From Urechis unicinctus (taxonomy: Eukaryota > Annelida > Polychaeta > Xenopneusta > Urechidae): a DNA stretch of 64,000 nt. Of this stretch, positions 1 through 64,000 are shown in pieces. The stretch covers positions 2,578,797 through 2,642,796 of the forward strand of contig CM067357.1 of NCBI GenBank assembly GCA_034190875.2, written 5' to 3'. Made by a program: the position numbers and the translations under genes. Position 1 is the stretch's first letter. The number at the start of each line of letters is the position of its first letter. The notes beneath the pieces were generated by a model. It ran no database searches and was not told the origin of the DNA. It saw nothing but the letters and a program-made list of their open reading frames with translations.

Positions 1-70
1 TATAGCTTATCAAATCATATCTATGCGTTGTCAAACAACGTAAACCCAACAATGCAAGAAAGGTTCACGA

Positions 71-473
71 TCGCCCTACTATCCCACTCCCTACTTATCC
101 CTCGCCCTACTCATCCCTCGCCCTACTCATCCCTCGCCCTACTCCTCCCTCGCCCTACTCATCTCACTCCCTACTCATCCCTCGCCCTACTTATCCCACT
201 CCCTACTTATCCCTCCCTACTCATCTCACGCCCTACTCATCCCTCGCCCTACTCATCCCTCGCCCTACTCATCCCTCGCCCTACTTATCCCACTCCCTAC
301 TTATCCCTCGCCCTACTCGTCTCACGCCCTACTCATCCCTCGCCCTACTCATCCCACTCCCTACTCATCCCTCGCCCGACTCATCCCTCGCCCTACTCAT
401 CCCTCGCCCTACACATTCCTCGCCTTACTAAACCCTCGCCCTACTCATTCCTCGCCCTACTCATCCCTTGCCC
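71..473. repeat. 16-bp minisatellite
   Basis: Tandem copies of a 16-base unit (ctactcat + ccctcgcc) with small variants such as cttatccc and cctactcatctc. A 15-base C tract follows at 475-489. Because 16 is not a multiple of three, the long open frame across it cycles through all three codon phases of the repeat; it looks like a repeat by-product and not a gene. Confidence 0.93.
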
Positions 474-549
474 ACCCCCCCCCCCCCCCTTACACCCTAC
501 TCATCTCACGGCTGGCCTTTTGACAGAGTCGCAGGTCAAGATAAAGTAA

Positions 550-3363
550 ATGCTAGAGTTATAACAATATGATGGTAGGATGATGGTAGGATGTCAATGA
601 TGTAGGCGTAATTTTTCTGGCTATGGTTCTATTTTCAGCCGTTGTAATCTCTTCCCTCTACTTCTCCAATCGTTGCCGTTCATACTCGAGTCAGCTTTGA
701 AACCTTGTTGCGATGTTTGGTGGCGTTTATCCTCTAATGACCTCTAGCATTTATATACGAACCCTATATATTTACTGATTTTACCTCCGCATTTTAAATC
801 CTTTGATCTGACAGCAATCCCCCTAATTGGATTGCGTTGACACTAATACCGGCACACAATGAACTTGGTTGGTATGATCTCAGCCTGCTTTATCCGCATG
901 TACACAATAACGGCATATCAAACGAAGGAAAAGATATGTAATCTGTTAACTATGTAACCAATAATTTGTTTACACTGTTTAACATATTCATTCATGGAGA
1001 ACCCTGTGCTCAGGCGGATTGTTGGATTGCCTCATTCGCATATAAAGAAAATATCCGGCAAATTTAATACCCGAAAAAAACGATATTGAAATTGTCCTAT
1101 CTTCTGCGTGCTTCCCCATTTGTGCTCGGAGATGCCCGGCATGGCATGAACTTTGAACATAAGTATTTGACACCTCTATAGGGCTCTGATGTTGTGTGTT
1201 TTTATATCTGTTATCTTAGATCCTGCAGAAATCAATTTTCACGAAGCTCACACTTATATGACCTCACTTTTGTGTTCGTACCCATTTTGGATCCTAGAAA
1301 ACCAACATGTAACACTTATATAGCCGCTTAAGATTGGATTAAATACTGCTCTCTGTCATGAGCCATATCCTAGCTATGCATTGAACGTGTATTCCTGCGA
1401 GTCCCTTAACAATAACAAATCATTAACCTGTGTAACAATCCATTAGTTGCATAAAACAGATACCTTGCTCGTGAAAGGCTCAGTACATTATATGTAGCGA
1501 GGCTTCAGTGTCAAAAAAGTCAAGAGACTGGATGGCGTTAATTTGAATTCACAAAATGATGAAGATTCTTTAATGATGATGTCCATTATGTAGTTTAAGA
1601 TGTACTATGCTGTGGTGCTAAACCGGTTAAAGATACGGCATCTTTAATTCCCCAATTCTTCTCCATGGGAATCAAAGTTTCAAGACAATGAACGCGCAAG
1701 TTGCAAATGAGCTTTGTTGCAAAAGGCAAAATTGTTACGACTAAAGCATAGGTGTCTTGTATTTACTTCCTGAGACATGAGAACATCAAAACAACTCGAT
1801 GAATCATATATCATCAATGAGAATAGGTGAACATCAATTATCTAACCAATAACAATATTGAGTTGCATTTGCTGGCGATCCCCATTATACAATACCTATG
1901 TTCGGTTGTAGAGATCATATAATGGTCACAAATCCCGCTGTATTAAACAGCGAAAGCCAGTTTTGTGTATATGGAAGAGTATACTTCGTCAATTGAGTTC
2001 TTCAGCTCTGCTCACTTGATTAATGACCAACTGAAACATGCAGTCTGAGCATCATTCCCTTTTTATATGGCACACGATTCACCACAACGTGCATTTTATC
2101 GTTAAGTATCTGGTGATGTGTGCTATGTCGGTATCACCATTAAGGCCATCGAATCACGCCTAGTGATAGGTAGAGACTTTTGAATGACTTTGCTTTACAC
2201 GCGGTAATTCACCCTCATCAGTTAACAAAATCCTTAAAAACAGCTAGCAGGCCCTGTACTAGCACATTTGCAACATCAGTGGTTTGTTCTGTCAGGACAG
2301 AGCAATTACGATTTCAAGATTTAAAACCTAATGAGAATCCTTCGCAAGCGTAACCATCCAAACGTAGTCGAACCTATACTATGACCTGTTTTTTCATATT
2401 ACGTATCCATATCTTTATTTACACAAAGAAAGCATAAATGAAAACCGAACACCTAAATCATATATGGGTACAAATCAACACACAGAAAGCATAACATTTA
2501 CCAATACGGCCCAAAGAAACCAATGTTCCCGCTTCATTCGATCAAATTGAAGCAGGGCAAGTCTCACATTTGTTTGTTGATAAAGTCAAGGTAAATACGA
2601 AAACTCAATATTCAAGGGTATCAATGGGAGGTCTAATTTAATACTCACAGAGCAATATATTCCCCGTTTGTGCGTTGATTCGTGTTGAGCACCGTGTTAA
2701 TATGGCATTTGCATTAACTGACACAGTCACGATGTGAGCTTTGGAAAATTACTTTGTTACGACAAATTCCCTTCGTCTTTCGCATTGAGCGTTCGTGCTG
2801 TTGTGTACTATTGATCTCATCTTCAGTCTTTTATAATTGAAAGACAGCAGAAGGGTGTCCGGACATTGTAAGATCGACGACTACAGCTAGTAAGTTCTGT
2901 AGCCACCTTTGCCTAGAGCTCGAGTGGTTATAATGGAATGGAGCACTAAATGTGTGAGACACAAAACTGTCTCGGCTGGCTGTGAGAAAAGGCAGAGCGG
3001 AGATGCAAGCGTGTGGGAGATAACGATTGTGACGATATTGCATCTTATGCATTGGTCAGATTGTTAGTAGTAGCTGTGGGTACGTGCATTTGGATCATTC
3101 CGTTTCTAGAAAGTCTCTGTACTTCTATGTGGAGCTGCCATAATAGTGCTCGGTGTTTAATTGTTTCAATAGCAGTCAATGTTGAACATTAACCAAAATT
3201 TGAGTTTTGCTCATGTTGCAGCTACGCACGTTTATATGCTTTAATAACACCATGACCGAGAATTACACACTAAATGTTTCACATGATCGCACTGGTTCGA
3301 ATAAAACAACCCAACCGTCAATAATCAATTATCTATAATTAGTTAGTGTTACGCGTTATAATT
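550..3363. other. intergenic, nothing recognised
   Basis: AT-rich DNA with short chance open frames on both strands. I see no domain, RNA gene or clear repeat here. Confidence 0.6.
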
Positions 3364-3973
3364 TTAACACAGAGAGCTGTTATGTACTACACCGAGGTCA
3401 GGCTGAGTAGTGTATGAGTCATTAGCAGACCTCTTGCACACGTAGCCGAGTGTACTTGCACAGGTAATGTCAGCCAACCCATAATCAGCAGCCAGCATCA
3501 AGCAGTGCTCCGCGCCGTTGTGAGGTTCCCCTGGACCCCAGCCTGCGTAACCGTCATCTAATCGGGTGATAACCGGGTTGGCCCACAGCCAGCATCCCTC
3601 ATGGTGTTCACTGTTTCCTGATATGGAAACTTGCTGTAAATACACCATAAACCACTGTATATTTTATACGTTCCTGAAATAAACATTTACCATGCTAGTC
3701 ACTGTCATGGCATCAAATTATTTAACATTCAGGTGTATTACCGAAATATATCTTATCTGTCATATTGGAAACTCACGTGTGTTCCTAGAAGTAACCCCCA
3801 GTTGTTCAGCAGACTCTGCTCCTCGGCACTTGTGATGCTGGCCAGATAAAAACCCTTACCGAAGTGAGGACACGATTCGCGACTAGTGTGCCAACTGACA
3901 GGAGTCTTACACACGATGTAGGAGAACTCCTGTGCGTCCAGAACGGCTATTTCACATCTCGGCATAGACACAT
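3364..3973 (-). CDS. C-type lectin domain, two exons (3' end of gene)
   Basis: Two exons encode one C-type lectin-like domain. Exon 1 (3973-3777) follows a pyrimidine-rich acceptor and ends at a GTGAGT donor (3776-3771). Exon 2 (3633-3364) follows TTTACAG and ends in TAA. The 143-base intron is phase 0, so the domain joins in frame. Exon 1 gives the N half (VSWHTSRESC, then FYLASITSAEEQSLLNNW). Exon 2 gives the C half (GCWLWANP, GWGPGEPHNG, EHCLML, LADITCASTLGYVCK). The four structural cysteines (SC, EHC, ITC, YVC) are present. The usual EPN sugar-binding triplet reads EPHN and the WND triplet reads LAD, so classical calcium-dependent sugar binding may be lost. No signal peptide exon was found upstream. 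The first exon appears to start in phase 1, usual for shuffled lectin exons. Secretion and a recognition role are inferred from the family. Confidence 0.8.
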
Positions 3974-3977
3974 CTAG

Positions 3978-6784
3978 AGCGACAAGGAATAAAGCATTAT
4001 TATGGTGATTAACATAAGAACATTTCCAGCAGGTATCTATTACATATTTGCTGATGATAATATGACTCGACAGTCATGACATGCCCTTTAGTATGTCTAA
4101 TCAAGTGGCTTTAGGGTGACCACACTCGCACAATATGTGGTCAGGGTAGGTGCTTACATGGTGGCATTTAGAAGCCAATAGAAAGTTAGCACTAATAGAG
4201 CCCATCTCTGTGCCGGTATTTATCGATCCGCACAGAGAGACTTGCATATGGATTGTCGACAACTCGCTCGAACAATTAAGCATCTATGTTGTTGACGGCA
4301 TTTGAGAAAGATGGCAAAAAGCGTGACATGGCCACATTAATGTTAATCTTTATTCAATTGCTGGATCAATTCAGCAACTGAAAATATAAAGTGACATGGT
4401 GAGTATGGTTCTGTACCAAAAGATTGAATAGCAAAGTTATTATCCCAGCTGTGGCACTTTTGAGTTCAGAGAAATCAGCGAGCCATGCCTTTATTCAGGC
4501 TTTCCGTTGAAATGGACAAACTTTTGATAGATCGTGCTGCCGATTAATCTGATATCATTAATGTTGCCAGCTGTCAGACATATTCGGACTGAGCCTCTCA
4601 CAATTAGTACGTAAACATTTAAATAACTGAAATGACCTCAAAGTCAAAACTCAAGAATATAAATATCTGCACCCTTACTGTTGCCAATGAACAAAAGATT
4701 GTGAAGACAGAACACATGGCCTATCTCTGTGGCATGTTTGCGAGGAATGGATGGCATTCAGCAATGCAAAATGGAAGCGTCCTGCTAGATATATTAAGTG
4801 TCAGTGTGAATTTGTTACCATGCCAACATCAATGTATTAAATTAGGTTTTTATTATAATTTTATTTGATACTTACAATTGTGCTGTGAGTCAGTCAGTGA
4901 TCAGATCAGCGAGCGCCTTACAACTTATACTATTGGGTAGTGAAATGCAGATAGTCGTCTAGTGTTTCGAATGGCAACAAATAGTGATATAGATGTTGTT
5001 GATAAGCGATGGCATATTATGGTAGCAGTCTGTACTGACAGAGTTGGTCATCTGACCAGTAATTTTGGCCACTTATACTCATAATAATAATCTATTTATC
5101 AATTGATAATCTTACTCAAGGCAACTTTGGATATGAATTGGAAAATCGTTATATATGCGATACGATGTAGCTGTCAGTAAATATCTTTAATGCGAATGGA
5201 CGGATTCGGTGAATAAGTTACGTCCACTGAGCAATAATATTGATTAACAAAAGATATGAGTATTTTGAACACATGGTGTTTATTGTATTCAAGGCAAAGA
5301 TTGCTCTCCAATAGCAGATGTCTGCTGAAACGGACATAAGACTCGATTCAACTGCTTCAGCAACATACAATCTACGAAATTGGCATAACACTCTGGAAAA
5401 TATACACATCTAAAAGTGGCAGTCGATCAAATTCGAGCTCAAATATATTCTGTACATGCTTCCTAGTTGTCATTACCTTTACAAATACCTTTATCATGTT
5501 ATCACCAACGCCTTCGCAATTATCACGTCATCACCATTCGTCAATTTCATCATTAAGATAATACCTAAAATATTGCCGGACAAGATTTACTAGGCTCTCT
5601 CAAACTGACAAGCTACTGGATCAATCCAAACATTTACAGGGCACTGCATTGATATTTATGTTTCCATGTCAGTCCATGTGTGACGATTTGGCTTACAACA
5701 ATTTTTCTTAGCCATATTTGCTAACCTTGCAATGTCCAAACACATACACTTTCGGTTCTATAAATAATGTGATAAGGAGTGTTATATAATGATGAATATT
5801 ACGAGCAACTGGTGTGACTGCACGAACATTTGTTTCGTGCTGCTTGTTAACACTGGAACTGTAGTTTGTGGCATTTTAGATAAATTCAACTCGGTGTTGA
5901 ACATTTCATAAGCACGCATTACCAATTGGCAGCAACATATGAGAACATTATATATTATGGTGCTGAACAAATGGAATGCTGAAGAATATCGTATTTATCT
6001 TAACAGTTCCGTCGCGTAACGAATCTTAATTGAACTATGACGCATATTATCGATGCAGCCGATATCAGGCATCTATTGATACATGCTAATGCTATATCAA
6101 TGCGGTAGTAGAGCAGCTTCTTAAAAGTAATCTCAACATACTTGTTGTGTCCTTACGCCACTGGTTGGAACCGATGCTGAAGCATACGAAAATTAGTTGA
6201 ATGCTAACGCCATTGAATTCGCATGACATATAAACCTACATTTAAGTCTAGGTTACGGTGCGGAGATTTGACTATTCCCTGGAGATGATTTACCCTGCGA
6301 TGTTTGATAACGGTGGCTCTGCTTATTATTGTCAAAGGATGTGTGATCAAATGGTGCAGGCACATCCGATCTAAAATGTATGCCGAACACGTAGTCCAAA
6401 AGACTCATTGATTTTAAACTGGTTACTTTATTCATTACAACATAATCCCGAGGAGCATGTTATTTCTCAGGCAATATTGTTTCAGGCAACCAAATAGTTA
6501 TTTCATCATAATACATATTGATCTTGGAAATAGTAAGGATGACTAAATTTTAAATTCTTAAAGAACGAAATGACGCACTCCTTGACAGTGCAAATATAGA
6601 TCAACATTATAATCATTTGACAGTGATAGCACATACAAAACTTATATTCGTTCTTAAATGCTCCGCTCCCATGCTCGATTATTCCGCAGCAACATTACCC
6701 AGATAACACGATCCATTGATAGACAGAATAGAATATGTCTCAGTCATGGTCTTTATAACAATATCATAAACGGGTACCAATACT
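3978..6784. other. intergenic, nothing recognised
   Basis: AT-rich, with only short chance open frames. A 60-codon cysteine-bearing frame at 4283-4101 (minus) lies upstream of the lectin exons, but I could not match it to a domain or give it splice sites. Confidence 0.5.
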
Positions 6785-7448
6785 ATGCCACCCGCAGAAT
6801 ACCTCTCCAAAGGAGCAAGGCAAAAGCTACGTGAAGACAAGGGAAGAATCTCCTTTGCTGCCGCAAAAAAGAAGTATGGTATCGGGTCCACTAGGCTCTC
6901 TAAAATATGGGCAACAGAGTCAACGCCAGCAAGCTCTATGGAGGACTCCGAGAACAGCAATCCAAATGGCCTCCACCAGCCAACCAAGGTTACCCAAGAG
7001 TCTACTAGTAGCAATCCAAATGGGGTGCTGGCCCTCCCCCAACTACCATTCCACACCGCGCCAGGATATAGCATCCCTATTGTATACGATTTCTACTATA
7101 CAATGCAAAATATAGAGAAAAAGGTGGACGATATAGAAAAAAAAGGTAGACGATATTGCAGAATCTATAGAGGAGGAAATAGACGACAATTTGTCGGTTC
7201 TGGAAGACGATATAGAAGAGGTTGGAACCGATATAGAAACCATTGTGGACCTAGCGTCGTTTTTGACAAGATCGCAAATGGCAGGATATGTTGGATTTGC
7301 CGCATTTCTTGCATGGAAGGTCTGGAAAATTACAAAAAGTCACAAGGAAGCCGCACCGAATTTCCTACCGGCTCCAAAGCCTACCCAAAGTCGGAACAAT
7401 GCAACCCGGCCTGCGCTAGATAAGCGGTACCCTTTCTACATGGAATAG
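6785..7448 (+). pseudogene. frame-broken HTH / coiled-coil / membrane protein
   Basis: Not recognised as a named family. From ATG 6785 the frame has a basic N-terminus and a helix-turn-helix near residues 20-45 (core SFAAAKKKYGIGSTRLSKIW) that resembles psq/CENP-B-type N-terminal HTHs. A polar linker with two SNPNG repeats follows, then the start of a heptad pattern (IEKKVDDIEKK). At an 8-A run (7137-7144) the frame breaks. The acidic heptad pattern resumes in another frame from about 7145, continues to about 7260, and leads to a hydrophobic stretch at 7278-7330 (MAGYVGFAAFLAWKV) and a basic tail ending at 7448. Continuity of the coil across the run argues for one original protein of about 220 residues with a one-base indel; a sequencing error in the A run is possible. 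The island is richer in G+C than its flanks, which fits an inserted element. Confidence 0.5.
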
Positions 7449-7589
7449 GAGCCAGGACAGGCAAATAGATCGCTTGGGGCAGACCACAATTGGGAAAGGC
7501 TTTGTAGGCTATAGGGCAGACCAGGTATTCTGGGGCAGACCAATGTATTGCTTGCTTGGTGTAGACCAATGGATAGGGCAGACCAATGT

Positions 7590-8030
7590 ATCGCTTGCTT
7601 CCTGGTTGGCTGGCGGTTGGTTGGTGGGTGGTTTGGAGGAGGCTGGCCAGGGCTGGAGGGCGAGGTTGGCTGGCAGGGGGTTTGCGGTGGCCGAAAAAAG
7701 GGTTGCAGAAATTTGCGCCCTTGTATATGGAGTAGGCTCTAGTCTTGCTTTTGCCCGGCTGGCCTGATGGTGGTGCAGCTAGCCTGTAGGCTGGACGAGG
7801 CTGGCCTGTAGGCTGGAGGAGGCTGGCCTGGTGGTGAAGCACGTTAGCCGCAAGCGACCGGGTGGGTTGGAGGAGGAACGTTCGCCGCCTGCAACCGGGG
7901 GTGGTTTGCGTGGGTGTTCGCTACCTGCTACTGGGGTTGGCTGGCACCTCGGCTGGCTGGTGGGATGGAGGAGACTGGCCTGTGGGCTACAGGAGGCTGG
8001 CCTGGGCGGGGAATGTGTGGCTGGTGGAGT
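7590..8030. repeat. G-rich degenerate repeat (ggctggcctg-type)
   Basis: Repeated variants of ggctggaggaggctggcctg and ggttggctggc with strong G/C strand bias. The long open frames here on both strands follow from the composition. The G-rich segment extends at lower density to about 8700. Confidence 0.7.
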
Positions 8031-8750
8031 TGTGGCTTTCGTTGCATGTCCATGTCTTTCTATCGTCTTTCCTGGATGTGGCCTGTGAGAAGCAAAGGTT
8101 GCCTAGCGTGCAGGAGAATGGGGTTTTGGCTATTCGGAGGGCTTCTATTCCACCATGTGCTCGAAAGGCTTCTTGTATCCTGTACCCATGGACCGGGACT
8201 GCAGTTGGACTTTCCGAGGTTTCCAAGAAGAAGAGTACTCTGTTTTGATTTTGTCTATCTTTGGCGACCGCAAAGTTTTTACAAAGATACTTTACAGCTG
8301 GCAACGCTGATGCTTTCGCTGCTCCTCATTTCGAGGTGGTGGTAGTTCTAGTTCTGTAGGACCTCCATAGTTTGGCAATAATTTTCCCGGGGGCGATGGG
8401 CCTGGTGGCAAATTTGGAAGATCTGGATATTTGTTCTTTCCTGCGAGACATCTCCAGTGGCAGTCCTTTTGTTGGCATACACAGTTCTCTGCCAGACTCC
8501 CAACGAGCTGTGTGTATCGTATGGATCACACAAGGCATTCGTCGTCGTAGAGATTCTGAAGGGATTTCTATCGTCTCTGGGACTACAAGCGGCAGTGGGG
8601 TTTTTCTGGGTTCGCAGGCAATGTTGCGGTGGCTCCTATCTGTGTACCCCCATTGCAATTGCTCTGTATATGTGTGGTTGTGGGTTGCTGTACTAGATGT
8701 GTACCCTTAAAATGTTTGACTAGTTGGAACAAAACATAACTGCAAATAGA

Positions 8751-8812
8751 GAAACATCACTCCAACTGTGACAAACATCACTCCAACTGTGACAAACATC
8801 ACTTCAAATAGA
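8751..8812. repeat. 21-bp direct repeat, three copies
   Basis: Three successive copies of acaaacatcactccaactgtg, the last diverged. Confidence 0.8.
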
Positions 8813-9499
8813 TAAATCTGTTGTGTCCATTTTGGAAAGTGCGCTCGTACCGCCAGTCTCTATACTACTAGGGGACCTCAGTCACATTCTGACTCATAAC
8901 ACTGACCCGATGTCGTTTCTTGTTCGACTTGACTATTGACAATCATTAGATGATTGGATTCTCTAAGCTAATAGCATCATGAAAACAATTAGCCTGACTG
9001 AATATTTTCATTTGATTTACCCGGTTATCAAATAGGCACCAATCGTCATCCATCCAGTACGGTGTTAAATTAAAACAGGGAAAACTGTTTGGACATTGAT
9101 GTAATCAAGATACCAAAATGAACAATGTGAATATATATATATATTCATTATTCTTCTGAATGTAGTAGTAAGCGTGAATTTGGTGTTTAAAGTAAAATTC
9201 ATGTTGTGTCATTTTGTTAACGACATCTTTGATGGTGACATGGTGTGCTCCGCGTTTCGACGGTGGATCCTTCTTGGGATCATACAGTTATAACTTATGT
9301 TAGGGTAAACCACCCCCATTAAGCCGACCCTAATTCACAGCGAGGCTTGATGTAAGCCCACCAGTCATGCCCTAACCAAAAAATAACTGTTGTAACCATA
9401 TAAGAATTAACCAACGGCATTTAGCCGAACTACATTGTGCAGCTTTAACAAATATAACAACGTAATCGCCTGGATATCGTCGTGTATCTGGTTGTCCAA

Positions 9500-10030
9500 T
9501 ATGTATGGTGTTAATTATTATTTACCAAACACGTTGCCCTTAGCACTTTGAAGACTGCCTCGATATTGATTGCAGAGTGTTCTCGGACGTGTGCATTGTG
9601 AGGATCGCTAACTCACAGCTCACACCAAAGTGCATTTTATGCTCTTAAGATTTAGGCGACTCTTTAAGGGCGTCAGCCAGAATAGGTTTCCTCAAAATCT
9701 TTCCTTGCATCGACATTATTATGCCTAAATTAGACCGCGCCTTGCATTATATTATAACACAAATTTGACACCATGGCAACAATCTATTACACATCTCGCA
9801 ATCATACACCAGCAAAACAGCAGAAGTAGCATGATGATCAAGGCAGACGAGCAAAACATGTGAATAGATGAGAAGCTTAAATTGTATCTGGCTTTATTTT
9901 CTGGCTTTGTCGTCGCGATCAGCACAGAGTAATTACAAAATCTACCACCCCCACGGCACATGGTAGCAGCGACGTTCACTGGTAATTGCATATGTATTTC
10001 TATTGAACGATTTATTCCTCGTGTCTTCAT
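9500..10030 (+). repeat. dispersed repeat, copy 1
   Basis: About 530 bases that recur in the same orientation at 15769-16260. Shared blocks include ggtgttaatta, gtgaggatcgc, gggcgtcagcc, ttagaccgcgcc, and a block around 9900-9965 with gtcgtcgYgatcagc and gcacatggtagc. Weaker similarity continues upstream (catgatgtcgttt-like motif near 8910 and near 12830), so the full unit may exceed 1 kb. No coding capacity or terminal repeats were recognised. This copy carries the uninterrupted site that corresponds to the insertion point of the transposon at 12923. Confidence 0.75.
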
Positions 10031-11303
10031 CAATCAGACAATTATGAACTCGCCTTATATTCTCAAAAGCGGTTTTTGATAACTGGTTAATTGATACGCA
10101 AGGAGAAATGCAAAACAAAACAAAGGGTTGTATTACTCGTACGGTTGACACTGCAAAGAGAGCCTCACGAGGAAAGAGGTAAGCGATGGTAGGTAATGAA
10201 CATAAATCAGCCGTATTGTTGATGGGTAATGTGTGTGGTAAGGTGGATTGGCAAAATAATCTTGATATGCACTGCCTGACGACGTGCGTATTACGGAACT
10301 GTAATATATGTTGGATGTAAGATGTATGGACGAATATTAATGTACTGTAGATCTATGACTTAACGTGGATGTTAGTTGTGCGGTATAACTTTATGGTGGC
10401 TCTGTGATATTTGCTGAATGATGGCAATGCGTTCTAATGTGGGTTTGTTACATAACGTGGATGTGCTTTATATGACGAATCAGTGGTGTATTGTGTACGT
10501 GTGATACATTGCGTGTATAACATCACGTTAGAAGAAAGTGCCTGATTACATTTGTGGGGTGGGGTGGGGAGGCGGTCGGTTCAAATACATAATGGCCCTA
10601 CCTCACATCATAGTGCATCAAATGGTAGGGATGTAACGACTGATTGAAACGTCGATGTATTGTGGTACGGATGCATTGATAACGATAACTGGAAACGATA
10701 ACTAACGCTGATAGTGATTTCAACAATCGATCGTTTTGTCAATACTTACTATCATTCCTTCCTTCCGATATGTGAGAATAATTTGCCTCAGTTTAACGAA
10801 CGCTTGAACAGCAACTCTAAAACAGTTTACACCATACAAGTACTTAAGTAGTTCCTTAGATATATGATATAAACCTGATCCCTAAAGAAAAGTTTTAATT
10901 GAATACAACTCATATCCAGATCGACGATTTAGACTATGCCTCCTCTTGGATTCGCTCAGTTAACAAATGTTTCTAGTGTAAGGACCTGTCGAGTGGGCGC
11001 CGATACTATAGCAAGAGTGTAAATAACCCAAATAGATCGATAGTATCACGATGCATCGCGAAAACAAACCCATGAGAGTTGATATTATCTTGACAACTGT
11101 TGCTGCCATAGTGATTATCGTTGTAGTCAACATCGTTAGCGCTTCAGGCAGAGGCGGCAGTCACACAGAAGTTTTTGTTCAGAATCGAGCCTTCAGTCGA
11201 TCACATCGTGCATATATATGATCACACCAAGCATCAATTAACTCCATATTCGACATGGCGGCACCCATCTATTGTACTGTACACCACAAATGAAACTGCC
11301 ATA
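10031..11303. other. intergenic, nothing recognised
   Basis: AT-rich. A short G-rich patch (tggggtggggtgggg) lies near 10555. No supported gene. Confidence 0.5.
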
Positions 11304-11660
11304 CACATACGAAGTAGCAGGAAAATATGTAAGAAGACCTACCAACCTTGCTTAACATTTTTTGGGCTATTTGTTTATCGCCACCAACAGACGTTGAGTA
11401 TATATCAATATTGATTGATTCACGCCCTCAACATTTTCACTCATGAATTGTGTCACATAGTCTTGCTGACATACTTTAGTATATATAGCCCAAAAAATGA
11501 TTACAACAGAGCTACCACGTATCAAGGGGTTTTGAAATCTCTGTGTGCTGATGACGACGTTCGTGTCAGACAGAAAAATCATGTGGGAATAAGTCAAGCT
11601 CTCACCTGTTAAGCAAGGTTGGTAGGTCTTCTTACATATTTTCCTGCTACTTCGTATGTG
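11304..11660. mobile_element. palindromic (foldback) element with 53-bp perfect inverted arms
   Basis: Arms 11304-11356 and 11608-11660 are exact reverse complements over 53 bases (outer ends CACATACG and CGTATGTG). A second inverted pair (cattttttgggctat at 11356-11370; its complement at 11485-11499) sits inside. Both sides are flanked by ATA, a possible short target duplication. The size (357 bases) and lack of coding sequence fit a non-autonomous foldback or MITE-like element. The superfamily is unknown. Confidence 0.7.
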
Positions 11661-12820
11661 ATAGGGTATTAATTAGCAGTGCACAACTGTTTTAGAGCGC
11701 TATCGGAATCGATGCAATGAAATATTAACTTCAGTTGCTTTGGAATCCCAGTTTCCTTGCCCAATAAATACAGTCATGTACGTACAACAATTGGAGGCTC
11801 AGGCAACTGAAAACTCAGCATTGGAAACAATCTTTAGTGAGTGACTGCAATCCGGATGCAGTTGTGGCATGTTTTATAGTAAGACAATCTGCCTCAGCAG
11901 TAAACATGATGCTTGGTTTATACACTTGGTATCTCATTTCGATTCCCATCCCATCTACCAACAAACCAACGAAATTCGATTATATTTGAAGATCTGATGT
12001 TCCTCTCATATGCTGTATATACACCGGAACACGAGGCTCTATTGAAACGTTCAACGGGCCAATCCCGTTCACGGCGATGAAAATTACACAAAAACCATGA
12101 TTTTTAAAGCAATCAACAAGTTTACAGTATACACCCCACATCTGGGGGATGGAGCAGCCGCCGCCAATAGTGAACACTCGCTCTTTGATAGTACTTGAAC
12201 AGCAATAAATCAATTAGGGCAGCGCCGTCAGATAACGCCGGCGAGCTGGGAAACCAACAAGGCGCTAACAGGGGCAGAAAAGGTCAACGGGGCGACGAAT
12301 AATATTAATGGGGCGCCCTGTTTTTTAAGTCAAAATCAATTAAATCTCTCCTCTGTTGTCTTTCATCCGTTATGAAAATGCGGCCGATTGTGTTGCAAAT
12401 CGGACAGTGATTTTGAACTACATTTATACAATATCCTTATCTAATTTTTAAGTTACAATGTATTTATCATATTAACATAATTATAATATCGACCCAAGCA
12501 ATCCCTAATCAGATATATTCAGATGACGACATTCTGGTAAAAAGGTTGACGAGTTACTGCAGCTATAGAAATATTAATTTGTACAATAGGAATCTTCGGT
12601 GTGGGCATCCGCTGAATGTGCCGAGTAAAAAAGGGTCAATGCTGGTGCAATATATACAGTTGGTTATACGTGTTTGGTGTGTATTGAGCAAGTATTATAC
12701 AAACGATACCACAGGCATGGTTTCAGATGCCACACATTCGTGCGCAAGATTTACGATTAACAACTATATAGATGTTGGGACTCAGCACTCGGAACTTTGG
12801 CATCGGGAACCGAGCGCCTG
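11661..12820. other. intergenic, nothing recognised
   Basis: AT-rich apart from a more GC-rich 80 bases near 12220-12310. The final 100 bases (about 12825-12922) show weak similarity to DNA upstream of dispersed repeat copy 1. Confidence 0.5.
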
Positions 12821-13122
12821 TTAACATTGACCAGATGTCGTTTGCTTGCAATTTATTAACAAACACTATATGATTTAAGACAGGAATATTTACAATTATA
12901 ACAAACTTATAGCCAATACGTACCCAGTGGGCACAACACGTGGAATCCACGTGGAAATCATGTGGATTTTTGGTGAATTGGTGGATCCACGTGTTTTCAC
13001 GTGATATCCACGTGGATTCCACGAGTATTAATCACGTGGAATTGACGTGTCAAAAACACGTGGAAAAGACGTGTATTTTAGGACCCATTTGTAAATTATT
13101 ATTTAAATATTCTTTTTTTCAG

Positions 13123-13275
13123 TTTATACCAGAAATATGGCCATGTGTTAACCTGACAGCCCCAGCTAGGCTTGTGCTAGATATGCCAAGATATAGTGGG
13201 TTTCACAACTTTTGGTGCTATCGATCTATGAGCTCTGGGGATGATGACTTTGGCTTTTGGCTTTCATCTGCTTAG
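13123..13275 (+). other. possible exon inside the transposon
   Basis: A pyrimidine-rich acceptor (ttctttttttcag, ending at 13122) is followed by 50 open codons ending in TAG just before the SINE. No domain was recognised. It may be an exon cut short by the SINE insertion or chance. Confidence 0.25.
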
Positions 13276-13425
13276 TTACTATCGTGACAGGGGTCTCCTG
13301 GAATAATGAGTCGAAATTCAGGTGAGATACTCTCCAAACGTAGGCGAGGTTCGAACCCGTGACCTGCTGGTCCGTGGTGGAGACCCCACAGGGGGTCAAC
13401 CGCTAACCGCTGATTGGCGCGATTT
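13270..13425 (-). mobile_element. tRNA-derived SINE
   Basis: On the minus strand a tRNA-like head has a B box GGTTCGAACC near 13356-13347, preceded by an A-box-like stretch (ggttagcggttga) near 13410. A body runs to about 13270 (tttggagagtatctcacctgaa and onward). This order and spacing mark an RNA polymerase III promoter of a tRNA-derived SINE. It is nested in the DNA transposon. Confidence 0.7.
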
Positions 13426-13770
13426 GCTGCAGTTTTGGAAAGTTGAGAATTCATTTGCTATATTTTTGACAGTTTCTAAGTTTACAAGTGAGTTATATTC
13501 AAATGTTATTCTTTCAATGAAAATAAGTTTACTCAAGTAGCTGTACAAAAACTGCTTGCCGTGTATAATGTCTTCATGGTTTATGATTTTATGCTCATTG
13601 GTGCATGAAACCTGTATTATCGCTCTCAGCAAAGTGCCAGCCGTTGCAGCTAGTTAGTTGCGCAGCGGAAAGGCTGTAGGCACGCCTCGTGGTTTTTTGG
13701 AGGCTTGCTCCTTAATACACCACAACCATCTTATACACACGCCATGGTTCATCTGTTGACTGTTCCTCCA

Positions 13771-13887
13771 TCTCACAGTCATCGTTCATCTGTCAGTCCA
13801 TCTCACAGTCATCGTTCATCTGTCAGTCCATCTCACAGGCATCGTTCATCAGTCAGTCCATCTCAGTCATCGTTCATCTGTCAATCC
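13771..13887 (+). repeat. 30-bp minisatellite, about 4 units
   Basis: Units at 13771, 13801 and 13831 are 30 bases each, with a 27-base fourth unit. Being a multiple of three it keeps one frame open and would encode a decapeptide repeat (SHSHRSSVSP). Whether it is translated is unknown. Confidence 0.85.
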
Positions 13888-14126
13888 GTTCCACACGGTC
13901 GTCATCGCTCATTTGACACTCAGTCCCACAGTCATGGCTCATCTGTCACTCATTCTAACAGTCGTTGGTTGAGCAATGATGGTTTTCCTTTAACATAAGT
14001 GCACATTTGTGAATATTTTCTTTAAATATTTTCTCTGTTTTAATGCTGCTATTGAGAAAGGTATTATTTATGAGTTTGTAGTCAGCAGCATAGTAATTGA
14101 ACACTGCATAATTTGTTTGTGCACAG

Positions 14127-14914
14127 GTTTTCAGGAGAGCTGCCTCTCCTGCCTCTGCAAATCAGGGATATATTGAACAGGCAGGAGAGGAGAGAGCTGG
14201 CCGATAGTGGCAAAATGCTTCCTGAAGCTGTGCAGATGAACAGCACTGATGAGCAGTTTATGGACAACCAGAGAAAGAATTTGTGGGTATGTAAAATTGC
14301 AGTTTTTTTAAGGAGGAGTGGACATTAGATCTAATAAACAGCAATGAAATATTTTCCAAATGTCACATTTTTGTGTCAGTTTCAGAAGTGTATGAAAATC
14401 ATTGTGCAGTGTCCGGGATACGATGAACGATTTGACAAGCAGGTGCGATTCTCTATGTATATGTATATGATGTAAATCCATGATCCAAACAACTTGCACT
14501 TATGCATTTTGTCTGAATTGGCAATGTTTAAGAAATTTTCATGCACCAATTGTATTCATTCAGACATATTGCTTGCAGATTAATCACTAATTCCCTGCAG
14601 TGCAAGCTTAACATGAACAGGTCAGGTGACAAAGCCAGCTTTGAGAAAATGGCACTTTGCAAATTAATTGTCGGTAGGTTCACCATTGGCTAATTACTTG
14701 GAAGTCCAGGATAGTTTTTTATTTTAATGATACACAATAAATAATGAAAGTCAGTTGTACGATGTATGAAATTAGATAGCTTATATTGTCCTCTTTGTAC
14801 TGTGCAGAAAGTGTAGTGAAGAGTCATGGGTTCACCGAGGCTGCTGTTAATGTCTTTCTAGCCAACCGACTGAGGAATGCACCCAAGAGAAGTTTAAATA
14901 TTGCCTATTGGTAA
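14127..14914 (+). CDS. four-exon 3' end of an unrecognised gene inside the transposon
   Basis: Exons 14127-14286, 14380-14442, 14601-14673 and 14808-14914 are each bounded by AG and GT. Donors are GTATGT, GTGCGA and GTAGGT; acceptors are gcacag, tgtcag, ccctgcag and gtgcag. The phases (0, 0, then a 1+2 split codon) join without a stop and end at TAA 14912-14914, giving about 133 residues. The protein is charged and helical-looking, with segments such as QERRELADSGKMLPEAVQ, MNRSGDKASFEKMALCK and SHGFTEAAVNVFLANRLRNA. I do not recognise the family; no BEN, THAP or DDE signature is clear. The first exon starts in phase, so upstream exons should exist. Its place between the inverted repeats suggests it belongs to the transposon or was captured by it. 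Confidence 0.62.
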
Positions 14915-15768
14915 TGATTGTTGATTTACTCACACATTTATATTTTTCATAGATTTGACTAGATCGTTTACTTAAAGAGCCACTTACATGCAAAATTCAA
15001 ATTTGTGTTGTCATCTAATTATGAAGATGATTTTGTGACATTTTGACAACAGTATGACTGAGATGTCATAACTGGTTGCCGAGATATTACCGATCAAACT
15101 CGCAGACTTTCCTGTATGAAGTCATCAAACTCATTCACTCACTTTCGTTTAGTGGTTTACTGATGAAAGCCATCCTAGACGAATTTGACAGATTTGTGTC
15201 AATTAGGTGATGTCACCCAGAAAGTCACTTAAAAATTATCATCAAAATGCGATAACAAAAATTCGGTTTTGCATTTCAGTGGCCTTTTAAGTACATTTTA
15301 TAATTTGCATTTTATTAGGGTGAAAGTAAATCAAGACATATCTGTGTAGATTCATGATGCTCATGCATGTAGTGACTGGTTTAATGTGTTTCATGAACAA
15401 ACCTGCCTTTTTCCACTAATTTGTTGCCTTTGTATGTTGATATTTGCTCGTAATGTTTAAAACATGTTTAATATTGTTATTTGTGATCATGTAGAACTTA
15501 TAGTTGGATATTTCTGAGAAATAAATGTACTTGGTTCAATGATCTTGTGAAATATATTAAAAAACAAAAAAAATACTAAAGAGGAAGTAAAAACCACCTG
15601 AATACAGATATTTTGTATCGTTGAATTTAGGTGGAAGAGCACACGTGTTTTCCACGTGTCCATATCCACGTGAATTCAACTTGCCTTTTACGCGTATTAT
15701 CTAAGTGAATTACACCAGTTTCTCCACGTATTTTCCACGTGGATTCCACGTATTGTGCCCACTGGGTA

Positions 15769-16260
15769 TGGTGTTAATTATCCTCTATCCAACACGTTGT
15801 GAAAGCAATTCTACAAAGACTGCTTTGATATCGATTGCGGCATGTTCTGGAGCATGCGTAGTGAGGATCGCATGCTCCCACCTCACGACCAAGAGCATTT
15901 TATGATCTATAGACTTTATCGTTTTACCATGTTGTATTGCAAAACGAAAGGTATCAATCTGCCAAGCAACTAAGTGGAGTCATGAAAACGAAACCCTTAG
16001 GGGCGTCAGCCCGAGTAGGTTTCCTAAACAAGTTAGACCGCGCCCGGCATAAAATTACAACAGGTCTTGCTGAGTACTTGACTTATTCCTGAATGATATC
16101 CAGCTTTGTTTTCTGGCTCTGTCGTCGTGATCAGCGCTAAGTCAATACAAAATGTACCACCCCCAAGGCACATGGTAGCTCAACTGTTGTCGCACGTTTA
16201 CAGCGATATGAACGGGTCATTATGTTATTCTATGGAACGACTTATTCCTCATTTGTCATT
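15769..16260 (+). repeat. dispersed repeat, copy 2 (right part)
   Basis: Homologous to 9500-10030 in the same orientation, with small indels. The left part of this copy lies on the other side of the transposon, just before 12921. Confidence 0.75.
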
Positions 16261-16289
16261 TTACCGATTTAAGAGAGGATTGAGTAATT

Positions 16290-16515
16290 CCTTCCCTCTT
16301 CTGTAAATGTTCCACCTCCACAAAGATCATTATCATTACCATAATTTATGCCAAACGAAGCATTTTGGGCACAATAATTTACTCCCTCTCTGCTAAGATT
16401 TCTATCATTATCATAATTAATGCCCAGTAAAGCATGTTGGGTATTACAGTTGCCTCCCTCTCCTACCACTATCAAGTGCTCAATCATTATCATAATTTAT
16501 TCAGAGTGAAGCATG
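16290..16515. repeat. about 75-bp tandem repeat, three units
   Basis: Three diverged units share cattatcataatttatgcc-, aagcat-tt-gg- and actccctctc-type blocks. The period is near 72-78 bases. It leaves a minus-strand open frame with internal repetition (GINYDNDRN / GINYGNDND) that I do not call a gene. Confidence 0.65.
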
Positions 16516-17520
16516 TCCGGTGGGGTTGTTTCAAGAATTCATTTCACGCTAGATCTAAATAATTTTGTTGATTTTCCCTCCTATACGGGTAACACGTTGA
16601 ATAAAAGAAAAGACAATTCTTCCCAAATTTTGATACATTTCATCACCTTACTGCAATCAGGGAAAGGTAGCCTACAAATAGATCTGCTCATCCGCGTGCC
16701 TGTCACTGATACAATCACAACACCCCATTGATTATTCCATACCCATAGTAACCATGACTAATGACGAAATGACCCATGATCAGTTGATGAATTTTTTGCC
16801 TCATCTCATCTATCAGATGAATATCTCTTGTATCAGTCCAACACGTATCATAAGCAGTGTAAGTGACACAACATCTATGGTGATGTCTATTGACCAGTCC
16901 AGTTGGGTTTTTTTATGTAGGAATTCTTTCTCGAAATTCGCCTCTGGCCTCACCACGCACATTCACAACAATAAATGTGAGCCACTTGAGATTTACGCAT
17001 GAGCCATTGCAAACAATGATGGTTCGCCTTGGAAGCTATAAGGCTTTTGAGTACGGAACAGCAATTATTTACACAACTATGGAATAAACCATGTTTTGAT
17101 TCACAGCCTACTTCTCGATTGCTTTCAGGGTCCTCCTTGTCTTTACAATCGACGATCAGTGCAATCAAGCATTCGGAAAGCAGTTTCCTCCGGCATATTT
17201 CGTGTTCATGACGATTGCTAAGGACGGTGTCGACTTTCAACTGACACTATATTTCCAACTAATTAGCTGCTTAGCGACAGCAGGAAACTAAAAGAACATT
17301 GCCTCCTTGGTATAACGTGAAAAGGCAACGGCACGTCTTAGGTGTAGCAAAGCAACTGACCACCCAGCATTTGTATCTCTATAGCACCAATCTTTGACAT
17401 AACCAAGACTGATTCCTGAGAGCCTGTTATGTGACTGCATTGCTCGTCTAGTTTAACTACAATAACATTACGAAAGACCAAACATTCACAGACAGGCAGC
17501 AAGAACGAGTCGAGGCAACC
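16516..17520. other. intergenic, nothing recognised
   Basis: AT-rich, short chance frames only. Confidence 0.45.
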
Positions 17521-19012
17521 ATGCCGGGCTTCATGTCATATGTGTTCTTGCTGGTATTTGTGATTATTCCAACGGCTCAAAGCTCAGAAGATAAGCATAC
17601 AACGGAATTGGGGTGAGTTTGGCATCGACACACTGTTCAACATTGTGCTTTACTTGCTGTTTCTGTGTTAAACAGATGTAGTGTAATACTTAACACGGTT
17701 GGTATTAATTGATCAATACCCTGAAGCAATCAATTCTATGAACTGAAGTCTATACACATTATATTTACACATATCTTCGGTTCCATAACGAATAATTTGG
17801 CAGTATACATAAAGCGTTATCAGCACTTGTAAAAATACCAGAATAAGGTTTGTCTCGTTCCTTTGAACTATGCCTACTCATAATATTATATATCTCAAGG
17901 AACAAAACTTCGGTCACTAACCATGGGGACAAACGGCGCTCAACCCACATCAGCACTGAAATTCCACAAGATTCGACAATAACTAACACAGTGGTCGACG
18001 ATTTGACAACGGACACCAATACGGAGAAGGGGTTTAAGAATCCACGATATGCACGGTTGACCCCGGATGAACTTAGATTGATACAATATATAAACAGAAT
18101 AAAGAGTAATGATATAAAACCATGCCTGCTCGTTCTTGGTAATGTTGGTAGCTTATTGTCATTTCTAACCCTACTTCTACGTGCTCCTAGGCACACGGCT
18201 CATATATATATGGGGGCTCTTGCACTTTCCGATTTATGTTCGTGTGTTGCTGCTTCTCCAATAGTTTTGCTCTACATGTTCTGTAACGAGGGATGGTCAA
18301 CTATATCTTGTAAAGCTCATTATTACATATTAGTACCATCCATGTACATAGGTCGATCTTGCCCAATGGCTTCCAATCTGTTAGCTGTAGCATTAGCTGC
18401 AGATCGCTATGTGGTCGTCCGATTGCCGTTAAAAAGATCTGTGTACTGCATTCCTAGAAGAGCCTACCAAATTGGACTTTCCATTTTCATCATGTCATTT
18501 GCAATATGCGTTAATTTTCCAATACGCTTCAAACCAATCTATATCTATAACGAAAGCACAAATCAATTCACATCTGTTGTTATCTATTGGACAAGATTTG
18601 GCCTGAACGACACCCTTACTTACATCTTTACGGATCTGGAAATGATAATTCGGTTCGCTATTCCTTTATCGAGTCTTGCGTGGTTTAATATTGCACTCAT
18701 ACAAAGTCTTGACCGAAATCGAAGAAAACGACAGACTATTGGTGAAAGCAGCGCAGATCGTATCAATAAGGCCCAACACCAACTGGTTCTTATCACCGTT
18801 GTTATCATAATATTCTTCCTTATGACCCAGACAGTTGACTTCTGTATTCAGATTTTACATCAAACTGCATAATCTTGGCATTTGACTTTCCGAATGGAAG
18901 TGCTTACTATCATTCAGTACGATATGCTCATTGTTAATCTAGGCGTGATTTTTTTTTCAAATATATTGGTTTGAGTCCGGCGTTTCGTAGAATGACTCTG
19001 AGTCTATTCTAA
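17521..19012 (+). pseudogene. rhodopsin-type (class A) GPCR, broken at TM7
   Basis: Exon 1 (17521-17612) encodes a signal peptide (FMSYVFLLVFVIIPTAQS) and ends at GTGAGT. Exon 2 starts at 17900 after CTCAAG, and the split codon joins in phase. The receptor has an N-glycosylation site (NKTS), TM1 with GN (LVLGNVGSLL), TM2 with LALSD, the TM3 cysteine (ISCKAHYY), DRY (AADRYVVVRLP), then TM4, TM5, a basic loop 3 (RNRRKRQ) and TM6. A TAA at 18870-18872 stops it after TM6. The same frame then reads on into a TM7-like stretch (QYDMLIVNLG) up to a 9-T run at 18949-18957. In another frame the expected post-TM7 tail (GLSPAFRRMTLSLF) follows, ending at TAA 19010-19012. Two lesions, a nonsense codon and a homopolymer shift, thus remove TM7. 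The pattern fits molluscan peptide-receptor-like GPCRs; the ligand is unknown. Confidence 0.85.
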
Positions 19013-19412
19013 ACACATAAGTTACTCAAAACGAGCACAATGAATTCTTTATCGACAAATTGAGAACAATACCGGCAGTTGGGTTAAAGTTAACCCTAAT
19101 AATTTGCATAGGATTGCATTATTGTTATCTTTAAATTAATGAGAGGTTTTGCTTGTATATGAGTGCGCGTCAGTGACTAGTCTGTGTAGAGCTCGAATTG
19201 TTGTAATTTTTCATAATGACAATATATTTCACCATACGTGAGGACATCGAACAAATACTGAATATTGAATTAGGGTTCGTTTTATTACGCAAGGCTTTTC
19301 TATTGACTTCTTGATTTCCAAAGACTCGTGTTCAAACATGCTAGATATGTACACCAAGTCAAAGAGTGAAGCCCTAACTGCCTTCTTCTATTTCCCATTT
19401 TCGTTGTGGTAG

Positions 19413-19570
19413 ATGACAAAGCAAACTATGAATAAATACAGCTTCAACTGGAGCTATCTTTGGTTATTTTCAGCTTTTTGTGTACTCATTAGTAATGCTT
19501 CTGTGCATTGTCAACATCGACAGCTCAAAATTAGTGTGTCTGATACAAGTTCATTTCAAATACAGCTGAG
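19413..19570 (+). CDS. possible signal-peptide exon
   Basis: An ATG-started frame has a hydrophobic leader (YLWLFSAFCVLISNASVHC) followed by a polar stretch and a possible donor GTTAGG at 19571. It resembles the 5' signal exon of the GPCR upstream in layout. No downstream exon was found. Confidence 0.25.
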
Positions 19571-20261
19571 GTTAGGAATGCATGGGCATTGTAAAGTATT
19601 TTAAAGTTAAAAATTAAAAAAAACTCTGGGAGGCAGAGGCAATCTAAAGCAAAATTCATCAATAGTTTCCCACGTAACATGTTTTAGGCAACATGCCGTG
19701 CTTGCAAGCTAGGACAACAATCTCTTGATGATACATAATTGGGTCGAGGTATAGAAGAATATGAGTAAATAGCATTATACTTATCAACGCAATAAAACAC
19801 ACAGCAAATGGTTTGCTTCGCAAAAGGTAATGTATAAAACAATGTAAAACATTTATCGAGCAGTAAATAATGAACATTTATATAGCTGATATCAAATAGG
19901 ACACATCTTGTTCTGAATGTTCTGAACACAAGGTCACCACATAAATTTTCATTTTTCAGTTGTTAACAAATGTATGGTAGTGTGTACGTATGTATGGATT
20001 TCATTATAATACAGAACAATTTCGACTTTATGTTTATTGCAACAATCATTCGTGGAGCCCAACACACAAGTTATACGCTGAATAATAACAATAGCTTTTA
20101 TTCACAGGGAATCATACATAAATGCAACACAAATTAATGTCGTAAATATATTTGAACGAATATATATTAACGTCACCATAACGATATATTTCAGACATTA
20201 CAATACACCATGTGCCTTTTGGTTAGATAGCTTCCATGACTGAAAAGATATCCATAATTTA

Positions 20262-21059
<798 letters not shown>

Positions 21060-21283
21060 TCAATAGCTGCTTTCATGTGGTCTTTTAAAACATCGACACT
21101 TAAACAAAAGGGTGGAAAACGTACTTCACTGTGGAAGCTGTTGCTCGATTGTTATAAAAATAAGCCATATTTTCTAGTAAATTTGTGGCAAAATCCCATT
21201 CTCTCATGAAACAATGCGCTGGATTGATCGTTATTTAGAAGTAGGTAAATGCGCATAGTCATCTATTTTCACAACATGTAGAT

Positions 21284-21712
21284 ATGTTGGCGAAACTCTC
21301 ACTATCTTTTGGAACTATTCGTCCACGCATAGTTAATATAGATGATTTTAATGTACTGCTACTGATAGATGACTTATTTAACCATGAATTACTTGAAAAC
21401 CATTACAGTTTTAATTCCATGATTCCACCAAACCACGCTATCATTAGCAAAGAAAGGTACATCAGACTGACTAGTGAAATTGGTCACATTGATGTCAAGG
21501 CTGGACATTCTACATTACATGGAGAACAGTCTGATTCACTAGCAGTGAATCATACCCAGCCAACATCTGGCCATCACTTGCTGTTTCTTAAATCAGTGAC
21601 TTACATAACTACGGCCAGGAGAGAGAAGCCAAGGAAAGAACAAGGTTCCCTTTCACTCTGTCGCAGCTTACGTAAGCTAAGGAATCGAGACAATGCCGCT
21701 TTAATGAACTAG
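21284..21712 (+). other. 142-codon open frame of unknown status
   Basis: An ATG-started frame with ordinary amino acid use but no domain, signal peptide or splice support. It may be chance. Confidence 0.2.
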
Positions 21713-21769
21713 TGTACCTGATTAAATTCTTATTTGTATATTTAACCAGAGTCAGCGATGATGTCTGTG

Positions 21770-21850
21770 GAGGGGAGGGGGGAGAGATGGGTTGGGGTGG
21801 GTGAAGGGTTGGGGGGGGGGGGGGGGGGGGGGTACGGAGGGGGGGGGGTA
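21770..21850. repeat. long G homopolymer tract
   Basis: A run of more than 20 G near 21810-21831 is followed by a second G9 run; it could form a G-quadruplex and is a likely assembly weak point. Confidence 0.9.
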
Positions 21851-24510
21851 TGTATATTGTCTCATCGGGCCGCCATACACCAATATGTGGATATATGATT
21901 TCAACGGACGTAAGGGCATTCAGTGTTGCACACTTGAAAAATCACAGAGCCGCAAAAGTTAATCTGATTGACCTTGTTTTATTGAGGGTTCGATGCTAAT
22001 GCGGTCAGTACAGGGTTTGACGGCACACCATAACTAACGTGTTTTGTGGTGCCTATTGACGCTCATGAGAGGGGTCCATGTGTAAATTGAAGCTGATAGC
22101 TTGCTGTATAAGAAAACATACACTGTCCCACCAGACAAGGAACATGACATTCAACAGCTGCAACCGAGCTATATCACTCAAGCCACTATGGATAGGTGAC
22201 CATGTATGGATACAAGCTTTAGATTTCTGCCAGTCATCAAGTCTGACAACAACAGATTGTACATGATGAAAACTCAAGCTGGAACAGTAGGACACAGCAG
22301 AAGAGCACTTGTGCATCACCGAAGCAGTCAGTGTTTCATGCTGATTAGTCACAGCCACAGGCACCTCCACAACCACAAATAAGGGTCTAATAAGGTCTTA
22401 CTGTGTTATGGTATAGCCTAAAGGACCAATTGAGTTTTAGTGTGATTTCTCCAATTACTGTACAAGATATTAGGATGGTGTTGAAGAATAAAGAAATTGG
22501 ATTCTGCTAACACATGTGGTTAATCATTTTTGCTCTCCAAATTATTAGTATGGTAGTCATATTTCTAAATTACAAAAGTGTCATGACAATCCGTTTTTAG
22601 TTCACACCAAACAAATTGTCTTCAAAAAGAATAAAACATAATAATTACCTTATGGATGGAAGTGTTTTTTGTAGGGTACAATGTTGCCTTAAACCATACT
22701 CTGAAGATATGTTAAAATAAGTTCTCTCTTCGCTACAGTCAACACACCATCTCTGCACAGCCATCGACCCTGCCCGCCTCCCTCTCACCTCTACCCGAGT
22801 GGCCCTGGACCACGCGATGACAGTTTACACCGTGGCGCTTTCATTTCACAACATTCAAATTTCATGCAAACAGGGTTTTACATTGCTGGTAATCTTGAAC
22901 TCAAATCATTATACAGTTACAATTTTAGATGTGAAAGGTACTTTATTTATAGAAATATATTGTGATCGCTGCAATATCTTTTGTGATGTTCTGCAAAATA
23001 AAAACTTATTCAAAGACTCAGCGTCGATATCATGCTCTACCAAATTGCATATAGCAGCGTAAACTCTGTAAAGTTGCATACAATTAGATAGATATCCACA
23101 TTAACGACAACAATATTGTTATGCACAAGATAAACTTGTTATGGGTTGAACAAACAATTTTATGTTCTATTAAATGGTGAGGATTGATGGTGTAGGGGCA
23201 GCATTCGTATGCATGTACTTTGTGATTTGTAAAATCAAACACTTATGTAATGTGGTATACTAATGCCCAAGTGAAGTATAGCTTAAGGGGGAGGGGTGCT
23301 TTGTATGTTACTTTACTTAGGGAAATATCATGTTGTGTGCAAATATAACTTTAAATCATATGAATATTGTACTACAATGGTATGTTATATAAACAGGTTT
23401 GCCTCTAACAATGTTTATGTTCCCCCAAGCAGTATGTAACATGTTGAAGATGTCCCGTCCATCACATGACGAAGATACCCTGTACCTAACGCAAATAATA
23501 TGATAATAAGAACCATGTGTCGTAAACTATTTTATCCATATTTTACTCCAATAGATTTATTCAATATCACGGGGAGCAACCCCTTCTAAAATAATAGATC
23601 ATGTACATATTTCTTTCAAGGGAGAGTATCCCCACCATCTCTAATTAGAATCTTAATCGCCGGCCTGTAATTGGCTCGTTTGCTACAACCAATAGCAAAC
23701 GACGACGATGTGGGCTCCCTCCAAAACCTGCCTAGCAAGGCAGTCGAGGGCAGGCGCTTCGAATAAAAACATCACTAAGACATCTCTTCTCCATACTTTT
23801 GGATCTCAAAATTACTTAATAGTTTACCAATAAAATATTATATTTCGGCCTCATCTCTGTGTTCGAGTTTTACTAAAAGAAGTCGTCAACATCACACACG
23901 ACACATGTGATTCCACTTATTGTTAGGTTCTTTCTATGCTATAAACATTCATCGATTGCAATATGTAAAGAAGTTTGTTATACCAACACAAAACGGCATG
24001 TCACAACATGTCCCATCCATAAGTTTGTTAACATCAAAATATTGAATACTTTGAGTTTGATTGTGCAAATTCTCTTGCCACAACAAAACAATTGCTGCTG
24101 AATAACTGGTAAGCAGAGAGGAGACTCCGGCTGAGAAGACAAGTCAACACCCACCGTGATCAGCGCAGTGCTTTGCCAAACCATCGGAATTTTCTGATCG
24201 ATTCAGGGACGTGTCTTAATACCTTATAAATATTTAGAAAACATGAAAACACACTGCTTATCAATCGATCTTACCAAAGCAACAGAGTTCGTGGCGGTCG
24301 TCGATAAAATCAAAGTAGTAAACTAATTGCCGCGTTCACAATTTCGCTCCCCGTCTACTCGTCGAACATCATTTTCGTTGTGCTCCAACCGGATATTCAT
24401 CAGGGAAAATAGGATTTAAAGTGATACGTCCATAATTATGTGATAATAACTTTGTGACCAGGCGAATTCAACCAACTGAGAAAAACTACTGTAAGAGCAG
24501 AATCAAATAG
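21851..24510. other. intergenic, nothing firmly recognised
   Basis: AT-rich. A C-rich 60 bases (22755-22815) leads into an 87-codon frame with no domain. Two CCAAT-like motifs in opposite orientation lie near 23670-23692, but no gene starts convincingly downstream. Confidence 0.45.
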
Positions 24511-24511
24511 A

Positions 24512-25990
24512 ATGGAAGATGATCAAGCGGTGAAATAAGAGGAGGTCACTGATGATGTGTATTGTGGATCCTCACATATACATGACAGATAACCCTCTAC
24601 CGAACCGTATTTGCTGGGTCTGTGGACAGCTGCGATAGCAATAACCGTGGCCAATGACAGCACCTTCAACTAGTATGTCGCTCTTGATGAACATGGATTG
24701 TACCGTTCAACATATCGTTCACACAAACTCAACCAATTAAGGCAAATAGCTGTTGGAACGAGATCCGTCAAAATGGAAGATTTTAAAGCGGATATCAAAG
24801 CAGAAGCGCCAGATGATGTCTGTGATGGATCTCGTTATGAACAAGTGATAAAGCTAGCTAGAGACCTGTGATGATGTGCCAGGCGAATAATTCTCTAACC
24901 AATCTGCGTTTGTCCAGGATCATAACATAGAACTCGGTGATTGTGATACGCCAAGTATATCCCAGTCTGTGGGCATATGTGATACCAGCCATCTAGAATA
25001 CAGGACTGGTGACACTATACCTTCCCCAAAGTTGGTGATTTTGATCAACATGTGCATCAAAACGACATTTGCGGAAAGTATTTGTTGAGGCTGTGGATCT
25101 TTAATCACACGCATAAGTACGCACATAGAGAATATGAGTTTTACATGTGACATTTGTGGAAAGTTCTTAAGCTGCATATCTGAATTAAGAAAACATATAT
25201 GAAAGCACTGAGACGAGAAACTGTATAAATGTAACATATGTGGAAAGAGTTTTAGTCTCAGTTCATATTTACGAAGACATAAACAGACGCGCTCAGGACA
25301 GAAGCCGTTTTCATGTGACATTTGTGGAATGAGTTCCAGCAGTGTTTGGTATCTGCGAAAACATTTACAGACGCACACAGGGGACACGTCGTATACATGT
25401 GACATTTGTGCCAAGAATTGTAGTAGAAATAACGATCTAGGACGCACACAGGGGAGAAACCTTTTCAATGTGACATTTGTGGAAACAAGTTTACCACAAA
25501 CGAAGTTATAAAAAGGCATTTGAGCACTCATACAGGAAAGAGGTCTTATAAATGTGACAATTGTGGAAAAATATTTAAGGCTGCTAATAATTTTTATAAA
25601 GCACATACGGACTAACAGGAGAGATGCTGTATAAATGTTACATTTATGTAAACACGTTTGGGCATTTTGAGGCTCTAATATGCCATAGTCCGATATTCAC
25701 AGGAGGGAAAATTTGAAAATGCGTTAGTGATGTTCCTATAATGTATATGAGGAAGTACATAATATAGAAACAAAGTACACCTGACTATTGTTGGAATAGT
25801 ATGAATAATGCTGGTTATTTAAGAAGACACATCAAGACCCGCACAGGAGAGGAGCCGTAGAAACGTGTCCGGTGTGGAAAGTGGTTTGGCCAATCCGAGG
25901 GTCTTGGAAGTCATATGCGGATCCACTCAGTCGAACAGCCGCATAAATGTGACTTGTGTGGAAATTGTTTAAGCAAGTATTAGCTAGGTT
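24512..25990 (+). pseudogene. C2H2 zinc-finger gene, heavily decayed, leader duplicated
   Basis: Leader-like starts lie at ATG 24512 (MEDDQAVK then stop) and ATG 24773 (MEDFKADIKAEAPDD), both resembling the leader of the minus-strand zinc-finger pseudogene at 21005. From about 25135 to 25980 fingers are readable in shifting frames, for example FTCDICGKFLSCISELRKH, YKCNICGKSFSLSSYLRRH, FSCDICGMSSSSVWYLRKH, YTCDICAKNCSRN and YKCDNCGKIFKAANNF. Stops and frame changes interrupt nearly every finger (for example between 25440 and 25450, where part of one unit is missing). It is older than the minus-strand copy. Confidence 0.8.
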
Positions 25991-26050
25991 TCTGTGCCTA
26001 AAATTGCACCCCCGAGCCGAAGAAGATCCCGTGAACAATAATGAGGGCAT

Positions 26051-27430
26051 TGAAACATGATAAAGTTTTCAAAAGTGAAAAAAACAATTATAAAAAAAAT
26101 ATTTGGAGTGAATCTGCTATTCAACGACTGCTATTGGTTTGGCGGTTTCAATTGTCGAATAACGCAATCTTTTGTCAATTTAATTATATGTTTTGCACTT
26201 GCTTAAATAAAAGTATGTTTTAATTTGTTTTGGAACTAAAAACTCATTAAACCGATTAAACCTGATATTTATTCTCACAGGTGGTTAATAGATTACGTTG
26301 GTAAGTATATAGGGTGGCAGTAGGGTGCATTATTTGGTGGCAAACAAAGAATCTCTGATACGAAGAGTTCTCTTCAGTTAAAGGACACTAGATTAAAACT
26401 TGAGAAAGTTGAGAAAATTTTCCCCATATAGTATCCGATCTATCATAGGTAAATGGTCTGTCACTTAAAAGGATAAAGAGCAGTTTTACTGAGATAATTA
26501 GTATATATATTTTTCTTGAGATTCGTGGGTAGTAGCAGATGATGTCTTCTCAAAGAAAGTTTTCGTGGGGTCACAGCGGGTATTCCCATTCATCATGACC
26601 AACAGTTTAAGACACCTGCAGCTCTTCTAACGTTGCTTACACAAAAAAATAATCATGTTTTCAGCAAAAAAGAAAGGAACAAAAATAAACACGCTTATAT
26701 AATACTTATAAATGTTGCAACACAGATAATCTTGATAGCGATAAAGACTCAAGTATCAAGCAACGACAAGCTCAAATCTTAAAGCTAAGACTTAAACAAG
26801 CACGAGAAGTCATTGATTGAACGTCTTCTCCAACTACGCGTCCTTTCTATGACTACACAGCCCATCCATTACCAGCTGTACCAATGGCCCAATACCAATG
26901 GTCCTTAACATGTCAAATATTGATAATTATAAAGGCCGAGACGCACTGGGTCCGACTTGTCTAGGATACGAGCTCAGGATACGACGTGTTCTCTGACGTG
27001 GGATACTCGCGAAATTCTTTTGTCTACGCTTACGCTGCGAAACATATTTATCAAGAAAATATCGGATTGATTTCTTTTATGTTATTGAAATGTGAGATCA
27101 GGTGAACTATACATGGCTTAATATATTTATTGAGCAAGAACTTTGTTTGAATCGTATGCGCCATCGCTGTGCGCATTTCTGTGTAAATTGGGTGATAATA
27201 TGTCATTATGTGATCTCAGCTATCTTCAGTAGTCGATAGATGCGTTACGTCGCTCGACCTTTTCAGTTTGTCAAACGACAGGTCCACTATACAAATGGCA
27301 ATATACCTAGCCATGTACATTTTAATTATTTGATAATCGATCTGACCCCCACCTGTTTGTAGCGATTATGGAGTTTGGGGGTGACTGATTTTGTTCATAT
27401 TCATTGTCAGGGGGTTTCAGTGATTTTTTT
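26051..27430. other. intergenic, nothing recognised
   Basis: AT-rich, short chance frames only. Confidence 0.45.
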
Positions 27431-27905
27431 CAAATTAATTGTATCTCGTTGAAATTATACATGAAAATAGGTATATTCATAAGGATTCCAAAAAGGTATG
27501 TTTCTTTTTTTAAGTCAATTAGAAAAAAAAGTTCTAGAGGTTTCAATTTCCATAGTATTGCTCGGTTTTGTGCCAGAATTCTACGGTAAGGGATAACAGA
27601 CACTTTTCATGTCTTATATGTTGAATATCATAGTGAAATTATACCAATAGAAATGTATAATCTGGAGGATTGTAATAAGCTATGTTTCATTTTTTTAAAT
27701 CAATTAGAAAAAAAAGTTATTGAAGTTTCAATTTCCATGGTATTGCTCGGTTTTGTGCCAGAATTGTATGGTAAGGAATAACAGACACTTTCCATGTCTT
27801 ATATTTTGATTATCATAGTGAAATTTTACCAATAGAAATATATAATCTAGAGGATTCTAATATGCTATGTTTCATTTTTTTAAATCAATTAGTAAAAAAA
27901 ATTAT
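27430..27905. repeat. satellite-like array, about 185-bp unit, three copies
   Basis: Three consecutive units share gaaattatacc/catgaaaata, tttttttaaRtcaattagaaaa and gtattgctcggttttgtgccagaatt-type blocks (units start near 27448, 27632 and 27817). A diverged piece of the same unit lies at 29335-29385 (gtatcacgttgaaattatg). Confidence 0.85.
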
Positions 27906-28246
27906 ACGCAACTTATATAAGGCTAGGGCGAACTCATGATAAACTCGAGATGTTCTCTGTGAAGGAATCTGACACATAACGTGGTTAACTGAATCTCTTT
28001 GATGTGTTAAATCTGGGTGGTGCCCTTGGCGACGAGCAGCTCGCGCAACGGTCGCCGTAACTGTTGGCAGCTGAACATCTACTCCATGAACCCTAAATTC
28101 CACGGGCTGACGTAAGCTGCATATTGCCTTTGAAGTTACTGGCCTGTAACAGATAATGTTTTGATCTAAAACCCCAGATAAATAAATTAAGTACCATGTT
28201 AAGTTCAAGAATCAAATGTTTTCTTAAATCACACAATGCTAATAAG

Positions 28247-28800
28247 ACAAAGCTATACGTTCTCCCGACGCGGGCATGACAAAATCGAACATATTAAAGT
28301 TGAAAATTCGACATAAGTGCTTCAATCGATTCGTAAAAATAAACTTGACCAAAGTATTCCACAATACTTGAATTACCCCATGTACAGATGGATGGGAGGG
28401 CCCAGATTGATAAATGAACGAAAATTGAATTTGTTTGACCCCAGGCGATCAGCCGCATAAGCAATCTGAATCGGCCGTGTGAAGGCAAGCTATACGATCT
28501 CCCGACGCGGGCATGACAAAATCTAACATTTTAAAGTAGAAAAATTCAACATAAGTGCTCCAATCGATTCGAAAATAAACTTGACCAAAGTATTCCACTA
28601 TACTTGAAATACCCCGTGTATAGATGGATTTGAGGGCCCAGATTGATAAATGAACAAAAATCGACTTAGTTTGACCCCAAGCAAACAGCAGTGGTTGTGA
28701 GAGTGCGAAGCCGTGTTGAGTGAAGACAAGGTAGACCCTGACACTGGCTCACGCGGCGAGCATGACACGATTGAACAACGTTTTGAAGTGTATATTACAA
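28247..28800. repeat. 238-bp tandem repeat, two clear copies and one diverged
   Basis: The block agctatacg-tctcccgacg recurs at 28251 and 28489. A third, more diverged copy begins near 28728 (cacgcggcgagcatgacac). The unit is unrelated to the array at 27430. Confidence 0.82.
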
Positions 28801-29559
28801 CAAAAGGGCACCATTTAATAAGATAAAAAACTTCACCCTTTTTTAACTGCATACTGAAATTTGTCAAAAAAGTATACCTATGTCGTGGCCATTTGATAAA
28901 ATTGAGAAAATGATACATTTGTTTCCACCGAAATATTTCGTACGTAAATATTATTATTTTTTGGCCAATTTCTTTAGATTTTATATGATCATAAACATTA
29001 GAATGTCATCTTGTCATTAACCAAACAATGAAAAAGATGCGAGTAACGATTATGAACTGATTTAGAGAATTCAAAACGGAGCGAGTCTCGATAAGTCCAA
29101 AATGCTCGCCTAGAATTTTCACGTATTGCTCCACAAACACACCTTTTTTATGGCTCAAATGGAGTTAAATGCAGAAACTAGGGCAATATTATTGAAATTC
29201 AATACGTTAGCTCTCATGTGATGTATCATTCGTCCATGTATCTTAAATATAAATGCCCGTCAGAGCAAGTTGGAAATAACATTGAGGCACAAGTGCAACC
29301 ACCTGCGGCGAGGTTCGGCTGACACCCCTATCATTGTATCACGTTGAAATTATGCATCATGATAGGTATACTCTAGACGGTGGTATGTGTAAATAGCATC
29401 CTACTCATCATATATAATGCTAAACTAATCACTTAACCCAGGTTCTAATACCTGAGGCACAACCTTGGCCGTATAAGCTATTCGTATCTCTTTGCCACCA
29501 TCTTGGTCAACTAGAATATGCTTCTACCAACTTGCACTGGCTTTCTTCTGCTATAGGAT

Positions 29560-32388
29560 ATCTAACTAAGGTGTGTAGGATAATCTCTTTCAGGTTAGCA
29601 ATAAGTTACACAGCTGTCAGCTGTTTTCTTTTGGCATCTTCTTTCTTTGACAGACTGAACAGGGAATTGCTAGTTGTCTCATCAAACACCCCATCGTTCC
29701 ATGATCCTGACTTGTAATCTATTCCATAGTTTTTTTATTGGTTAGCTAATGAAAGCTTTGCATGCAATTGTAGAGATGCTTGGGTTGGCTTGGCCATCAT
29801 CAGATGATTCATCAATCCAATCACACTTTTATTAAGTTTTTAGAACCAAGATTGTTTTTGAGCGTAATTCAGCAGCTTCTATCTCTGAGAGAGCAGTGTA
29901 GTGGCCACCTTACAGCTACAAATAGTCCTCGAAAAGATGCTGACAAGTTGCTGACATTGCAGGGAGAAGAACAGAAAGGGGAGTTTGGGTCACAGAATCA
30001 TCTTTTTTGGGCTCATTGAGGGAATGGAATACTGCATCTTACGAAAGTCTTATCCCTGTAAAAGGCAAAATATTCCCACTCATGAATCCCTCTGTTTTGA
30101 GTGGCGTTGCTAATGAATGTTGTCAGTTTGGTGATTCATATCAAGTATGATTTGTCTTCCAAAAGCACCACTACGGTGAAGTCACAATTTTACAAATGCC
30201 CCTGTAAGATACTGAGAAACTTTCAGGTCATGAAGAACAACCTTAAAACTCTGTTCATTGGGCTGTATGATTCTGGGAACTCCACCATATGTTTCAGGAG
30301 AATATCAAACCCACTAGCTTGGGAGAACAGAAAATTTAAATGACTTCCGCCGTATGGTGTGATAAAAAGAAAAATACGACACATTTCATACAAAAATCTG
30401 CTAACTTTTCTTCATCAAAGGGTACACTGATAATATGGAAGCCTCCTATTGTGTACAACACAATGTCACAATTCTGTACACCATGAATTCCCATCTGTCC
30501 CTGCACTTGAGTGTAATAAGCATTGTTGTGCTTGAGGTGGAGAAGCTGTGCATCTTTCAATTAACCATAGTGCATAAAGAACAGGAACATTTCTCTTTCT
30601 TTGTCCCAATCAAGAGCTGAAGTGGTCACGGGTAAATTGTCTTCCATTATTTTAGAAATGAGCACATACGGGTCAGTATCTGGTTTGTTCATGATGGTTG
30701 GATCACAGAGGCTGTGATTCGTCCTAGCCTCATTGCTTGCCAGGCTGAGTTATCGGCTTGCCCTTAGTATCTGAATCAATAAGTTCAATATCAGCAGGGG
30801 CGTATTTGATTAATCAGACAAAATCATCTGCAGTGCAGGCAACTGTGGTAGCTCCCGGTATGGCTTGAGCAGACTGTATGATGTGTCCGACAAACTCCTT
30901 TGCTCTATCCAGCACACCCAGGAAGAGGCATGTTGGCTCTTGCTCTGGAGACTGATATGAAGGTTGAATTGGGTCTTTCGAGTAGTTCAAGGACTTGAGC
31001 GTGAGCATTGTTCTGTTAAACAGAAAGAATCAATGAAGTGACTTCATTCTGTTTGCATACCCCCAGTTGTCTATCTTGTACAATCACTTCTATAAATATT
31101 CATTATTTATTCAGCTTCATTTTAGCATATGTTCAATAAACTGAAGCATTTCAGTTAAGTCCAAGTTTAACTCGATCTTGATGTCGGTAATCCGTCGTTG
31201 TAACCCCTCTATCCTTCGAAAAACTCCGCAGTTGTTCGACTTTACAACGCGTTGTTGTTAACATTAACCTCTTTGTTTGTACCGGGGTCATGTGCCTGGT
31301 TACGCAAGGTGCGCTGTTGTGCATGCTTGCATGCGTAATTGGGGTTACCGGGAAATAGACTATTGATTGACATGATTGGCTAAATTGATGTGGGTGGAGA
31401 CAGATAAACAATTGCATGAGTTCTCAAGTAATGACTTCTCGCTTTGAGCTAGATCATCCCAATTGGCAAGTAAAGAGGGGAGAGCATCCCTTTGATCATT
31501 CTCTTAGAGTTTGTTGAATTAAATGTCTGTTGATGCATGGACTGACATATAAACCAACCATTCATTTTGAGTGGCATCTGCGGCATCATCAAGATCTTGA
31601 AGTATTTCTCTATTCACATTAAAGGTGTCCAGTGCATTCATAATCATAGTTTCAATGCCCCGCAAACCCAGCACTCAAAGATTCACTTTTTCATCAGCAG
31701 TCTAATACCCCATGAACTTCTGGCCAAATTTGCTGGTTTCATCAGCCAACCGTGTAATTATTTCGTCTTTACTGAAAACTTCCCCTTGTTGGTTTCATGT
31801 CAGAACAAGTCTTTCTTGATTGATCTGGGAAACAGTTGACCTTGTGGGCAATTTAGAAGCTGGTCATTCCAAAGTCATGTTTTGCCACAGGCGGATCAGA
31901 CAGTAAAAGAAAAGTACCGGATAACAAGAGACGGCAACAATAACTATGGTTATTTGTTCATTTACATAACTAACAATGAGTGTACTACATTTCGTCATGA
32001 TTTTGGAGGATAAATATTAGAATAATCATGTCTTGGGGCTGCATCTTCATCTGGTTCCCGAGTCTTCTTTAGCAACATTGTCTAGGCAATGGTGATGGTG
32101 TGGTCCACTGGCTTTACAAAGTGGAAGGACTGGGTGCCTGACAGCAGCTCTGTCCAGCCAGTTGAGGGGTTATTCCTTAATTTCCTCCTTTGAAAGCAAA
32201 GATGATTGACTGTTTCCAACAACTTCTCTGCCTTGAAAGACAGCCCGCCAAACCGGATGCTTAACTTCCCCTCCAATATCATCAATGGGTACTTTACCAT
32301 AAAGTAGCTTTGCACTGGAAGTTCTGCTCATGAAGAGGAATATTGGCAAAGTTCCCTCCTCGTTCCAAAGGTGAAAAACATATTTCAC
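29560..32388 (-). pseudogene. decayed minus-strand coding region around the YqaJ fragment
   Basis: Beyond the YqaJ piece, several minus-strand stretches read as coding DNA broken by stops. About 31890-31540 contains DEIITRLADETSKFGQKFMG and LDTFNVNREILQDLDDAAD. About 31008-30730 contains FLGVLDRAKEFVGHIIQSA. About 29700-29560 contains DETTSNSLFSLSKKEDAKRK. Frames in 32388-32082 are also protein-like. They probably derive from one or more old genes or elements now degraded. Limits are approximate and a single origin is inference. Confidence 0.35.
30336..30725 (-). pseudogene. YqaJ-type (lambda-exonuclease-like) nuclease fragment
   Basis: The minus strand carries NNAYYTQVQGQMGIHGVQNC and then CDIVLYT and FDEEKLADF, the C-terminal signature of YqaJ/lambda-exonuclease folds (Y-x2-Q-x-QGQ, CD-hydrophobic). 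Upstream in a connected frame are DPYVLISKIMEDNLPVTTSA and LDWDKERE, which resemble the start of this domain. A stop at about 30563 and the absence of the central catalytic part (the usual SPDG and EVKCP motifs) show an internal deletion. YqaJ domains occur in multi-copy, element-associated genes of invertebrates. The fragment is not functional. Confidence 0.7.
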
Positions 32389-32415
32389 ATATAGCCGAGA
32401 CTAAATACGCTCAAA

Positions 32416-32806
32416 CCCCCTGTGGGTCCTAGTGTAGAATAGGTCCACTCTATCCTCCTGCTTGTCGTAAAAGGCAACTAATAGGGAGCAACCTGTTGGG
32501 CATGGGTTGCGACTCGTGTCGGTGAAAGATGGGATCCTTATGGCTCTGCAACACACCACTTAGGCCCGGATTTCGCCTAGACGAGCGGTTAGAATGGCTT
32601 GGTCCAGTAAATCGGCTGGTGGTTGCATATCCCTGGATAATTGTTTGGAATTTTATATTTGTCCCCCTCTTCCATGTGTGTTCCTTCTTTTTCCCATTTA
32701 ATCTAGAAGGCCGCTGCTTTATCAGGTCAAACTTATCTATTTATTTTTCTTGGCGCCATATAACACACAAGTTGTTTGTGTCGTTAAACCCTATACTCAC
32801 TCACTC
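32416..32806 (+). mobile_element. short head-plus-tail element S1
   Basis: A 5' head (cccctgtgggtcc, tagaataggtcc, then caacctgttgggcatgggtt) is joined to a 3' tail (gcgccatataacacac, cgttaaaccctatactcac) with only about 100 bases between and no coding sequence. Head and tail match those of the full LINEs in this window. It ends in (actc)n. Confidence 0.8.
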
Positions 32807-32823
32807 CTCACTGAGCTCGCTCT

Positions 32824-33517
32824 TCATATACATTTTCCTTCCCCAAGATATCTAAGCTGACTGGGGTGGGAATGTATCATTCTCTCATGATGTTCAGTGG
32901 CTTCGTTTCCAGAACCATTTGTCTTTTGAGTGACCTTCAAAATGTTGACCCATTCAGTTGCCCTTTCTATATTGTCACCACCCCAATTTGCCAGTGTTTC
33001 TATCAGCTGGAACATGATTGAATATGGGACTCCTCTGTGAGGCTGGATTGATGCTGTTGCACCTGGCTTCAAACGAATGCTGCATTCCTGCTCATACCTC
33101 CCCATTCCCCTGGACATATGAATATTAAGTTGCAGTTTATTTGCCGGTGAGATGTTGCAAAACGATATCAACCCTTTTAACTAAATCCAACAGCACACAG
33201 GCTTGCTGGTGCAATATGGCAGTTTCCATGTTTGTGCCTCCCAGTACCGTGTTTGTTTGTATATTGCCATACACCGTAACTGGTGATACGTTAGCCGCTG
33301 CTCCTGTGTCTAGTTTGAAGTCAACCTCAGTGCCATTTATAAAGTCTGTCATTTGTTGTGGCTGGTGGCCTCGGCCTCGTGTTGTTCCAGCTGGTTTGCT
33401 CTCGACATTTACATACAACCCCCAGATGGTTTGTTGCATGATTGCCATATGCTGGACATTGAAACCTGGCATGACTTGTGCCGCAGTACTCCCATTTGAC
33501 TTGATAAGGAATTCCAT
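32824..33517 (-). pseudogene. Ty3/gypsy retrotransposon pol fragment (protease and RT start)
   Basis: The upstream frame (33517-33137) contains a retropepsin core with the catalytic Asp-Thr-Gly at residues 70-72 (VDFKLDTGAAANVSP). The next frame (33171-32824) has the entry of a gypsy-type reverse transcriptase (IRLKPGATASIQPHRGVPY, then a degraded TEWVN-like stretch). The two frames overlap with a shift and the RT catalytic motifs are absent. No LTRs, primer-binding site or integrase were seen. It is a truncated, decayed copy. Confidence 0.75.
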
Positions 33518-33735
33518 TGTTCAGAATGCCACGGTTACACTCTCAGCTGTACTTAGGTCTCAATCATAACGGATCGGTAGTTCACAGGCAATTGAAATTA
33601 AGCGACTAGGATGGCTTTGGTTGCATGCACTCGTCTTAAATCACCCCTTGTCTCTAAACGTTTGTGGGTCTTTATATGTAAGCACCTTCATGAGGCGCAC
33701 ACTGGGAGAGTTCACATGCAAGTGCCCCACCCCCA

Positions 33736-34162
33736 CCCCTTATGGTTCCGGGGGTAGAATAACCCCACTGTATCCTCCTGTATGTCTTAATAGGCTACTA
33801 ATAGGGGGCAACCTGTTTGCCGTGGGTTGTGACTTGTGTCGGTGGACAATGGGATCCAGGTGGATGAGTGGCGAGGTCCTTTACGAGGGCCATGTCTGCA
33901 ACATACTACTCTGGCAAGGATTTCGACCAGGCGAGAGGCTGGAATGGCCTGGTCCAGTCAATGGGCTGGTGTTGACTTGCCCTTGGATACTATTTGCTTT
34001 TTTTTATCTTTTTTATCACCATCATCTACTTGTATGTCACTCTTTTTTCCATTTATCCTAGAAGGCGGCTGCTTAATCAGGTCAATCTTATCTATTCACT
34101 TTTCTTGGCACCATATAACACATAAGTGTTGGTATGCCGTTAAACCCTATACTCACTCACTC
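33736..34162 (+). mobile_element. short head-plus-tail element S2
   Basis: Same layout as S1: head (ttccgggggtagaataacc) to tail (ggcaccatataacacataag), ending in (actc)n. Confidence 0.8.
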
Positions 34163-34318
34163 AAATTCAAGTCTGAGTGAGACAGGATGCGATTAACATG
34201 CTTATAGGGCTAAACCAACAGAGATGGGCTTGTACTCAGGTACTCAAAATGATCAAGAATCATAGAGCTGGTCTCTCCACGCGAATTTGATCTTCCACAC
34301 AGCAAGCTACGTCCCGAA

Positions 34319-34765
34319 TCACCATTGAGTTATCTTATCTCTACGTGGTGAAAGATTGAGATGGAAACAGTCGTTCACCAGGTCCTCCATACCCAGAATT
34401 TCACATTCATCTTTTAACAGCCCTTCTGTACGCACATCAACATTAACAGACCCGTTGTACTTATAATCTACACACAGGACCAAAAGATCAGGATTAAAAT
34501 CAACAGATAGAACAGACAGTGTCTTCTGAAAGCCGAGAGCATTCCAAAAAAATGTATCTAAAAACAGCCTGTTTGCCTGGAAGCATTGACCTTGGTTCTT
34601 GACTTGAAGGTCATACAACTCCTTGGAATCTCGCAGGAGGTTGATGTTATGGATGAGCTTGGTAAAAGGAAAGGGTCTTGCAGGCGTGTAGGACATGGCG
34701 CTTGAAACATAATGCTCGTCATCATACCAGACATCCTTGGATGGAGCGGCTCTAGCGGTTGCCAT
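34319..34765 (-). CDS. BTB/POZ domain protein
   Basis: A 148-codon frame from ATG 34765 matches a BTB fold. Residues about 38-140 read INLLRDSKELYDLQVKNQG, QANRLFLDTFFWNALGF, SVDFNPDLLVLCVDYKYNG, SVNVDVRTEGLLKDECEILG and MEDLVNDCFHL, in the BTB order (D-x-V strand, H/R-x3-L, Y-x-G-x-V, LL.A..L.M..L...C). Several consensus residues are altered (HR to NR, FIYTG to CVDYKYNG). The frame stops soon after the domain, so no BACK or kelch part follows; it may be a first exon, a small BTB protein or a degenerate copy. BTB proteins typically dimerise or act as cullin-3 adaptors. Confidence 0.65.
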   Translation of the reverse strand: MATARAAPSKDVWYDDEHYVSSAMSYTPARPFPFTKLIHNINLLRDSKELYDLQVKNQGQCFQANRLFLDTFFWNALGFQKTLSVLSVDFNPDLLVLCVDYKYNGSVNVDVRTEGLLKDECEILGMEDLVNDCFHLNLSPRRDKITQW

Positions 34766-35812
34766 GATTTCACAGGGTCCCGAAACATGGATACTGATTA
34801 GAAATAATTGAAATAAAAATGGTTGCTATGGAAAATATCTATACTTAGTCTGGTATACTATCAATGAATACTACACAGTAAAAAAGATAAATAGTTTTTT
34901 TCAAATCTGTTGGATAATTGTTAAACAGTTATTCATAGATACACCGTGCAATATTGTGTATGGACGGTTTACATTGGAATGAGAAGTTGATTGATTGCAA
35001 CTTTTTCCCCCATACATTAATGCAGGGACTCTTGATACAAAAAAAGACTGCGGTCATAACGTGCTCTATTAAACATTAATGACATCTACATCTATAAATG
35101 GGCGCTGGTTATTGGAGGAACAAGCGGATGAAATGATATAAACGTGCTCCAATATAGTAAGCGTCTGCTTCTAAAGTAAGAATCACAAATTAATTGAATT
35201 CATGAGATTCCATAAGAACTGATCATGAGAGATTACAAGACAACCTCTTGAGTGGTGTCAGGGTAATTAACTACCTTACACTTTGTTTTGGTGAAATACT
35301 ATTTAATAGAACCCAAGCCTGACCCAGTTAGGTCCAGTATCTGTCTGACCCAACTTTACATTATAATTCTAAATGACAACAGTCTGTTCGAAGTTTCCTC
35401 CATCCAAAAGTTGGTCGTTATGGAAGTGAACAAAGCACCTCCACAACACCAAAGTAACAAATTTGTTACCTTTTCATTCCACTTCTTGTCATCCATTCTT
35501 ATCCACATAGTTTTTCCCTTCTTTTTTCCATTCATCCTTGGTGGCTGCTGAACAGGTCAATTGAGTTGATGAGTGAACAACTCTTTGAGCTGTGTGCTAT
35601 CGATTTGAGTATTGCCCTGGCGTCATGTGTGCTGGTTGAGCCGCACGTCGCTTGCTGGTTGAGCCGCACGCCGCTAACGCCCCCATGTTGGGCTCCACGG
35701 TAGGCGGGGAGCACCAGTAAAGAAAAGTTATTATAATATCATGGCTCAAAAACAAGCTTTAGACCGATTATCAAAACGAAATAGACCCTGTGAAACTGTT
35801 GAAACCTCGTCT

Positions 35813-36225
35813 CCCCCCCCCCCCCCTGTGGGTCAGGGGGTAGAATAGGTCCACTGAATCCTCCTGCATGTCGTAAGAGGCGGCTAATAGGGTGCAACCT
35901 GTTGTCCGTGGGTTGCGACTCGTGTCGGTGAACAATGGGTTCGTAATTGTTGGGTGGAGCTGTCCTTTTTACAACTGTATCTGCAACACACTACTCTAGC
36001 CGCGATTTCCTCTAGACGAGAGGCTGGAATGGCCTGGTCCAGTCAATCGGCTGGTGGTGACTTGCCCTTGGATTCTACTTGCAATTTTATCTTTTCCAAC
36101 ATCATCCACTTGTATGTCACTCTTTTTTCCAATTTTTTCCCATTTAGCTATAAATCTTTCTAGACGCCATATAACACATACGTGTTGGTGTGTCGTTTTA
36201 ACTTATTCTCACTCACTCACTCACT
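35813..36225 (+). mobile_element. short head-plus-tail element S3 (first of a dimer)
   Basis: Starts with a C tract and ctgtgggtcagggggtag, ends in (actc)n at about 36225, directly followed by the next element head. Confidence 0.8.
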
Positions 36226-36648
36226 CCCCCTGTGGGTTCGTGGGTAGAAAAGACCCACTGTATCCTCCTGTATGTCGTAAGAGGCGACTTATAGGGGGAA
36301 ACCTGTTGGCCGTGGGTTGCGACTCGTGTCGGTGGACAATGGGATCCAGCTGGTTGAGTGGAGTGGTCCTTTTGAGGGCCATATCGGCAAAACACCACTT
36401 CGGTCTGGATTTCACCTAGACGAGAGGCTGGAATGGCCTGGTCCAGTCAATCGGCTTGTGGTGATTTGCCCTAGGATAATCGTTTCCATTTTTATCCTTT
36501 TCCATTTCCATTTTTCCTAGAAGGCGGCTGCTTAATCAGGTCAATATTATCTATAAACCTTTCTTGACACCATATAACACATTCGTGTTGGTGTGCCGTT
36601 AAACCCTATGCCTACTTAACTTTACCTTACCTCACTCAATCACTCAAT
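36226..36648 (+). mobile_element. short head-plus-tail element S4 (second of a dimer)
   Basis: Head ccccctgtgggttcgtgg, tail gacaccatataacacatt, then tacttaactttacctt and tcactcaatcactc. It shares one outer target duplication with S3. Confidence 0.82.
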
Positions 36649-36843
36649 ACCTCGTCCTAATGGCCAAGATTTCTTGTTATTTCAAACACCGAACAAGATC
36701 GTTCACTCACGACGCTTAGCCCATTTGCCATTGGCAAAGGAATTGAGGGGTTTGCTGGAGTACCGAAAAAACATCAGGTGACTCCCGTTTGTTGAAGAGG
36801 ACCGACCCAGCCACGCCAGATGCCTGTTAAAGTCAGCGCTACT

Positions 36844-37655
36844 ATTCGTACCGTGCTGCCATTTACACAGACGGTTCGAAAGAAGACAATAAAATTGGAG
36901 CTGCAGCCATTATGGGGAAATCTGTTTTTAACATGAGGCTACCACCTCCACTGTCAATTTTCCACGCTGAGCTTAAAGCTCTTTCCATTGCACTTTGCCT
37001 TATTGCCCAATCAAGTAAAAAGCGTTTTGTTGTATTTTCCAACTCCCTGTGTGCCCTGGAGGCAATAACAGGGAGTAATTTACGTAATGGTTTTATTTTA
37101 AATGTTGTGCTTTTATATTCTCAATTGACAGATCGTGGCAAGGATATTTTGTTCGTATGGGTTCCGAGTCATGTTGGCATCCCTGGTAATGAGAGGGCAG
37201 ACAGAGCTGCCAAGGAAGCACTCATCATGAATGTGACTGAGGTCAAAGTCCCCTTTACAGACTTTAAACCTCAGTTCGTTAAATTTTTTAAACAGAAATG
37301 GCAGGACCTGTGGGATGAATCCATCCCAAACAAACTTTACGAAATTCAGCCTCAACTTGGGGAGTGGCCACAGAGCTGCAGAGAGAGCAGAAGAGAGGAG
37401 GTTATTCTTGCTCGCGCTCGTATAGGACACACCTATACAACTCATGCCTTTCTACTAAGGGATGAGCCCATCCCTGAATGCATTCCTTGTCAATGTACCT
37501 ACACCGTCAAGCACATTCTCATCGAATGTGCTGATTTGATTTTGATCCGAAATCGCTTCTTCCGGGTTCAAACCCTTTCAGAATTGTTTGAAAGGGCGAA
37601 TCCATCCAAGATACTTGGATTCATAAGAGAGATTGGACTTTTCTATAGATTTTAG
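36844..37655 (+). pseudogene. LINE ORF2 C-terminal fragment: RNase H and CCHC tail
   Basis: The frame reads YTDGSKEDNKIGAAAI, AELKALSIALCL, then FVVFSNSLCALEA and WVPSHVGIPGNERADRAAKE, the RNase H order D-E-D-H/D. The third acidic residue is Asn here (FSNS) where copy E has Asp (FSDS), so the catalytic site is damaged. The C-terminus holds the CIPCQC-x8-H-x4-C knuckle and ends GLFYRF. The frame itself is open. Confidence 0.85.
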
Positions 37656-37846
37656 ACCATACAATTCTCAAATATTATACATAATTCAATTCTTATAATT
37701 CAATTAATACTAATGGGTTTAATTTTTAGTTAGTTTTAACCATTGACTCCTTATCCTTTCGTACTCGTATTTCCCCTCCTTAAGTAGGCACCATATAACA
37801 TACTAGTGTTGGTGTGCCGTTAAATCCTATACTTACCTTACCTTAT

Positions 37847-38524
37847 CTGTTATCCTACTCAGACTTGTTTCCCGTGGTAGCTCTTTTCCTGCTAGGTCAA
37901 GCTGCAACTGGTGATGAACTTCTTGTGGCAAGTTCTCTAAAAAGATGGACACACCTAGTGGCTTCTCGTTGCGTTTGCGGTTTTTCATCTGGGGCCTTGA
38001 AGTGAGAGGTGTTGGTGTCGCATGATTTACGTTATAACACAATGTGTGTTCCTTGTTCTGACACATTCAATGCTTTGATGTAGTCATCAGTGTTTACAAG
38101 ACGTTTTGATATGCCAGCTAATATATAATATAAATCAAGGACTTTGATTATGGTATAGGCTTTGTCCACCACTGAATCTACCAGAGTTGGATGGTTTTCT
38201 ACCGTTGCAGGGAGAAAGGAATTTGTCTAAAAAGCCATTGTTCACTACAGGATTTTTTTATAATTATGCATGTGCATATGATAGACATATTCCCTCCATG
38301 TTGAATCACAGTAGAGGTGTGAAGTTAGCGCCTCCTTTGTTCCAGCTTCACAAAGCAATGAGCTTTTTCTAATGGAATGAATAACTTCTCATGCGAGGCA
38401 CCTGGGTATGTACTAGGAGGACCATACTGCTGCAAATGGGGAATATCAAGCCTGCCACTGACCATATATCTTTGAGACTTGGTGATGTGACGACCAGCTT
38501 GTAACGTCGCTTTCACCTTCAGCA
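37847..38524. other. no gene recognised
   Basis: Minus-strand open frames (for example 38066-37833, with ENLPQEVHHQLQLDLAGKE) look protein-like but match no family I can name. They may be remnants of old elements cut by the LINE insertions. Confidence 0.3.
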
Positions 38525-38605
38525 AGATATTGAGGCACTGACTGGGGTTGCAAAAAACATTCGACAGCTTCCCCAGGTCCACTTCCTCGTGGAAGTGGAC
38601 TGACT
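38525..38605 (+). pseudogene. LINE ORF1 fragment (type 2-like)
   Basis: The plus strand reads LTGVAKNIRQL and VHFLVEVD then a stop, homologous to LAGVPKNIRRLQSSHFLVEV of copy E ORF1. No other part of the element adjoins it. Confidence 0.55.
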
Positions 38606-38985
38606 CAGTCACTCGAGGTGACTCTTAAAAACTACGATGCTTGCATCCATTCCCATTCTGCAATGAGTGATTGTGCTTGTTCTGGTGTGTCTGTTGCGTC
38701 TGGCACACATCCAACTTTAATGTATTCGTTTCTCTTTTCTCAACAACAACTCTCAATAGTCAAGCAAGAGTTGTGGCACTCAAGCCTTCTCAACAACAAA
38801 TCTCGCAATAAAATAAACTATACTGGGTTTTGTCACTGCATCATAGACAACCTAATTAGTCTTTCTTATACCTGGTTGGAATGATGCAATGTCATTGTTG
38901 TAGACTGGTCCACCCATCATGACTTTTCTGTCCAAGGTGCTATGTTTTGGTATCTTGTGTTTTCTTTTACCCTTATCACCCTCCT

Positions 38986-39350
38986 CCCCCTGTGGGTCCG
39001 GGGGTAGAATAGGTCCACTGTATCCTTCTGCATGTCGTAAGAGGCGACTAATAGGGGGCAACCTGTTGGCCGTGGGTTGCGACTCGTGTCGGTGGACAAT
39101 GGGATCCAAGTGGTTGAGTAGAGCGGTCCTTTTGAGGGCCATATCTGCAACACACCACTCTGGCCCAGATTTCACCTAGACGAGAGGCTGGAATGGCCTG
39201 GTCCAGTCAATCGGCTTGTGGTGACTGGCCCTAGGATAATGTTTCCATTTTTCACTGCTTTATCAGGTCAATCTTATCTATTAACCTTTCTAGGCGCCAT
39301 ATATCACATGAGTGTTGGTGTGGTGTTTAACCTTATACTTACCTTACCCT
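38986..39350 (+). mobile_element. short head-plus-tail element S5
   Basis: Head ccccctgtgggtccggggg to tail gcgccatatatcacatg and ttatacttaccttaccc. Shorter middle than the other copies. Confidence 0.8.
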
Positions 39351-39494
39351 AAAATATGTGAGGCCTGTGATGCCATGCTGGTCAAATCATCTCGCATCTG
39401 CTGAAGAGGTTCTACGGCATCGTTACATATAGCTATCCTTTTGCTGCTGAAATAAGAACATAAGTTTGTTCAGGATACACAGAAATGATATTAT

Positions 39495-39705
39495 GATTGT
39501 TAGCTTTCTTTACTAACAGTTGACACAGTTTCTCTGATTGTTAGTTTTCTTTATTAACAGTTGACACAGTTCCTCTGATTGTTAGCTTTCTTCAATGACA
39601 GTTGACACAGTTCCTCTGATTGTTAGCTTTCTTCACTGACAGTTGACACTTCCTCTGATTGTTAGCTTTCTTTACTGACAGTTGACACTGTTCCTCTGAT
39701 TGTTT
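39495..39705. repeat. 41-bp minisatellite, about 5 units
   Basis: The unit begins gattgttagctttctt and ends acagttcctct. Successive starts at 39495 and 39536 fix the period at 41. Confidence 0.9.
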
Positions 39706-40569
39706 GCCGTTCAGGGGTGAAGTTTTCACTTAAGCCAGAGGCACATTAAGATATACAGGTGCCCATAGCCTGGCTTTGGCCTCTCTGACGCTTTCATCTG
39801 ATACTGCGATATCAGGTGCTCTGTGGTTTACCTGAATACATTTGATAGGGCGGGTCTAAGCCAGTATTGGGCGGTTCTAAGCTGGCGACTGATGCTGAAG
39901 GCAACAGCAGATGAAACCCTTATAGTTTATGTAAGATACTGACACACCATTTCTTTCTATATAGCTGTACTCTGCATAGGCATGCCATCAGTTCAACCAA
40001 AAAATAATCAAGAAATCTTCCCACAATTCGTATGTCTTGACAACCCTTCTTGTGGCAACAACAAATGTCATCACACAACAACATTGCATGAATAAAAATG
40101 ACTTGCTCAATGTTGATCACATGATTATCATCCAGGTTAAAAGCGAGAACAGCAACACCAGCTGAACTTAACGTAACACAAGATAATTCTATAAATTATG
40201 TACAGTTCTAACTTTGACAAAGAGTGACTAGTAAAAATGATTCATAAAATGTAATCAGTGCTATAGAACACAATTGCTTACAATATGACAGTGAAAAACA
40301 ACAATGTAAATTCTCAATGCTTCCATAAAATGAATTCATAAACAGAGTCAAGTCACTTATATATAACATAAGATGAAAACAATTGAACAGTTCATTCTAT
40401 CCATACACATCACGATAATTTAGTGTAACATTATTAACAGTCATAATGTGAGACAACAAAACAATGACATTTTAGCCTAACATGGCTGCCAGATTGAGTG
40501 ACTCAACATCACATCATGTGCATGAGGGGGACTAATCGGGAGAATCATATGTCCGATTGAGGCCCTCCT
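39706..40569. other. intergenic, nothing recognised
   Basis: AT-rich, short chance frames only. Confidence 0.45.
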
Positions 40570-41102
40570 TGACATGACTGGGGATGGAGGTCAGTAGAGA
40601 GTCGCTGTATACAGCGGTGTGAAGAACACTCCCTCACCACCTCGCCTGACCTGCCGCAGGTCGCCCGTGAAGTGCCTCACTACATCATGGTCCACTGACT
40701 CAACATCACCGCTTGTGTAGATGTGATGTATGCTGTGTGGCTCGTCGACTAGTGTTAGTGTGATGGGGCGGTAGTGTCTACACACCCGCCATGCCAGGTC
40801 AATCAGTACAGCATCACTCGGTGTAGTCTCTAATGCCCTCCCTCTCACACCCGCCATCAGGGTTCAGCAACATCGACAGACACACGACGCTGGACGCGCG
40901 ACAACGTGATGCTGGCAGCTTCATCACGTGTACTCGGCTCCAGACCGACAGCTTGTAAGGCGGGCGTGTTCTGTATAATACTGATCCGGGGAGGTGACAG
41001 GGGAGCTGTATAACAGAGACAAAGAACAAGGATGAGTCTCAATATGACACAACAACACGCCTCACCATTTTGTCCCACACCAACCTCGCCATCACTCATC
41101 AA
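40570..41102 (-). CDS. possible coding exon(s), product unknown
   Basis: A GC-richer block in AT-rich surroundings with long minus-strand frames. The upstream frame (41102-40857) has a hydrophobic stretch (CCCVILRLILVLCLCYTAPL) and then LQAVGLEPSTRDEAASITLS. The downstream frame (40857-40591) reads DAVLIDLAWRVCRHYRP, HSIHHIYTSGDVESVDHD and GEGVFFTPLYTATLY. The frames meet at a TGATG overlap, so a frameshift or splice would be needed to join them; a possible acceptor ttatacag lies near 41010. I recognise no family. Confidence 0.3.
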
Positions 41103-41109
41103 ATGCCGA

Positions 41110-41973
41110 CTTTATCTTTCATAACAATTCACTTAGCAATTAATATACATGTTATCTCTAACATTAACCCTCAATGTCAAAAATAACATAAGGCAGTTGT
41201 TGTTGTTTCTGTTTCTTTATTGATTGCTCTTGTGCTAAACACGCATACCATGCGGTTAAACTGAAAACAAAATACAAAGATATGTGTCACTTAACTGTCC
41301 CATATCTGTCATGGGTCCAAGCCATAGTGAGTGAAACTACCAGACAGTACATAATGAAGACACAGTCAAATAAATTTACCAAATGAATGGGTTCCTGGCA
41401 AACCCTGTCCTCATGTACTTTGATATAAACTGAGGTGTACAAAAAATAAATGCCAGACCTTACGATAACACCACACTGATTTAGAACCGCAGAGTAGGTA
41501 TCTGAACTAGAACATTAATCTCAAATGTAAATCTACCACAGATGTTAATGAAATAAATTTCTCAGTAGCGGACACTTCTAATATCCTTACCACGCTGGGA
41601 ACATTTGCATTTGACAATAACCAGGTATTTCTGAGGTTTTTCTTTCATTCTCTGACAACTGTCAAACTTGCAGCTCAAAACCACATGGTGTCGTAAACCG
41701 CTCACTTCACCGGTCTTTTACTACATTCAACTCTTCACTCTAAACAAACTAATCCACCACACTACATATGCACTACCAAAATGACACAGAATATGAATAT
41801 ACCCAAAAAATACAAATTAACAAATTGACAACAAAAACCCGCAGTACACAGAAATATGCAACATTGACTCATGTTGTCAATCACATTATCATAACGTTCA
41901 GATGGTGACTTGAAATGCAAGTGCCGTACGCAACATCCTGGGCCCCATGATGGCACCGGCATCATGACCTAAT
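41110..41973. other. intergenic, nothing recognised
   Basis: AT-rich, no supported feature. Confidence 0.45.
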
Positions 41974-43661
41974 ACCGTCCCTGTTGTGGAAGAAACCAAA
42001 TTCTTAGGTATCATATTTGATTCAAAACTTAATTTTAAATCCCATATTAATTACATCAGGAATAAATGTCTCAAGGCAATGAATCTTCTTAAAGTAGTGT
42101 CCAAGCTGGACTGGGGAGCTGACAGGCAGGTCCTGCTCAGGCTCTACCGGTCCTTGATAAGATCAAAACTTGACTATGGCTGCATCGTTTACGGTGCAGC
42201 TCGAAAATCTTATCTAAAACGACTGGACATAGTCCAGAATCAGGCTCTGAGGATTTGCCTTGGGGCATTTCGAACATCACCCATTGAAAGCCTCCACACT
42301 GAAGCCAATGAAATGCCTATCCATCTAAGAAGAAACAAACTGGCCCTTCAATATGCAGTTAAAATAAAAAGCAAACCAGATCACCTTGCCTATGACATTA
42401 TCTTCCACCCCAAATACCAAGTAATATATGAAAATAAACCAAATGCCATATCACCTCTTGGCATCCGTATTCAAGAATCGCTAAACAACATATCCAATAA
42501 TCTAGACATTATTGCTCCAAACAAAATTCCCGAAACACCACCCTGGCAATTGAACACACCAACAATAGACACATCCCTTTCCAAATATAATAAATTAAAT
42601 GCAAATGACCTCTTGATGAAATTTCATGAAATAAAAGAACATCACAAAGACAAGATACTTATTTATACTGATGGATCCAAAGATGCAAACCTTGTGGGCG
42701 CTGGAGTCGTGTTCAGACCTCAGACCCACAAAGAAAGACTGCCTGGTGCAGCATCTGTTTTTACAGCCGAAGTTACCGCAATAAGGATGGCATTGGGCCT
42801 TATTGCTCACCATCCCAATGCGGATTTTACAATTTTTAGTGATTCTTTATCTGCCCTGGAGCCAATTGGGAATAAGTTGTTATCGTGCCATATTGTTGTA
42901 GATATTTTAGAAAATTTTACTCGTTTATCCATGCTGGGAAAAAATGTTGAGTTTGTCTGGGTACCCAGTCACATAGGTATCCCAGGAAACGAAAGAGCCG
43001 ATAGGACTGCAAAGGAAGCCCTACATGAGCCAGTGTCTGAAACCAAGATTCCCTTTACAGACTTAAAACCGCAGGTTGTTAAACTTTTTAAACAAAAATG
43101 GAAGGACCAGTGGGATGAATCCATTCCAAACAAACTTTACGAAATCCAGCCTCAACTTGGGGAGTGGCCACACAGCTGCAAAGAGAGCCGAAGAGAAGAG
43201 GTCGTTCTTGCTCGCGCTCGTATAGGACACACCTATACAACTCATGCCTTTCTACTAAGGGATGAGCCCATCCCTGAATGTATTCCTTGTCAGTGTGCCT
43301 ACACCGTCAAGCACATTCTCATCGAATGTGCTGATTTGATTTTGATCCGAAATCGCTTCTTCCGGGTTCAAACCCTTTCAGAATTGTTTGAAAGGGTGAA
43401 TCCATCCAAGATACTTGGATTCATAAGAGAAATTGGACTTTTTTATAGATTTTAGATCATACAATTCTCATTAATTCAATATAGTTCAAATTAATATAAT
43501 TTAATTAATACAATTCAATTAATGCTAATAGGTATAATTTTTAGTTGTTTGTAAACCTTGACTTCTTATTCTTTCGTACTCGTATATACCCCTCCTTAAG
43601 TAGGCACCATATAACACACTAGTGTTGGTGTGCCGGTAAACCCTATACTTACCACTAGAGT
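41974..43661 (+). mobile_element. type 1 LINE, copy C, 5'-truncated
   Basis: Homology to copies A and B begins inside ORF2 (ccgtccctgttgtggaag), the usual result of incomplete reverse transcription, and runs through the 3' UTR to ctatacttacc. The 3' UTR (attaattcaatatagttc) is of the copy B kind. No target duplication was identified. Confidence 0.9.
41986..43455 (+). pseudogene. LINE ORF2 C-terminal part (RT end, RNase H, knuckle)
   Basis: An open 489-codon frame covers the end of the reverse transcriptase (EETKFLGIIFDSKLNFKSH), the connecting region, RNase H (YTDGSKDANLVGAGVV, AEVTAIRMAL, IFSDSLSALE, WVPSHIGIPGNERAD) and the C-terminal CCHC knuckle. RNase H acidic residues are intact. Without the endonuclease and RT catalytic core it cannot retrotranspose. 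Confidence 0.85.
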
Positions 43662-44446
43662 GTGTTGCAATAGCTTCTCACCCTATAGAAACTTTAAAAG
43701 GAAGCATCCGTTGTAACATACCACAACTCCGACGCCCTCCAATGAGCAGTTAGTGTTACATCGTTAAAAAGAACATAAGACATTTAATATATCAATATAA
43801 AAAGGATATTTTTAAGATACAAGACAATATGTGAGAACTACGCGCCTGCATGACATGGATAATCTCCCCTTATTGAGACCCCCCCTGTGGGTTCGGGGGT
43901 AGAATAGACCCACTGTATCCTCCTGCATGTCGTAAGAGGCGACTAATAGGGGGCAACCTGTTGGCCGTGGGTTGCGACTCGTGTCGGAGGAAGATGGGAT
44001 CCTGGTGGTTGAGCGGAGCGGTCCTTGCGAGGGCTATATCTGCAACACACCACTTTGGCCCGGATTTCGCCTAGACGAGAGGGTGGGTAGGCCTGGCCCA
44101 TTCCTATCGGCTGGTGGCGTCGTGCCCTGGGACTACCCATCACATGCATTTGGCATCTTCCTTCATGACATTCGTTTACTTCATGGACCATTTCTCATTT
44201 CATTGGCTTCACTAGTCCCAGAAGGCGGCTGCTTAATCAGGTCAATCGGATTCCATTAGGGGTGTTATGGTGCGCCTCTACGAGCTCAGCACCTTGCCAG
44301 TGTCTGGGCTCTATGGGTTACGTATTGTATCACTTTTTATGGGGGACGAGTATATCACCTGTGTAGCCCTGGCATCTTTAAGATGTCCCTTTATTGGGCT
44401 CCGGGGCGGGTGGGGAGCACAGGTGATGAATTGTTGTATTATTACT

Positions 44447-45685
44447 ATGTCTTCCTCTCATACTGGCCAAAAACGAAGGCATTTAGATGAAAATGAAACT
44501 GAAACTGAAAACTGGCCAAGATTTCTTGTGCTTGAAAGAACCGACGGGAGTTTAGAGAAAGTTTCATTCATTGTTCTATTTAAAGGAATTTGTGGTGTTG
44601 CCGGCACTCCCAAAACCCTAAAACTTTTGCGATCTGGGCTTTATCTTGTCGAAACTTCAAAACCAATTCATTCCAAACTTCTTCTTCAGACCACCAAATT
44701 AGCGAATATCAATGTAAAATTCAGCCCTCATCGAACCCTTAATACCATCAAGGGTGTTATAAAATCTTTCGAACTCAAATACTGCAGCGAAGAAGAGATT
44801 TTGGAGGAATTGAAAAATCAAAATGTCAGTGAAGTAGCCAAAGTGCTCATTAATAAAAATGGAGAAAGGGTTCCCACAGGCACCCACATCCTTACTTTCA
44901 ACACCCCTTACCTTCCAAACAAACATTAAAATAGCTGGCCTGAACATCAAAACTGAACCATTCATTCCAAATCCTTTAAGATGCCACAACTGTCAAAGAT
45001 ATGGCCATTTTAAAACCAAATGTAATAGAACACCAATATGCCCCAAATGCGGTGATGAGCACGGGGAGCAGGATTGCAAAGCACCATTCAAGTGCGCAAA
45101 CTGCTCCGGTGCTCATCCCGCATACTCTAAACGCTGTTCCATTTGGCAAATCGAAAAACAAATTCAAACACTACATATCACCCAAAAACTTTCTTTCCTG
45201 AAGCGAGAAAAATAGTAGAGTGCCAAAATTCAACTTCTTCCAGACCTTCATATGCTAGTACTGCAGCAGCACCTACTAAAATAACCAAATCTATTAGTAC
45301 ACAAACAGAAAACCACCCTCCGAAACAACCCCCTTTCAAAGCCAGCAATCCCCCAACGGAACAAACAAAACCAAACACCCCCACTACCCCAAAAGTCAAT
45401 GAACACATAACAGCAAACAAATACAATGAAAAATCTAAACTCCCACGGTCTGTAAAATCAAAACTCACCAGGGTTCAGAACCCAGATTCTTTTGTTGGGC
45501 CCAACATCTATGGCCCATTGTCTACCATGGAGACTGATGAGGTCCCCCATGGCAGACACACATCATCAGGGGCCAATCGGGACCCTGGGTCTGTAGTGGC
45601 CCAGGGAACCTGCGGCCCCAGGAATGCCATGGGGACTGAGGTCCACCATGGCAGCAAACGTCCCGCCAAACCCCCTGATAGGTAA
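44447..45685 (+). pseudogene. LINE ORF1 (copy A), two frameshifts
   Basis: ORF1 is the RNA-binding partner of the LINE. It starts MSSSHTGQKRR at 44447, chosen because the matching ATG is kept in copy B. The N-terminal half carries RTLNTIKGVIKSFELKYCSE, typical of I/Jockey ORF1. Three CCHC knuckles follow (CHNCQRYGHFKTKC, CPKCGDEHGEQDC, CANCSGAHPAYSKRC), then a Pro/Thr/Lys-rich tail. Against copy B there is an extra base near 44925 (ccaaacaaac) and a missing base near 45199 (tttcctgaag), each changing frame. The stop TAA (45683-45685) overlaps the ORF2 ATG. Confidence 0.9.
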
Positions 45686-48600
45686 TGGCGGGCATTATAC
45701 AATGGAATTGCCGAGGACTTCGGAATAATCATGAAGAACTTCTTACTTTACTCAACAAAAATAATGGTATTGCAGCCTGCCTTCAGGAAACATTTCTGAA
45801 GGCAGAAAATAAATATAGCTTGAAAGGCTATAAATCTTACCATAAATTTGGAGGCACTGGGGAACGAGCTTCTGGCGGCTCGTCCATTTTAATCAAGGAT
45901 TGTATTCCCCAGAAGGAAATAGAACTCAATACAAACCTTCAAGCAGTAGCAGTAAATATTACCTTAAATAAGTCCATCACACTTTGCTCCCTTTACTTAC
46001 CGCCAAGCCGAAATTTTACACGGGGAGAACTGGACAACATCGTGGCCCAGTTGCCAGAGCCAGTTCTCCTCATGGGTGATTTTAATGCCCACAACTCTTT
46101 ATGGGGCAATACACATGATGATGGAAAAGGTCAAATTGTAGAAGATTTCTTCATTTCTCACAATCTCTGCCTTTTAAATGACGGCTCAAATACATACATC
46201 CATCCAGGCTATGGCACACCCACAGCAATAGATCTTTCTTTCTCTTCTCCTTCTTTGTTTCTCGACCTTGCATGGGAAGTTGGTGTCGATGATACCTGTG
46301 GAAGTGACCACTTCCCCATTCTTATCCACCTAAACCCTCCGTTACCACCAGAGTCACCTCCAAAGTGGCAGCTGCATAAAGCAGACTGGCCCTCCTTTGG
46401 ATCTCTGTGTGGGGAGGCTATCCACAGGGATAAGATGCAAGGGCGAGATACACACATCGATACATTTTGTGCTAAACTGCTTGAAATTGCCTCCAAAACT
46501 ATTCCGAAGTCCTCGGCAAAGCCCAGGCGCATCCCAAAACCATGGTTTAACCAAGACTGCCAGGACGCCATCAACCATAGAAAAAGGGCCCTTAAGTTTT
46601 TTCAAACTCACCCAACCCATGCAAACCTGGCATCATTCAGGGCAGCGAGAGCGAGAGCTCGGCGGGTCGTTAAAGAAAGTAAAAAGAATTCATGGAAAAC
46701 TTATATATCAAAATTAAACTCGAAAACATCAATCAAAAAGACATGGGAAATGGTCCGCAAAATAAGTGAAAAAAAAAAACACCTCTTCCACTTCTTCTTA
46801 CCTTCTAACACCAGATGGTAATGAAGTAAAAAACAAACAGGAAATATCTAACATCATAGCGGACACAATAACCATGAATTCTTCCACTGCTAATTATACT
46901 GAAAAGTTTCAAAGACATAAACAGATAACTGAAAGAACAAAAATTAATTTTAGGTCAAACAACGACGAAAATTATAATGTTCCTTTTACTTTAGAAGAAT
47001 TGAAAGAATCTTTGAAACTCTGCAAGGACACTGCAGTAGGACCAGACGATGTTCATTACCAACTTCTTAAACATCTTCCAGAAGAGTCCTTGTATGTCTT
47101 ATTAGACATATACAATCACATATGGAGCAGTGGAGAATATCCGGACTCATGGAGAGAGGCTACCATCATCCCTCTCCCAAAGTCCGGAAAAGACCCAACC
47201 AACCCGTCGAGCTACAGGCCCATCGCTCTCACGAGCTGTCTCTGTAAAACCATGGAGCGAATCGTTAACAAGCGTCTTATGTGGTACTTGGAAACTAATA
47301 ATATAATAAATGAACATCAATCTGGCTTTAGAAAAGGCCGATGTACCACAGACAACCTTGTTAAGTTAGAGTCGTATATTAGGGATGCATTTTTAAAGGG
47401 GGACCATGTCGTGTCTGTGTTTTTCGATCTTGAGAAAGCATATGACACACGACATGGAAATATGGGATTTTAAAAGATCTACAAGAAGCTGGTCTTCGAG
47501 GTAATATGCCACTATTTATACAAAATTTTTTAAATGATAGATTTTTTAAGGTAAGAATTGGGACATCACTTTCGGACCAACATGGTCAGGAAATGGGGGT
47601 CCCACAGGGCAGCATTCTTTCTGTCACACTTTTCAATCTAAAGATCAATAGCATCACAAAAGTTCTTAAACCTGAAATAGAAAAATCACTTTATGTAGAC
47701 GATTTCCTTATATCTTACCGATCCAGCAGTATGACCACCATAGAACGCCAGCTACAAATCAACCTTAACAAAATTCAGAAATGGGCAGATGAAAATGGTT
47801 TCAAATTTTCTACTACAAAAACAGTTTGTGTACATTTTTGTCAAAGAAGGGGCCTTCACCCTGACCCAGAATTAACCATCAATAAAAATCCCGTCCCTGT
47901 TGTGGAAGAAACCAAATTCTTAGGTATCATATTTGATTCAAAACTGAATTTTAAATCCCATATTAATTACATCAGGAATAAATGTCTCAAGGCAATGAAT
48001 CTTCTTAAAGTAGTGTCCAAGCTGGACTGGGGAGCTGACAGGCAGGTCCTGCTCAGACTCTACCGGTCCTTGATAAGATCAAAGCTTGACTATGGCTGCA
48101 TCGTTTACGGTGCAGCTCGAAAATCTTATCTAAAACGACTGGACATAGTCCAGAATCAGGCTCTGAGGATTTGCCTTGGGGCATTTCGAACATCACCCAT
48201 TGAAAGCCTCCACACTGAAGCCAATGAAATGCCTATCCATCTAAGAAGAAACAAACTGGCCCTCCAATATGCAATTAAAATAAAAAGCAATCCAGATCAC
48301 CCTGCCTATGACATTATCTTCCATCCCAAATACCAAGTAATATATGAAACTAAACCTAATGCCATACCACCTCTTGGCATCCGTATTCAAGAATCGCTAA
48401 ACAACATATCCAATAATTTAGACATTATTGCTCCAAACAAAATTCCCGAAACACCACCCTGGCAATTGAACACACCAACAATAGACACATCCCTTACCAA
48501 ATATGATAAATTAAATGCAAATGACCTCTTGATGAAATTTCATGAAATAAAAGAACATCACAAAGACAAGATACTTATTTATACTGATGGATCCAAAGAT

Positions 48601-49371
48601 GCAAACCGTGTGGGTGCTGGAGTCGTGTTCGGACCTCAGACCCACAAGAAAAGACTGCCTGGTGCAGCATCTGTTTTTACAGCTGAAGTTACCGCAATAA
48701 GGATGGCATTGGGCCTTATTGCTCACCATCCCAATGCGGATTTTACAATTTTTAGTGATTCTTTATCTGCCCTGGAGGCAATTGGGAATAAGTTGTTATC
48801 GTGCCATATTGTTGTAGATATTTTAGAAAATCTTACTCGTTTATCCATGCTGGGTAAAAATGTTGAGTTTGTCTGGGTACCCAGTCACATAGGTATCCCA
48901 GGCAACGAAAAAGCCGATAGGACTGCAAAGGAATCCCTACATGAGCCAGTGTCTGAAACCAAGATTCCCTTTACAGATTTTAAACCTCAAGTCGTCCAAT
49001 TTTTTAAACAAAAATGGCAGGACCAGTGGGATGAATCCATTCCAAACAAACTTTACGAAATCCAGACTCAACTTGGGGAGTGGCCACACAACTGCAGAGA
49101 GAGCCGAAGAGAAGAGGTCGTTCTTGCTCGCGCTCGTATAGGACACACCTATACAACTCATGCCTTTCTACTAAGGGATGAGCCCATCCCTGAATGTATT
49201 CCTTGTCAATGTGCCTATACTGTCAAGCACATTCTCATTGAATGTGCTGATTTGATTTTGATCCGAAATCGCTTCTTCCGGGTTCAAACCCTTTCAGAAT
49301 TGTTTGAAAGGGTGAATCCATCCAAGATACTTGGATTCATAAGAGAAATTGGACTTTTCTATAGATTTTAG
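45685..49371 (+). pseudogene. LINE ORF2 (copy A): endonuclease, RT, RNase H; frameshifted
   Basis: ORF2 would be about 1,230 residues. The AP endonuclease has IIQWNCRG, CLQETF, LMGDFNAHN and GSDHFPI. The RT has SSYRPIALTS, HQSGFRKGRC, VFFDLEKAYD, GVPQGSILS and the YVDD box. RNase H (YTDGS, AEV, SDS, HIGIPGNEKAD) and a C-terminal CIPCQC-x8-H-x4-C knuckle follow. Two lesions break it: 11 A at 46769-46779 where 10 would keep frame, and an extra dinucleotide at about 47450 (gacacacgac) within the RT, just after the first catalytic aspartate. The endonuclease nicks target DNA and the RT primes from the nick (target-primed reverse transcription). Confidence 0.92.
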
Positions 49372-49592
49372 ACCATACAATTCTCAAATTATTATATATA
49401 ATTCAATTAATATAATTCAATTAATACTAATTTTTAGTTAGTTTTAACCCTTGACTCCTTCTTATCCTTTCGTACTCGTATTTATCCCTCCTTAAGTAGG
49501 CACCATATAACACACTAGTGTTGGTGTGCCGTTAAACCCTATACTTACCTTACCTTACCCCTTATTGAGACTGTAGCCGCACGTACGGTTAC

Positions 49593-49704
49593 TGGCCCCC
49601 TGTGGGTTTGGGGGTAGAATATACCCACTGTATCCTCCTGCATGTCGTAAGAGGCGACTAATAGGGGGCAACCTGTTGGCCGTGGGTTGCAACTCGTGTC
49701 GGTG
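49593..49704 (+). repeat. extra copy of the LINE 5' head unit
   Basis: 112 bases (ccccctgtgggtttggggg to cgtgtcggtga) repeated immediately by the head of copy E at 49706. It resembles a promoter-monomer duplication or a very short nested head. Confidence 0.8.
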
Positions 49705-50244
49705 AGCCCCCCTGTGGGTATGGGGGTAGAATAGGCCCACTGTATCCTCCTGCATGTCGTAAGAGGCGACTAATAGGGGGCAACCTGTTGGCCATGGGTT
49801 GCGACTCGTGTCGGTGGAAGGTGGGATCCTGGTGGTTGAGTGGAGCGGTCCTTGCGAGGGCTATATCTGCAACACACCACTTTGGCCCGGATTTCACCTA
49901 GACTAGAGGCTGGAATGGCCTGGTCCAGTCAATCGGCTTGTGGTGACATGCCATGGGATATTTGTTTTCATTATTTATTACTTTTTCATTCCACTTCGAC
50001 GTTGACATCTGTTTTCATACACATAGTTTTTCCCATCTCTTTGCCATTTATCCTTGGCGGCTGCTTAACAGGTCAATCAAGTTGATGTGTGAACAGCTCT
50101 TTGAGCTGTTTGCTATTAATTTGAGTATTACACTGGTGTATCCCTGGCGTCATGTGTGCTGGTTGAGCCGCACACCGCTGACGCCCCCATGTTGGGCTCC
50201 ATGGTGGGTGGGGAGCACCAGTGATGAAATTTTATCATAAAATC

Positions 50245-51468
50245 ATGGCTCAAAAACACACTCAAGAAAGATTATCTTCCAAACGGAATCGACCTAATGA
50301 CTCGGACACGGACTCTGATAGTGAAAATTTATCATCATGGCCAAGGTTTCTAGTGATTGCTACCACTGAGAAAGAACGTCCACTTAGCTCTTTAGGTCCA
50401 TTCGCAATTGGTAAAGGAATCGAGGGGTTGGCTGGAGTCCCAAAAAACATCAGGAGACTCCAGTCCAGCCACTTCCTTGTTGAAGTGGACCGGGCCAGCC
50501 ATGCAAGATGCCTATTGAAGTCGACCCTCCTAGCGGGGGTCCCAATAGGTGTCACCCCTCACAGAACCCTCAACACCAAAAAGGGCGTAATCCGCTGCTT
50601 CCACTTGAAGCAATGCTCAAGCGAAGAAATCATTGATGGACTAAGATCTCAAAAGGTGATTGACGTACGAAAAATCTTTGTAACTCGCAATGGGGAGAAA
50701 CAGCCCACAGCAACGGTTATCTTGACCTTTGACAGCACTGAGTTGCCCAAAGCTGTCAAAGTCGGATACCTGAATGTTGCTGTGGAGCCCTACATTCCAA
50801 ACCCATTGCGATGTTTCAAATGCCAAAGATTCGGCCATAGCAACACACATTGTAAAAGGACATCAACATGTGCCAAGTTCGGCCAGGAGGGCCATAAGGA
50901 AGAAGAATGTCAACAGTCCATTAAGTGCATCAACTGCTCAGGGGACCACCCAGCATTCTCTAGGCTGTGTCCTACATGGATCAAGGAAAAAGAAATACAA
51001 AAGATCCGACACACCAGAGACATATCGTTCCCTGAGGCACGCAGATTAGTGGAGGCGCAGCAGGGCACCAAACCCTCTTATGCTAGCGCTGTCAAGAGGG
51101 CCACAGTGTCAGTCGACACCCAGACCGACTACACGTGGCCCAATGGCAGCGCCCTGCCAAGGAGGGTGGCCACTGATGCGCCAAAACCTGTCACTAATGC
51201 CACTGCTAAAGACATTTCTATTCAATGTAGCCCTCCTTAGCTTCAAAATTCAAATAAAACAAAGTCAACTCCCAATAATAGAAGTAAAAGCAATGAAAAA
51301 ACCAAATCAACTAGGCCTCCAAAGGGAGCTGACGATCCTGTCAGGGTTTTTAATAAGTTTGGGGGTTTGGAGGATATGGACGTAGACTCTATGAGGCCGT
51401 CCTCCAAACCAAGATCTGTGCCATCAAGATCCAAGGCGGACTGGCAGATCACCACACAAACCCCCTGA
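50245..51468 (+). pseudogene. LINE ORF1 (copy E), one nonsense codon, knuckle cysteine lost
   Basis: Start MAQKHTQERLSSKRNRP is chosen because copy D keeps this ATG but not the upstream one at 50221. The ORF1 core is WPRFLV, IGKGIEGLAGVPKNIRRL and RTLNTKKGVIRCFHLKQCSS, then knuckles CFKCQRFGHSNTHC, CAKFGQEGHKEEEC and CINCSGDHPAFSRLC. The second knuckle has Phe in place of its second Cys. A TAG at 51238-51240 interrupts, but the same frame continues (RPPKGADDPVRVFNKFGG) to TGA 51466-51468. That TGA overlaps the ORF2 ATG by one base (TGATG). Confidence 0.88.
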
Positions 51469-53067
51469 TGGCACATAAAATCATCCAATGGAATTGTCGA
51501 GTATTTCGGTCCAACTATGATGAATTGAAATCTCTTCTATATGACCATCAACCTATCGCTGTTTGCCTTCAGGAAACTTTCTTGAAGGAGACTGATCAAA
51601 TGTCAATGAGAGGGTATACCATGTATAATAAAACATCTTTATCACAAAGAGACGGAAGAGCTGTGGGAGGGGCATCTGTGCTTGTTAAACACGGTGTCCC
51701 CCATGAACCCATTCCTCTTGACACGCCTCTTCAGGCTATAGCCATTAGTATTACCCTCCACAAAACCATCACTTTGTGCTCTCTGTACCTACCACCCAGT
51801 TACAAGATTTTACAGAGAGACATTGATCATTTGATCAGTCAACTTCCATCCCCACTTTTGCTGCTTGGCGATTTCAATGCCCACAGCGATTTGTGGGGAT
51901 GTGAGGACACCAACGACAGTGGTCAAAAAATAGAGAATTTCATCATACAAAATGATCTTGCTATATTAAATAATAAATCTAATACTTATCTCCATCCAGG
52001 AACCGGATCTTTCTCTGCCATAGACCTTAGCCTCTGCTCTCCATCCCTTTTGATGGAATTTGATTGGGAAGTTGGTCAGGACCGGTGTGGAAGTGACCAC
52101 TTCCCAATATTTTTAAACATCAATAGGCCTATGCCCGCTGAGCGGGTTGCCAAATGGAAACTCCATAAGGCCAACTGGCCGAATTTTACTTCTATGTGCA
52201 GAGACATTATTAACAAAGAAACTTTGAAAATATTGATGAAGATCCGGTATCCTTTTTTACACAATCAGTAATTAATATAGCCACACAAAATGTTCCGAAA
52301 TCCTCGACAGATTCTAAACGGATATATAAACCATGGTTTTCTGATGCATGCCGTGATGCTGTCAAAGAGCGCAAACGGGCACTGTACAGGTTCAAAATGC
52401 GGCCCACTGAGGCCAACAAAAACCTGTACAAAGTAGCCCGAGCCAAAGCCTCCAATTTGAAGGACATCGCCAATACTCTAGGCGATGCCTTCCAAAAGAA
52501 TTCCCCCCCCTGTGGGTTCGGGGGTAGAATAGACCCACTGTATCCTCCTGCATGTCGTAAGAGGCGACTAATAGGGGGCAACCTGTTGGCCGTGGGTTGC
52601 GACTCGTGTCGGAGGAAGATGGGATCCTGGTGGTTGAGCGGAGCGGTCCTTGCGAGGGCTATATCTGCAACACACCACTTTGGCCCGGATTTCGCCTAGA
52701 CGAGAGGGTGGGTAGGCCTGGCCCATTCCTATCGGCTGGTGGCGTCGTGCCCTGGGATTACCCATCACATGCATTTGGCATCTTCCTTCATGACATTCAT
52801 TTACTTCATGGACCATTTCTCATTTCATTGGCTTCACTAGTCCCAGAAGGCGGCTGCTTAATCAGGTCAATCGGATTCCATTAGGGTGTTATGGTGCGCC
52901 TCTACGGGCTCAGCACCTTGCCAGTGTCTGGGCTCTATGGGTTACGTATTGTATCACTTTTTATGGGGGACGAGTATATCACCTGTGTAGCCCTGGCATC
53001 TTTAAGATGTCCCTTTATTGGGCTCCGGGGCGGGTGGGGAGCACAGGTGATGAATTGTTGTATTACT

Positions 53068-54310
53068 ATGTCTGTTTCTCCTCCTGGCCAGAAAAGGAAG
53101 CACACCGAAGAAAATGATTTGAATCAAGTTGAAAAATTGGCAAAGATTTCTTATACTTGAAAGGACCGACGGAAGTTTAGAGAAAGTTTCATTCATTGTT
53201 CTATTTAAAGGAATTTGTGGTATTGCGGGCACCCCAAAAACTTTAAAACTTTTGAGATCTGGGCTTTACCTTGTAGAAACTTCAAAACAAATTCATTCCA
53301 AACTTCTTCTCCAAACCAGTAAAATAGCAAATATCAATGTAAAATTCAGCCCTCATAGAACCCTTAACACCATCAAGGGTGTTATAAAATCTTTCGAACT
53401 TAAATACTGCAGCGAAGAAGAAATTTTGGAGGAATTGAAAAATCAAAATGTAAGTGAAGTAGCCAAAGTGCTCATTAATAAAAATGGAGAAAAAATTCCC
53501 ACAGGCACCCACATCCTTACTTTTAACATCCCTTACCTTCCAAACAACATTAAAATAGCTGGCCTGAACATCAAAACTGAACCATTTATTCCAAATCCTT
53601 TAAGATGCCACAATTGCCAGAAATATGGACACTTTCGAACAAGATGCAATAGAACACCAATCTGCCCCAAATGCGGTGATGAGCACGGGGAGCAGGATTG
53701 CAAGGCACCATTCAAGTGCGCAAACTGCTCCGGTGCTCATCCCGCATACTCTAAACGTTGTCCAATTTGGCAAATCGAAAAACAAATTCAAACACTACAT
53801 ATCACCCAAAAACTTTCTTTCCCTGAAGCGAGAAAAATAGTAGAGTGCCAAAATTCAACTTCTTCCAGACCTTCATATGCTAGTACTGCAGCAGCACCTA
53901 CTAAAATAACCAAATCTATTAGTACACAAACAGAAAACCACCCTCCGAAACAACCCCCTTTCAAAGCCAGCAATCCCCCAACGGAACAAACAAAACCAAA
54001 CACCCCCACTACCCCAAAAGTCAATGAACACATAACAGCAAACAAATACAATGAAAAATCTAAACTCCCACGGTCTGTAAAATCAAAACTCACCAGGGTT
54101 CAGAACCCAGATTCTTTTGTTGGGCCCAACATCTATGGCCCATTGTCTACCATGGAGACTGATGAGGTCCCCCATGGCAGACACACATCATCAGGGGCCA
54201 ATCGGGACCCTGGGTCTGTAGTGGCCCAGGGAACCTGCGGCCCCAGGAATGCCATGGGGACTGAGGTCCACCATGGCAGCAAACGTCCCGCCAAACCCCC
54301 TGATAGGTAA
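53068..54310 (+). pseudogene. LINE ORF1 (copy B), one frameshift
   Basis: Starts MSVSPPGQKRKHTEEND at 53068. One extra A near 53127-53131 shifts the frame close to the N-terminus; from there 393 codons are open to TAA 54308-54310. The knuckles are CHNCQKYGHFRTRC, CPKCGDEHGEQDC and CANCSGAHPAYSKRC, and the tail is Pro/Thr-rich. The stop overlaps the ORF2 ATG (TAATG). It repairs both frameshifts seen in copy A by comparison, so the ancestral ORF was open. Confidence 0.9.
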
Positions 54311-57300
54311 TGGCGGGCATTATACAATGGAATTGCCGAGGACTTCGGAATAATCATGAAGAACTTCTTACTTTACTCAACAAAAATAATGGTATTGCAG
54401 CCTGCCTTCAGGAAACATTTCTGAAGGCAGAAAATAAATATAGCTTGAAAGGCTATAAATCTTACCATAAATTTGGAGGCACTGGGGAACGAGCTTCTGG
54501 CGGCTCGTCCATTTTAATCAAGGATTGTATTCCCCAGAAGGAAATAGAACTCAATACAAACCTTCAAGCAGTAGCAGTAAATATTACCTTAAATAAGTCC
54601 ATCACACTTTGCTCCCTTTTTACTTACCGCCAAGCCGAAATTTTACACGGGGAGAACTGGACAACATCGTGGCCCAGTTGCCAGAGCCAGTTCTCCTCAT
54701 GGGTGATTTTAATGCCCACAACTCTTTATGGGGCAATACACATGATGATGGAAAAGGTCAAATTGTAGAAGATTTCTTCATTTCTCACAATCTCTGCCTT
54801 TTAAATGACGGCTCAAATACATACATCCATCCAGGCTATGGCACACCCACCGCAATAGATCTTTCTTTCTCTTCTCCTTCTTTTGTTTCTCGACCTTGCA
54901 TGGGAAGTTGGTGTCGATGATACCTGTGGAAGTGACCACTTCCCCATTCTTATCCACCTAAACCCTCCGTTACCACCAGAGTCAACTCCAAAGTGGCAGC
55001 TGCATAAAGCAGACTGGCCCTCCTTTGGATCTCTGTGTGGGGAGGCTATCCACAGGGATAAGATGCAAGGGCGAGATACACACATCGATACATTTTGTGC
55101 TAAACTGCTTGAAATTGCCTCCAAAACTATTCCGAAGTCCTCGGCAAAGCCCAGGCGCATCCCAAAACCATGGTTTAACCAAGACTGCCAGGACGCCATC
55201 AACCATAGAAAAAGGGCCCTTAAGTTTTTTCAAACTCACCCAACCCATGCAAACCTGGCATCATTCAGGGCAGCGAGAGCGAGAGCTCGGCGGGTTGTTA
55301 AAGAAAGTAAAAAGAATTCATGGAAAACTTATATATCAAAATTAAACTCGAAAACATCAATCAAAAAGACATGGGAAATGGTCCGCAAAATAAGTGAAAA
55401 AAAAACACCTCTTCCACTTCTTCTTACCTTCTAACACCAGATGGTAATGAAGTAAAAAACAAAACAGGAAATATCTAACATCATAGCGGACACAATAACC
55501 ATGAATTCTTCCACTGCTAATTATACTGAAAAGTTTCAAAGACATAAACAGATAACTGAAAGAACAAAAATTAATTTTAGGTCAAACAACGACGAAAATT
55601 ATAATGTTCCTTTTACTTTAGAAGAATTGAAAGAATCTTTGAAACTCTGCAAGGACACTGCAGTAGGACCAGACGATGTTCATTACCAACTTCTTAAACA
55701 TCTTCCAGAAGAGTCCTTGTATGTCTTATTAGACATATACAATCACATATGGAGCAGTGGAGAATATCCGGACTCATGGAGAGAGGCTACCATCATCCCT
55801 CTCCCAAAGTCCGGAAAAGACCCAACCAACCCGTCGAGCTACAGGCCCATCGCTCTCACGAGCTGTCTCTGTAAAACCATGGAGCGAATCGTTAACAAGC
55901 GTCTTATGTGGTACTTGGAAATTAATAATATAATAAATGAACATCAATCTGGCTTTAGAAAAGGCCGATGTACCACAGACAACCTTGTTAAGTTAGAGTC
56001 TTATATTAGGGATGCATTTTTAAAGGGGGACCATGTCGTGTCTGTGTTTTTTGATCTTGAGAAAGCATATGACACGACATGGAAATATGGGATTTTAAAA
56101 GATCTACAAGAAGCTGGTCTTCGAGGTAATATGCCACTATTTATACAAAATTTTTTAAATGATAGATTTTTTAAGGTAAGAATTGGGACATCACTTTCGG
56201 ACCAACATGGTCAGGAAATGGGGGTCCCACAGGGCAGCATTCTTTCTGTCACACTTTTCAATCTAAAGATCAATAGCATCACAAAAGTTCTTAAACCTGA
56301 AATAGAAAAATCACTTTATGTAGACGATTTCCTTATATCTTACCGATCCAGCAGTATGACCACCATAGAACGCCAGCTACAAATCAACCTTAACAAAATT
56401 CAGAAATGGGCAGATGAAAATGGTTTCAAATTTTCTACTACAAAAACAGTTTGTGTACATTTTTGTCAAAGAAGGGGCCTTCACCCTGACCCAGAATTAA
56501 CCATCAATGAAAATCCCATCCCTGTTGTGGAAGAAACCAAATTCTTAGGTATCATATTTGATTCAAAACTTAATTTTAAATCCCATATTAATTACATCAG
56601 GAATAAATGTCTCAAGGCAATGAATCTTCTTAAAGTAGTGTCCAAGCTGGACTGGGGAGCTGACAGGCAGGTCCTGCTCAGGCTCTACCGGTCCTTGATA
56701 AGATCAAAGCTTGACTATGGCTGCATCGTTTACGGTGCAGCTCGAAAATCTTATCTAAAACGACTGGACATAGTCCAGAATCAGGCTCTGAGGATTTGCC
56801 TTGGGGCATTTCGAACATCACCCATTGAAAGCCTCCACACTGAAGCCAATGAAATGCCTATCCATCTAAGAAGAAACAAACTGGCCCTTCAATATGCAAT
56901 TAAAATAAAAAGCAATCCAGATCACCCTGCCTATGACATTATCTTCCATCCCAAATACCAAGTAATATATGAAACTAAACCTAATGCCATACCACCTCTT
57001 GGCATCCGTATTCAAGAATCGCTAAACAACATATCTAATAATTTAGACATTATTGCTCCAAACAAAATTCCCGAAACACCACCCTGGCAATTGAACACAC
57101 CAACAATAGACACATCCCTTACCAAATATGATAAATTAAATGCAAATGACCTCTTGATGAAATTTCATGAAATAAAAGAACATCACAAAGACAAGATACT
57201 TATTTATACTGATGGATCCAAAGATGCAAACCGTGTGGGCGCTGGAGTCGTGTTCGGACCTCAGACCCACAAGGAAAGACTGCCTGGTGCAGCATCTGTT

Positions 57301-57990
57301 TTTACAGCTGAAGTTACCGCAATAAGGATGGCATTGGGCCTTATTGCTCACCATCCCAATGCGGATTTTACAATTTTTAGTGATTCTTTATCTGCCCTGG
57401 AGGCAATTGGGAATAAGTTGTTATCGTGCCATATTGTTGTAGATATTTTAGAAAATCTTACTCGTTTATCCATGCTGGGAAAAAATGTTGAGTTTGTCTG
57501 GGTACCCAGTCACATAGGTATCCCAGGCAACGAAAGAGCCGATAGGACTGCAAAGGAAGCCCTACATGAGCCAGTGTCTGAAACCAAGATTCCCTTTACA
57601 GACTTAAAACCGCAGGTCGTTAAACTTTTTAAACAAAAATGGCAGGACCAGTGGGATGAATCCATTCCAAACAAACTTTACGAAATCCAGCCTCAACTTG
57701 GGGAGTGGCCACACAACTGCAGAGAGAGCCGAAGAGAAGAGGTCGTTCTTGCTCGCGCTCGTATAGGACACACCTATACAACTCATGCCTTTCTACTAAG
57801 GGATGAGCCCATCCCTGAATGTATTCCTTGTCAATGTGCCTATACTGTCAAGCACATTCTCATCGAATGTGCTGATTTGATTTTGATCCGAAATCGCTTC
57901 TTCCGGGTTCAAACCCTTTCAGAATTGTTTGAAAGGGTGAATCCATCCAAGATACTTGGATTCATAAGAGAAATTGGACTTTTTTTATAG
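54310..57990 (+). pseudogene. LINE ORF2 (copy B): RT and RNase H open, endonuclease broken
   Basis: Two indel pairs disturb but restore the frame. Two extra T near 54617 and one extra T near 54882 put the endonuclease core (LMGDFNAHN) out of frame. Nine A at 55397-55405 and one extra A near 55460 affect a short linker. From 55501 an 829-codon frame is open through RT (VFFDLEKAYDTTW, GVPQGSILS, YVDD), RNase H and knuckle. One extra T near the end changes the terminus to GLFL. The RT and RNase H motifs look complete, so this is the best-preserved RT in the window. Confidence 0.92.
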
Positions 57991-60604
57991 ATTTTAGATC
58001 ATACAATTCTCATTAATTCAATATAGTTCAAATTAATATAATTCAATTAATACACTTCAATTAATTCGATTTTTAGTTGGTTGTAAACCTTGACTGCTTA
58101 TCCTTTCGTACTCGTACATGCCCCTCCTTAAGTAGGCACCATATAACACACTAGTGTTGGTGTGCCGTAAACCCTATACTTACCTTACCTTCCAAAAGAA
58201 TTCCTCTGCCAATAATTATAGTACCAAATTTCAAAAATTTAAACATCATCGGGAACGAAACATTCCTAATTTTAATTCAAATAACAATGAAAATTACAAC
58301 TCTCTTTTTACACTAAAGGAGTTGGAAGATTCGATACATAAATCGAATGACACAGCTAGTGGACCCGATGATGTACACTATCAATTTTTAAAACACCTTG
58401 CAGAGGAATCACTTGAAGTACTTTTAGACATTTTTAATGGAATCTGGGAATCTGGAACATTCCCAGATGGCTGGAGAGAGGCTATAGTTATCCCGATACC
58501 CAAGCCAGGCAAGGATAGCACCATTCCTACGACGGTTTTGTGAGGGACATGTGGTGTCGGTCTTCTTCGATATGGAGAAGGCCTATGACACCACATGGAA
58601 ACATGGAATCCTGTCCGATTTGAGCAATATGGGCCTTAAAGGCCGCATGCCTGTTTTTATCAAAAAATTTTCTTGAGAACCGAATTTTTAAAGTCCGTGC
58701 TGGCACCACCCTTTCTGATACTTGTGATCAGGAGATGGGGGTCCCACAGGGAAGTATTTTATCCGTTACACTTTTTAATATAAAAATTAACAGTATAGTT
58801 AATGTCATCAAGCCAGGTGTGGATTGTTCACTCTACGTGGATGATTTTTTTATTTATTTTAAATCGAAAAATATGAGCACAATTGAGAGGCAGCTTCAAC
58901 TTAGCCTCAATAACATCCAAAAATGGGCGGATGAAAACGGATTTAAATTCTCGAAATCAAAAACTGTTTATATGCATTTCTGGCAGAAGAGAACCCTACA
59001 TCCTGACCCAGTCCTCACCCTTGATGGCAACGTTATTCCTGTGGTGGAAGAAACCAAGTTTCTTGGAATAATTTTTGACAGGAAGCTCAATTTTAAAGCT
59101 CACATTTCTTACCTCCGTAAGAAATGTTTTAAAGCAATCAATCTTTTAAAGATGTTGTCCAATACTGATTGGGGAGCGGACCGGAAAGTCCTTTTACGGC
59201 TTTACCGGTCACTAGTGCGCTCCAAGTTGGACTATGGCTCTTTTATATATGGTGCTGCCCGTCGCTCATATCTAAGAAAATTGGAAACTGTCCAAAACCA
59301 AGCTCTGAGGCTTTGCCTCGGGGCTTTCAGAACCTCTCCCATTCCCAGTCTACATGTGGAAGCCAACGAGGCACCACTTGGGGTTCGAAGGGAGCAGCTT
59401 GCCATTCAGTATGCCTTACGCATAAGGTCCAACCCCAGGAATCCTGCATTTGATGCTGTTTTTAATCCTGGAAATAACCATTTTTATGAGAGTAGGCCGA
59501 ATGCTATCCCTTTGTTCGGTCTGCGTATCAGAGAATCGCTGGATGGGTCATGCTCTAACTTGAATGCCGTGGCGGTTGAGACTGTGCCAGGGTCTCCCCC
59601 ATGGCAATTGAAAACCCCAACAGTGGATAAATCGCTGACAACTTACACGAAGGGATCTCACGAGCCTGATTTTTTCCTTCACCAATTTAGAGAGATAAAG
59701 GATAAATATTCTGACCGTTCTGCCCTTTACACAGACGGTTCGAAAGAAGACAATAAAATTGGAGCTGCAGCCATTATGGGGAAATGTGTTTTTAACATGA
59801 GCCTACCACCTCCACTGTCAATTTTCCACGCTGAGCTTAAAGCTCTTTCCATTGCACTTTGCCTTATTGCCCAATCCAGTAAAAAGCGTTTCGTTGTATT
59901 TTCCGACTCACTGTCTGCCCTGGAGGCAATCACAGGGAGTAATTTACGTAATGGTTTTATTTTAAATGTTGTGCTTTTATATTCTCAATTGACAGATCGT
60001 GGCAAGGATATTTTGTTTGTATGGGTACCAAGCCATGTTGGTATCCCTGGTAATGAAAGGGCAGACAGAGCTGCCAAGGAAGCCCTCAACATGAATGTGA
60101 CTGAGGTTAAAGTCCCCTTTACAGACTTTAAACCTCAAGTCGTCCAATTTTTTAAACAGAAATGGCAGGACCAGTGGGATGAATCCATCCCAAACAAACT
60201 TCACGAAATTCAGCCCTTACTTGGGGAGTGGCCACAGAGCAGCAGAGAGAGCAGAAGAGAGGAGGTTATTCTTGCTTGCGCTCGTATAGGACACACCTAT
60301 ACAACTCATGCCTTTCTACTAAGGGATGAGCCCATCCCTGAATGCATTCCTTGTCAATGTACCTACACCGTCAAGCACATTCTCATCGAATGTGCTGATT
60401 TGATTTTGATCCGAAATCGCTTCTTCCGGGTTCAAACCCTTTCAGAATTGTTTGAAAGGGTGAATCCATCCAAGATACTTGGATTCATAAGAGAAATTGG
60501 ACTTTTCTATAGATTTTAGACCATACAATTCTCAAATTATTATATATAATTCAATTAATATAATTCAATTAATACTAATTTTTAGTTAGTTTTAACCCTT
60601 GACT

Positions 60605-61060
60605 CCTTATCCTTTCGTACTCGTATTTATCCCTCCTTAAGTAGGCACCATATAACACACTAGTGTTGGTGTGCCGTTAAACCCTATACTTACCTTACCC
60701 TATACTTACCTTATCTATGTTGATGACTTATCAGGCCCAGTGAAGACGTCGCTCTTGTCTGATGTATGTTACCCCTTATCCTTTCGTACTCGTATTTATC
60801 CCTCCTTAAGTAGGCACCATATAACACACTAGTGTTGGTGTGCCGTTAAACCCTATACTTACCTTACCTTACCCTATACTTACCTTACCCTATACTTACC
60901 TTATCTATGTTGATGACTTATCAGGCCCAGTGAAGACGTCGCTCTTGTCTGATGTATGTTACCCCTTATCCTTTCGTACTCGTATATACCCCTCCTTAAA
61001 TAGGCACCATATAACACACTAGTGTTGGTGTGCCGTTAAACCCTGTACTTACCTTACCTT
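60605..61060 (+). repeat. tandem array of LINE tail plus flanking spacer, three units
   Basis: The block from ccttatcctttcgtactcg to ccctatacttacc recurs at 60605, 60774 and 60964. Between blocks lies non-LINE DNA (tatgttgatgacttatcagg, then gtgaagacgtcgctcttg); a last copy of that spacer lies at 61064-61118. Periods are 169 and 190, the difference being extra (ccctatacttacctta) units. Confidence 0.9.
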
Positions 61061-61135
61061 ATCTATGTTGATGACTTATCAGGCCCAGTGAAGACTTCGC
61101 TCTTGTCTGATGTATGTTAAACCTACTCCCAACAC

Positions 61136-61277
61136 CTAGGTGGTTATTACTCAAGTCTACTGTATCTAGAGAATGGAGCTCTGCCAGTGCTGGTGCTATG
61201 TTGCGCAGGCTGTAGCGGGATATGTCAGCAGTAAATAGCCCCAAACCATGGAGACCAGTCAGCTGACCATTAGTCTG
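61136..61277 (-). CDS. leucine-rich repeat exon, partial
   Basis: Minus-strand exon between a ctgcag acceptor (61283-61278) and a possible donor GTGTTG (61135). It reads LTGLHGLGLFTADI, then LRNIAPALAELHSLDTVDLS and NNHLG. The LxxLxxLDLSNNxLG pattern with 28-residue-type spacing is that of ribonuclease-inhibitor-like LRRs, as in NLR receptors. Only one to two repeats are visible. The spacer sequence amplified in the adjacent array lies just downstream in the presumed intron. Confidence 0.5.
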
Positions 61278-61539
61278 CTGCAGATCCGTGATTGGGGTTC
61301 AGTTCACAGTAACATAAGGGGCAGAGGCGGCGAGTCGTGAGAACCCATTTATCCCTTTATCACCCACACATACACCTGGCTGTAAGGCCTGGCTGTATGT
61401 GTAAGCAGCTTTCCCAGCGCTATGCTTTCACCAGCATTGAGAAGCGCTCTATCTAATCAGCACCAATGGACCGCCCAGCTGTAACACACACAGCGGATCA
61501 TCATTAATGGTTCGACTAGTCAAAGTGAATCGTGTGCGT

Positions 61540-61612
61540 ATGTATGTGTGTCTCTCTGATTGTCTGTCTGTTTGTCTGTGTGCATGTCTGTGTGCATATC
61601 TGTATGTATGTA

Positions 61613-61668
<56 letters not shown>

Positions 61669-61712
61669 TTTGTTTGTTTGTTTGTTTGTTTGTTTGTTTG
61701 TTTGTTTGTTTG
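61540..61712. repeat. microsatellites (tgtc/tgta, GT, GTTT)
   Basis: A tgtctgt/tgtatgta stretch, then (GT)n near 61618-61664, then (GTTT)n to 61712. Confidence 0.97.
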
Positions 61713-61739
61713 TGAGTCGTCGCCTTCCAAGGCTAAACT

Positions 61740-62600
61740 GTCTAAACTTTAAGACAGGGATTAGGGTAAGGTCCCAGCGGGGATGAAAGATGGTTCACAG
61801 AGGTGATATGTAAAGGGTCACAGCAGGAATCAGAGTGGTGTCTTGGTGGGGATGGTGGTGTAGTCTTGGACGGGATAAGGATAGGGTCACAGCTGAAATA
61901 CATATAAGGTCATAGAGCGTGTAGGGGTGGATTCATAGCATGGTCACTGTAGGAATTCGTGTCAGGCAGTATCAGATATAAGGGATTGAATGATTCAGGG
62001 TGTAGACACACTTATGATAAGCGTTGGAGAAAGAACAATGAGTGGGATTGGAGTTCGCTCACCAATCGGAAAAAGTTGGAGTCGAGAGGAAATAAGGTTA
62101 GGGTAACAGAGGGGTAAGGGCGGGGTCCCGCCGTAGATGGGGATGTGTTGTTGGTGGGAATTAGTTGGGGGTCACAGTGGGGATACGTGAGGGGTCATGG
62201 GAGAAATAAGCATTGAGTCGACGACTCACTGAGGAGATGCGGCCATGGCCAGGACGGGAGGTATTAGGGTCAGGCAAAAGCTGAATATCGGTTGGTGTAA
62301 TGACGTGGGTTAAAGAGGAAAATGATATGGATAATGTTGGGGCCACATCAGTAATACGGATGAGGTCACAATGGAGTTGAGGGTGAGTTTGCAGGGAGTA
62401 TAATAGTGACAGCAAGGATTAGGGATTGTTAGAGTATAGGAGGGGGATGTGAGGCAATAATTGGTCATAGGGAATTATCGTGACGTTACAACGCAGGATA
62501 AGGTAGAGGTATTGACCGACTTCCGACTTAATGCAGGTCTGGGTGGGGATAGTAACGGGATTATGACAGGGTTTGGATGGGGTCACAGAGCGGCTTATTT
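61740..62600. repeat. degenerate G-rich minisatellite
   Basis: Irregular recurrences of gggtcacag-ggggat and related forms (61818, 61891, 62171, 62580 among others), with strong purine bias on the plus strand. It leaves minus-strand open frames that I do not call genes. Confidence 0.6.
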
Positions 62601-62688
62601 AGGATCTGTCTAAAAAAACTACTACTATACGATGAATAACATGATACGCATGCCTTAAATCAACTGCTATTCATGGTAATTTAGATGC

Positions 62689-62721
62689 CCCCCCCCCCCC
62701 CCACACACACACACACACACC
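62689..62721. repeat. C tract followed by (CA)n
   Basis: About 14 C followed by about ten CA units. Confidence 0.95.
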
Positions 62722-63574
62722 AACGCCTCCAATAGCTTTTGTGTCAGAGATTAATAGACACAGAACCGATTCGTGTAGGCAAAGAAACTCAGCATCTGAC
62801 AGCTCCGCGCTATTTACTTCTTTCACATCCAAGCTGTAGAGGCGAAGCGCCACCACTGAAATTTCGGAGCTTCCGAAGTCAAAACGACCGATGAACTCGC
62901 TAAAAACATACCAAAGCCCTCCAAGCACAAAATGACATGAGGACTGTTTCTATTACTACAGTTTTGTCTACTTGTTCTGTTTGAGCACTAAAATACGGCA
63001 CATCATGAAACTTTGTTCAAAAACTCAACATGGTCGACTCCCATAATGCAACATAATTGTGTTAATTCTCGTTCATGTTTTCGATTCGCGCGGTAGCCAT
63101 GTTGGACAAAAAAAATTTAAATTGTGTTGGATTTCGTTGATTCTGTTGATTAGAAGTATGACTGTTGTTGGACTCTAGGCAAGATTGATGATAAGACATT
63201 TGTTGGTATGAAAATGTATATTTTTTTAACTGTCCCTTGTCTGCATTGCGAGAAGGAGCAAATTTGCTTATAACGCTCACGGTTCTGCATACGGACCCTA
63301 GCCTCTTAGGTGGCATCGGATCATCAAAACACCAGGGGCGAGTTGCCTTGCCTAATCAGCAACCACCTCCTCTTTGTTCGTTGGTAGTTTGGGGGGTCCC
63401 TGTGGCAGTTGTACAGGCTGTTAAATGATAGCATTATCGATAGCTATAGACAGGACAATGAAATCGGTGAGGAGGCGTAAGTTGAGAGAAAGCTAGATCA
63501 ACTGAATTTGACGTTTGTTTTGGCACTATTTCTGCAAATACAAACATATATGTAAAACTTTTGTATAAATGCAG

Positions 63575-63902
63575 ACCCTGAGAAGGCATTTGGTAAAGCC
63601 GCTGCTAAATTACTCAAAGCACTTCGCCCAGCTAAGGCAAAATCTTCCCGTCTTGTTGTTAACTCTCCACTGAGGAGTACCTCTGGTATAATACCACGTG
63701 GAGTGAAGCGCAAGCAAACCTCAGCTTCTTCAGCCAGACCAAGCAATCATGGTACCTTTGTTAATTATGAAATATTCCAGAAAAATTTATTTTACAATAT
63801 TTACTGATCTTTAAGAACACATTGAGGTGCATCCTTTGCTTGTGTTACAAACAGTTGATACAGCTACTTCCGAAGAGGCCCTTATACAGGAAAATACTAT
63901 CG
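63575..63902 (+). CDS. two exons of an unrecognised gene, continues past the window
   Basis: Exon 63575-63751 (177 bases) follows aaatgcag and ends before GTACC. Exon 63816-63902 (87 bases) follows cttttaag-type AG and ends before GTAAGA. Both start with two and end with one base of a split codon, so they join in frame and predict a further exon to the right. The protein is basic and Ser-rich (KAFGKAAAKLLKALRPAKAK, then IIPRGVKRKQTSASSARPSN) and then acidic/hydrophobic (VLQTVDTATSEEALIQEN). The basic runs could be a nuclear signal. No family was recognised; the 5' exons are not identified. Confidence 0.5.
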
Positions 63903-64000
63903 GTAAGATCATGATATTTGTGGAGAGTTGCTACAGCAATTTTTATGTTCAATAAAAATTAAACATGAATTAGCAGTTATAGTGATAGTAAATTTATATG

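Follow-up and report, generated by a model that had tools for sequence, protein, structure and literature searches.

The locus considered here raises the question of what a multi-exon gene is doing inside a DNA transposon, and whether such a gene drives the movement of the element that carries it, was taken from the host, or is simply carried along. It lies in a stretch of 64,000 nucleotides from the annelid Urechis unicinctus (GenBank assembly GCA_034190875.2, contig CM067357.1, positions 2,578,797 to 2,642,796 of the forward strand), here called the window, to which all coordinates refer unless another locus is named. The initial annotation had described, at 14127-14914, a spliced gene of unknown family carried inside a transposon, which would be either autonomous with an undescribed protein or the bearer of a captured host gene. 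We find that the spliced gene piece is real and that it lies inside a real, young and abundant non-autonomous transposon. Probably, this is a high-copy family with terminal inverted repeats (TIRs) in which the exons are passengers, moved by a transposase acting in trans.

The transposon occupies 12923-15766 of the window (2844 bp), starts with CCCAGTGGGCACAACACGTGG and is bounded by a duplicated TA, so that the features of a TIR DNA transposon, namely inverted ends, a target-site duplication and dispersed copies, are all present (Table 1). Its TIR arms and the TA duplication enclose 14127-14914, and the gene piece is thus carried inside the transposon, as had been proposed. Given in short form, the ends of the family are CCCAGTGGGCA, with termini CCC..GGG. 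Among the fetched copies, 30 distinct flank pairs could be compared; 29 of them show a 2-bp target duplication and the remaining one a 3-bp match, and the dinucleotides involved (n = 29) were AA/TT in 12 cases, TA in 7, AT in 5 and others in 5. When the 29 target sites are pooled on both strands, a palindromic preference is suggested, roughly AGWNNNWWNNNWCT. The subterminal regions are marked by short repeats: ACGTG/CACGT occurs 26 times in the two ends and 0 times in the middle of the element, with an expectation from mononucleotide shuffles of 0.48 on average and of 5 at most in 1000 shuffles. The minisatellite upstream of the exons accounts for many of the differences in length, as judged from the indels among 18 copies, and the weak candidate exon near the left end gave no Pfam match in the version found in the copies.

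Table 1. Features of the transposon and of the spliced gene piece that it carries (positions in the window)
Feature	Position	Strand	Basis or remark
Left target-site duplication TA	12921..12922		sequence; same as 15767-15768
Left TIR	12923..12966	+	starts CCCAGTGGGCACAACACGTGG; 46-nt arms including TA, 91% complementary
Left subterminal region, dense CACGTG/ACGTGG repeats	12923..13092		motif count vs shuffles
Weak candidate exon	13123..13275	+	acceptor TTTTTTTCAG; open frame, 50 residues to stop
30-bp minisatellite, about 6.5 units	13767..13963	+	TRF
Exon 1	14127..14286 (alternative acceptor, start 14135)	+	donor GTATGT
Exon 2	14380..14442 (alternative start 14386)	+	donor GTGCGA
Exon 3	14601..14673	+	donor GTAGGT
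Exon 4, stop TAA at 14912-14914	14808..14914	+	splice site and frame
Probable 3' untranslated region	14915..15525	+	G+C 0.321; AATAAA at 15520
Right subterminal CACGTG repeats and right TIR	15610..15766		ends ..TGTGCCCACTGGG
Right target-site duplication TA	15767..15768		sequence

A tRNA-derived SINE, suspected within the element from a B-box-like motif, was dropped: ARAGORN found no tRNA in the element, Rfam gave no match at its gathering score, and a second copy was seen neither in the rest of the window nor in the locus flanks, which were masked at more than 85% identity, so that only weaker copies could show there, and which held only a stretch of L010 belonging to an element copy. Locus L010 is family-like at about 926-1315, with 37 and 32 small gaps and 6 and 2 substitutions in two stretches, and this gap-rich part is perhaps poorly polished assembly. 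Elsewhere in the window, the region 32400-61060 contains several units resembling non-LTR retrotransposons, recurring at intervals of about 5.8 and 8.6 kb, with endonuclease, reverse transcriptase and RNase H-like frames that were named by eye.

The abundance of the family was assessed in the whole genome (1.19 Gb in 926 contigs). Exact TIR 29-mers were found 226 times in forward and 228 times in reverse orientation, with 0 occurrences of the reversed-pattern control, and exact exon-4 30-mers 186 times, again with 0 in the control; in a DNA search, the best 40 of 510 candidates were scored and all 40, the window included, were at 95-100% identity. The counts of pairs and distances rest on 100 TIR places listed and on the stretch common to the TIR and exon-4 lists. 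Among the 100 TIR places listed, 34 pairs were recognized and 32 places had no partner, so the pairs are a subset of the family; of the pairs listed, 30 measure 2.2-3.2 kb, three 3.86-3.98 kb (L027 was read) and one 8.07 kb. A check of whether other copies carry the same gene was positive: exon evidence by coordinates was present in 28 of these 34 pairs, and among the other six the one that was read, the 8-kb pair, contains a diverged exon 1. In the other direction, 37 of the 40 exon-4 places listed on the shared stretch have a TIR within 3.5 kb, and the one read of the remaining three is a 3'-truncated copy. Because the exons are found in most TIR pairs and TIRs lie near most exon-4 places, the exon piece belongs to the amplified unit. 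The first 14 TIR bases without the following bases of the family were found at 4 places (0 for the reversed-pattern control), three of which have further family letters when inspected by eye. Some copies are rearranged or closely related: L063 (C2:33553770-33557912) is a partial tandem duplication with one left TIR and two right TIRs 1686 bp apart, and L015 and L018 (2849 and 3142 bp), about 61 kb apart on C12, have identical flanks and opposite contig orientation.

The gene piece was borne out in its main structural claims, which were four exons with compatible phases and consensus splice sites leading to one product with a stop. The splice borders are GT..AG throughout, the phases run 0, 0, 1, and the exons together form a single frame of 133 residues closing with TAA. 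Their G+C content (0.487, 0.413, 0.411 and 0.430) stands out against the 0.301-0.335 of the introns, the upstream flank and the 3' untranslated region. A simple chain search over 13990-15000, based on crude consensus rules and with dinucleotide shuffles as controls, returned as its best splice chain four exons with 469 nt, which departs from the chain of the initial annotation only in using the donor 14472 instead of 14443 and the acceptor 14564 instead of 14601; the same search on the reverse strand reached 233 nt. That all this is an open frame arisen by chance, with no gene behind it, appears very improbable. The exons had been chosen by eye, they come with neither a start exon nor transcript evidence, and chains of at least 402 nt, the length of the chain first described, were obtained from 7 of 1000 shuffles; none of these 7, however, had four exons, the best chain was equalled (at least 469 nt) by 1 of 300 shuffles in one run and 0 of 1000 in a second, that is, 1 of 1300 in the two runs, and the G+C contrast of the exons does not depend on the frame.

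The claim of a spliced gene at 14127-14914 stands as far as the spliced piece is concerned but not for a whole gene, since exon 1 opens at an acceptor and an upstream exon is needed. Upstream of exon 1 there are 50 possible in-frame start exons, none of which stands out. A start exon at 13934, which would give a hydrophobic N-terminus, is not claimed, as its donor is weak and it is one of the 50 in-frame candidates; the best donor among them belongs to 13306-13321. The product is indeed without a known domain, with no match in the Pfam, NCBIfam or PHROG models, and it has no relatives in IMG/VR, where the exact TIR 22-mer likewise has none. Its match in the PDB to 8vd6 (E 0.004 and 0.003) was set aside as short, low-scoring and lying over repeated segments.

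Whether the product is kept in working order can be judged from the way in which the copies have changed. Of 62 one-piece matches spanning the exons, 41 remained once identical and contained ones had been removed; adding the window and removing the duplicate L030 left 41 rows, two of which are the tandem copies of L063. Loci whose match was not in one piece (L029/L059, L046, L057, L061, L062 and L068) were left out, and the 41 rows therefore lean to less damaged copies. In these rows, the exons diverge from the consensus by 0.79% vs 0.54-0.86% in the other parts; in an earlier count with 28 rows the values were 0.40-1.14% for exons and 0.38-0.62% for introns, and exon divergence was not lower. 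The distinct exon changes in the 41 rows (58 missense, 20 silent and 5 stop) fit neutrality, the numbers expected from the rates that these rows show outside the coding sequence being 60.2, 22.1 and 6.0, respectively. Frame and splice sites are intact in 24 of the 41 rows and broken in 17, with L060 counted as intact because a second indel offsets its 11-bp deletion. Several lesions are common to more than one copy: an 11-bp frame-breaking deletion occurs in 3 rows (two on C4, about 6 kb apart, and one on C3), a stop costing the last six residues is common to 4 rows, and the L065 type, of which one row was read, has a further deletion and an early stop. Among the protein-search matches listed, a 56-residue frame with one TAA is common to 8 rows, of which L065 is the one read, and these 8 are taken as the L065 type. 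There is also a copy type with an exon 1 longer by six codons; the type of the window is without these 18 bp, in frame.

Copy types with a broken frame are found again at distinct loci, and the element can therefore do without the product in cis. The evidence does not support the alternative of the initial annotation, an autonomous element with an undescribed protein: in the copies, leaving any master copy aside, the coding sequence shows no sign of being maintained by selection or of being needed for spread. That the element requires the protein, for autonomous movement or as a helper function, is hence a highly unlikely reading. The intact frame of the consensus, the in-frame nature of the 18-bp deletion, which is one difference between subfamilies, and the frame kept in 24 of the 41 rows would all suit it, but the exons evolve neutrally in the copies and copies with common frame-breaking lesions recur. 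The same 24 intact rows count against regarding the exons as passengers, as they leave room for a rare functional master copy; in a young family many intact frames are expected, and the neutral test covers the copies after amplification and not the master copy.

According to the explanation that we prefer, namely that of passengers moved in trans, the four exons would be the 3' part of a once-coding gene, comprising its last exons, stop, 3' untranslated region and poly(A) signal. This piece would have been fixed in the founder and then copied together with the element ends. A transposase supplied in trans would act on the TIRs and on the CACGTG-rich subterminal repeats, moving the element, and the product would be dispensable in cis for movement and, as far as can be detected, for the host. 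In this account, the element with its ends and duplication, its copy number, the exon structure, the neutral drift of the copies and the recurrence of frame-broken types are observed, whereas we infer that the element moves in trans, that the subterminal repeats take part in this and that the gene once coded for a protein. Within the copies and pairs that were read, no transposase for the element family was found.

The longest of the TIR pairs deserves a separate description. The 8069-bp pair at C1:15020675-15028743 (L068, 5001 bases read) has a transposase-like gene, enclosed on the left and on the right by family-like sequence, and the last exon and stop of this inserted gene precede exon 1 of the family. 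The idea that L068 is the autonomous form, in which the AGTCATGG found on either side would be deletion microhomology, was rejected because the insert has its own inverted ends. The insert is about 4.38 kb long (about 327-4703), its ends TAGGGATGTC..GACATCCCTA adjoin a repeated GTCATGG, a 7-bp duplication, and at 1232-4504 it carries a large transposase-like gene made up of two frames that overlap and of a last exon. For this gene nothing was found above the curated Pfam cut-offs (the best model, Linocin_M18, with E 0.00036, is below its cut-off), no PDB or PHROG match was convincing, and the first piece of the protein has no relatives in IMG/VR or GTDB genomes. A decayed relative of the protein lies on the minus strand of the window at 29371-31860 (47% over 171 residues, with internal stops and a match to the last exon), and another on the minus strand of L065 at 4670-4921 (51% over 84 residues), beyond the right TIR of that copy. 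From its own inverted ends and these protein relatives outside the element, the insert is read as a different transposon, most likely nested in an element copy. The length of the pair exceeds that of a usual copy and the insert together by about 0.7 kb.

For the origin of the gene piece, two accounts fit about equally well: the capture of the end of a host gene, as in Pack-TIR elements, and the internal deletion of an autonomous element. Capture, which the initial annotation had offered as an option and which is possible, would mean that the element took up four exons, the 3' untranslated region and the poly(A) signal from the 3' end of a host gene and was amplified to more than 180 copies, and we give it close to an even chance. 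It would account for the exon-intron structure with its host-like G+C contrast, for the presence of both a stop and AATAAA, and for a product with no match to a transposase or other mobile-element domain; moreover, animal Pack-TIRs have already been described (PMC8277862). However, no parent gene was found among the best 150 of 1315 protein-search candidates, a search in which a diverged parent would not show. All 30 loci cut out after the protein search of the own genome carry element sequence, the odd-looking ones being deletion forms, and, since element copies outrank a diverged parent in such a search, the absence of a parent is not evidence. Furthermore, a gene end just inside the 3' subterminal repeats is equally expected of an autonomous element. 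In the second account, which had been absent from the initial annotation, the exons would be the last exons of an autonomous element's own gene whose middle was lost; we regard it as only slightly less likely than capture. The exons run toward the 3' TIR, the stop is followed by an AATAAA, from which the first CACGTG on the right-hand side is about 115 bp away, and a position near the 3' TIR is the usual one for the end of a transposon gene; the 8-kb pair, in addition, was read for only 5001 of its 8069 bases. Against such a deletion speak the absence of a longer autonomous relative among the 34 TIR pairs listed, the fact that the single 8.07-kb pair most likely holds an unrelated nested transposon, and a product without any transposase-like match.

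These origins differ in what they would mean. It is conceivable, though less likely than not, that the complete 3' end of a host gene was captured, was amplified to more than 180 copies that still have clean introns, and supplies terminal exons when a copy is intronic. Were the piece captured from a host gene, the family would be an unusually multiplied animal Pack-TIR in comparison with the four multicopy cases and one fly family described (PMC8277862), and each intronic copy in the right orientation could be a source of terminal exons that can be spliced and bring a poly(A) signal, which would make effects on host transcripts directly testable. If, instead, it is the end of a lost autonomous gene, the exons would be a handle for finding the transposase of this family. 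Under either origin, the copies are without sign of working as genes, and the piece looks like a passenger rather than a working gene.

Among known systems, the CACTA/EnSpm (CMCT) elements have dense short subterminal repeats, as does the element described here. As characterized in the literature, they also resemble it in their 2-5 bp duplication (2 bp here), but their termini are mostly CA..TG, in place of CCC..GGG, and their transposase has C(2)C and H(3-4)H motifs (PMC12730594). ISL2EU elements, of the PHIS group, share the 2-bp duplication and the AT-rich targets and differ, by their published description, in duplicating AT in A|AT|T, whereas the dinucleotides here are mixed, with AT in 5 of 29; their autonomous members encode a DDE/THAP transposase and a YqaJ nuclease (PMC4482050), and the two frames scanned here, the spliced product and one further candidate frame, gave no Pfam match. 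Tc1/mariner elements are described as duplicating TA in general (PMC10045372), unlike the 7 of 29 cases found here. Judged by these descriptions, the combination of a 2-bp duplication with CCC..GGG ends fits none of the superfamilies compared (ISL2EU, Tc1/mariner and CMCT), and literature searches, including a full-text search for 'cccagtgggca' in which papers were judged by title, returned no described family matching the element. The Pack-TYPE elements of plants are likewise non-autonomous DNA transposons with coding DNA, as their description has it (PMC8903248), and differ in being plant-borne, the element here having 2-bp duplications and no superfamily assigned. The closest described class, on the published account, is that of the animal Pack-TIRs, which have in common with our family a TIR element, a target duplication and gene-derived sequence without a transposase, gene-derived here only as a candidate; the parent locus, which is defining there (PMC8277862), was not found here among the protein-search candidates scored. 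The survey that established them reports 370 cases in 100 reference genomes, of which only four are multicopy (a frog case is shown with three loci), and in addition the fly family Ssk-FB4 with four copies in populations (PMC8277862, Tan et al. 2021), in comparison with the 186 exact exon-4 matches of the family in Urechis unicinctus.
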